Part shown: piece after piece, positions 1 to 38,416 of the stretch
How the letters are laid out: each line of letters starts with the position of its first letter
How positions within the stretch are numbered: position 1 is the stretch's first letter
Source: a virus
Length of the DNA: 38,416 bases
IMG/VR virus record: IMGVR_UViG_3300042861_000186
Span: 1 to 38,416 of that record
Strand: one strand, 5' to 3'
Program-made: the position numbers and the translations under genes
Notes under the pieces: model-generated
What the model saw: the letters and a program-made list of their open reading frames with translations, nothing else
Told to the model about the DNA's origin: nothing
Databases searched by the model: none

Positions 1-2
1 TT

Positions 3-335
3 GGCGATGCGGTGGTGTTTTCGGCCTCGACGGTGACCGGCATCTCGACGGGTGTGACGTACTACGTCCTGACCGTGCCCGCGACCACGACGATCACGCT
101 GTCGGCCACCCGGGGCGGCTCGACGCTGGCAATCTCTGGCACGGGTGTGACGGCCACCTTCCACAAGGTGCTGTGGATGACCCGCATCCCGACTGCTGGC
201 CTGCTCTCGGGAAGGAACATCGAGTTCCCCACCCCCTTGCGCGGGTCGCCCAACGTCGCCCTGCAAATTCAGACCGCAACCGCCTCGGGCGCGGGCGCGG
301 TGTACGCAGCACTCCAAGGCTACGCGGCCCCGTAA
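3..335 (+). CDS. C-terminal part of a virion structural protein (5' end outside window)
   Basis: The reading frame is open from the left edge to a TAA at 333-335. A GTG at 12 exists, but the frame continues upstream, so this is best read as the tail end of a longer gene. The visible part is rich in Thr, Ser, Val and Gly with alternating hydrophobic residues (TGVTYYVLTVPATTTITLSA), as in beta-sandwich domains of tail and decoration proteins. A similar pattern (PGQTYYAINSTGTTFNVAS) occurs inside the nozzle-like protein at 9963-12080. The last residues, NIEFPTPLRGSPNVALQI onward, look like a compact C-terminal strand region. The position just before virion genes supports a structural role; the exact function is not recognised. 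Confidence 0.6.
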   Translation, partial: GDAVVFSASTVTGISTGVTYYVLTVPATTTITLSATRGGSTLAISGTGVTATFHKVLWMTRIPTAGLLSGRNIEFPTPLRGSPNVALQIQTATASGAGAVYAALQGYAAP

Positions 336-344
336 GGACACATC

Positions 345-506
345 ATGAGCCTCGATGACCTGATCACGCTCTTACAAAACCGACTCTCTTTCAACGCCCA
401 GCAGCGAGCCGCCGCAGCGCAGCGAGGGGACATCGCTCAAGTGTCTGCACTGGACGCAGATAGCGCCACCACGCAATCCACACTAGACGCCTTGCAGGCG
501 GTGTGA
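345..506 (+). CDS. Small 53-residue conserved-looking phage protein
   Basis: ATG at 345 follows an AAGGA (334-338) at good ribosome-binding distance, and the frame ends with TGA at 504-506, two bases before the next start. The product begins MSLDDLITLLQNRLSFNAQQ and ends with TTQSTLDALQAV. It is almost entirely predicted helix with Leu/Ala/Gln heptad-like spacing, so a short coiled-coil hairpin is likely. Proteins of this size and pattern sit beside structural genes in other aquatic podoviruses, but no function is known to me. A small virion or chaperone-like role is inferred from position only. Confidence 0.7.
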   Translation: MSLDDLITLLQNRLSFNAQQRAAAAQRGDIAQVSALDADSATTQSTLDALQAV

Positions 507-507
507 C

Positions 508-762
508 ATGGCTAAGTCCCCTGCGTGGCAGCGCAAGGAAGGTAAGTCCGAAGCCGGAGGTTTGAACGCCAAAGGCCGCGCTTCCTACAACCGCGCTAAC
601 CCTGGCAAGCCTGGGTTGAAAGCTCCGCAGCCTGAAGGCGGGCCTCGCAAGAAGTCATTTTGCGCCCGAATGAGCGGCATGAAAAAGAAGCTGACTTCAG
701 AGAAGACGGCTAATGATCCGAATTCGCGTATCAATAAAAGCCTGAGAGCCTGGAACTGTTGA
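508..762 (+). CDS. Small basic protein, DUF6321-like
   Basis: This 84-residue product is rich in Lys, Arg, Gly and Ser. It shows the pattern WQRKEGKSEAGGLNAKGRAS near the N-terminus, then KKSFCARMSGMKKKLTSEKT and a C-terminal SRINKSLRAWNC. I recognise this as the family annotated DUF6321 in marine and freshwater phages; the biochemical role is unknown. The ATG lies two bases after the preceding stop and the TGA is two bases before the next ATG, so it is translated as part of the tight virion operon. Its charge would allow DNA binding or a minor virion role, but that is inference. Confidence 0.8.
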   Translation: MAKSPAWQRKEGKSEAGGLNAKGRASYNRANPGKPGLKAPQPEGGPRKKSFCARMSGMKKKLTSEKTANDPNSRINKSLRAWNC

Positions 763-763
763 G

Positions 764-1012
764 ATGGAAAACATCGCAATCTGGAACCTTCTCCTGTCGG
801 TCCTCCTTGCTGTGGTTGGGTTCTTTATGGTCGCTAAGTTCAAAGAGCTTGATCGTCTAAGTGTCCTGCTCAACCGAACTCGGGAAGAGGTGGCTCGTGA
901 CCATATCACTCGGGCAGAGTTCCGCCAGGATATGAACGAACTGCTCAAGCGGCTTGACGCGCTTTCTCTCAAGATGGACACTCTGCGAGAGCGCAGGATT
1001 CCCCAGGATTAA
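764..1012 (+). CDS. Small membrane-anchored coiled-coil protein
   Basis: The 82-residue product has one clear N-terminal membrane segment (about residues 6-24, IWNLLLSVLLAVVGFFMVA). A charged helical region follows with heptad spacing of Leu and Ile through residue 75. No signal-peptidase or lipobox motif is visible, so the protein is probably anchored with the long helix on one side of the membrane. This layout resembles small inner-membrane spanin or tail-chaperone-like proteins, but it lies far from the lysis cassette at 8524-9950. It starts two bases after the previous stop. Function not recognised. Confidence 0.7.
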   Translation: MENIAIWNLLLSVLLAVVGFFMVAKFKELDRLSVLLNRTREEVARDHITRAEFRQDMNELLKRLDALSLKMDTLRERRIPQD

Positions 1013-1015
1013 GCC

Positions 1016-1306
1016 GTGCCGGTTCAGTCCGATGCTCAGCGCCGGTTCATGTACGCCTCGCTGGCGGGCAAGACAGACGTTCCGCCCAGCGTAGCCAAGA
1101 AGTTTGTCGGGCCGAAAGCCCATAACGACGGTGGTGCCGTCAAGGAGCCCCAAATGAAGAAACCCCTTCCCCCCTTCCTGATGAAGGGCAAGAAAGACGA
1201 AAAGAAGCCCGCCAAGGGCAAGCCCTTCGCCAAGGGCGGTGGCATCGAGTCCAAGGGCAAGACCAAGGGCAAGATGGTCAAGATGATGGGCGGAGGTAAG
1301 TGCTGA
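1016..1306 (+). CDS. Small Lys/Gly-rich protein with GKTKGKMV tail
   Basis: GTG at 1016 is the chosen start because AGGA at 1005-1008 lies seven bases upstream and the N-terminus MPVQSDAQRRFMYASLAGK matches a common opening of small phage proteins (DUF3008-like). The 96-residue product becomes extremely Lys-rich after residue 45. Near the end it carries FAKGGGIESKGKTKGKMV. An equivalent C-terminal motif, (Y/F)AKGG followed by GKTKGR, occurs in the next gene. The stop overlaps the next start (TGATG at 1304-1308). Likely a minor virion component; function unknown. Confidence 0.7.
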   Translation: MPVQSDAQRRFMYASLAGKTDVPPSVAKKFVGPKAHNDGGAVKEPQMKKPLPPFLMKGKKDEKKPAKGKPFAKGGGIESKGKTKGKMVKMMGGGKC

Positions 1307-1776
1307 TGAAGTCCAAGCGCTACAACGAAGGCGGCGACGTTGATCCTCTTGAGGAGTACAACAAGAGCGAAGGCATCGCTGTCGAGCCGGGGCCGAAGGC
1401 TGAATCCGAGCCGGAGAAGCCCAAGGCGGCGAAGCCCCGCCCGAAGCCTGTTGCCAAGGCTGCTGCCTCTGCGAAGCCTGCTCCCGCAGCGGCGGAACCC
1501 CCGAAGGCCAAGTCTGAAGGGTACAAAGGTCTCCCTACTGCCGCAGAGCGGTTCTCGGAAATTCGCAAGAAGCTCTCCGATGCCGAGGCAGAGAACGTGC
1601 GCAAGCGCAACGAACGGGCTGAATCCAGCAAGAAGTCTTTCGGGGACTTCATGAAGGGCGTGAAGCGTCGGCTTGGTACTCAGGCCATGCGGGAAGAAGC
1701 AAGCTACGCCAAAGGCGGTTCTGTGCGCGGTGGTGGCTGCGAGCAGCGCGGCAAAACCAAAGGGCGGTTTGTGTGA
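1306..1776 (+). CDS. Lys/Ala/Pro-rich small virion-block protein
   Basis: The chosen start is ATG 1306, which overlaps the preceding stop in TGATG and has GGAGG at 1292-1296 upstream; a GTG at 1300 is in frame but less likely. The 156-residue product opens with KSKRYNEGGDVDPLEEY. It continues with a disordered Pro/Ala/Lys stretch (about residues 30-70) and a charged helix around AAERFSEIRKKLSDAEAENV. It ends in YAKGGSVRGGGCEQRGKTKG. The ends of this protein and of its upstream neighbour share the GG-x-V and RGKTKGR motifs. No enzyme signature is visible. Confidence 0.7.
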   Translation: MKSKRYNEGGDVDPLEEYNKSEGIAVEPGPKAESEPEKPKAAKPRPKPVAKAAASAKPAPAAAEPPKAKSEGYKGLPTAAERFSEIRKKLSDAEAENVRKRNERAESSKKSFGDFMKGVKRRLGTQAMREEASYAKGGSVRGGGCEQRGKTKGRFV

Positions 1777-2045
1777 GGCCCTCACGCGGCATGGGCGCGG
1801 TCAACAGGGCGAAGCTCCCCAAGTCCATCGTCCGCAAGGACGGGACGGAGCCGACGAAGCTGTACGCCGAAGGCGGGGGCGTGAACGCCGCCGGGAACTA
1901 CACCAAGCCCGGGATGCGGAAGTCGCTCTTTGAGAAGATCAAGGGGCAGGCCACGCAAGGTACGGCTGCGGGGCAGTGGTCCGCACGCAAGGCGCAGCTT
2001 CTGGCGAAGCAATACAAGGCCAATGGCGGCGGGTACAAGGACTGA
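1773..2045 (+). CDS. Small basic protein with GNYTKPGMRK motif
   Basis: GTG 1773 overlaps the preceding stop (GTGA) and has AGGG about nine bases upstream; ATG 1791 is an alternative with no clear ribosome-binding site. The product (90 residues from GTG) contains KLYAEGGGVNAAGNYTKPGM, then RKSLFEKIKGQ, and ends with GQWSARKAQLLAKQYKANGG. I have seen this pairing of a GNYTKP segment with a GQWSARKAQ-L-A tail in many aquatic phages and in some giant viruses, where it is unannotated. The charge suggests nucleic-acid or capsid contact; the real role is unknown. Confidence 0.75.
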   Translation: MRPSRGMGAVNRAKLPKSIVRKDGTEPTKLYAEGGGVNAAGNYTKPGMRKSLFEKIKGQATQGTAAGQWSARKAQLLAKQYKANGGGYKD

Positions 2046-2046
2046 C

Positions 2047-2280
2047 ATGAAGGCCCCCCAGCAGTCGCTCAAAGACTGGACTGCGCAGAAATGGCGCACC
2101 AAGTCTGGAAAGCCGTCTTCCAAAACGGGTGAGCGGTATCTGCCTGAGGCGGCGATCAAGTCCCTGAGCCCTGCTGAGTACGCTGCGACCACCCGGGCCA
2201 AGCGAGCAGGCAAAAAGTCTGGAAAGCAGTTCGTGGCACAACCCAAGGGCATTGCTCAGAAGACGGCAAGGTTTAGGTAA
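2047..2280 (+). CDS. Small basic protein, DUF5872-like
   Basis: ATG 2047 is one base after the preceding stop. The 77-residue product has the pattern WTAQKWRTKSGKPSSKTGER, YLPEAAIKSLSPAEYAATTR and a C-terminal KKSGKQFVAQPKGIAQKTAR. This matches what I know as DUF5872, a small basic family of phages and some large viruses with no assigned function. The next gene begins inside its stop codon (TAATG at 2278-2282), which implies translational coupling. The protein is one of a series of tiny Lys-rich products in this block. Confidence 0.8.
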   Translation: MKAPQQSLKDWTAQKWRTKSGKPSSKTGERYLPEAAIKSLSPAEYAATTRAKRAGKKSGKQFVAQPKGIAQKTARFR

Positions 2281-3398
2281 TGTCTTACAACCCCTGGGGC
2301 GGCTCTATGCAAGGCGGACGCGCTGCATTTCAGCAGCCGCAGATGTCTGTGTCTAATCAAAACAGCGGTTTTGGACAGCAATCCCAAAATTTTGGTGGCT
2401 TTGGCGGTGGTTTTGGTGGAAGTTTTGGCGGCGGCTTTGGCGGCGGGTTCAACCCATTTTTTGGCGGTATCGGTGGACTAGGGTTTAATCCAACGCTTGG
2501 CCCTCAGTTTATGCAGCCGATGCAGTTTGGTGGCTTCGGGGGCTTTGGGGGTTTTGGTGGTTATCCGCAGCAGTTTGGCGGTTTCGGAGGCTTCGGAGGC
2601 TTTGGCGGCTTTGGCGGCTTTGGCGGCGGGTTTAGCCCCTTCCAAGGGGGCTTCGGCGGCGGTAATCCGTTTTTTGGCGGAATTGGCGGGTTAGGTGTCA
2701 ACTCTGCTTATAGAGAGCAGATGCCACGCGGGGCTCCCCCTCCGTCGCGGCTACGGCCAGAGGATACTAACTTAATTCGGCCAAAAAATTACGTGTCGGC
2801 AGAAGAGGCTTTTGGCTTTACTCAGCCGCTTGATATGAGGTACCGGGGCCCCGATCCGCGTATATCTCCGGAAATGCAGGGGCAATTTGAGCAGCAAAAA
2901 TCCCAAGATATGCGGTCCGTGCTGGACATGATACCCCCGGCGGGAAAAACGGGTCAAACTGGCTACGACCCCAGAGTTGAGCAATTCAGACAGTCCGCCG
3001 CTGGAAGAGAGTTTTTTTCCAACCTCCCGTCATTTGGGTCAATGGATATGCATAACTCGCCATATTTTGGCAGTGTTGGCAGCGGTTCAAGGGGCCTTGC
3101 CATGGATCAAGCCTTTGAAAGTTGGCTAGAATCTCAAGGTTTGCCTAAACAGTATCAAGCCCCAAGGGCGCTTACTGCCGAACAGCAAATTGATGCGCAA
3201 AAACGCGGCATAGCAAAGAGTGCCATTGCCGCAAGGCCAATTCAGCAAACAGGGTATGCCAGCATAAATGAGCGGCCCGCTGCGCCACAAATGTCAACGA
3301 CGCCGACATTGCTTGACGCGCAGGCCGCACTAAAATCAGGCAACCAAGCGTCTGCTGAAAACATGATGCGCGCTATTGTTGGATTGCCGCCGCTATGA
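2280..3398 (+). CDS. Gly/Phe-repeat protein of the virion block
   Basis: The 372-residue protein has a low-complexity N-terminal half of FGG/GFGG units (about residues 35-135). Two near-identical segments, NPFFGGIGGLGFN and NPFFGGIGGLGVN, lie within and at the end of it. The C-terminal half is ordinary and hydrophilic, with no recognised domain, ending AENMMRAIVGLPPL. The start is fused to the upstream stop (TAATG) and its own stop overlaps the next ATG (ATGA). The DNA is visibly richer in A and T at third positions than its neighbours, so it may have been acquired separately. FG-repeat proteins can be cohesive or condensate-forming; whether this one is a structural glue or a scaffold is speculation. 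Confidence 0.75.
   Translation: MSYNPWGGSMQGGRAAFQQPQMSVSNQNSGFGQQSQNFGGFGGGFGGSFGGGFGGGFNPFFGGIGGLGFNPTLGPQFMQPMQFGGFGGFGGFGGYPQQFGGFGGFGGFGGFGGFGGGFSPFQGGFGGGNPFFGGIGGLGVNSAYREQMPRGAPPPSRLRPEDTNLIRPKNYVSAEEAFGFTQPLDMRYRGPDPRISPEMQGQFEQQKSQDMRSVLDMIPPAGKTGQTGYDPRVEQFRQSAAGREFFSNLPSFGSMDMHNSPYFGSVGSGSRGLAMDQAFESWLESQGLPKQYQAPRALTAEQQIDAQKRGIAKSAIAARPIQQTGYASINERPAAPQMSTTPTLLDAQAALKSGNQASAENMMRAIVGLPPL
2380..2700 (+). repeat. FGG-coding tandem repeat region
   Basis: The DNA is made of degenerate 9-base units of the form ttt-ggc-ggc encoding Phe-Gly-Gly. It includes an uninterrupted run of F-G-G units at about 2575-2630. Copies differ at third positions, so the repetition appears kept at the protein level and is not only a recent slippage product. 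Confidence 0.85.
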
Positions 3399-4093
3399 CC
3401 ACCTCCGGGACAGCAACATTTGACCTCGATCTCAACGAGATCGTTGAAGAAGCCTTTGAGCGTTGCGGTTCAGAACTGCGCACGGGATACGATTTGCGTA
3501 CTGCAAGACGTAGTCTTAACCTCCTCTTTGCAGACTGGGCGAATCGGGGGATTAACCTCTGGACTATTGAGCAGGGTCAACAAGTCCTGTCTCCCGGCAC
3601 TGCGACGTACACGCTTCCTGCCGACACGGTAGACCTGATGGAGCACGTAATCCGTACGGGCGCGGGCAATGTTTCCACGCAGGTGGATCTGACAATTACC
3701 CGGATTTCAGTCTCCACGTACTCCTCGATCCCCAACAAGCTCCAACAAGCACGCCCGATCCAAGTCTGGATCAACCGCCAAGCGGCGGCTCCGCAGTTCA
3801 CGGTCTGGCCGGTGCCGGATAGCTCGCAGACGTACACGTTCGTGTACTGGCGATTGCGCAGGATTCAAGACGCTGGAGCAGGCGGTACGTACACGCAGGA
3901 CATCCCGTTCCGCTTCCTCAATGCGCTCGTCGCGGGGCTTGCCTATTACCTGTCGATGAAGATTCCAGGCGCTGAAGACAGGATGCAGGTGCTGAAGGCG
4001 CAGTATGACGAGGCGTGGGATTTGGCGAGTACCGAGGATAGAGACAAGTCCGCCGTACGTTTCGTCCCAAGGCAACAATTCGTTGGTGGCTAA
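3395..4093 (+). CDS. Tail tubular / connector-type protein
   Basis: The 232-residue product begins with a helical segment (LNEIVEEAFERCGSELRTGY) that includes an acidic pair and RTARRSLNLLFADWANRGI. Beta-rich sequence around TATYTLPADTVDLMEHVI follows, then a C-terminal helix, PFRFLNALVAGLAYYLSMKI, and a final charged tail. This order (helix bundle, beta domain, long helix near the end) is typical of podovirus head-tail connector or tail tubular A-like proteins. I assign the class by layout and gene position; specific residues are not diagnostic. Its ATG overlaps the preceding stop and the zinc-ribbon gene follows immediately. Confidence 0.6.
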   Translation: MTTSGTATFDLDLNEIVEEAFERCGSELRTGYDLRTARRSLNLLFADWANRGINLWTIEQGQQVLSPGTATYTLPADTVDLMEHVIRTGAGNVSTQVDLTITRISVSTYSSIPNKLQQARPIQVWINRQAAAPQFTVWPVPDSSQTYTFVYWRLRRIQDAGAGGTYTQDIPFRFLNALVAGLAYYLSMKIPGAEDRMQVLKAQYDEAWDLASTEDRDKSAVRFVPRQQFVGG

Positions 4094-4480
4094 ATGGCTA
4101 ACCGATTTGCCAACGGCGCAAAGGCATTCGGGTTCTGCGATGTTTGTGGGTTCCGTTTTAACCTCAAGAAGCTCAAGAACCTCGTAGTCAAGACCAAGCA
4201 AACGCAGATTCGTGCGTGCCCACAATGCTGGGTTCCGGATCAGCCGCAGCTTCAGCTTGGTATGTATCCAATCTCGGACCCGCAGGCCATCCGCGACCCC
4301 CGGCCTGATACGAATACGTGGCTTCAGTCTGGGACGAACACGCTGGGTTTCCCCAGTGAAGGTATGTTGACCATCCAGTGGGGCTGGAACCCGATTGGAG
4401 GCTCGCAGAGTTTCGATGCCGCTCTCACGCCAAACACCTTGGTCGGGCGCGGAGAAGTTGGTACAGTAACGGTCGCATGA
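4094..4480 (+). CDS. Zinc-ribbon phage protein
   Basis: The 128-residue protein has two CxxC pairs, C15-x2-C18 (FCDVCGFRF) and C42-x2-C45 (ACPQCW), spaced as in a classical zinc ribbon. After about residue 50 comes an Asp/Pro-rich stretch (YPISDPQAIRDPRPDT) and a beta-like C-terminus, GEVGTVTVA. It begins right after the stop of the connector-type gene and lies among tail genes, so a structural zinc site in a minor virion protein is the simplest reading. DNA or RNA binding is possible. No catalytic motif is visible. Confidence 0.75.
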   Translation: MANRFANGAKAFGFCDVCGFRFNLKKLKNLVVKTKQTQIRACPQCWVPDQPQLQLGMYPISDPQAIRDPRPDTNTWLQSGTNTLGFPSEGMLTIQWGWNPIGGSQSFDAALTPNTLVGRGEVGTVTVA

Positions 4481-4490
4481 CCAAGGAGCC

Positions 4491-4655
4491 ATGATGAAGA
4501 AAGACGCGATGGCCGCGCTCCGCGCACACGCCAAGAAGCCTGCCAGCGAAGCCCACGGCAAGCCTGCGAGCTTCAAGAAGGGCGGTCCCACCTCCGAGGA
4601 CCGCATGAAGTACGGGAAGAACCTCTCCCGCGCCATGAACCAGAAGACGGGGTGA
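4491..4655 (+). CDS. Tiny basic protein (54 residues)
   Basis: AAGGAG at 4483-4488 precedes two consecutive ATG codons; the second (4494) has the better five-base spacing, giving 53 residues. The product contains MAALRAHAKKPASEAHGKPA, a KKGG turn and a C-terminal helix, RMKYGKNLSRAMNQKTG. It has 13 Lys/Arg residues after the opening. It stops three bases before the next ATG. It belongs with the other very small basic proteins of this block; function unknown. Confidence 0.65.
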   Translation: MMKKDAMAALRAHAKKPASEAHGKPASFKKGGPTSEDRMKYGKNLSRAMNQKTG

Positions 4656-4658
4656 ACC

Positions 4659-4835
4659 ATGAAGACCAAGACCTCTGCCCCTGCGGGCAAGACTGAGAAG
4701 GGCGTCGAGCATCTGAATGTCTCGGTCGGCAACGAGCGAGCCAAGGAGTACCCCGGCCCCAAGACTTCGGGCATCAAGATTCGCGGCACTGGCGCAGCCA
4801 CCAAGGGCACGACGGCTCGCGGGCCGATGGCGTGA
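4659..4835 (+). CDS. Tiny conserved-looking protein ending in ATKGTTARGPMA
   Basis: The 58-residue frame starts at ATG 4659 and ends with TGA at 4833-4835. The C-terminal half, KTSGIKIRGTGAATKGTTAR followed by GPMA, is a pattern I recognise from small unnamed proteins beside adaptor genes in aquatic podoviruses. The GTG start of the adaptor gene follows after ten bases. No domain is identifiable. It may form an extended peptide bound to a virion surface, but this is inference from composition. Confidence 0.7.
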   Translation: MKTKTSAPAGKTEKGVEHLNVSVGNERAKEYPGPKTSGIKIRGTGAATKGTTARGPMA

Positions 4836-4845
4836 GGATTGAATC

Positions 4846-5505
4846 GTGGCGATGACCTATACGCAGCTTCAAACTGCGGTTCAGGACTACGTTGAGAACT
4901 CGTTCTCAGCGACTGACTTCGCCACGATGGTTCGGCTTGCCGAACAGAAAATCTTCAACGCTACGCAAGCGCCCATTACTCGAAAGAACTCGGTTATTCC
5001 GCTTGTCATTGGGACCAGCACCGTCAGCCTCCCGACAGATTTCCTCTCCGCATTTAGCGTAGCCGTGGTGTTGGCTACGGGGGACTGGGAATACCTCCTG
5101 AACAAGGATGTGAACTTTCTGCGGTCTGCTTATCCTGACCCGACCGACACCGGCACGCCTCGGTACTACGCGCTATACGGCACGCAGGGCAACCCGCTTG
5201 TGCAAACGCTGGAACTGGCCCCCACCCCGGGGGCCACGCTGAACCTTCAGGTGGCCTACAACGCCTATCCGGAGAGCATCACGACGGCAGTATCTGGTCG
5301 CTCCTGGCTTGGTGATAACTACGAGTCTGTGCTGTTTAACGCGGTGCTTGTTGAAACGGCTAGGTTTATGAAGCAGGAGCCCGACATCATTGCGATGTAC
5401 GACAAAGAGTTCCAGCAGTCGCTTGCGCTTGTCAAGATGCTTTTTGACGGGAAAAACCGGCAAGATTCCTATCGCAGCGGTCAGCCTAAGACGCAGGTGG
5501 TGTAA
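4846..5505 (+). CDS. Head-tail adaptor protein (SU10-adaptor-like)
   Basis: The 219-residue product opens with MAMTYTQLQTAVQDYVENSF and a segment FATMVRLAEQKIFNATQAPI. This is the typical helical start of adaptor proteins that join portal and tail in SU10-like and related podoviruses. Beta-rich sequence with VSLPTDFLSAFSVAV follows, then a C-terminal helix, WLGDNYESVLFNAVLVETAR. GTG 4846 was chosen because GAGG at 4834-4837 is eight bases upstream; ATG 4852 is too far away. Role: ring-forming connector in the mature virion. The class is assigned from the N-terminal pattern and synteny. Confidence 0.7.
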   Translation: MAMTYTQLQTAVQDYVENSFSATDFATMVRLAEQKIFNATQAPITRKNSVIPLVIGTSTVSLPTDFLSAFSVAVVLATGDWEYLLNKDVNFLRSAYPDPTDTGTPRYYALYGTQGNPLVQTLELAPTPGATLNLQVAYNAYPESITTAVSGRSWLGDNYESVLFNAVLVETARFMKQEPDIIAMYDKEFQQSLALVKMLFDGKNRQDSYRSGQPKTQVV

Positions 5506-5918
5506 TGATTCTCCAGGGCCTGACCTCATCGTTCAAACTGGAGTCCTGGCAGGGTATTCACGACCTTGATACGGACACGCTGAAGTTTGCCCTGTACACG
5601 GGCAACGCCACGCTGGACTCCAACACGACGGTTTACACGATCTCCAACGAGGTGGTTGGTGCTGGGTATGTTGCGGGTGGAGTGACGCTGACCGGGGTAG
5701 TGCTGGCGCTTTCCGGGACCACGGCGTACCTGACCTTCAACAATCCCACGTGGTCGGGGGCTTCCTTCATCTGCCGTGGGGCGCTGGTTTACAACGCCAG
5801 CAAGGCCGACAGGTCCATCGCAGTCATCGACTTCGGTGACGACAAGACGGCCTCTGGCCCGTTCGTGGTTACCCTGCCCGTGGCTACTGCCACCACAGCA
5901 CTCATCAGGTTTGAATAA
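5505..5918 (+). CDS. Small virion protein, probably tail-associated
   Basis: The 137-residue protein is predicted mostly beta, with FKLESWQGIHDLDTDTLKFA at the start and VIDFGDDKTASGPFVVTLPV near the end. This pattern is common just before the tail fibre gene in aquatic podoviruses, where it is listed as a hypothetical or structural protein. Both ends are fused to neighbours by TAATG overlaps (5503-5507 and 5916-5920), implying matched translation with the adaptor and the fibre. A fibre-attachment or tail-decoration role is inferred from location. Confidence 0.65.
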   Translation: MILQGLTSSFKLESWQGIHDLDTDTLKFALYTGNATLDSNTTVYTISNEVVGAGYVAGGVTLTGVVLALSGTTAYLTFNNPTWSGASFICRGALVYNASKADRSIAVIDFGDDKTASGPFVVTLPVATATTALIRFE

Positions 5919-8188
5919 TGCCTACCGCATACACCAACCTTCTCGGTCTCGCGCTGCCGGTCACGGGTGAACTCCAGGGCACCTGGGGCGACACGGTCAA
6001 CAACTTCATCACGAACTATCTGGACGCGTCGATTGCGGGCACGCAGACGCTCTCGACGGATGCGGATGTCACGCTGACCAAGACCACCAACGCGGTGCTT
6101 GGGGCCACATCGTCGCAGTATCTGATCCTGAACTGCACGGGCGCACGAGCGGCAGCAAGGAATATTACCGTCCCGGCGCAGTCCAAGGCTTACATCGTCA
6201 TCAACGCCACCTCAGGTGGCTTTGCGGTCACGCTCAGGGGCGCAGGCCCCACGACGGGCGTATCGATTGCTGCTGGCGAGTTTGCCGTGTGCGCGTGGAA
6301 CGGCTCGGACTTTGTCAAGATCAGTTCGCTGGGTGGACCGGGCACGTTCACGAACCTGACTGTCTCTGGCACGACCACCCTCTCTGCCCTTACCGCCTCG
6401 ACGGCGCTGGCCCTGAACGGCAGCAAGGAAGTGGTGTCGGTGACGAACACCGGTACGGGGAACAACGTCCTGGCGACGAGTCCGACGCTGACGACGCCGA
6501 ACCTCGGGACGCCTTCTGCGCTGACGCTGACCAACGCTACGGGGCTTCCTCTGTCTACGGGCGTGACGGGCACCCTGGCAACGACGAACGGTGGTACAGG
6601 ACTTACGAGCTTCACCGCGAACGGTGTTGTGTACGCCTCTTCGACTTCGGCGCTGGCTACGGGAAGTGCGCTGACTTTTGATGGGACGCTACTAGGGGCA
6701 ACAGCAGCATCAAGCGGCGCAGTGCTTGAGTTGCTTCGACTCAATAACAGCGGAACGGGTGGCGGCACACAGTCACAACTTACCTTCTATGCTGCCAGTA
6801 CGAACTACGCTCAGATCACGGGCGGATTCTCAGGTGCGCCAAGCCTAATTTCCAATGTCTCTGCGGCTGGGTATCAGCAGTGGCAGATTGGTGCCGCCGA
6901 ACAAATGCGCCTCACCAGCACCGGGCTGGGGATTGGGACGAGTTCGCCTTTAAACAAACTTGTTGTTTCAAACGCTGGAGCTAATGGGTTTGAGTTCGAT
7001 CCCGCCAATGGCATTATGCAGACCTACAACAGGTCTACTGCGGCTTACACGGCGACAAACTTGCTCGCGTTGCAAATCAACTTTAAGACGGGGTCGTCGC
7101 CAGCAACGACGATGACCCTCGACGCCTCCGGCAACCTCGGCTTGGGGGTGACGCCACAAGCGTGGTCAACGCCAGCATTTGAGGTTATTGGTGGTCTTGC
7201 CATCTCGTCTGTCTCTGGCGCGGATTACACGCTGAACGCCTATTACAACGCGGGGTGGCTGTACCGCAGCAATGGTACGGCAACGCGGTATGAACAGAAC
7301 ACAAGTCAACACCGCTGGTTCACCGCCCCCTCCGGCACCGCAGGCAACGCGATTTCCTTCACGCAGGCGCTTACCCTTTCAAGCAACTCCCCTTTCTTGA
7401 CGGGCACCAACTTAGATGCCGGGAGTAATGCCCTTGCCATCGGAATGACGGGTGCGCAGAACCTAGCGTTCTTCACCAACAACACCGAACGCGCCCGGAT
7501 CACGAGCGGGGGTGATCTGCTGGTGGGGACGACTGACACTGGGGCTGCTGGCCTCGGCGTCAGCAACCTGCTGAACCTCACCTTCCCCGAAGGCAGCGGC
7601 ACCTCCTACGCCAACGTGTTCCGGCAGGCGTCTAGCGCGGCGACGGTAATTGCCAACGGCTACAAGCGCAGCGCGACGGCATCGGGCTTCGCCAGCAGCG
7701 TAGGAACCTCTTGGGCCAAGACGGCAATAGGCTTGGGCGTCAGTACGGGCGCAATCACTTTCTATGCCGACTCAGCAGCGACCGTTGCAAACGGTACAGA
7801 TGTCACGCCGACCGAACGCGCCCGGATCACGAGCGGGGGGCAGTTGGTATTGAATTCCGGCGCAACAGGAAACCAACTACAGTTTTGGGATACTGGTGCT
7901 GTTGCTGAGAGAGCAAGGCTTGGAATCAACGCGTCTAACGGCTTGGATTTTGCTGTTGGGTCAACAACGCCAAGGATGACCATTACTTCTACCGGCAACG
8001 TGGTCGCCGGGGGTTCCGTAGCACTTGCCACCAACGCAACGAACGGTTTCCTCTACGTCCCGACCTGCGCGGGAACGCCTACGGGAACTCCCACGGCAAT
8101 CACCGGCATGGCCCCCATCGTGGTCGATACCACCAACAACAAGCTGTATTTCTACTCCGGCGGTCAATGGCGTGACGCTGGACCCTAA
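5918..8188 (+). CDS. Tail fibre protein
   Basis: The 756-residue protein begins with the usual fibre N-terminus of this phage group (YTNLLGLALPVTGELQGTWG, then DTVNNFITNYLD). A long Ser/Thr/Gly/Ala-rich beta region follows. Typical shaft repeats are present: AEQMRLTSTGLGIGTSSP, NTERARITSGGDLLVGTTD, TERARITSGGQLVLNSG and PRMTITSTGNVVAGG. The C-terminal 45 residues, including VVDTTNNKLYFYSGGQWRDA, form the common capping segment. It should form trimeric receptor-binding fibres attached by the N-terminal domain. A 29-base exact repeat inside it (7484 and 7811) gives a way to gain or lose shaft modules. Confidence 0.85.
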   Translation: MPTAYTNLLGLALPVTGELQGTWGDTVNNFITNYLDASIAGTQTLSTDADVTLTKTTNAVLGATSSQYLILNCTGARAAARNITVPAQSKAYIVINATSGGFAVTLRGAGPTTGVSIAAGEFAVCAWNGSDFVKISSLGGPGTFTNLTVSGTTTLSALTASTALALNGSKEVVSVTNTGTGNNVLATSPTLTTPNLGTPSALTLTNATGLPLSTGVTGTLATTNGGTGLTSFTANGVVYASSTSALATGSALTFDGTLLGATAASSGAVLELLRLNNSGTGGGTQSQLTFYAASTNYAQITGGFSGAPSLISNVSAAGYQQWQIGAAEQMRLTSTGLGIGTSSPLNKLVVSNAGANGFEFDPANGIMQTYNRSTAAYTATNLLALQINFKTGSSPATTMTLDASGNLGLGVTPQAWSTPAFEVIGGLAISSVSGADYTLNAYYNAGWLYRSNGTATRYEQNTSQHRWFTAPSGTAGNAISFTQALTLSSNSPFLTGTNLDAGSNALAIGMTGAQNLAFFTNNTERARITSGGDLLVGTTDTGAAGLGVSNLLNLTFPEGSGTSYANVFRQASSAATVIANGYKRSATASGFASSVGTSWAKTAIGLGVSTGAITFYADSAATVANGTDVTPTERARITSGGQLVLNSGATGNQLQFWDTGAVAERARLGINASNGLDFAVGSTTPRMTITSTGNVVAGGSVALATNATNGFLYVPTCAGTPTGTPTAITGMAPIVVDTTNNKLYFYSGGQWRDAGP
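7484..7839 (+). repeat. 29-base direct repeat pair within the tail fibre gene
   Basis: Bases 7484-7512 and 7811-7839 are identical over 29 positions and encode the T-E-R-A-R-I-T-S-G-G shaft motif in the same frame. The distance of 327 bases is a multiple of three, so recombination between the copies would delete or duplicate 109 residues without breaking the frame. Confidence 0.85.
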
Positions 8189-8206
8189 CCCCTGAAAGGA
8201 AACACC

Positions 8207-8524
8207 ATGAACTGGCAGATCGAATGGCTCAAGACCACCCCGACCTCGGCCACTCCCCCGGAGTGGGTGCTGGAGTGCGGCTGGCGCTGCACGGACACCC
8301 AAGACGGGTTCTCGGGCACGGTGTACGGCACCTGCTCGTTTACGCAAGCGCCCGAGGCTGACGGCACCTACACGCCCTACGCTGACCTGACGCAAGACCA
8401 AGTCTTGTCGTGGTGCTGGGCCTCTGGCGTGCCCAAGGAGGCCACTGAGGCGAACGTGGCGCAGCAGATCGAGACGCAGAAGAACCCCCCGGTGATCCAG
8501 CCGCCGCTGCCCTGGAGCGTGTGA
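8207..8524 (+). CDS. Small protein downstream of tail fibre (DUF7936-like)
   Basis: The 105-residue product starts at ATG 8207 with AAAGGA six bases upstream. It begins MNWQIEWLKTTP, has a central CGWRCTDTQDGFSGTVYG segment, then YADLTQDQVLSWCWASG, and ends VIQPPLPWSV. The order of a short beta domain, an LT-x-x-Q-V-x-x-W helix and a terminal P-P-L-P-W is characteristic of a small family found beside fibre genes of podoviruses (I believe DUF7936). Its function is not established; a fibre chaperone or tail tip protein is plausible. It overlaps the next start (TGATG). Confidence 0.7.
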   Translation: MNWQIEWLKTTPTSATPPEWVLECGWRCTDTQDGFSGTVYGTCSFTQAPEADGTYTPYADLTQDQVLSWCWASGVPKEATEANVAQQIETQKNPPVIQPPLPWSV

Positions 8525-8769
8525 TGCCCAAGGACAAGATTCTGCACGTTGCCCTTGGCGTTCTTGCCATCGTCTGCGCCTGGGTGGCGTTGGTGATCAA
8601 TTCGCTGTTTGGCTTGGGGCCGACGCTTGCTTACACTACGACGGTGGTGGGTCTGCTCTACGAAGTTCAGCAGATGTACCGGGGAGAGGGGGAGCCTGAC
8701 CTCTTGGACGCCGCCGCAACCGCTGCTCCGGGCTTTGTCGCCTGGGGTGTTCTCACTCTCATCAACTGA
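8524..8769 (+). CDS. Small membrane protein of the lysis cassette
   Basis: ATG 8524 in a TGATG overlap is preferred over the in-frame GTG 8521. The 81-residue product has two strong hydrophobic segments (about residues 6-25, ILHVALGVLAIVCAWVALVI, and 31-45, around TLAYTTTVVGLLYEV) and a hydrophobic C-terminus, FVAWGVLTLIN. A charged loop with GEGEPDLLDAA lies between. It lies directly upstream of the endolysin and holin genes, so an accessory holin, antiholin or lysis regulator is likely. No Cys lipobox is present, which argues against a spanin lipoprotein. Confidence 0.65.
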   Translation: MPKDKILHVALGVLAIVCAWVALVINSLFGLGPTLAYTTTVVGLLYEVQQMYRGEGEPDLLDAAATAAPGFVAWGVLTLIN

Positions 8770-8774
8770 CTACC

Positions 8775-8945
8775 ATGAACGATACCAAGATCGAACTGAC
8801 CCTGGGCCTGATCAACGGCATCCTCCAGTACCTCGGCACGCGCCCCTACGCGGAAGTCTTCCCGCTGGTGCAGGAGATCCAATCCCAAGCCATGCCGCAA
8901 GTGCCCATGCCGATGGCCCCGACCGAAGCCGGTCTGACGGACTAA
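8775..8945 (+). CDS. Small protein between lysis genes (56 residues)
   Basis: The frame runs from ATG 8775 to TAA 8945. The product begins with an amphipathic helix, KIELTLGLINGILQYLGTRP, continues AEVFPLVQEIQSQA and ends in a Met/Pro-rich tail, MPQVPMPMAPTEAG. Comparable short proteins with a TLGLINGILQYL-type helix occur in lysis regions of related uncultured phages, with no known role. It is spaced five bases from the upstream stop and nine from the endolysin start, so it is cotranscribed with both. Confidence 0.65.
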   Translation: MNDTKIELTLGLINGILQYLGTRPYAEVFPLVQEIQSQAMPQVPMPMAPTEAGLTD

Positions 8946-8954
8946 GAGGCTGAG

Positions 8955-9407
8955 ATGACCTTCGCGCTTAGCCAGCGTAGCCTGGACAACCTCGTTGGGG
9001 TGCAACCCGCACTTGTTGCGGTGGTTAAGCGCGCCATCGAACTGACCAAAGTGGACTTCGGCGTCATCGAAGGCGTTCGCACGCAAGCCCGTCAGCAAGA
9101 ACTCGTGAACTCGGGCGCCAGCCAGACGATGAACTCCCGCCACCTGACCGGCCACGCGGTGGACCTGATGGCCTATGTCGGCACCCGAGCGTCCTGGGAA
9201 CTCAACTTGTACGACGACATCGCCGACGCCATGAAGGCTGCGGCCATCGAACTCAACACGCCCATCAAGTGGGGCGGTGCGTGGACGGTGCAGGACATCC
9301 GCAAGTGGCACGGCACGATGCAGTCTGCCATGAACAGCTACATCGATGAGCGCAGGAAGCAAGGCAGGCGTCCGTTCTTGGACACTCCACATTTTGAGTT
9401 ACCTTGA
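8955..9407 (+). CDS. Endolysin, M15-family peptidase
   Basis: This 150-residue peptidase should cleave peptide cross-bridges or stems of peptidoglycan to release progeny. It carries the M15 zinc motif SRHLTGHAVDLMAY with H63 and D70, a WGGAW segment at 106-110, and the distal DTPHFEL with H146. GVRTQARQQELVNSG around residues 40-54 is also typical. There is no signal peptide, so export depends on the holin gene just downstream. About 32 residues (TVQDIRKWHG to RRKQGRRPF) separate WGGAW from the final zinc ligand, longer than in T5-type enzymes. GAGG at 8946-8949 supports the start. Confidence 0.9.
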   Translation: MTFALSQRSLDNLVGVQPALVAVVKRAIELTKVDFGVIEGVRTQARQQELVNSGASQTMNSRHLTGHAVDLMAYVGTRASWELNLYDDIADAMKAAAIELNTPIKWGGAWTVQDIRKWHGTMQSAMNSYIDERRKQGRRPFLDTPHFELP

Positions 9408-9416
9408 GGAGCAAGC

Positions 9417-9950
9417 ATGGGCTGGAACCGCGAAGACTGGAAGAACCTCGTCAGGACGGTAGCTCCTGGCCTTGCCACGGCGCTCGGCGGACCGCTGGCT
9501 GGCGCAGCCGTTCAGACCATCTCCACGGCGGTTCTGGGCAAGCCTGACGGCACGGAAGAGGAGGTGGCGGTAGCTGTCGCCTCGGGTGGGGCAGACGCGC
9601 TGCTCAAGCTCAAGGAAGCCGAGAACGCCTTCACGATCAAGATGAAGGAACTGGGTGTTGACCTTGAGAAGGTTCACGCCGGGGATCGAAACAGCGCACG
9701 CGAACGCGAAGTGAAGACCGGAGATGTCTGGACTCCACGCATCCTTGCTGCCACAATCATCGGCGGCTTCCTGGCAATGGTTGCCAGCGTCCTGCTCGGC
9801 AAGGTCACCGGCATTACGGACCCCGTCGCGGCGGGCATGATCGGCACGCTCATCGGCTACGTCTCGGCAAAGGCAGACCAAGTGGTTTCTTACTACTTCG
9901 GCTCCAGCGCAGGCAGCGCAGCCAAGACGGACCTGTTGGCTCGCAAGTAA
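9417..9950 (+). CDS. Holin (three-TM phage holin superfamily type)
   Basis: The 177-residue product has a hydrophobic N-terminal stretch (residues 16-41), an amphipathic middle with HAGDRNSAREREVKTGD (88-103) and two C-terminal membrane segments (109-131 and 134-152). The D-R-x-SAR-x-RE sequence before the paired segments is a hallmark of 3TM-type holins (Phage_holin_3_6). It would assemble in the inner membrane and time the escape of the M15 endolysin encoded just upstream. GAGGAG at 9406-9411, five bases before ATG 9417, is one of the strongest ribosome-binding sites on this strand. Confidence 0.85.
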   Translation: MGWNREDWKNLVRTVAPGLATALGGPLAGAAVQTISTAVLGKPDGTEEEVAVAVASGGADALLKLKEAENAFTIKMKELGVDLEKVHAGDRNSAREREVKTGDVWTPRILAATIIGGFLAMVASVLLGKVTGITDPVAAGMIGTLIGYVSAKADQVVSYYFGSSAGSAAKTDLLARK

Positions 9951-9962
9951 ACAGGCGGACCT

Positions 9963-12080
9963 ATGCCGCTAAAAAAGATTCAGTTTAAGTCGGGTGTAAA
10001 CAGAGAAAATACCCGCTACACAACCGAGGGCGGATATTACGAGTCCGAAAAGATTCGTTTCCGTCAGGGAACACCCGAGGCTATCGGCGGCTGGAAGCGC
10101 ATCTCTGCCAGCACGTTCTTGGGCGTTTGCCGCTCGTTGTGGAACTGGGTCACGCTCGGTGGTTTGAACCTGATGGGTGTGGGCACGCACCTGAAGTTCT
10201 ACATCGAAAGCGGCGGCGTTTACAACGACATTACGCCGTACCGCGTAGTCAACACGCTCAACAACCCGTTTGCCACGCAAAGCGGCTCATCCATCGTTAC
10301 AGTGACGGATGCAAGCGGCGGGTTCGTCAACAACGACTTCGTTACGTTTAGCAACGCCACGACGGTTGGCGGCTTGAACCTAAACGGCACGTACCAGATC
10401 ACGTACGCTACAGGTACGACGTACACCATTGATGCCGGGACAAACGCCGGGTCAACCACAACTGGCGGCGGGTCTGCGGTTTACGCGCTGTACGAGATCA
10501 ACGTGGGTACGTCCACCTCCGTGGCGCTTTCGGGCTGGGGTGGTGGCGGCTGGGGCACGGGTACCTGGGGCATCGGGACGACTTCTGACGTTTCCATCCG
10601 CCTGTGGACGCAGAGCAACTACGGCCAGGATCTGATCTTCGGCCCGCGTGGCGGGCCCATGTATTACTGGAACAGCAACATCGGGGTGCTGAACCAGACG
10701 GTCTCCATCTCCATCGCATCTCCTGCGGTGGTCACGGCTACGGTCAATGTGCCAAACGGCACGGCGATTCAATTCAACACGACCGGCGCTCTGCCTACCG
10801 GGCTCATCCCAGGGCAGACGTACTACGCAATCAACTCCACGGGCACCACGTTTAACGTGGCGTCTACGGCCACAGGCTCTGCGATCAACACCTCTGGCTC
10901 GCAGTCTGGCATCCAGTCCATCATCCCAAGGGGCATCCCGCTCACGCAACTGGCCGGTGCGTCGGACGTTCCTACGGTGCAAAACACGTTCATCATCTCG
11001 GACACGAGCCGGTTCGTCATTGCCTTTGGTGTAAACGACTACGGCTCCACGACGCAAGACCCCATGCTGATCCGGTGGTCGGATCAGGAAAACGCGGTGA
11101 TGTGGACGCCCGCAGCCACCAACCAAGCGGGCTCTGTGCGCCTGTCGCACGGCTCCAAGATCATTTCATCTCTTCAGTCGCGCCAGGAGATTCTGGTGTG
11201 GACGGACTCCACGCTGTATTCACTTCAGTACCTGGGCCCGCCCATTGTCTGGGGCTCACAACTGCTGACGGACAACATCTCCATCATCAGTCAAAACGCA
11301 ACGGCAATCGCCGCAGGCGTGGTGTACTGGATGGGCATAGACAAGTTCTACAAGTACGACGGGCGTAGCTCTACGCTGCGCTGCGATCTGCGCAAGTTCA
11401 TCTACAGCGACATCAACATGGCGCAGGCAGATCAGATTTTTGCCGCGACCAACGAGGGTTTCAACGAGGTCTGGTGGTTCTACTGTTCCGCCGACTCCAG
11501 CACGATAAACAGGTACGTGGTTTTTAACTACGCCGAAAACGGCGGTGAGGGCGCTTGGTACTACGGCTCTCTGGCTCGCACGGCTTGGGTTGATTCCGGC
11601 CTGCGAGACTTCCCGGTCGCGGCCACCTACAGCAACAACCTCGTCAACCACGAAGACGGGGTAGACGACGAAGAAACCGCAACGCCCGCCCCGATCAACT
11701 CCTACATCATGTCTTCGCAGTTCGACATTGATGACGGGCACAACTTCTCGTTTATCTGGCGGGTGCTGCCTGACGTTACGTTCCGTGGCTCGACGGCGGG
11801 CGCTCCTGCTGTCACCATGACGCTGCTGCCGCTGCAAAACTCCGGCTCTGGATACAACAACCCGCTGTCGGTTGGGGGAAGCGCGGATGGCTCGGTTGTG
11901 CAAACGGGCACAAGCCAGACAATTGGTGGCAAGACCTACGAGATCGACCAGTTCACGGGGCAGATCAATACGCGGGTGCGTGGACGGCAGATGTCCATCA
12001 AGATCGAAGCCAACCAGATCGGGACTACATGGCAGCTTGGTAGCCCCCGCCTCGACGTTAGACCCGATGGCCGCAAATGA
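9963..12080 (+). CDS. Nozzle / tail tubular B-like protein (P22 gp10-like stabiliser)
   Basis: The 705-residue protein opens with LKKIQFKSGVNRENTRYTTE, then GGYYESEKIRFRQGTPEAIG. This is the conserved start of nozzle or DNA-stabilisation proteins in many podoviruses: an Arg/Lys-rich loop followed by a propeller-like beta body. Central segments such as LIRWSDQENAVMWTPAATNQ and WTDSTLYSLQYLGPP fit a beta-propeller. Two inserted beta modules (about residues 95-170 and 240-300) are Thr/Gly-rich and share style with the partial gene at the left edge. It should plug or extend the tail tube. Its last bases overlap the next start (ATGA). Confidence 0.75.
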   Translation: MPLKKIQFKSGVNRENTRYTTEGGYYESEKIRFRQGTPEAIGGWKRISASTFLGVCRSLWNWVTLGGLNLMGVGTHLKFYIESGGVYNDITPYRVVNTLNNPFATQSGSSIVTVTDASGGFVNNDFVTFSNATTVGGLNLNGTYQITYATGTTYTIDAGTNAGSTTTGGGSAVYALYEINVGTSTSVALSGWGGGGWGTGTWGIGTTSDVSIRLWTQSNYGQDLIFGPRGGPMYYWNSNIGVLNQTVSISIASPAVVTATVNVPNGTAIQFNTTGALPTGLIPGQTYYAINSTGTTFNVASTATGSAINTSGSQSGIQSIIPRGIPLTQLAGASDVPTVQNTFIISDTSRFVIAFGVNDYGSTTQDPMLIRWSDQENAVMWTPAATNQAGSVRLSHGSKIISSLQSRQEILVWTDSTLYSLQYLGPPIVWGSQLLTDNISIISQNATAIAAGVVYWMGIDKFYKYDGRSSTLRCDLRKFIYSDINMAQADQIFAATNEGFNEVWWFYCSADSSTINRYVVFNYAENGGEGAWYYGSLARTAWVDSGLRDFPVAATYSNNLVNHEDGVDDEETATPAPINSYIMSSQFDIDDGHNFSFIWRVLPDVTFRGSTAGAPAVTMTLLPLQNSGSGYNNPLSVGGSADGSVVQTGTSQTIGGKTYEIDQFTGQINTRVRGRQMSIKIEANQIGTTWQLGSPRLDVRPDGRK

Positions 12081-13429
12081 GTATCTGGGTCAACATCGTC
12101 AAGCGCTTTCGCGCCCCTGCGCTTCCCAGGCCCCCGGAAACGTACACGCAGAACTATCTTGACAACCTAGTCAACGTCCTGCGGCTTTATTTCAACCAAC
12201 TGGACAGCTTGCTTGGAGAAATCGTGGCAGCACAACCTGTAAACGTCCAGTTCTACGGCACTGCGCTGGATGCGTTTGGCCGCGCCCGCTTCAGTTCTCC
12301 GTACACCCTGTTTGATTCTCAGAACCGCTACGAGAAGAACGATCTGTTTAGCGAGACAACCGCCACGGGCGGAACAGTCACGTACACAGCCAACGAGAGC
12401 ACGATCAACCTTAACGTGACCACCAGCAGCGGGTCCAGCGTGGTGCGTCAAACGCTTAGGTCTTTCCCGTACCAGCCGGGTAAGAGCCTCTTGGTGCTAA
12501 ACACCTTCGCCATGCCTACGGCGCAAGACGGACAGCGTATCCGGATTGGGTACTTCAACACCGAGAACGGTGTGTTCTTGGAGCGGGACGGCACGACGGT
12601 TTACATCGTCAGACGTACGTACGTGACGGGTGCTGCCGTGGATACCCGGGTGGCGCAGGCGGATTGGAACGGAGACAAGCTCGACGGCACCGGAGACTCC
12701 GGGTTTACCCTAGACCTGACGAAGACCCAGATTTTCTGGGAAGACTTTGAGTGGCTAGGTGTGGGCTCCGTCCGCGCCGGATTTGTCATCAACGGGCAAA
12801 CCATCATCTGCCATACGTTCCAGAATGCCAACAGCCTGACTGCCGTTTACATGACCACGGCGATCTTGCCGGTCCGGTACGAGATCACGAACACCGGGGC
12901 GACTACGGCTTCGGCAACGCTCAAACAAATCTGCTCCACGGTGATTTCTGAAGGTGGCTACGAGAAGAAAGTAGTCCCGACCGTGGTCAGGATGACGACC
13001 GCCAACACGAACATTGGCAGTGCCTTTGTTCCCCTGATGTCGATCCGGCTGGCTTCAGGCAGGACCGGCGCGGTCATTGTTCCAGACGGGTATTCGGTGC
13101 TTCCGACTTCAGCATCGTCCGTGACGTTTGAGGTTGTGGCAGTCAAGAACCCGACCCTGACAGGAGCCTCCTGGGGTGCTACGGATTCCAACAATGTTGA
13201 GCGAGACCTGTCGGCCACGAGCTACACGGGCGGCACGATTGTGTTTTCGCAGTACGTCCTGGCCTCAAACCTGTCCAGCGGCCTCATCGGAAACGGCCAA
13301 GATTACAACTGGGAACTGCAACTTGGCGCTACCATCGGGGGTGTGAGTGACATTTACACCATCGCCGTCCGGGCGCTCACCGGCACGCAGACTGCCATCG
13401 GCTCCATGTCGTTCTGGGATCTCACATGA
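12077..13429 (+). CDS. Virion structural protein, probably tail-associated
   Basis: The 450-residue protein starts MSIWVNIVKRFRAPALPRPP and has an N-terminal helical segment, NYLDNLVNVLRLYFNQLDSL, typical of attachment helices. A mostly beta remainder contains two or three sandwich-like parts (TATGGTVTYTANESTINLNV, RYEITNTGATTASATLKQIC). The final segment resembles a small beta domain ending IGSMSFWDLT. It lies between the nozzle gene and the ejection proteins and overlaps both by four bases. It may be an accessory fibre or tail sheath component. I do not recognise a named family. Confidence 0.6.
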   Translation: MSIWVNIVKRFRAPALPRPPETYTQNYLDNLVNVLRLYFNQLDSLLGEIVAAQPVNVQFYGTALDAFGRARFSSPYTLFDSQNRYEKNDLFSETTATGGTVTYTANESTINLNVTTSSGSSVVRQTLRSFPYQPGKSLLVLNTFAMPTAQDGQRIRIGYFNTENGVFLERDGTTVYIVRRTYVTGAAVDTRVAQADWNGDKLDGTGDSGFTLDLTKTQIFWEDFEWLGVGSVRAGFVINGQTIICHTFQNANSLTAVYMTTAILPVRYEITNTGATTASATLKQICSTVISEGGYEKKVVPTVVRMTTANTNIGSAFVPLMSIRLASGRTGAVIVPDGYSVLPTSASSVTFEVVAVKNPTLTGASWGATDSNNVERDLSATSYTGGTIVFSQYVLASNLSSGLIGNGQDYNWELQLGATIGGVSDIYTIAVRALTGTQTAIGSMSFWDLT

Positions 13430-15477
13430 ACGATTTCGTCAATCCGTTTCTCCAGTATGACGAAGAAGGTCGGCAGGACTTCGATCTTGGCTATCTGCTG
13501 GGGCAGGATGTTGAGCCTTTCATTCCCGTCGCTCCTGCGCCTGTGGCCCCTGTTGCTGCTCCTGCGCCGGTTGCCGCCGCTCCCGCTCCCGCTCCCGCTC
13601 CCGCTTTTGCTTTACCCGCTGGCTGGGACACCTCGTACGTTGAAACATCTAGCACGCCCGGTAGCGAAGAACTGATACAACAAGAAACCAAGTCTTATGA
13701 CTTTGGCGTCAACGATGAAGACATTCTTCGCTCGCTTGGCTTCCAGGGTCAGGCAATAGGCGAACGGATTGAGGGATCGGGGGAATATGCGACGCCGCAG
13801 CAATACCTGACGCCAGAAGCGCAGCAGTTTCTCCAGCAGGGTGGATACAGGCTCGGCGCTCGTCGCGGTCAGGGCGGCACGTGGTTCAGCGCGTTTGACC
13901 CCACCGGCAAGGCTGCGGGGGAGGCTGTATTTAGGCGCGATGAAAACGATCCATTATGGAACGCGGTGACGGGCATCCTGTCTGCTGCCGCAGGCAACGT
14001 CGCCGCAGCCGGTCTTGCTGGTGCAGGTGTGCCCTCTGCCCTTGCCAAGGGTGCTACGGCTTACATCACGAGCGGCGGCAATGAGAGGGCCGCGCTTGGG
14101 GCAGGAATCGGCTCCCTCGCAACACCCTACATTGGCGGCGCAGCCAAAGCTGTGGGCGAAGCCGTGGGCGGCGGGACGCTTGGAGACATAGCCTCCAGAG
14201 CCGTATCTGGCGCAGGCACTTCTGCCCTGGGCGCAGCCGTTCGTGGCGGGGATATTGGAGATATTGGAGACGCAATTGTTGCCGGAGGTTTGGGTGGCGC
14301 AACAAGTGTTTTAGCGCGAGATATTACGTCTGAAATACTGAATACGCTTGATCCTACGGATAGTCTTCCTGATCCCGTAGTTAGAACACTTCGATCTGTT
14401 GTTGGCGGCGCAGCAGCCGATCTTCTTCGCGGCAGAGATGTCGATATAACAAAGCCGTTAGTTAATGCTGCACTCGGAGAAATTTTTGCGCTGGGTCAGG
14501 TTGGTACTCCAAAAAACACCGCGACGGGTGGGGGCGGAACCTCGGAAGACGCAGATAACGCAGACATTCTCAGCGGTTTTGATCTGCCGCCCACTAAGGA
14601 ACAAACGCCGATATTTCTTGGAGAAAATGTAGCCTCAGGCGTGCCCGCATGGGACGCCTCCGCGATTGCTGCGGCCACTCCTTTGGAGGGCTTGACGGCC
14701 AATTTCGAGCCGGATTTTGCGGTCGCGCAGACCCGCGAGGGGCCGGTAATCACGGATACCGCTGGCAACAGAGGTGAGTTTGTGGGCGGCGAGTGGGATG
14801 TCCGCCCTTATCTGGAGGAGGTTTATGACTACACGGCCCCGGCGCAAACGGCCCAACAAATTGAAGTTGTTGGCAAATCTTTAGAGCCAGATTACTATGT
14901 TACCGACAGTGAGCAAATTGTTTCATCTGGTGGAGACATAGGTCGTTTTGTTGAAGATACGTTTGTTCCTCAAGCTGCGCCAATTCAGCGAGTTGATGTA
15001 ACCGCGCCTCGCATTACACCTCCGCCAGAGGGCGATACGCCTATTTATGCTACGCCGGTTGTGCGCGAAGGCCCGTCGCCGGACGAAGCGCAAAAGGTTG
15101 TAGTAACCGCGCCTCGCGTTACGCCAACAGCCATTGAGCCGGTGTTAAGCGTTGAGGACATCATAAATACGCCGATTGATGTTGGACCTCCGCCAGACCC
15201 AGAGGTTATCATTGGCCCTCCGCCCGTAGTAACTCCGCCGCCCAGGCCTGCACCAGCGCCCGCTCCTGCCCCGGCCCCGGCCCCTGCTCCTGCTCCTGCT
15301 CCTGCTCCTGCCCCCGCATCATCCAATATGGATTGGCTGGCCCTGCTTGCGTTGCTTGGCGGAGAAGAGCGTCGGGCGGACCCTTATCAAGTTGCGCAGA
15401 TCGCTGCGCGCAGCCCTTTTGGGTCGATACTAGACGAAACTTCGCAGGAAGACCTGCTGAGAATTCTGAGAGGTTGA
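13426..15477 (+). CDS. Ejection/internal virion protein with Pro-Ala linkers
   Basis: The 683-residue product has an acidic start, a Pro/Ala repeat (about residues 35-65) and a hydrophobic Gly/Ala-rich core (about 180-310, for example AAAGNVAAAGLAGAGVPSA). Three repeats of the form V-x-V-x-A/G-x follow (IEVVGKSLEPD, VDVTAPRITPP, VVVTAPRVTP), then a second long Pro-Ala run near residues 605-630. The last 50 residues, from MDWLALLALLGG, are helical. The Gly/Ala core is suited to membrane insertion, as in podovirus ejection proteins that build a channel across the cell envelope. Its ATG overlaps the preceding stop. The section 14270-15230 has AT-richer codons than its surroundings. Confidence 0.65.
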   Translation: MNDFVNPFLQYDEEGRQDFDLGYLLGQDVEPFIPVAPAPVAPVAAPAPVAAAPAPAPAPAFALPAGWDTSYVETSSTPGSEELIQQETKSYDFGVNDEDILRSLGFQGQAIGERIEGSGEYATPQQYLTPEAQQFLQQGGYRLGARRGQGGTWFSAFDPTGKAAGEAVFRRDENDPLWNAVTGILSAAAGNVAAAGLAGAGVPSALAKGATAYITSGGNERAALGAGIGSLATPYIGGAAKAVGEAVGGGTLGDIASRAVSGAGTSALGAAVRGGDIGDIGDAIVAGGLGGATSVLARDITSEILNTLDPTDSLPDPVVRTLRSVVGGAAADLLRGRDVDITKPLVNAALGEIFALGQVGTPKNTATGGGGTSEDADNADILSGFDLPPTKEQTPIFLGENVASGVPAWDASAIAAATPLEGLTANFEPDFAVAQTREGPVITDTAGNRGEFVGGEWDVRPYLEEVYDYTAPAQTAQQIEVVGKSLEPDYYVTDSEQIVSSGGDIGRFVEDTFVPQAAPIQRVDVTAPRITPPPEGDTPIYATPVVREGPSPDEAQKVVVTAPRVTPTAIEPVLSVEDIINTPIDVGPPPDPEVIIGPPPVVTPPPRPAPAPAPAPAPAPAPAPAPAPAPASSNMDWLALLALLGGEERRADPYQVAQIAARSPFGSILDETSQEDLLRILRG

Positions 15478-15478
15478 T

Positions 15479-16210
15479 ATGATTGGCGATGACGATATTG
15501 ATAGCGGTGTACTGTTTGACTTTATGAAACAGTACGAAACCGATCCGTATGGCGCGCTTAGTGGTTGGGGCGGAGATACACTATCCGCTATGGGTGTTGC
15601 GAACGACACCGATCCTGGAAATTTTGACAGGTTTATTGGCGCGATACGCAGTATTCCCGGCATCGGCAGGTTTGGTGCCGACCTGTTAAAAAACTATGGG
15701 CCTAGCATTGGAAACGCGCTTACTTCTCGCACGGGGCTTGCGGGTATTGCGGCGCTACTGTCGGTATTAGATAGACAACGGCGGACAGGCGGCGGAACAC
15801 CTATGGCCTACGCAGGGCCCAAGCCGGTGACAAGAACCCTCACACCAAGTGCTACCCCTGGTGCGCCCGGTCCAGTTACCCGGTTCGCCGCTCAAGGCGG
15901 GCTGATGCAAGCCTACGCCCAAGGCGGACACGTGAAGATGGAAGATGGCGGCTTCGTGCTGACCAAACGGGCAGTGGATGGCGCGGGTGGCCCACAAGGC
16001 TTGGCTTCGCTGGTGCCGCACGCTAGAATGATCAGAGGCCCCGGCACTGGTACGAGCGACAGTATCCCGGCCAGCATCCAGGGCCGTAGCGGCGTCACTC
16101 CCGCCAAGGTGTCCAACGGTGAAGCGTACGTCCCCCGCCGCGCAGTTCAGCAAGCAGGAGGCCCTGAAGCCATGTACGCGCTGATGCACAAACTCCAGCG
16201 GAGGGCATGA
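15479..16210 (+). CDS. Ejection-block protein with duplicated C-terminal motif
   Basis: The 243-residue product has an acidic N-terminus, a short hydrophobic region near residues 55-95 (SIPGIGRFGADLLKNY) and a Gly-rich middle. The C-terminal 110 residues contain two related units: DGGFVLTKRAVDGAGGPQGL, and NGEAYVPRRAVQQAGGPEAM. RMIRGPGTGTSDSIPASIQG lies between them. The GPGTGTSDSIP motif with a following GE-x-Y/F-V-x-P is common in tail-tape and ejection proteins of phages, often in assembly-related regions. FAAQGGLMQAYAQGGHV resembles AAQGGIMQGYAGGGAV in the gene at 18276. ATG 15479 follows the previous stop by one base. Confidence 0.65.
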   Translation: MIGDDDIDSGVLFDFMKQYETDPYGALSGWGGDTLSAMGVANDTDPGNFDRFIGAIRSIPGIGRFGADLLKNYGPSIGNALTSRTGLAGIAALLSVLDRQRRTGGGTPMAYAGPKPVTRTLTPSATPGAPGPVTRFAAQGGLMQAYAQGGHVKMEDGGFVLTKRAVDGAGGPQGLASLVPHARMIRGPGTGTSDSIPASIQGRSGVTPAKVSNGEAYVPRRAVQQAGGPEAMYALMHKLQRRA

Positions 16211-18279
16211 TGGCTGACGCAAATACCACCGAACTCGACCCCACGCAGTCCACCCTTTCCCCGAACTTTGCCCAGTACATTTACAACATGCTGGGCAGGG
16301 CCGAGGGTCTTGCCGATCTGCCGTTTCAAGAGTACACCGGCCAGCGCTTTGCTGGCCCTTCGGGGCTTCAGGAACAAGCCTTCCGTGGCTTCTCTGGCCT
16401 GCAAACGCCCGGTCAGTTTGGCGAAGCTACTGGCATCGCTCGTCTTGCTGCGGATCGCGCTGCTCAGCTAGGGTATACGCCGTCTCAGTACGGCAACTTC
16501 TACAGCGGCCCCGCTGCGTACCAGCCCAGCAACTTCTTCGCGTCCAACGTGTTCGCTCCGCAACTGGAGCGATTCCAGATGCAGGCTCCGCGTGATGTGC
16601 AAGGCGCACAGGCGCAAGCAGCCCAGCTTGGTACTGCCCCGCAGGTTCAGGCTGCGCAGATGCAGGGGCCCAGCGGTATCGGGTTTGAACGAGTGGGCGC
16701 AGAGCGTGTATCGGCTCCGTCGCTGCGCGACCTCCGCATGGAGGCCGCTGCCCCTGTCGGCACTGAGCGCGTTTCAACGCAAGGCATCCAGGCTGCTCAG
16801 ACCGGCTACGCCCCCGGCATCGCGGCCTTCCAGATGCAGGCTCCTTCGGAGCGCGTCACGGCAGAGAGCTTTGCCCGCCCCGGCGCTGCTGAGTCCTTCA
16901 TGTCGCCGTATATGCAGGCGGTGGTGGACAAGCAAACCCGCGAAGCCATCCGGCAGGCGGACATCGCCCGCACTGGGCGAGGCGCACGCTTTGCGCAGGC
17001 TGGAGCGTTTGGTGGTGCCCGTCAGGCCATCGAGGAAGCCGAAGCTGCTCGCAACCTCCAGACCCAGCTAGGGGACATCACGGCCACCGGGCTGCAATCC
17101 GCCTACGAACGCGCACAGCAGCAGTTCAACCAAGAACAGCAGGCTAGGCAAGCTGCGCAACAGGCCAACATCGGCACCGGGCTCACGGTCGGGCAGCAGA
17201 ACCTCGCGTCACAACAGGCTGCGCAGCAGCTTGGTGTGCAAACGGGTCTCCAGACTGCCTTGGCAAACCTCAACAACGAGCAGCAGGCGCGGGTGCAAAC
17301 GGAGGCGAACCGCCTCCAGGCTTCTGGCATGAACGCCCAGCAAGCCCTTCAGGCCGCTCTGGCAAACCAACAGAACCAGCAGCAGGCCAATCTCCAGAAC
17401 CTGTCCGCAGGGCTGCAAACGCAGGGGCTTCAGGCTCAGACGGGCCTACAAGCGCAGCAGTTGAACCAAGCCACTGGACTCCAAGCACTCCTTGCCAATC
17501 AGCAGGCCGGGATGCAGACCGGACAGTTCAACGCCCAGCAGGCATACAACGCGGCGCTTCAGAACGCGCAGTTGCAGCAGCAGGCGAACCTCGCAAACCA
17601 GGGTCTTCTTGGGCAGTTTGGTTTACAGCAAGGTCAGTTCGGTCAGGCTGCAAACCTCCAGAACGCGCAGATGGCGCAGCAGGCTGCTTTGGCGAACCAA
17701 CAGGCTGGACTGACCACGGGGCAACAAAACCTTGCGGCGTTGCTTGGTGTTCAGAACCTGGGCGCGGGGCAGAACCTTCAGTCTCAGCAACTCAACCAGC
17801 AAGCGGGGCTTGAGACTCAACGCCTTGGCGAGCAGTCTCGCCAGTTCGGCTACGGTCAGGGTATGCAGGGCGCGCAGCTTGGTGCTCAGTACGGCCTTGC
17901 GGGGGCGCAGCTTGGCGAGCAGTCCCGGCAGTTTGGCGCAAACATGGGCCAGCAAGGGCTTCAGGGTCTGCTTGGTGCGGGCAACCTGATGAGCGGCATC
18001 GGCACGCAGGCGGGCCAGTTCGGGCTCCAGGGTCTCCAGGGGATGCTCGGGGCCGGGGCTACGCAGCAAGGCTTCATGCAGCAGCCGCTGGACTTCGGCT
18101 ATCAGCAGTTCCAAGAGTCGCTGAAGTACCCGTATCAACAGGCCACGTTTATGCAGAGTATGCTGCAAGGGCTTCCCGTGGCGGCGCGTCCGTATGACTC
18201 CGGTCAGTCTGGCATGACTGCTGCGCTGCAAGGCGGACTCGGGGCGCTTGGGTTGTTTAAGGCTATGGGTGGCAAATGA
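16207..18279 (+). CDS. Gln/Ala-rich internal virion protein
   Basis: The 690-residue protein is extraordinarily rich in Gln, Ala, Leu and Gly. From about residue 295 to 570 it is built of degenerate helical units such as LANQQAGLTTGQQNLAALLG and QNLQSQQLNQQAGLETQRLG; LGEQSRQFG recurs 29 residues apart. The N-terminal part has repeated FQMQAP and ERVS/T segments. No enzyme motif is visible. Such long polar helices are typical of podovirus core or ejection proteins that form a stack on the portal and pass into the cell. ATG 16207 overlaps the preceding stop; ATG 16210 is an equal alternative. Confidence 0.7.
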   Translation: MMADANTTELDPTQSTLSPNFAQYIYNMLGRAEGLADLPFQEYTGQRFAGPSGLQEQAFRGFSGLQTPGQFGEATGIARLAADRAAQLGYTPSQYGNFYSGPAAYQPSNFFASNVFAPQLERFQMQAPRDVQGAQAQAAQLGTAPQVQAAQMQGPSGIGFERVGAERVSAPSLRDLRMEAAAPVGTERVSTQGIQAAQTGYAPGIAAFQMQAPSERVTAESFARPGAAESFMSPYMQAVVDKQTREAIRQADIARTGRGARFAQAGAFGGARQAIEEAEAARNLQTQLGDITATGLQSAYERAQQQFNQEQQARQAAQQANIGTGLTVGQQNLASQQAAQQLGVQTGLQTALANLNNEQQARVQTEANRLQASGMNAQQALQAALANQQNQQQANLQNLSAGLQTQGLQAQTGLQAQQLNQATGLQALLANQQAGMQTGQFNAQQAYNAALQNAQLQQQANLANQGLLGQFGLQQGQFGQAANLQNAQMAQQAALANQQAGLTTGQQNLAALLGVQNLGAGQNLQSQQLNQQAGLETQRLGEQSRQFGYGQGMQGAQLGAQYGLAGAQLGEQSRQFGANMGQQGLQGLLGAGNLMSGIGTQAGQFGLQGLQGMLGAGATQQGFMQQPLDFGYQQFQESLKYPYQQATFMQSMLQGLPVAARPYDSGQSGMTAALQGGLGALGLFKAMGGK

Positions 18280-19934
18280 TGCAACAAGGAATCGCTTCTC
18301 TGGCCCCTCAACAAGCGCCGCAGGGCATGGCCCCGGGGCAGGCTGCGCCTCAGTCGGTGCTGCCTCAACAGCAAGGACAAACGCCACAAGCCGTAACGGG
18401 CACGCTTGAAAAACTGCCGCCGCAGCAACTGCTTGCGATGTATAGCAACCCACAGGACATGACTCCGAAGTGGGCGGTTGCTACTGCGTACGCCAAAGCG
18501 ATTGAGCAGGCGCGGCTGATGCAAGCCGCAAGCGGGCAAGGCGCGATGGCTCAAAGTGCCATGCAGGCTCAACAGCCTCCGGTGGTGCAGCAGATCATGT
18601 CCCAGCCTATTCCAGCGGCCCAAGGCGGCATCATGCAGGGATATGCGGGCGGCGGGGCGGTTGCGTTTCAGAGTGGCGGTTACGCCCCCGACTACCAAGA
18701 TGCTCGCCGGTTTGGCATCGATCTGAGCCCCTACGACTCCCCCGAAGTTCGCGCCCAAAAACTTGACCGTGTCAAAAAGATGCGCGAGTTTGAGGCGCAG
18801 ATGGCACAAGGGCGCGCAGAGATTCCTACTGAGGCAAGCGAAGCTGCGCGAAAAGCCACTGAAGCCGCATATACAGATCCTACGCGTGCGCGTGATATTC
18901 CTCGCGCAGGTATTGCGGCTGTCCTCGCGCCTCCTCCCGCCCCTCAACGCGCACCTCGTCCGGGTACTGGTCGGCCTACGGCTCCTGCCCCTGCTCCCGC
19001 CGCTGCGGCTCCTACGCCTGAGGTAACCCCTGCGCCCAAGACCGACAACTGGGCCGACATCGAACAGCAGGGGCTCAAGGGCATCGCTGCCTTGCAGGAT
19101 GTGTACCGCAGGCAGGGCGAGGTGGACCCGGAGCTTGCACGCCTCCGTGGGGCTGCGTATGAGTCGGCACAAGGGATCGCTCAGCGTCGGGAGCGTGATC
19201 GTCTTGCCGCGCTTGAAGCGGCTCAGAAGGCTGCGACTGCACCGCTCATGGACAACCAAGAGGCTCTGCTCCGTCTCGCCGGGTCTATCGGCGGCAAGAT
19301 GCGGTTTGGTGAGGCCCTTGGAGCGATGGCCGGTGCTGCTGGTGGCATCCGTGGCGAGCAGCGCAAGGCGCTTGAAGCAGCCCAGCGTGAGAGTCGTCTG
19401 GAGCAGAACGCCATCGACCAACTCAACCAAGCGCTGGCCGAGAAGCGTGTGGCGGATCGCAGCGGTGACGTTGATCGGATGCGTGCAGCGGATACCAAGG
19501 TGGCCGAGGCCCAACTCAAGGTCACTGAACTGCGTTCCAACGTCCAAGAGAAACGCGCTACTGAAGCAGATCGCGCTGAGCAGCGTGCGCTCACAAAGAG
19601 GGGTCAGGACATTCAGCTTCAGGTGGCCCGTGAAACCGCAGCGGCTAAAGAAGGCGCAGCCGATGTCGCTCAACAACGCCTTGCCATCCAGGCTATGCGG
19701 GCAGATCCTAACTACGCTTCAGTAGTGAAGGAATTGACTGAGGCGCAGAGAATAGCTGCAATCAGCAAGTCTCCCGCTGCTCAGGCGCGGTTAGCTGCCG
19801 CCAAGACCGCTGCTGATAGTTTGGCTAAAGCGTACGGAGTCAGCCCTGCTATGGTAGGCGGTGCAGCGCCCGCTGCATCTACCAGTACCGCAGCGCCTAC
19901 TGGCTGGGGTCAGGCAACTGTGGTAAAAAACTAG
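18276..19934 (+). CDS. Coiled-coil internal virion protein
   Basis: The 552-residue product has a Gln/Pro-rich start (MMQQGIASLAPQQAPQG) and a Gly-rich turn, AAQGGIMQGYAGGGAVAFQS (about residues 110-130). A disordered Pro/Ala linker lies at about 210-250. A long charged helix region spans about 295-500 (for example LRSNVQEKRATEADRAEQRA), strongly predicted coiled coil. Size, charge pattern and position just before the giant protein indicate an ejection or core protein. No enzymatic motif is visible. Its stop is three bases before the start of the giant gene, which lacks a clear ribosome-binding site and may depend on readthrough coupling. Confidence 0.65.
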   Translation: MMQQGIASLAPQQAPQGMAPGQAAPQSVLPQQQGQTPQAVTGTLEKLPPQQLLAMYSNPQDMTPKWAVATAYAKAIEQARLMQAASGQGAMAQSAMQAQQPPVVQQIMSQPIPAAQGGIMQGYAGGGAVAFQSGGYAPDYQDARRFGIDLSPYDSPEVRAQKLDRVKKMREFEAQMAQGRAEIPTEASEAARKATEAAYTDPTRARDIPRAGIAAVLAPPPAPQRAPRPGTGRPTAPAPAPAAAAPTPEVTPAPKTDNWADIEQQGLKGIAALQDVYRRQGEVDPELARLRGAAYESAQGIAQRRERDRLAALEAAQKAATAPLMDNQEALLRLAGSIGGKMRFGEALGAMAGAAGGIRGEQRKALEAAQRESRLEQNAIDQLNQALAEKRVADRSGDVDRMRAADTKVAEAQLKVTELRSNVQEKRATEADRAEQRALTKRGQDIQLQVARETAAAKEGAADVAQQRLAIQAMRADPNYASVVKELTEAQRIAAISKSPAAQARLAAAKTAADSLAKAYGVSPAMVGGAAPAASTSTAAPTGWGQATVVKN

Positions 19935-19937
19935 ATC

Positions 19938-22900
19938 ATGCCGATCTACCAAATCACGGCTCCGAACGGTAAAACTTATCGCATCGAAGGACCGCCCGGT
20001 GCCAGTGATGCGGATGTAGCTCGGGCTGTTCTTGCGCAGTTTCCCGAGGCGGGGCGGGCCCCACCAGAAGTTACCGCTCTCGGTCAGATCAAGGAGTTCG
20101 GTAAGGGGCTGGTCCCGGGTGCAGTGGGTCTGGTTGAGCAGGCTGCCATCGGTGCGTCTGCACTCCTGCCGGAAGAAGCTGAGAAGGCTGCACGGGAGAA
20201 GATCGCCAGCATTGCTGGAGCCGCCAAGGCACCGTTCGCCGCCGCTCCAGGGTATGAAGAGTCAGTTGGGCGTAAGCTCGGGCAGGCTGTCGGTTCGACG
20301 GCTCCGTTCTTGCTTGCGGGTCCGTTGGGGCTCGCGGGGCGGGCTGGTGCGGTTGGGCTCGGTGTGGGTGCTGGTGCCGGTGAAGCACGTACCCGAGCGG
20401 AGCAGGAAGGTGCCACTGCGGAGCAGCGGGCGACGGCGACGGCGTTGGGTATTGCCCCGGGCGCTTTGGAGGTCTTCGCTCCGTTCCGCATCCTGTCCCG
20501 CATTCCTGACGCTGCCACGGCTCAGGGTGTGCAGTTGGTCAAGCGGGCTGCGCTTGCGGGCGGTGAGGAAGCTGCCCAGGAAGCTGCGTCGAACTTCGCC
20601 CAGAACCTGATCGCCAAGGGCGTCTACAAACCTGAGCAGGAACTCATCGAAGGGTTGGGCGAGTCGGCGGCTTACGGCGGTGCAACCGGTGCCATCGTAC
20701 AAGGACTGCTTGACCTCGCTTTGGGGCGGCGTGCACGTGGTGCGCAGGCTACTCCCACGGAAGCTCCCATCGAGCGCGCAGAGCGCCTTGCTGCTGAGAA
20801 AGCAAAGGCTGAAGCCCCGCCTCCGACTGCACCTGTCGAGCCCGCACCGCCTGCTCCTGAACCTGCACCATCTGCTGCCGAGGCAGCGGCTGAAACACCT
20901 GCGCCCGCCACTGAGGAGCCTGCACCGCCTGCTGTCGAAGCAGCGACAGAAACCCCTGCACCTCCTCCGGTGGCCGAGACCCCTGCGCCGCCCGTCGAAG
21001 AGCCTACGGTCAGGAAACCCGGCGAACCGCCCGCGACTGGCTTACAGCCCACTGACATCGAAGCGTTTGGCATCAGCAAGAAGCAGCCGATCTACCGGCG
21101 CATGCTGGGCAAGGATATGGAAGACCCCGCGCAGCGGGATGCCATCCTCGCTGACATCGAGAACTACCTGACCAGAGGGAACGGTAGCGAGGAGTCCCGC
21201 GCCAAGCTGACAGAGTTCAAAGCCAAGTTCGCCCCCGCTGCACCCACCACGGCACCTGAGGTGCCTGTCACGGAGACACCAAGTGCTGATGCAACTCAAC
21301 CAGAAGCAGGTGGAGCAGGCGCTCCAGTGGCTGGCGAGCCCGGTGCAGGAGCCACCCCCGGAGGGGCTGGAGTCACTGAGCCAAGTGGAGTGGTTCCTCC
21401 TGTCGCGGATGCTCAACAGCCTGCTGGAGGAGAAGGACAGCAACCCGCTCCAGTAACGCCCCCTGCGCCCGCTCCCGCTCCTGCGCCCGCTCCCGCTCCC
21501 GCTCCTGCCCCTGCCCCGGCCCCCACGCCTGCTCAAGTCGAGCAGGAACTCACCGCACTGGTTGAGTCTGGGCGGATCACCGAGGAACAGGCAGCGACAT
21601 ACCGCGCAGAACTGCTGGGCGAAGCGGAAGAGGCTCCTCAGACCGCGATGGGGCAGGCGTTTCAGAAGCAGGTGGACAGCCTCAAGACGCAGATGGATGC
21701 CTTGCGTCAGAAGAGCGGGAAGAAGCCAGCACCGAAGTCCAAGAACCGGGCGAAGTTTGATGAGTTGCAGGCCAAGCTCGACGCTATCACCGTCACCGAG
21801 TCCGGAGACCTCGTTACCCGTATTGAAAAAGCTGGGCTAAAAGGTGTCGTCGGGATGGTCGATGGACGACCTGTTATCGATATCGCCGCTGTAAAGGACA
21901 ACCTGATCAAGGCACGCGCAGTGCCTGAAATGCTTGACGCTATACTGACGTACATCGGCGTTGACCGGGATGGTCACTATCTCGATACTGTGTACACCAG
22001 CGATGACGCGGCTGAAAAACACGGAATGTCGCGTAAGTCAGGCTCCAATGTTCGTCGGGCTGCGGAGGCGTTGGGGGTAGATACGGAAGTTCGTAATAGG
22101 TTCCTCGCCTCTCAGAGCGAACTGGGGGTCGGTGCCGCCAAAAACGCGTCTGAGGAAGGTACGGGCGCTACAGACTTGAAACCCCGGCGCGGTGCTCTTT
22201 ATGAGTCGAAGAAGAAGGGGATGCCAAAAGTTATAGCATTCCTACGTGGGGCGCTCACTCCCGATGGCAAACTAGATTTTAGTGAATCACGTGTTCCGCT
22301 GGAAAGCGCGAAAGCTAAAGGCGACAAAAAAGCTGTTGTGGGTCTGGCTGAGATGTTCGTGCGTGCCTCTCAGTTTAACCGCAATAACTACAAAAACGAC
22401 GAAGTAATCAACGCGCTACAAGCTGAGATAGATAAGCGGATCAAGTCAGACAGGAAAAAAGTTAACGACGCTATCACGCGGGCCTACGGGAAGTTTACGG
22501 AAACTGAAGACGTTTCCAGCAATCAAAAAGCGCTAGAGCTACAGATCGAGGAAGACCTGAAGTCTGGTAAGTTGACTCCTGTAGGTGACATCGCTGACCT
22601 GAAAGCGCCGCAGCTTGCGGCGCTTATTACCGAAGGTAAGGCCGAGATCGATGAAAAGCTCGGTACGATTAAGCCTGTCCAGAAGGAAGCTGCTGCACCG
22701 GACCAGACGCTGACCGAAGAGGAAGCAGCGGAAGCAGAACTCAGGGCGGAAGAGACCGAGGTCGAAGACAGGACTGCGCGGCTGAGCGATGAGGACGTTA
22801 ACTACCGCACTATTCCGCAAAGCCCCGTCGTCACCAATCGTGCGTCTCACGCTGAACTTGAAAAGGTTGTTTCCGACATTGGCAAGGCTCTGGGCGGTGA

Positions 22901-25900
22901 TGTATCAGTCACCATCCTCGATGATGTAACCGACGTTGACGCCAAGCAGCAGCCGGGTACTCGTGCCGGTGCGCTGATCAAAGGTCAGATTTACCTCTTC
23001 CGTAGCGGTATCGCCAAGGGCATCGAAGGGCAGAAGACTGTCTTCCACGAACTGTTCCATAAGGGCCTGAAGAACCTCCTGCCTGAGGCTGAGTACCGGG
23101 CGCTGATGTCGCGGTTCTACAACCAGAGCGCAGAGGTCCGCAGGATGGCGGATGCCTACCTCGCGTCCGATACGGGGAAGAAGGACACCGAGGGCATGAG
23201 TCCGCAGGAAGCCCGTGTCCTGGCAGTCGAAGAGTCGCTGGCAGAGGTTGCGGAGCAGACCAAGCTCAAGCCTAGTCTGGTGCGTCAGGTTGGCAATTTT
23301 CTCGCTCGTGTCGCTGACCGGTTTGGCATGCCGCAGCTTGCCCGTGCCATTCGCACGATGGGGCTGAACGAGCAGCAGAAGTTCATTCAGGATGCCTTGC
23401 AGGCAGGACTCGGACCAAGTGCCGGGGAAGGCGCGACGAGGTTCCGCACCGTCACCCCCGAGACCGAAGAAGCGGTGAAGGGCATCGATGTCATCGGGGA
23501 GCAGGACAAGCGTACTTTCGGTCAGCGTGTCGCCCGAGAACTCAAGGGCAACCCCGCTCTGCGCCTGCGCGAGAAGTTCACCGACTCGCTGGCACCGCTG
23601 GAAGACCTCTTCGTCAATGCATACGGCGGCGCAACCCGCACAGCCAAGGGCCGACTCAACCCGATGGTGCTGCTCTCCCGGGCGCTCGACGCGCTGCGCG
23701 TCAGCAAGGCGGCACAGGAGATTGGTGGTCTGGGCAGGGAAGACGGGCTCATCGTCGCCAAAGCTCTGCCGGTCAACTACAAGGACATCCTCAAGCGCAT
23801 CGCGGATGCCGCCAAAGAGCGTGGGCAGACCTACGAGGAGTTCCGCAAGACGGTGGATACTGTCCTGTACGCGCACCGTGAGTACAACCTGCGCGAGAAG
23901 AACAAGACCCTGCCCCAGGACGAGCAGATCGAACTACTTCTGAAAGACCACCAGATTGATCGACTGGAAGCTGCGTTCCAGCAGGACGACTTCATCAAAG
24001 GCATCAGCACAGACCTTGACACCATCCGCTTCAACCTACTTGACACGCTGGTGGACACCGGGCGAATCTCCGCTGAGCAAGCCAAAGACTACCGAGACGC
24101 CATCGGCTACATCCCCTTTGAGCGGATCGGTGAGTACGAGAACCAGTGGAACAACGCCACTCGTGGCGCGAACCGTGGGGTGGCTGCGCTGAAGAAGATG
24201 CGCAGTCTGGAGGGCAGCGACAGAAAGTCTACCTCCGTCGTGGAGAACTTCTCCGGACTCATGGACTGGGCCACGAAGGAGGCGATGAAGAACGAAGCCG
24301 CCCTTCGCGCCCTCAAGGACATGGAACTGCTGGGTGCAGCGGTCAAGCGCCCGAACAAACCAAAGACAGACGCGCCGGGGGATACTGTCGATGTCTTCGA
24401 CGGGGGCAAGAAGGTCTCCTATTACATCCCGGACCCTGCGCACCTCGTAGCGTTCAGCATCGCTGATCCGCAGCTTTCCAAAATCCTCAAGGCATTCCAA
24501 CGGGGCTCCCAGGTGCTCCGCGCTGGCGTCACTGCCATGCCGCCGTTCGCCATCAAGCAGGTGTTTGACGACGTTATCCGTGCGTACACTTACGCAGGTG
24601 TCAAGAACAACGGCGAGTTGGTCAAGAACGTACTCTTCAACTTCCCGAAAAACTGGGTCAACGAGGTGATGCGGCGCGAGTCGAAGGGCGTCCGCGAACT
24701 GAAGAACCTTGGCATCGTTGGCACGTTCGACTTCACTCAACAGACCAACCTGAAGGACATCCTTGAGGAGGCAGGGGCGAAGAAGGAAGGGATCGGCAGT
24801 GCCATCATCCGCGTGATGGAAGCCGGTGCCAAGGCATCGGACCTCGCCGTGCGCGAGGCCATCTACAAGCAGGTGCTCAAGGAAACCGGAGACAAGGCTC
24901 AGGCCGAGTCCGCTGCACGGGAAATCATCAACTTCAGCCGTCGCGGTTCATCGAGGACGATGGGCCAGATGATCAGCGTCATTCCCTTCTTCAACGCCTA
25001 TGCGCGAGGCATGGACAAGCTGGCAACAGCCGCTGCGGGCAAGGTCGTGGGCCAATCCACAGGCACCGCCCGGTCAATGTTCTACCAACGCATGGGTGTG
25101 CTGACCTCGATGGGTCTGCTGTATGCCCTGATGATGCAGGACGACGAGGAGTACAACAAACTGCCTGACCACGTGCGGGATACGAACTGGGTGCTGCCCT
25201 ACGGCAAGGAGCTTGGCTTCACGCCCGTCATTCCCATCCCGGCTGAACTCGCGTTCTTCTTCAAGGCGATCCCTGAGCGGATCGTGCGGTACTACAAGTA
25301 CCAGGGCACCGAGGAAGAGCAAGCAGCGATGTCTGTGCTCGGTGAGTTGGCTAAGCGAGGGATCGACGTTTTCTCGTCGCCCAACGTCACGCCTCAGGTG
25401 CTGCGCCCCTTCCTTGAGAACATCGTCAACTACTCGTTCTTCCTCGGTAGGCCGCTGGAGTCGCAGGCTCAGTTGCAGCTTCGCCCGTTTGAGCGGTACG
25501 GCACGGGCACCGCGGATGCCATGAAGGCCGTCGCCAAGGGCCTGGAGGACGTTGCCAACGCCACAGGTATCGAAGCCTTCGCCGTGTCCCCGATCAAGCT
25601 GGAGAACGCTGTGCGTGGCCTCATGGGTACCGCTGCGGGGCTCACCCTGTCGATGGCTGACATGATGGTCAACCCCAACCGGACGGATCGCCCCCTGCAC
25701 CAGCAGTTGACGCCTCAGTTGATCGGTGCCTCGGCTGTGATGAAGACCGCAGTGGGTACGCGGTACATGGACGAAATCTACGATCTGGAGAAGCGGGTCG
25801 AACAGGTCAACGGCACCTACAACCGGCTGCTGAAGACGCAGCCCGAGAAGGCCGAGGGCTACCTCAACGACAACATCGGCATCTACTCCATCCGGGGGCC

Positions 25901-26087
25901 GGTGCAAGGCGTCATGGACGCCATCCGCACGCTCAACGAAGCTGCCATGACCATCGACCGGGATACTTCCCTGAGCCCGGAGGAGCGCCGCAAGCTCATC
26001 GATGAACTGCGTGTCGAGCAGAACGAAATCGCCCGAGTAGTCTTCTCCTTGCGCAAGCAGGCCCGCGACATCCAAGCAGGGCTCTGA
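19938..26087 (+). CDS. Giant ejection / polyvalent-type protein with HELFH metallopeptidase motif
   Basis: The 2049-residue protein starts with a small domain (ITAPNGKTYRIEGPPGASDA) common at the front of internal virion proteins. A Gly/Ala-rich membrane-active-looking region follows (about 75-160), then long Pro/Ala/Glu linkers (about 275-540). A mixed module (about 620-930) leads to a metallopeptidase-like segment, TVFHELFHKGLKNLL, with H1037, E1038 and H1041; AVEESLAEVAE near residue 1099 offers a third ligand. The C-terminal 900 residues include FSRRGSSRTMGQMISVIPFF (about 1665), resembling large polyvalent-protein domain LPD38. It is last in the ejection block and probably enters the host with the DNA. 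Substrate and activity are unknown. Confidence 0.75.
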   Translation: MPIYQITAPNGKTYRIEGPPGASDADVARAVLAQFPEAGRAPPEVTALGQIKEFGKGLVPGAVGLVEQAAIGASALLPEEAEKAAREKIASIAGAAKAPFAAAPGYEESVGRKLGQAVGSTAPFLLAGPLGLAGRAGAVGLGVGAGAGEARTRAEQEGATAEQRATATALGIAPGALEVFAPFRILSRIPDAATAQGVQLVKRAALAGGEEAAQEAASNFAQNLIAKGVYKPEQELIEGLGESAAYGGATGAIVQGLLDLALGRRARGAQATPTEAPIERAERLAAEKAKAEAPPPTAPVEPAPPAPEPAPSAAEAAAETPAPATEEPAPPAVEAATETPAPPPVAETPAPPVEEPTVRKPGEPPATGLQPTDIEAFGISKKQPIYRRMLGKDMEDPAQRDAILADIENYLTRGNGSEESRAKLTEFKAKFAPAAPTTAPEVPVTETPSADATQPEAGGAGAPVAGEPGAGATPGGAGVTEPSGVVPPVADAQQPAGGEGQQPAPVTPPAPAPAPAPAPAPAPAPAPAPTPAQVEQELTALVESGRITEEQAATYRAELLGEAEEAPQTAMGQAFQKQVDSLKTQMDALRQKSGKKPAPKSKNRAKFDELQAKLDAITVTESGDLVTRIEKAGLKGVVGMVDGRPVIDIAAVKDNLIKARAVPEMLDAILTYIGVDRDGHYLDTVYTSDDAAEKHGMSRKSGSNVRRAAEALGVDTEVRNRFLASQSELGVGAAKNASEEGTGATDLKPRRGALYESKKKGMPKVIAFLRGALTPDGKLDFSESRVPLESAKAKGDKKAVVGLAEMFVRASQFNRNNYKNDEVINALQAEIDKRIKSDRKKVNDAITRAYGKFTETEDVSSNQKALELQIEEDLKSGKLTPVGDIADLKAPQLAALITEGKAEIDEKLGTIKPVQKEAAAPDQTLTEEEAAEAELRAEETEVEDRTARLSDEDVNYRTIPQSPVVTNRASHAELEKVVSDIGKALGGDVSVTILDDVTDVDAKQQPGTRAGALIKGQIYLFRSGIAKGIEGQKTVFHELFHKGLKNLLPEAEYRALMSRFYNQSAEVRRMADAYLASDTGKKDTEGMSPQEARVLAVEESLAEVAEQTKLKPSLVRQVGNFLARVADRFGMPQLARAIRTMGLNEQQKFIQDALQAGLGPSAGEGATRFRTVTPETEEAVKGIDVIGEQDKRTFGQRVARELKGNPALRLREKFTDSLAPLEDLFVNAYGGATRTAKGRLNPMVLLSRALDALRVSKAAQEIGGLGREDGLIVAKALPVNYKDILKRIADAAKERGQTYEEFRKTVDTVLYAHREYNLREKNKTLPQDEQIELLLKDHQIDRLEAAFQQDDFIKGISTDLDTIRFNLLDTLVDTGRISAEQAKDYRDAIGYIPFERIGEYENQWNNATRGANRGVAALKKMRSLEGSDRKSTSVVENFSGLMDWATKEAMKNEAALRALKDMELLGAAVKRPNKPKTDAPGDTVDVFDGGKKVSYYIPDPAHLVAFSIADPQLSKILKAFQRGSQVLRAGVTAMPPFAIKQVFDDVIRAYTYAGVKNNGELVKNVLFNFPKNWVNEVMRRESKGVRELKNLGIVGTFDFTQQTNLKDILEEAGAKKEGIGSAIIRVMEAGAKASDLAVREAIYKQVLKETGDKAQAESAAREIINFSRRGSSRTMGQMISVIPFFNAYARGMDKLATAAAGKVVGQSTGTARSMFYQRMGVLTSMGLLYALMMQDDEEYNKLPDHVRDTNWVLPYGKELGFTPVIPIPAELAFFFKAIPERIVRYYKYQGTEEEQAAMSVLGELAKRGIDVFSSPNVTPQVLRPFLENIVNYSFFLGRPLESQAQLQLRPFERYGTGTADAMKAVAKGLEDVANATGIEAFAVSPIKLENAVRGLMGTAAGLTLSMADMMVNPNRTDRPLHQQLTPQLIGASAVMKTAVGTRYMDEIYDLEKRVEQVNGTYNRLLKTQPEKAEGYLNDNIGIYSIRGPVQGVMDAIRTLNEAAMTIDRDTSLSPEERRKLIDELRVEQNEIARVVFSLRKQARDIQAGL

Positions 26088-26089
26088 TG

Positions 26090-26123
26090 AAAAAGCGCCC
26101 CGGGGACTTGCGCCGCCCGGGGC
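26090..26123 (-). terminator. Rho-independent-type terminator for the - strand operon
   Basis: Bases 26097-26104 and 26116-26123 form an 8-bp all-GC stem (gccccggg / cccggggc) with an 11-base loop. Reading the - strand, the stem is followed after three bases by five T (A run at 26090-26094). It lies just beyond the last - strand gene (stop at 26170) and touches the stop of the giant + strand gene, so it can also brake + strand transcription although no T run follows on that side. Confidence 0.75.
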
Positions 26124-26140
26124 TAAGACTAGGAGGGAGA

Positions 26141-26162
26141 CGCTGGCAACTGCTTACCAGCG
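26141..26162. terminator. Second hairpin in the convergence zone
   Basis: CGCTGG at 26141-26146 pairs with CCAGCG at 26157-26162 around a 10-base loop. No T run follows on either strand, so it may help the neighbouring terminator or protect 3' ends. An AGGAGG at 26131-26136 sits beside it without a start codon at usable distance. Confidence 0.4.
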
Positions 26163-26169
26163 GGCCGGA

Positions 26170-26397
26170 TTATGCCATGCGCCAGACCCGGATGCCAAGT
26201 ACCCCGCCCTCGACTCGCTCCACCCAGGCCAACGTGTATTTAAGAGTGTGGTAGTGGACGCGCACGGCGTTGAACACCATCTGAGGTTTCAGCGCTGGCA
26301 GAAAGAAACTGTGCCCGATACCTAGAGTGCGCGGCACCCTGAAGACCGCCGAGTTGATCTCCAGTATGTCAGTCTGGCTTATCCGTGACCAGTTCAC
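26170..26397 (-). CDS. Small conserved-looking phage protein (75 residues)
   Basis: The frame uses GTG 26397, overlapping the end of the primase gene by 29 bases, with GGAAG three bases upstream. The product contains GIGHSFFLPALKPQMVFNAV, then RVHYHTLKYTLAWVERVEGG, and ends GIRVWRM. The order of a G-x-SFF-x-P turn, a helix and a final GVxGxRVWR strand is familiar from small phage proteins thought to be of one winged or MetJ/Arc-like fold, without known function. It is the last gene before the terminator. An antisense open frame exists here but has no family-like pattern. Confidence 0.7.
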   Translation of the reverse strand: MNWSRISQTDILEINSAVFRVPRTLGIGHSFFLPALKPQMVFNAVRVHYHTLKYTLAWVERVEGGVLGIRVWRMA

Positions 26398-29185
26398 CGT
26401 CTTCCAACCCTAGTACCTGGGCAGCGTTGATGATGCAGTAAGCATTCACTGCACCGAAGTCCGCGTCCCAGCCAGCGCCCATCCGCTTCTTCACCACCAA
26501 GAGCTTGCTACCCGTCTCAGCCTCAAACATGTTGGGCAGTTCTCGGGTGTTGATGTAGTTCTCACTGCACCAGCGATTAAAGTCTTTCTGAACGATGAAG
26601 AGATTCTTCGTGTCAGGTTCGTACCGAATGATGAGGTTGTGCTTGGGCTTGATATACGGCTCGTTTTGCAGTCCGTTCGCACGCTGCTTGGAGTCGATGG
26701 TCAGCATGCTGTTGACGTTGTGGTTCACGAAAGCAGCGATGGTTTCCGAAGCCTGCACGCTGCGCATGGCCTGCTCCACTACCCCCACGCGAATCACTTC
26801 GATCATGCGCCGTGCGATGCGGGAAAGGTTGAAGTTGGTCAGACCGAGGTTGTTCGTGATGACCCCTGCCGTGATGGCGCAGATCACAGCGTTCAGCCGG
26901 TACCGCTCCGTCTGAGTCCACTTACCCTTGGAGTAGATAAGGTCACGAGTCTCGGCCCACATCTTCTTCACGAGGTCTAGGTTCGACACTACGTAATTGA
27001 CGAAGATATCCCCAGCGTAGCCGTAGTTGTCATTGAGATCGTTGAATAGCTTCTGCGACTCCAACACATCGGAGGGAACGGGTGTCTGTAGATTGACCTC
27101 GATGACGCGAGCGAGTTCGCCCTGCGGGTCCACCTTGATCATGCCGAGCCGGTCTTCGACGCTGGTGTTGCTGGACCATACGGTGATCATCTTCCAGACA
27201 AGATCGTTGGACCGCTCCATGTTGCGGCCAGACTCCATGCGATCCCGCGCCCGCCCCTGCGTGCTGCCGTAGAGCAGCCCAGACAACTCCTGCGGCGAAG
27301 CGTTTGTCATCTCGTCCAGGCACATCGGGATGCCGTTCAGCGTGCCCATGCGGTGCACCTTGGTCAGATGCGTGTCCTGCGCATCCTTCATCAGCGCCCG
27401 GGAGTCACCGAAGATCGAGTTGATGCACCGCAGGATCGTGGTCTTGCCCGTGCCGCTCTTCTTGGAGAAGTAGTTGATCACCGCCCCGTTCTCGGGCGAC
27501 ATCATCATGAGGACGCTGCCGAACCCGGAGAGTACACCGAACGCATGGAGGTCGAACTCCGGCGCGTTGTAGGCGTCGATGATGTCCTTCCACACTTCCA
27601 GCGACCCCTTCGGTGTGAACCAGGGAATGTACTTCTCCAGATGGCGGGCGACAGGCGCGTGGACAACACCCCTCGGTGTGTACTCTCGGTTACCTATGAT
27701 GAACGTGTTCTCTCTTGTCCAGCCAAAACGGGTATACATCTCTTCCGCCTTATCACGCATTTGCAGTTCTTGGATTGACTTGGCAACGTAGGCTTGCAGC
27801 TTAGTCAGTTGCGCCGGGGTGAAGACTGCTACCCCCTGCTCGTTCAGCTTCTCACGGAACTTGTCTATCGCACCGACTTCCTTCTGCGCAATCATGAAGT
27901 CACGAATAGCATCGTTAGGCAAGTGGTGGCGCATCCAGACAACGTCACCTAAGTCGCTCTCTCGCATGCGGCGGTATACGTACAGGTCGTGCGGATAGAT
28001 GATCTCGACCTCAGGCTCCCCGTCTTCGACAGCCTTCTTGTGCATGTACACACCGCCGCTGGCTCCTCGGGTGTAGGGGAACGGGAGCACCGGGATAACG
28101 ATGGCCTTGCCATCCACCTCGACCTTGCTCGGCTCGCGGGGCGCTTCCTTGATCGTGGAACCAAGCTGGATCGGTGAGGTGATCTTCCCAGCATGCTGAC
28201 ACCCTGCGCACAAGTGGGCCATGTCCAGCCCGTTGAAGGTCTCGCAGGTGTAGGGGCCACGCGTGTTGACCGCCTTCGTCTCGGTCTCATCAGGCGCGTA
28301 GTTGGGGTGGTTCTTGGAGACCTCGTGGATACCCCAGTCATGATCTTCGCAATGCTGCGCTATCGACAGCACCCCGCGCCACACCGGTTCGGGCAGCGTG
28401 TCGGAGTTCACAACGGCGTTCCGGACCTGGGCACACCCCGTGCCACTCATGGACTTCGCCCAGATGATCTGGAACTTGCTGATCCGGTTAGGGTCACCTT
28501 GCGCGAGGCTCTGCGTCAGCTTGCTGCTCGTGCCCTTGGACAACGCTCGCGCCTTGGCGAACATGTCCTTCGACGGGATCATGATCTGCCCGATGACCGC
28601 ACGCAGGGCAGCGAACTCGTAATGGACGATGGGCGTCAGCAGCGTAACCGCTTGCCCATTCTTGCTGTTGATGGTGTCTGGTACACGGAGCACTCGCACG
28701 GTGTCAGCCGTACATGCGCTATCGACGTTGAAGCCCTTGTCCTTGCAGAGAGCTTTGAGTGAGGTAGCTACCTCAGACCACTCGTGAACTGCCACCGCCT
28801 GCACGAATATCCAATGTGCGTGCAATCCGTTACCGGAGTCAACGATGGTGGGGCGGGGTAGGTTCGTCTCCTTACAAAAGGCGCGCAGTGCGGTGGCACC
28901 TTCGTTCTTGTCTGCATACGGCTTCCCAGAGCCGCAGTCTATGTCAATGTACAGTTCCCTCTTAGATACTGCGTTGTCGGCTACTGCGGTATCACCCGCG
29001 CCGAATCCAGCAGTCACATAGTAAACGTCCAGTCCTTGGTCTACGAAGTTCTGTGTACTGTCAGCCATCTTGCTGACCGATGAGAAGAACCTATTGAACG
29101 CAGCGCCGGATGTTCTATTGATCAGCCTAAGTGAGTACCGTGTTCCTTCTGGGAGAATACCTTCTAGGAATTCAAGTTGGGACAT
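26369..29185 (-). CDS. Primase-helicase (AEP-type primase plus SF3/DUF927-like ATPase)
   Basis: The 938-residue protein should make primers and unwind DNA at the fork with the phage polymerase. The N-terminal part has archaeo-eukaryotic primase motifs: DID at residues 81-83 (ELYIDIDCGSGKPYAD) and SGNGLHAHW at 117-125. Near residues 295-320 are paired Cys (CETFNGLDMAHLCAGCQHAG) that may bind zinc. The C-terminal part carries Walker A SGTGKTT (577-583), an acidic CLDEM segment about 50 residues on and an SSNTS sensor-like motif. ATG 29185 has no good ribosome-binding site; the spacer upstream contains repeated TGACG. Its 3' end overlaps the small gene downstream. Confidence 0.85.
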   Translation of the reverse strand: MSQLEFLEGILPEGTRYSLRLINRTSGAAFNRFFSSVSKMADSTQNFVDQGLDVYYVTAGFGAGDTAVADNAVSKRELYIDIDCGSGKPYADKNEGATALRAFCKETNLPRPTIVDSGNGLHAHWIFVQAVAVHEWSEVATSLKALCKDKGFNVDSACTADTVRVLRVPDTINSKNGQAVTLLTPIVHYEFAALRAVIGQIMIPSKDMFAKARALSKGTSSKLTQSLAQGDPNRISKFQIIWAKSMSGTGCAQVRNAVVNSDTLPEPVWRGVLSIAQHCEDHDWGIHEVSKNHPNYAPDETETKAVNTRGPYTCETFNGLDMAHLCAGCQHAGKITSPIQLGSTIKEAPREPSKVEVDGKAIVIPVLPFPYTRGASGGVYMHKKAVEDGEPEVEIIYPHDLYVYRRMRESDLGDVVWMRHHLPNDAIRDFMIAQKEVGAIDKFREKLNEQGVAVFTPAQLTKLQAYVAKSIQELQMRDKAEEMYTRFGWTRENTFIIGNREYTPRGVVHAPVARHLEKYIPWFTPKGSLEVWKDIIDAYNAPEFDLHAFGVLSGFGSVLMMMSPENGAVINYFSKKSGTGKTTILRCINSIFGDSRALMKDAQDTHLTKVHRMGTLNGIPMCLDEMTNASPQELSGLLYGSTQGRARDRMESGRNMERSNDLVWKMITVWSSNTSVEDRLGMIKVDPQGELARVIEVNLQTPVPSDVLESQKLFNDLNDNYGYAGDIFVNYVVSNLDLVKKMWAETRDLIYSKGKWTQTERYRLNAVICAITAGVITNNLGLTNFNLSRIARRMIEVIRVGVVEQAMRSVQASETIAAFVNHNVNSMLTIDSKQRANGLQNEPYIKPKHNLIIRYEPDTKNLFIVQKDFNRWCSENYINTRELPNMFEAETGSKLLVVKKRMGAGWDADFGAVNAYCIINAAQVLGLEDGELVTDKPD

Positions 29186-29205
29186 GGTGGCGAAAAGTTA
29201 GCCAC

Positions 29206-29227
29206 TGACGCGTGACGCATCGTGACG
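29206..29227. promoter_or_regulatory. Three TGACG repeats upstream of the primase gene
   Basis: TGACG occurs at 29206-29210, 29213-29217 and 29223-29227 in the 51-base gap between the HTH gene stop and the primase start. The first two copies are 7 bases apart and the third 10 bases further. This could be an operator for the neighbouring HTH protein or short iterons. No promoter boxes are evident. Confidence 0.35.
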
Positions 29228-29236
29228 GGGGACCGC

Positions 29237-29470
29237 TCAGGTCGGGGGGAGGGTCGAACGATAGTACGCGAGAACCTTGGCGCGCAAGTGCTTTCCGACC
29301 TCTCGTTTACCCGAAAACCACCGGTAGATGGTGGCCTTCGACACATCGAGGTCTTGGCAGACCCGGGCAACCGGAATCTGCCTGTAGATGCACAAGCGCC
29401 CCAAGGCAACCCCGATGAGAACGGGGTCCGCGTCAGCGTTCAGCCTGACGATCTTGGCTGAGTAGGGCAT
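29237..29470 (-). CDS. Helix-turn-helix DNA-binding protein
   Basis: The 77-residue protein has a clear helix-turn-helix at about residues 32-53 (IPVARVCQDLDVSKATIYRW), with a following FSGKREVGKHLRAKV helix. The SKATIYRWFSGK recognition helix resembles resolvase/TetR-like and Cro-like HTHs of phages. It probably binds as a dimer and may control the replication operon; TGACG repeats sit directly downstream of its gene and upstream of the primase gene. It is separated from the ssDNA-binding-like gene by 30 bases. No ligand domain is visible. Confidence 0.8.
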   Translation of the reverse strand: MPYSAKIVRLNADADPVLIGVALGRLCIYRQIPVARVCQDLDVSKATIYRWFSGKREVGKHLRAKVLAYYRSTLPPT

Positions 29471-29500
29471 GGTTGTAGCAGGGGTTGCCCCCTGCGTTCC

Positions 29501-30436
29501 TCAGTCGTCTGCGTCTGCCCAATCGCTCAGGATCGACTTCACGCTGCGCGTCTCGACCTCCGCCGCCTTCGTCGCTTCACGGACCACGGGCTCTTGCACC
29601 GCTTCAGGAGCGGCCTCCGCCTTGGGCTTGGCCTTCGGCGCGGGAGCGGGCGCAGCGGCCTTGGGTTGCACGAACACCGGGGCTTCCGCAGGCGCGGGGG
29701 CGGCAGCGGGGGCTTCCTCCACCCCGTCAATGTCCGCCACGGTCATCGTCACCGCGTCGATGGCAGCCTGCTCGTCCATGCGAGCGGTCACCTTGGCCCA
29801 CTCGTGCTCCTCCAGCGGGCGCACCGCGCTGAAGACCAGCTTCATGTTGGCAGAGGTGTCGAAGCGCATCTCGGTCACCACAGCGTTGACCTCGATCCCG
29901 TGCCCGCCCAGGAAGCGGGCGTACTGCTGCAAGCCCATCTTGCGACCTTCACCCTGCGCAAACAGGCTGGACGCGTTGATGTTCATCGCGTAGATGTCCC
30001 CGTCGATGTCGGAGGCCAGCAGGACCGCCAGACGGCGGCTGTAGCGGCACGCCTTGGAATCACCCTGCCCAGACCCCTTGATGTCTTGCGGGCAGCCGTT
30101 GCAGGTCTTGTGCTGCGGGGCCTTGACGTTTGCATTGGGCGTCACGCTGTCATCGGACCAGCACTTCGGACGGGCCTTGATACCCTTCTCGTACTGCCCA
30201 CCGTAGTAGGTGCGAGCGTTGGCATCCGCTGCACGGACGATGATGATGTTCATCGCACGGTCTTCATTGACGGCGACTGACTTGCCGCCGACCATCATGG
30301 TGAAGACGTTGTTGTCGATGCTGATGCGCTTGCTGTTGCCGCCACCCATCAGGGACTTGGTCAGGTCGCTCAGTTGCCCACGACGTAGGTGAGCAGGCAA
30401 TGCGTTACCGGTTTGGAAAAGAGTCAGTTCAGACAT
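29501..30436 (-). CDS. Zinc-binding ssDNA-binding-protein-like replication protein
   Basis: ATG 30436 is chosen because AGGAG (30442-30446) lies five bases upstream; a longer frame to 30478 lacks this. The 311-residue product has a compact N-terminal region (residues 1-215) with four Cys (C92, C112, C115, C130; TCNGCPQDIKGSGQGDSKAC) suited to one zinc. A Pro/Ala linker (about 245-285) follows, ending in an acidic tail, SILSDWADADD. A folded core plus acidic tail is the layout of phage single-stranded DNA-binding proteins such as T4 gp32 and T7 gp2.5, and the zinc recalls gp32. The family is widespread in aquatic phages, but the assignment is inferred from layout and replication neighbours. 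Confidence 0.65.
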   Translation of the reverse strand: MSELTLFQTGNALPAHLRRGQLSDLTKSLMGGGNSKRISIDNNVFTMMVGGKSVAVNEDRAMNIIIVRAADANARTYYGGQYEKGIKARPKCWSDDSVTPNANVKAPQHKTCNGCPQDIKGSGQGDSKACRYSRRLAVLLASDIDGDIYAMNINASSLFAQGEGRKMGLQQYARFLGGHGIEVNAVVTEMRFDTSANMKLVFSAVRPLEEHEWAKVTARMDEQAAIDAVTMTVADIDGVEEAPAAAPAPAEAPVFVQPKAAAPAPAPKAKPKAEAAPEAVQEPVVREATKAAEVETRSVKSILSDWADADD

Positions 30437-30437
30437 G

Positions 30438-30842
30438 TTAGCTCCTACGGACAGTAACCGTGTACTTCGATTCGACATTCATGCCTTTGGGCATCTTGTC
30501 GGGATTAGCCTTGAGGAATTCCCCCATAGCCTTCTGCGCAATGCGCCGTTCAAGCAAATCTACCGCGTCGTTCTCCTTGACAAAGTTATGCATGGCTTCC
30601 CAGTCGGAAGTCCAGTAGCGGGTAGACACACCGCGAATGACGGTGCCTACACCAGGGATGCTGACGTTGCCGCCAGCACGCTTGCAGGTTTCGAGGAGAT
30701 AGTTCTCGACTGTCTCCATCTGCTCCTTGATCTTCTTGTCCTCTTCCTCGTACTTCGCGGATAGCGCAGCACGGGCATCGCGCATCTTGATGTACGCCTT
30801 GACCAACATCGGGGTCGGTGGCAGTTCTTCGCCTTCTTGCAT
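30438..30842 (-). CDS. Conserved-looking replication-block protein (134 residues)
   Basis: The product has an N-terminal helical coiled-coil half (LVKAYIKMRDARAALSAKYE, EEDKKIKEQMETVENYLLET) followed by a beta-containing part, GTVIRGVSTRYWTSDWEAMH. The C-terminal section has a basic strand, NVESKYTVTVRRS. This layout recalls Gam-like nuclease inhibitors, which pair a long helix with a small beta domain, but key residues cannot be matched by eye. AGGAG at 30849-30853 gives a good start at ATG 30842. The stop lies just before the next ATG, so expression is coupled to the ssDNA-binding-like gene. Confidence 0.65.
   Translation of the reverse strand: MQEGEELPPTPMLVKAYIKMRDARAALSAKYEEEDKKIKEQMETVENYLLETCKRAGGNVSIPGVGTVIRGVSTRYWTSDWEAMHNFVKENDAVDLLERRIAQKAMGEFLKANPDKMPKGMNVESKYTVTVRRS
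30442..30446 (-). promoter_or_regulatory. Ribosome-binding site fixing the start at 30436
   Basis: AGGAG with a five-base spacer to ATG 30436. It overlaps the end of the upstream 134-residue gene, which suggests coupled translation of the two. Confidence 0.75.
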
Positions 30843-30886
30843 GGTTCGCTCCTAGTGAACAGAGACAAAGTTTACTCTTCAACTTT

Positions 30887-32428
30887 TCAGGTGTCAAGCT
30901 CCTCCTTGTACAAGCTGAGCAGGGTATCCATGTCCTCGGTCTTGGCATCGAGTGCCTCGTAGAGCTTGCGCTCCACCGCGCACCCACAAAGCCTGACCAC
31001 GAGGCAGGGGTTCTTCTGGCCCGCCCGGTGCACGCGGGCGTTGGCTTGGTGCCAGATTTCGTTGCTGGTCACCGGTCCCCACCAGACCACCGTGTTGGCC
31101 GCGTGGAGGGTCACACCGTGCGATGCAGCCGCAGGCTGGATGAGAAGGATGCGGGGCTCTGCTTCGGTCTGGAACGCTTGGAAGACTTCCGTACGACGGG
31201 TCACTGAGACGCCTCCGTGGATCACCTCCACTGCGAAGCCGTCCTTGCGCAGTCGGTCGCGTAGAACCTCGATGGCATGCCGGAACGGGACGAAGACCAG
31301 CACCTTGTGAGTGCTCTCCTCAATCGCCTCCACCAGCACGTTGTACCGGTGCGTGATGTCGAACTCTACAGTATTACCGTTGTCGGAGTACACCGCCCCA
31401 GACGCCACCTGAAGGAGCTTGTTGAGGTTGGTCGCTGCGTTGACTGAGGTAACGGTCTCCCCCGCTGCCGTCATGATGAACTGCTCTTTCAGCAGCTTAT
31501 AATACTTCGACTGCTGCGGTGTCAGTGATATTTCGCGTGTGGTATAGAGCATGTCTGGCAGGTCCAGGCATTCTTCCTTAGTGAATCGGATAGCCGGTTG
31601 AAGAACTTTATTAACTACTTCCGCTGCGTTGTTCTTGGCTTTCCACTTGAACTGCGTCACCTTCCACATCACCATGTCACGGAACGAGTAGAAGTTAGGT
31701 GGCACCGATGAGGGGTTCATCATCTTTGCCAGACCATAAGCATCGGTCGGTGATTGCGATGCCGGTGTGCCCGTTGCCATCCATAGCCACGTGTCAGACT
31801 GAATCAGGGAATTGATCGCTTTCCACCGTTTAGTGGTTGCGGTCTTTACCGCGTTTGCTTCATCAATAACTACGAGGTCAAAGTTAGCTGCTTTAAGCTC
31901 ATCAAGTACAGTCTCCACACCGTCGAAGTTGATGATGACGAACTCGGCGTCCGACTGAATGACTTTGGCCCGCTTGTCCCGACTACCATGCGCAACATCG
32001 ACGCGACGATGCATCAGGGTTTTGAACAAGTCAGCCTGCCACGCAGACTTCATGATTGACAGTGGGCAGATCACCAGCACCCGCTTGATGTACTTCCGTT
32101 CCATCAGGTAGTCGGCAGCCCACGCGATGCTGGCGGTCTTTCCCGTGCCGGGTTCATTGAAGATGAACGCTCTGCGGTACAGCGTGACGAAGGCCGAGGT
32201 CTCGCGCTGGTGACTGAAAGGCTTGAAGAGACCGGGCCACTTGTAGCGCCGCTCGATGGGAGACGGCACGGATTTGACCCCGAGGTTCTTCAGAACCCGC
32301 GCCTCCTCAAGTCCCCAGTGCACCAGCACCCGGCCATCCTCAAGCTGCTTGGACTTGGGGATCGTTGCGAGCACCCGCTCGGGGTGCCGCAGCTTTAAGA
32401 GCAGTGCTCGGTCGTTAATGATCTCCAC
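30887..32428 (-). CDS. SNF2-type superfamily 2 DNA helicase/translocase
   Basis: The product (513 residues from GTG 32428) should translocate on DNA using ATP in phage replication or recombination. Motif I NEPGTGKT is at residues 91-98, with the DEAN form of motif II in FDLVVIDEANAVKTA (189-192), motif III MATGTPASQS (217-226) and motif VI QANARVHRAGQ (about 472-482). The N-terminal 85 residues, including VHWGLEEARVLKNLG, form a small substrate-contacting domain common in phage SNF2 proteins. GTG 32449 is an alternative start with no better ribosome-binding site. It overlaps the upstream small gene by 14 bases. The codons are AT-richer in the middle, roughly 31440-32080. Confidence 0.9.
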   Translation of the reverse strand: MEIINDRALLLKLRHPERVLATIPKSKQLEDGRVLVHWGLEEARVLKNLGVKSVPSPIERRYKWPGLFKPFSHQRETSAFVTLYRRAFIFNEPGTGKTASIAWAADYLMERKYIKRVLVICPLSIMKSAWQADLFKTLMHRRVDVAHGSRDKRAKVIQSDAEFVIINFDGVETVLDELKAANFDLVVIDEANAVKTATTKRWKAINSLIQSDTWLWMATGTPASQSPTDAYGLAKMMNPSSVPPNFYSFRDMVMWKVTQFKWKAKNNAAEVVNKVLQPAIRFTKEECLDLPDMLYTTREISLTPQQSKYYKLLKEQFIMTAAGETVTSVNAATNLNKLLQVASGAVYSDNGNTVEFDITHRYNVLVEAIEESTHKVLVFVPFRHAIEVLRDRLRKDGFAVEVIHGGVSVTRRTEVFQAFQTEAEPRILLIQPAAASHGVTLHAANTVVWWGPVTSNEIWHQANARVHRAGQKNPCLVVRLCGCAVERKLYEALDAKTEDMDTLLSLYKEELDT

Positions 32429-32639
32429 GGACGGCCCACTTCTTACCACCGTTGACTTGGTAGTAACTTCTCACTGATTCGGCTGCGTCTTCCATATCAA
32501 CGTCGTTGTCTACCATCACAAAACCAAATAAGTTGAGTACAACACTGCACGCTTCAGTCCAGAGTAGTCCGTTCAGACAGTCCAGCATTCTGTCCCGGAT
32601 CGCCTCAAGTTCCTCTTGGGTAGCTTCTCGTTCGTCCAT
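32415..32639 (-). CDS. Small acidic protein (74 residues)
   Basis: The product is acidic at the start (MDEREATQEELEAIRDRMLD). It has a hydrophobic helix, NGLLWTEACSVVLNLFGFVM, and an acidic DNDVDMEDAAESVRSYY segment before a short basic end. GAGG is five bases upstream of ATG 32639, supporting real translation. It sits between the exonuclease and helicase genes with seven- and minus-fourteen-base spacing. No family is recognised; an adaptor or inhibitor role would fit an acidic helical protein, but nothing specific supports it. Confidence 0.65.
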   Translation of the reverse strand: MDEREATQEELEAIRDRMLDCLNGLLWTEACSVVLNLFGFVMVDNDVDMEDAAESVRSYYQVNGGKKWAVRGDH

Positions 32640-32646
32640 GACTGCC

Positions 32647-33180
32647 TCACTTCAACTCAAAGCCGTGGGTCTTAGCAAGCTCGATCAGCGTCATAGCCTG
32701 CGTCATTGCGTCGTCCAACGCGTTGTGTTCCACACCGACGTTTTTCTTCTTGTCCTTGGCGAAGAGCGCGAAGACCGTACGGTAGCAGCGGTCGCTCCAG
32801 AAGTGCCACGGCACATCCATCTTCAGGGCGCGGTACGCCGCAGCGAGCAGGGCGTTGTCGAAGTTCGCGCCGTTCCCCCAGACCACGGCATCGTCCAGCG
32901 GCGGCATCCACATGGTCAGCTTGAGCAGCGCGACATCGAGGGTGAACTCGCCCTTGAACGCAGCGGTACGGGCAGCCTCAGACTGCTTACCCCACCACTC
33001 CAACGTGCTTTTTTGTGCCCGCAAGCCTGCCGCTTTACACGACTCAGAGTCGATAGTGACGTAGAACTTCTCGATGATTTCCTTGTCAGCGTCGAACTTC
33101 ACTGCGCCAATCGAAAGGATGGTGTCCCCCGGGCGGGTGCCTAGTGTCTCAAGATCAATCATCACATGTTGTCGGTTCAT
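32647..33180 (-). CDS. DEDDh 3'-5' exonuclease (Rv2179c/DnaQ-like)
   Basis: ATG 33180, with AGGAGG four bases upstream, is the start; the open frame further upstream crosses the hairpin cluster and is not expected to be translated. The 177-residue enzyme has Exo I D9-L-E11 (MIDLETLG), an Exo II segment GNGANFDN with D108, and Exo III H152-x4-D157 (EHNALDDAM). These are the four carboxylates plus His of the DEDDh fold, binding two metal ions to remove nucleotides from 3' ends. It resembles Rv2179c-like exonucleases often found in phages. It may process DNA or RNA ends during replication; proofreading motifs are already in the phage PolA. Confidence 0.85.
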   Translation of the reverse strand: MNRQHVMIDLETLGTRPGDTILSIGAVKFDADKEIIEKFYVTIDSESCKAAGLRAQKSTLEWWGKQSEAARTAAFKGEFTLDVALLKLTMWMPPLDDAVVWGNGANFDNALLAAAYRALKMDVPWHFWSDRCYRTVFALFAKDKKKNVGVEHNALDDAMTQAMTLIELAKTHGFELK

Positions 33181-33184
33181 TTGT

Positions 33185-33190
33185 CCTCCT
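33185..33190 (-). promoter_or_regulatory. Strong ribosome-binding site of the exonuclease gene
   Basis: A full AGGAGG four bases from ATG 33180, immediately after the hairpin cluster. It decides the start against longer in-frame options. Confidence 0.8.
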
Positions 33191-33211
33191 AGTGCAGATA
33201 GCAAAACAGCC

Positions 33212-33310
33212 CGATGGTGGAACCCCATCGAGCCAACAACCCCAGTCCTGCTGGGGATCGAAAGCGTAGCCCTATACGGGCTACGTGTCAACGTCCGCCT
33301 GAGCGCGGAC
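33212..33310 (-). other. Cluster of four hairpins before the exonuclease gene
   Basis: Four perfect inverted repeats lie within 100 bases: 33212-33217/33225-33230 (6 bp), 33240-33245/33251-33256 (6 bp, 5-base loop), 33265-33272/33278-33285 (8 bp, 5-base loop) and 33293-33298/33305-33310 (6 bp, inside the end of the HNH gene). On the - strand none is followed by a long T run; TTTT appears a few bases after the last one. The cluster fills the only gap of about 100 bases in the - strand operon. It could be an attenuator, an RNA-processing site or a replication element. Confidence 0.6.
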
Positions 33311-33557
33311 CTTTGAAGTTCTTGGCGCTGTTCTTGCTGAAGTTTGTCAGCTTCACGTTGCCCGGTTTACTCTTCCCACCGTCCTTTATGGGCTTCACAT
33401 GGTGGAGGGCTTTACCCTCTCGGGACTCTTTCCCGTGCTCCTTATCCCAGGCACGACGCGCCCGCTGTCTTTCGGACTGCTTGGCTCGACCGCCATTGGC
33501 AAGGAAGTCCTTGTACTCTTTCTTATGGTCCCGGTCTGACATGTCCTTGTATGGCAT
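33288..33557 (-). CDS. Small HNH-like protein
   Basis: The 89-residue basic protein has an N-terminal helical half rich in Lys/Arg (SERQRARRAWDKEHGKES). Its C-terminal half has the layout of an HNH nuclease finger: ALHHVKPIKDGGKSKPGNVK with H52-H53 and N67, then LTNFSKNSAKNFKG with N76. It matches the short H-H-x-x-P-x-x-x-GG-x-x-x-x-x-N form seen in many podoviruses. No zinc CxxC is present. It could nick DNA in phage replication or recombination, or be a free-standing mobile endonuclease. GAGG five bases upstream of ATG 33557 supports the start. Confidence 0.75.
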   Translation of the reverse strand: MPYKDMSDRDHKKEYKDFLANGGRAKQSERQRARRAWDKEHGKESREGKALHHVKPIKDGGKSKPGNVKLTNFSKNSAKNFKGPRSGGR

Positions 33558-33564
33558 ATCTACC

Positions 33565-34236
33565 TCAATTGTTCACCCCATTATGTGGGCATGACGTTAC
33601 GACGCAGTGCTTTTTGCAAAGTCCCGAAGGGTTTGGGTTCCATACACCGGTCTTGTAGGCGGTCTCCAACCTGCCGATGTCCTGCATCCACTGCCGCCAG
33701 TAAACCTTCTCCTGCTCTCGCTCGTACTCAGCGGGCCTGAAGTGGTTCGCCACCACGAAGAGCAGGCCCCCCTTGACCTTGCGAACCTTGGGGAAGTGCT
33801 TGAAGACCATGAGGGCCATCAGTTCCAACTGCGCGGTGTCCGCGTACTTGGCTGACTTCCCCGTCTTGTAGTCCAGCGTCCGAGCCGTGCCCTTCTCTTC
33901 GTTGATGATGAGCAAGTCGGCTACACCCCTGCACCATACATCGGGCGCGTCGAACGCGCAAGGCTCCAGGGCCTGCGTCAGGCCCATCTTGTGCTCGCAG
34001 AGTTTCTGCCCGGGGATCGACAGCAGGGCATCGAGGTGCGGCTTGACGTAAGCGAACGCCCCAGGCAGGGGGGTGCCGTCCCGCACGTAGTGCTCAGCGG
34101 CCTCGTGGAAGTTCGTGCCGTAGAGCGTGGCCTCGGTGAAGGGCGGCTCCGTGAAGTTACGTGCTACCTTGATCTCGAAAAACTTCTTCGCGCAAGTCTT
34201 GAAGGATTTCAGAGATGAGTAGGACCACGCCTTCAT
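33565..34236 (-). CDS. PD-(D/E)XK nuclease, Cas4/RecB-like, with Fe-S cysteines
   Basis: The 223-residue nuclease begins WSYSSLKSFKTCAKKFFEIK, the usual RecB/Cas4 start, and has GTNFHEAAEHY with H44. GVADLLI follows with D107, then LDYKTGK with D122 and K124, and a Q-x-x-x-Y-like QLELMALMVF motif with Q136. Cys15 and a C-terminal cluster (C207, C211, C216 in GLCKKHCVVTSCPHN) give four cysteines, as in the Fe-S clusters of Cas4 and AddB. It should cut or resect DNA ends in phage recombination or host DNA breakdown. It starts with ATGA overlap to the 60-residue gene. There is no CRISPR context. Confidence 0.85.
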   Translation of the reverse strand: MKAWSYSSLKSFKTCAKKFFEIKVARNFTEPPFTEATLYGTNFHEAAEHYVRDGTPLPGAFAYVKPHLDALLSIPGQKLCEHKMGLTQALEPCAFDAPDVWCRGVADLLIINEEKGTARTLDYKTGKSAKYADTAQLELMALMVFKHFPKVRKVKGGLLFVVANHFRPAEYEREQEKVYWRQWMQDIGRLETAYKTGVWNPNPSGLCKKHCVVTSCPHNGVNN

Positions 34237-34415
34237 TGTTTCTCCATCATCAGCTCCAGCGTGCGCTGGAGAATCCGTGCCTCGGCACCCAGACGCAGGG
34301 CGACTTCATACGCAGCGGGCAGGCTTCCCTCCAGCGCGTGGGCGTGCGCTTCTTTCGCAAGGCGCTCGATGTTCATCAAGGGCATCGCGTAGTCGATGAT
34401 CTCTTCAGTCTTCAC
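34233..34415 (-). CDS. Small helical protein between polA and nuclease
   Basis: The gene is a GTG-started 60-residue frame overlapping polA by 11 bases and the nuclease start by four (ATGA). The product, KTEEIIDYAMPLMNIERLAK and then HAHALEGSLPAAYEVALRLG, followed by AEARILQRTLELMM, is predicted to be three or four short helices. Very similar small proteins (ERLAKEAH... followed by AEARILQRTL) occur in other phages. Function is unknown; translation coupled to polymerase and nuclease suggests a replication accessory. A longer frame to 34604 is an antisense-like shadow with unnatural sequence. Confidence 0.7.
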   Translation of the reverse strand: MKTEEIIDYAMPLMNIERLAKEAHAHALEGSLPAAYEVALRLGAEARILQRTLELMMEKQ

Positions 34416-37155
34416 GCATCTCTCCGTAGTTGTAGCCCCACTTGGACTCACAGTTGATCGGCAGGCCATCGGCCCACGCAGGCACCCAGCGCATGCAGGA
34501 CTCGACGTAGGCCCGTGCCTCGTCGCGCTCGTCCTCCCGTGCCAGGGCGATGATACTATCATGGACGGTGAGCGCAACCCTGAGTTTCTTGGAGATACGG
34601 ACAAGCTGCGACATGACGATGATGCGGGCTAGTGCCTGCACGATGTTCTCTGTGAGCTTACCACCATAGATATCCACAAGCCCCGTGTCGTCCTTATACG
34701 CCCACTTCATCACACTACGATTGGGGTCTTGGTAGCGGTGCAGTTGCGGGTAGCTGATGTATAAGTCACTCGGCAGCTTGATCCCCTTGCGGCCTTCCAC
34801 CAGCACGACACCCTGTTTACCGAACCACCGGGTCTTGTTGGCGTGCATAGCCTCGATGCACTGCTCGCCCTCGTACCACAGATTCCTAATGCGTGGATAC
34901 GTCATGCGGTAAATGTCAACGATACGTTGGCACTCATCCAACGGCAAGTCCATCGGCGGGGACGCAGTCTTCAAAGTCGCCTGTAGTTTGTAGTGGCCGG
35001 TCTGGTACCCGCAGTTATGGACAATGATCGGTCCCTGGTTTGTCAAGACTGTGAACCTGCTCCTCGGTCCCGCTAAGGCGATGTCGTAGGTTTGCATTCT
35101 CCGCTTTAAGACGGGCGATTTCTTGTTGGAGCTTTCCGACTGTACGTCGGTTTCGTGCATTTTCTCCGCGCGGAACAAACCGCAAGTTATCAGGTTCGTA
35201 ACCTTTTTCGTTATCGATTCTATCCAATTCGTACTCAGGTACGTCCCACCCCTCCAAAGTGATGATGTGTTGTAGAAACGCTCGGCGGTCTTTGCGCCAA
35301 GGCTCGTAGACACGGATACCTCTACCGCCGTAGTTTTGGTATTGGTTACAGGTTGGAATCTCGCAGCGGTTGATGCAAGAAGATATTCTGTTGAGAAGGC
35401 GTTCCCTGTGTGCGTCATCGGGGACAAGATCAGCGTACCCCCAGTAGTGCTTACGAGTTTTAGCGGACTGCTTACGAGCGCAGTCGCCGCATCGTGCAGT
35501 CTTCTTGTTAAGGAAGTTGTTACGGACAACAAAGCCTTCCCAGCCGCACGCACACCGGACCCTCGGATTCCATCCAACGCTTTTTCCATCAGGTCCAAGC
35601 TGCTGCGCCCACTCGGTGACGGTAAGGTCGCCCTGCTTAAAGCCGACTGGAACAGGGAACGGTTTGAATGGACCTCGGACCACGCCCGCCATCCATGTTC
35701 CGTCAGGATTTCGTGATCCGCCGTGGCTGTCAGCCCTAAATCCGTTGGTGTCTCGGTCCAGCGGAATCCCTGATTCAATAGTCCACTGTGTGTTACCCAT
35801 GCTTCGCCATCCCAGAGTTCGTCAGTCAAGGAAACCTGTACGATACTCTTCCATCCAGAATTTGTCAAGACTTGGGTATCAGGTCCGAAGCACCCGAGGG
35901 TAACGGTCTTCCCTACAAATCTTTCCTGTTTATCTGTCTTAGTTACCGCCCGTCCATAAATCTTCGTCGCCATCTTGCAGTAGACATCGACCTTGTTGGC
36001 GAAGTCCTGCACCAGATCGTTCTGTCCAGCCAGCCACGCCAGCACCCGCGCCTCGATGTTGGACGAGTCACAGTCGATCAGTACGTACCCGGGCGGTGCC
36101 TCGATGCAGGCTTTGAGTTCCGTCCCGCCCCGGGCCGGGAGGTTCTGGAGGTTGATCCCGTCGCCCCCGCTGGAGCGCTTGGTCCGGGCGTAGCTGTACT
36201 TCAGTGGTACGGGCAGGGTGTTGCCCCGTGTGGTGATGCCGATGAAGGTCTGCGTGCGCGTCTCCTCCAGGGTGCTCTTGGTCCCCAGCCGTGCAGCCAC
36301 GGCAGCCTGCACCCGCTCGTCGGGGTGGTCCAGCAGCGCCTTGAGTTCCGGGTCGGTCTTGGCAAAGGCGAAGGCTGTCTTGCCCGTCGTCTTGCTGATC
36401 TTGGTCGGAGGCACCACGCCCAACTCACTCAGCACCTCTGCGAACTGCGGGTTGGAAGCCAGCCGCTCCTTGCTGAACTCCGTCCTGCTGAGTAGCTCCT
36501 CCTTGCGTCGGATCACACCCTCAAGATGCGCCTCCAGCTTGGGCCGGTTCAGTCGCAGCACCGGCTCAGAGAACATCCTGATATGCAGATCGATGAGCTT
36601 CAGTTCCTCCCGGGGGTAGTCCTCTCGCTTGTCGAACTCCTCGATGTTGTACCAACCCTCAGACATCAGACGCCACATGTCGTAGTCAAGCTGAACGTCG
36701 TTGAGGCAGTAGGTAGCGTACCGCTTGAACTCTTCAGGCTCAAAGTCCTGACGACGCATAGCTATGGCATTGACGACTTCGTCACCCTTCTCACCTACAC
36801 CGTACCGCTTGGCGAGCATAGCGAGGGAGTTGTTCCGCGCACCAAACATGGCACGGGCCATCGACAGGGTATCCAGCCACAAGCGTGGCCGCACGCCGAA
36901 GTGCCACGTGAATATCGCTGCGTCAAACAGGGTGTTGTGGCACAGGACTGCGTACTTGCCCCAGTCGATAGCGTCGAGCCGGTACTGAATCTCGGCGTGC
37001 GTACCTGTAACTACCTCCTTCGTCCCATCCGGCCAGCGCAGGCCGAGCATGATGACCTCAAACTTGGGATCGCGGATGTAGGCTTCAGTGGTAAGTTTGG
37101 TAAGGCTGTACTCCTTGGTGTAGTAGGTTTCAAAGTCCGCTGTGATTATTTCCAT
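34405..37155 (-). CDS. polA: DNA polymerase A (family A), interrupted by an intein
   Basis: The replicative polymerase is 916 residues with the intein and 623 without it. The 3'-5' exonuclease part has D7-F-E9 (Exo I), D78 in HNTLFDA (Exo II) and Y149-x3-D153 (Exo III). Polymerase motif A is DCDSSNIEAR (361-370), motif B is RFVGKTVTLG (412-421) plus CGYQTG after the intein, and motif C is VHDS (864-867). Leu420 occupies the position of E. coli Phe762. ATG 37155 is preferred because GAGAGA precedes it; upstream in-frame codons are in the VRR-NUC gene. The intein must be removed for activity, since it splits the O-helix. Neighbours are nucleases and a small helical protein. Confidence 0.95.
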   Translation of the reverse strand: MEIITADFETYYTKEYSLTKLTTEAYIRDPKFEVIMLGLRWPDGTKEVVTGTHAEIQYRLDAIDWGKYAVLCHNTLFDAAIFTWHFGVRPRLWLDTLSMARAMFGARNNSLAMLAKRYGVGEKGDEVVNAIAMRRQDFEPEEFKRYATYCLNDVQLDYDMWRLMSEGWYNIEEFDKREDYPREELKLIDLHIRMFSEPVLRLNRPKLEAHLEGVIRRKEELLSRTEFSKERLASNPQFAEVLSELGVVPPTKISKTTGKTAFAFAKTDPELKALLDHPDERVQAAVAARLGTKSTLEETRTQTFIGITTRGNTLPVPLKYSYARTKRSSGGDGINLQNLPARGGTELKACIEAPPGYVLIDCDSSNIEARVLAWLAGQNDLVQDFANKVDVYCKMATKIYGRAVTKTDKQERFVGKTVTLGCFGPDTQVLTNSGWKSIVQVSLTDELWDGEAWVTHSGLLNQGFRWTETPTDLGLTATADHEILTEHGWRAWSEVHSNRSLFQSALSRATLPSPSGRSSLDLMEKALDGIRGSGVRAAGKALLSVTTSLTRRLHDAATALVSSPLKLVSTTGGTLILSPMTHTGNAFSTEYLLASTAARFQPVTNTKTTAVEVSVSTSLGAKTAERFYNTSSLWRGGTYLSTNWIESITKKVTNLITCGLFRAEKMHETDVQSESSNKKSPVLKRRMQTYDIALAGPRSRFTVLTNQGPIIVHNCGYQTGHYKLQATLKTASPPMDLPLDECQRIVDIYRMTYPRIRNLWYEGEQCIEAMHANKTRWFGKQGVVLVEGRKGIKLPSDLYISYPQLHRYQDPNRSVMKWAYKDDTGLVDIYGGKLTENIVQALARIIVMSQLVRISKKLRVALTVHDSIIALAREDERDEARAYVESCMRWVPAWADGLPINCESKWGYNYGEMRED
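35014..35892 (-). mobile_element. PolA intein (293 residues) at polymerase motif B
   Basis: The intein starts at C422 (CFGPDTQVLTNSGWKSI, block A). Block B follows as LTATADHEILT (T57-x2-H60 of the intein). It ends MQTYDIALAGPRSRFTVLTN (block F) and GPIIVHN (block G), with penultimate His, final Asn and Cys as the first C-extein residue. All residues for protein splicing are present. Blocks lie only in the first about 75 and last about 28 residues. The intervening about 190 residues in this frame are open but biased to Ser/Thr/Ala, because a homing endonuclease gene occupies the DNA in the -1 frame. The insertion site is the highly conserved GKTVTLG/CGYQTG junction. Confidence 0.95.
35015..35800 (-). 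CDS. HNH homing endonuclease nested in the intein in the -1 frame
   Basis: The 261-codon frame lies on the same strand as polA but in the -1 frame and wholly inside the intein. It has a zinc ribbon (C83-x-C85, C104-x2-C107: RCACGWEGF, ARCGDCARK), the family motif NYGGRGIRVYEPW (156-168) and the HNH segment ELDRIDNEKGYEPDNLRFVP with GENARNRR (191-219). A coiled coil follows (KLQQEIARLKAENANLRHRL). It should cut an intein-less polA allele to drive homing. ATG 35800 has only a weak ribosome-binding site; M37 (35692), just past intein block B, is an alternative start. The stop TAA is formed by the intein's CAT-AAC codons. Residues before about 37 are probably by-products of intein coding. Confidence 0.85.
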   Translation of the reverse strand: MGNTQWTIESGIPLDRDTNGFRADSHGGSRNPDGTWMAGVVRGPFKPFPVPVGFKQGDLTVTEWAQQLGPDGKSVGWNPRVRCACGWEGFVVRNNFLNKKTARCGDCARKQSAKTRKHYWGYADLVPDDAHRERLLNRISSCINRCEIPTCNQYQNYGGRGIRVYEPWRKDRRAFLQHIITLEGWDVPEYELDRIDNEKGYEPDNLRFVPRGENARNRRTVGKLQQEIARLKAENANLRHRLSGTEEQVHSLDKPGTDHCP

Positions 37156-37448
37156 TGCGATCTCTCGTGGAACCACTGCTCAAGCAGTTCGATGGTATCT
37201 TCGCGCACCACCATAGCACTGCCGCCCGCCTTGTGGATGTTGACGATCTCTCGCTCTTGCAGGGCAGTGGGTTTATTGAACCCAGCCTTACATTCTACCG
37301 CAAGAAACATCCCGCGAAAGCAGATGATGATGTCGGGAATACCCGCACGACCGTAGCCGTTCTGGGCAGGGAAGAAGTGCCACGCCTTGTACTTCTCGAT
37401 GATGCTGACACAGGCTTGCTTGACTTTTTTCTCAGGAGTTGCTGCCAT
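37146..37448 (-). CDS. VRR-NUC domain nuclease
   Basis: The 100-residue protein is a stand-alone VRR-NUC module of the PD-(D/E)XK fold. FFPAQNGYGRAGIPDIIICF gives the G-x-PD motif with D39, LAVECKAG gives E52-x-K54 and TALQ gives Q64. The start is ATG 37448, which overlaps the DUF3310 gene by 17 bases; a TTG at 37460 is less likely. Such small phage VRR-NUCs are thought to cut branched DNA, as Holliday-junction resolvase-like enzymes. It overlaps polA by 10 bases, indicating coupled translation with the replication enzymes. Metal-binding residues are intact. Confidence 0.9.
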   Translation of the reverse strand: MAATPEKKVKQACVSIIEKYKAWHFFPAQNGYGRAGIPDIIICFRGMFLAVECKAGFNKPTALQEREIVNIHKAGGSAMVVREDTIELLEQWFHERSQWK

Positions 37449-37647
37449 TTTCGATCTCAATCAGTTTTTCGATGTAATGCTTGGCCTTGAGGAGGTCTTG
37501 CACCCCACCTTTCTTACGCCAGCGAGAGAGGTACTTGACAGCATTGCCGTCGAAGTACCCCAGACCCCACGCATGGATAACATCCCATGTTTCATACTGG
37601 AGGTCTTTATAGTGCGTACCTCCGTGTTGGGTATCATTCGCGCTCAT
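37432..37647 (-). CDS. DUF3310 protein (nucleotide-kinase-like small protein)
   Basis: The 71-residue product shows the DUF3310 pattern: HYKDLQYETWDVIHAWGLGY, then FDGNAVKYLSRWRKKGG and DLLKAKHYIEKLIE. The family occurs widely in phages, often labelled nucleotide kinase because of fusions, with no proven activity for the short form. AAGGA lies about five bases upstream of ATG 37647. The longer open frame up to 38046 is not natural. It overlaps both neighbours (14 bases with the Cys-rich gene and 17 with VRR-NUC). Confidence 0.9.
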   Translation of the reverse strand: MSANDTQHGGTHYKDLQYETWDVIHAWGLGYFDGNAVKYLSRWRKKGGVQDLLKAKHYIEKLIEIENGSNS

Positions 37648-37894
37648 CGGTTTCCTTGAAAAGTTTCGCGTTGGGGCCGCACTCGCGGCCTCCCAGGCGG
37701 GCGTCGAGGCAGTATGCCCACTCCCTGCGCCCTGCGGGCGTGCGCACAGCCGTGCAGCGTAGCACCTCGCTCTGCTCTTTGCGGCCCTCCAGGCGTCGAT
37801 CAACATGCGCGCACCGCTCACACTGCTCGCGCTGCTGCCACCATAACTCGGTGGCCGGATGGACTCGGAGGAACTCAGAACGAAGGGTTGCCAT
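37634..37894 (-). CDS. Small Cys-rich, probably zinc-binding protein
   Basis: The 86-residue product carries C25-x2-C28-x-H30 (QCERCAH), then C47, C62 (YCLDARLGG) and C72 (ECGPNAKLF). This spacing suggests one or two zinc sites. A CxxCxH followed by C-x-DAR and C-GP-x-A-x-x-F is a pattern I know from unnamed phage proteins next to DUF3310. The function is unknown; protein or nucleic-acid binding is plausible. GAGGACGAAGAGT precedes ATG 37894 as ribosome-binding sequence. It overlaps the next gene by 14 bases. Confidence 0.75.
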   Translation of the reverse strand: MATLRSEFLRVHPATELWWQQREQCERCAHVDRRLEGRKEQSEVLRCTAVRTPAGRREWAYCLDARLGGRECGPNAKLFKETDERE

Positions 37895-38216
37895 ACTCTT
37901 CGTCCTCGTCGGGAAGCTGGATGCCGTGGCGGGCTAGCCGGTCCCTGGCCCACTCGTTGAGATGCGTGACCTTGGGGTCGGGCTGGCCTCGGGCGCGGAT
38001 GGCGGCGGCGCACTCTTCGCGGGTAATGCTGCCTGGGTGAGACCACGTTCGCACATCGTCCTCACACACCCGCGCACACGCCTCGCGTTCCTGGGCTAGT
38101 GCCGCTGCCGCATAGGCTCGCATCTGTTCTGCCCACGCCGCGTAAACATGCGGGGAAATTTCGCGGTGCAACTCCATAAAAGGTTCCGGCAGCGGGGGTA
38201 GTTGTTCGCTTGTCAT
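37875..38216 (-). CDS. Helical early protein with EREACARV-AAIRAR motif
   Basis: ATG 38216, with AAGGAG six bases upstream, is the start of a 113-residue product. It begins with MTSEQLPPLPEPFMELHREI and has a Tyr/Ala helix (HVYAAWAEQMRAYAAAALAQ) followed by EREACARVCEDD. REECAAAIRARGQ and an acidic end, LPDEDEEYGNP, complete it. EREACA followed by CAAAIRAR is a widespread motif of small phage proteins without known role. The last gene on the right carries the same pair. The start overlaps that gene's stop (ATGA). Confidence 0.75.
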   Translation of the reverse strand: MTSEQLPPLPEPFMELHREISPHVYAAWAEQMRAYAAAALAQEREACARVCEDDVRTWSHPGSITREECAAAIRARGQPDPKVTHLNEWARDRLARHGIQLPDEDEEYGNPSF

Positions 38217-38416
38217 TCCTTGCTCCTTGCGCGGATGGCGGCGGAAGTTTCTATTCCGTTCGTTGCCACCAGCATTCCAACCTGAGCACACGCCTCGCGT
38301 TCGGATGCGGCACCGGCCTCGTAGGCTAGGGCGGCGAAGCGCGCAAGGAAATCCGTGAACCCCGGCACATTCGCAAGATGGTGTGCGCCAGCCTGCTCGG
38401 CCATGCGCAGGATGTC
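38213..38416 (-). CDS. Partial early protein with the same EREACA-SAAIRAR motif
   Basis: The frame is open to the right edge, so the 5' end may lie outside; an in-window ATG at 38404 gives 63 residues. Visible sequence includes RMAEQAGAHHLANVPGF, then a helix FLARFAALAYEAGAASEREA, and ends IETSAAIRARSKE. The start-like D-I-L-R-M-A-E-Q-A-G segment suggests that the true start is some codons upstream of 38404. It is a likely distant paralogue of the neighbouring gene, to which it is joined by an ATGA overlap. Confidence 0.65.
   Translation of the reverse strand, partial: DILRMAEQAGAHHLANVPGFTDFLARFAALAYEAGAASEREACAQVGMLVATNGIETSAAIRARSKE

Follow-up and report, generated by a model that had tools for sequence, protein, structure and literature searches.

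The open reading frame at 2280–3398 (+) begins with ATG and encodes a 372 amino acid protein whose dense Phe-Gly (FG) repeat is, in a few relatives, under purifying selection at the protein level. The gene is accessory and lies in a variable slot of the late operon, where a small Lys-rich gene precedes it and the gene for an SU10-type head-tail adaptor follows; its start overlaps the upstream stop codon (TAATG) and its stop overlaps the adaptor start (ATGA). Together with three related lineages its product forms a small, previously undescribed phage protein family. Our preferred reading, which is held tentatively, is that of an accessory late protein of a podovirus-type phage, in which a self-associating disordered FG 'sticker' domain is joined to a changeable tail and which may be a minor, dispensable component of the virion or of the assembly zone. 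The window is the complete IMG/VR record (38,416 bases) of an uncultured virus; as several related records reach about 60–65 kb, it probably represents a fragment. The features of the locus are collected in Table 1.

Table 1. Features of the FG-repeat gene and its slot (positions in the window)
Feature	Position	Strand	Basis
Accessory FG-repeat gene, 372 aa	2280..3398	+	ORF call, start/stop overlaps at both ends
Region rich in Phe/Gly and poor in charge, predicted to be disordered, aa 30-142	2367..2705	+	composition, AlphaFold2
NPFFGGIGGLG copy 1, aa 58-68	2451..2483	+	
NPFFGGIGGLG copy 2, aa 129-139	2664..2696	+	
C-terminal part, differing between lineages; similarity to L084 over ~43 residues (from nt ~2802)	2706..3395	+	
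C-terminal helical hairpin, aa 344-367; sole confidently modelled part, pLDDT about 85-90	3309..3380	+	AlphaFold2
Small Lys-rich gene, upstream neighbour	2047..2280	+	homologue directly abuts adaptor in 25 relatives (insert-free slot)
SU10-type head-tail adaptor gene, conserved right border of slot	3395..4093	+	matches SU10_adaptor

Residues ~30–142 contain 26 Phe and 52 Gly among 113 residues. FG dipeptides number 19 in this region (one per ~6 residues) and 22 across the whole protein. In 10,000 shuffles of the same 113 residues the mean FG count was 11.9 and the maximum 19, while for FGG, observed 18 times, the mean was 5.5 and the maximum 12. The first 142 residues include no Asp or Glu and a single Lys/Arg. 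A sequence-only reading had described a Phe-Gly-Gly region of about 100 residues with two copies of NPFFGGIGGLG; both features were recovered, the region being of ~113 residues, though its true start lies slightly 5' of the position 2380 given there. In AlphaFold2 models, which rest on four-sequence alignments and have a mean pLDDT of 49–54, the FG region showed no secondary structure (pLDDT about 33–50) and is predicted to be disordered, and the C-terminal part formed helices, the confident hairpin among them.

Of the 33 nucleotides that encode NPFFGGIGGLG, 8 differ between the two copies, all of the changes being synonymous. The 18 FGG units are specified by 10 encodings, with every mismatch among them at codon position 3, and the longest exact DNA repeat inside the Phe/Gly-rich region measures only 21 nt. 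Slippage alone is ruled out by the 10 encodings and the restriction of differences to third positions. Between two relatives, L033 and L084, the ungapped block of aa 1–62 gave a pS of 0.42 and a pN of 0.045 (pN/pS about 0.1); wider alignments of relatives gave a dN/dS of about 0.08–0.13 for the N-terminal part where computable, with dS near saturation and an alignment that favours amino-acid matches, so that the ungapped block provides the better figure. The earlier proposal that the amino acids are kept, and not only the DNA repeat, is thus upheld within the gene and between lineages.

Used as sole query, the open reading frame recovered only the near-identical records L001 and L002. One relative (L033, 328 aa) was found through an adaptor-based search, and L084, L086, L087 and L085 came from scanning 2.9 million viral contigs for motifs; DNA motif scans were chosen since BLAST masks low complexity and covers the FG part poorly. 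L084, L086 and L087 constitute one lineage with a protein of 545 aa, the L087 frame running differently at its end, and the L085 protein has 220 aa, so that family members span 220 to 545 aa. The search for homologues with conserved repeats which the sequence-only reading had proposed thus yielded three further lineages in which, as in the window, the FG gene lies directly 5' of the same SU10-type adaptor. L107 (235 aa) may be a fifth member but is not in the adaptor slot; its gene precedes a 949-aa ORF and an ORF which reads, by eye, as a terminase. Beyond local composition, L107 resembles the window protein (z 3.7) as closely as L084 does (z 3.9), although its motif match is partly by design, as it was found with the motif, and convergence is the alternative to membership. 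Exactly two copies of [FY]GGxG[GS]xG[FMV]N occur in the FG-rich protein of every member, L107 included; the remaining reading frames of the retrieved loci contain no copy. The first 30–36 residues of the window protein showed no similarity to those of L085 and L033 above shuffles. Five consecutive FGG units were found in viral contigs, besides the window's own phage, only in non-homologous proteins or frames. No significant match to the protein was obtained in Pfam, PHROGs, NCBIfam or PADLOC, in the PDB (best E 0.2, a DnaJ chain), or by BLAST, with its masking, in cultured phages, plasmids and bacterial genomes, and a search of the literature on phage FG repeats or condensates returned nothing on it.

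The conserved portion of these proteins is the repeat region; the C-terminal part diverges or recombines among relatives. L033 and L084 have different N-termini yet are identical in nucleotide sequence over 56 C-terminal codons, and the homology between the C-terminal parts of the window protein and L084 is confined to one block of ~43 residues. Judged from these sequences, the C-terminal parts are mosaic. Relatives lacking the repeat with the C-terminal half kept, named earlier as the refuting case, were not seen; the converse was found, relatives retaining the FG region and motif with a C-terminal part that is different, absent or swapped. The C-terminal part of the 545-aa L084 protein (L084:8955–10592, -) also carries a weak, below-cut-off match to a dockerin-like calcium loop (DLNKDGKITSADALAYQRQ).

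The occupancy of the slot was compared across 78 classifiable loci. The gene adjacent to the adaptor was one of two small Lys-rich genes in 26 and 25 of them, an FG gene in 4, a gene matching intron endonucleases below cut-off (a likely homing endonuclease) in 4 and another low-complexity protein in 3, the remainder being pairs or singletons; membrane proteins are among the unrelated genes in the same position. In the adaptor-based sample (71 classifiable of 80 loci) the FG gene was present in L033 only, and L004, whose adaptor is 97% identical, lacks it, with no match across its 65-kb record. Given this rarity, whatever the protein does is not needed by most relatives, and since a likely homing endonuclease and membrane proteins also fill the slot, position there implies no structural role. 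The earlier description as a phage structural gene therefore stands in so far as the gene lies inside the structural operon, and falls in that it is optional and not a core structural gene. Its GC3 is 0.51 against 0.62–0.89 in its neighbours, and its Phe codons (TTT:TTC) are 29:7 against 104:215 in the rest of the window; this usage is consistent with acquisition from elsewhere, although the window genes at 13426 and 18276 show a similar usage. No promoter or terminator of its own was detected beyond chance.

Among named phages, DSL-LC04 and pelagiphage HTVC023P have the best-matching adaptors. The order in DSL-LC04 (capsid, cement, small proteins, adaptor) places the slot in the head-neck region. 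The other low-complexity proteins found in the slot before the adaptor (L071, L078, L081) have Gly/Gln/Met-rich repeats but are unrelated in sequence, with MGAGG..KRP and GGKGGMPGA repeats and no FG repeats; the slot has thus taken disordered repeat proteins more than once. Poly-Gly proteins encoded downstream in relatives (e.g. L058, L021, L077) are likewise Gly-rich and from the same phages, but consist of Gly/Ser/Ala runs with few FG and belong to other genes and positions. At 508–2280 in the window, and in related loci, the stretch between the cement and adaptor genes encodes a series of small, uncharacterised Lys/Gly-rich proteins, several of which, in relatives too, end in a recurrent motif like GGGCEQRGKTKGRFV.

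A resemblance to cohesive low-complexity domains had been proposed, and the composition agrees with it: dense FG, almost no charge and predicted disorder, all shared with the Nup98-type FG domains of the nuclear pore. Uncharged FG domains of that type phase-separate, and shorter spacers give more cohesion (PMC9918544). The FG density exceeds the minimum of about one FG per 12 residues in Nup98-type domains, and the extreme depletion of charge, acidic above all, is present. The region is, however, of about 113 residues (142 with the N-terminus) against 500–700, holds ~19 FG motifs against ~50 (PMC9918544), and lacks GLFG; its FGG triplets are separated by very short spacers, it has a two-copy motif of its own, and it shows no homology. 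By the published criteria it is not of the nucleoporin type, being too short and without GLFG; a mechanistic resemblance, by analogy, is possible. Prion-like domains described in phages are also low-complexity and charge-poor and often belong to attachment or tail components, but they were called by Asn/Gln bias with PLAAC (PMC5694896), whereas the window protein is dominated by Phe and Gly.

Under the preferred reading the protein would consist of a charge-poor, disordered Phe/Gly 'sticker' domain, in which the conserved [FY]GGxGGLGFN motif occurs twice, and of a partly helical tail which may serve as a docking part that differs by lineage. As FG-dense, uncharged, disordered sequence is cohesive in Nup98, the Phe residues of the phage domain may likewise provide weak multivalent self-association. 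The protein would be made together with the head and neck proteins, and its slot suggests the minor virion or assembly role. In its favour are the close packing of the gene into the operon, with small late genes on one side and the adaptor on the other, and the location of this slot in the head-neck module of named relatives. Purifying selection on the FG part, the two motif copies in all lineages, the near absence of charge and the lack of modelled structure there also speak for the reading; the low number of FG motifs relative to Nup98 and the rarity of the gene count against it. The same optional slot, with its non-structural inserts, and the deviating codon usage would also suit an intracellular accessory protein (a moron) that targets the host at a late stage, binding or sequestering one of its factors, and stays outside the virion. 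We regard this as rather unlikely: the gene has no promoter or terminator of its own beyond chance, is embedded by overlap in the structural operon, where late production is expected, and its product matched no defence or host-takeover family.

Another reading takes the protein for an adhesin or other surface appendage, with its Gly-rich part packed into polyglycine-II-like helices or attaching in some other way to the host or to particles. Phage tail fibres are known to have Gly-rich tips, the spacing of the GGF triplets would put Phe on one face, and the C-terminal part varies among lineages, as host-facing parts do. Yet the gene lies outside the tail-fibre region, the low-confidence models show no packing, and it is the supposed binding part that is conserved while the C-terminus varies, which makes this explanation quite unlikely. 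Least probable is a functionless repeat ORF, recently arisen or decaying, expanded by slippage and kept by chance; the rarity of the gene, the range of lengths and the mosaic recombination are as expected of one, but the pN/pS in the ungapped block, the third-position-only variation and the invariable two-copy motif indicate constraint. In the boldest reading, which we consider unlikely, phages independently evolved an FG-type cohesive domain as an optional module open to exchange, and this domain gels or condenses at the site of assembly or on or near the neck of the particle. The family provides an example, outside eukaryotes, of a dense FG sequence almost free of charge that selection maintains. 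Should the domain prove cohesive, FG-driven association could be studied in a small natural system and phages would be shown to use it; if it is not, this limits how far composition alone predicts condensation.

Elsewhere in the window, the DNA polymerase A gene (34405–37176, -) has a probable in-frame intein at 35014–35892 (-; aa 429–721, CFGPDTQVL...IIVHN, then C). A 261-aa ORF at 35015–35800, wholly within the intein on the same strand in another frame, reads like an HNH homing endonuclease; family models confirmed neither the intein nor the endonuclease reading. The product of the gene at 19938–26087 (+), 2049 aa long, contains the Pfam domain LPD38 (large polyvalent protein associated).
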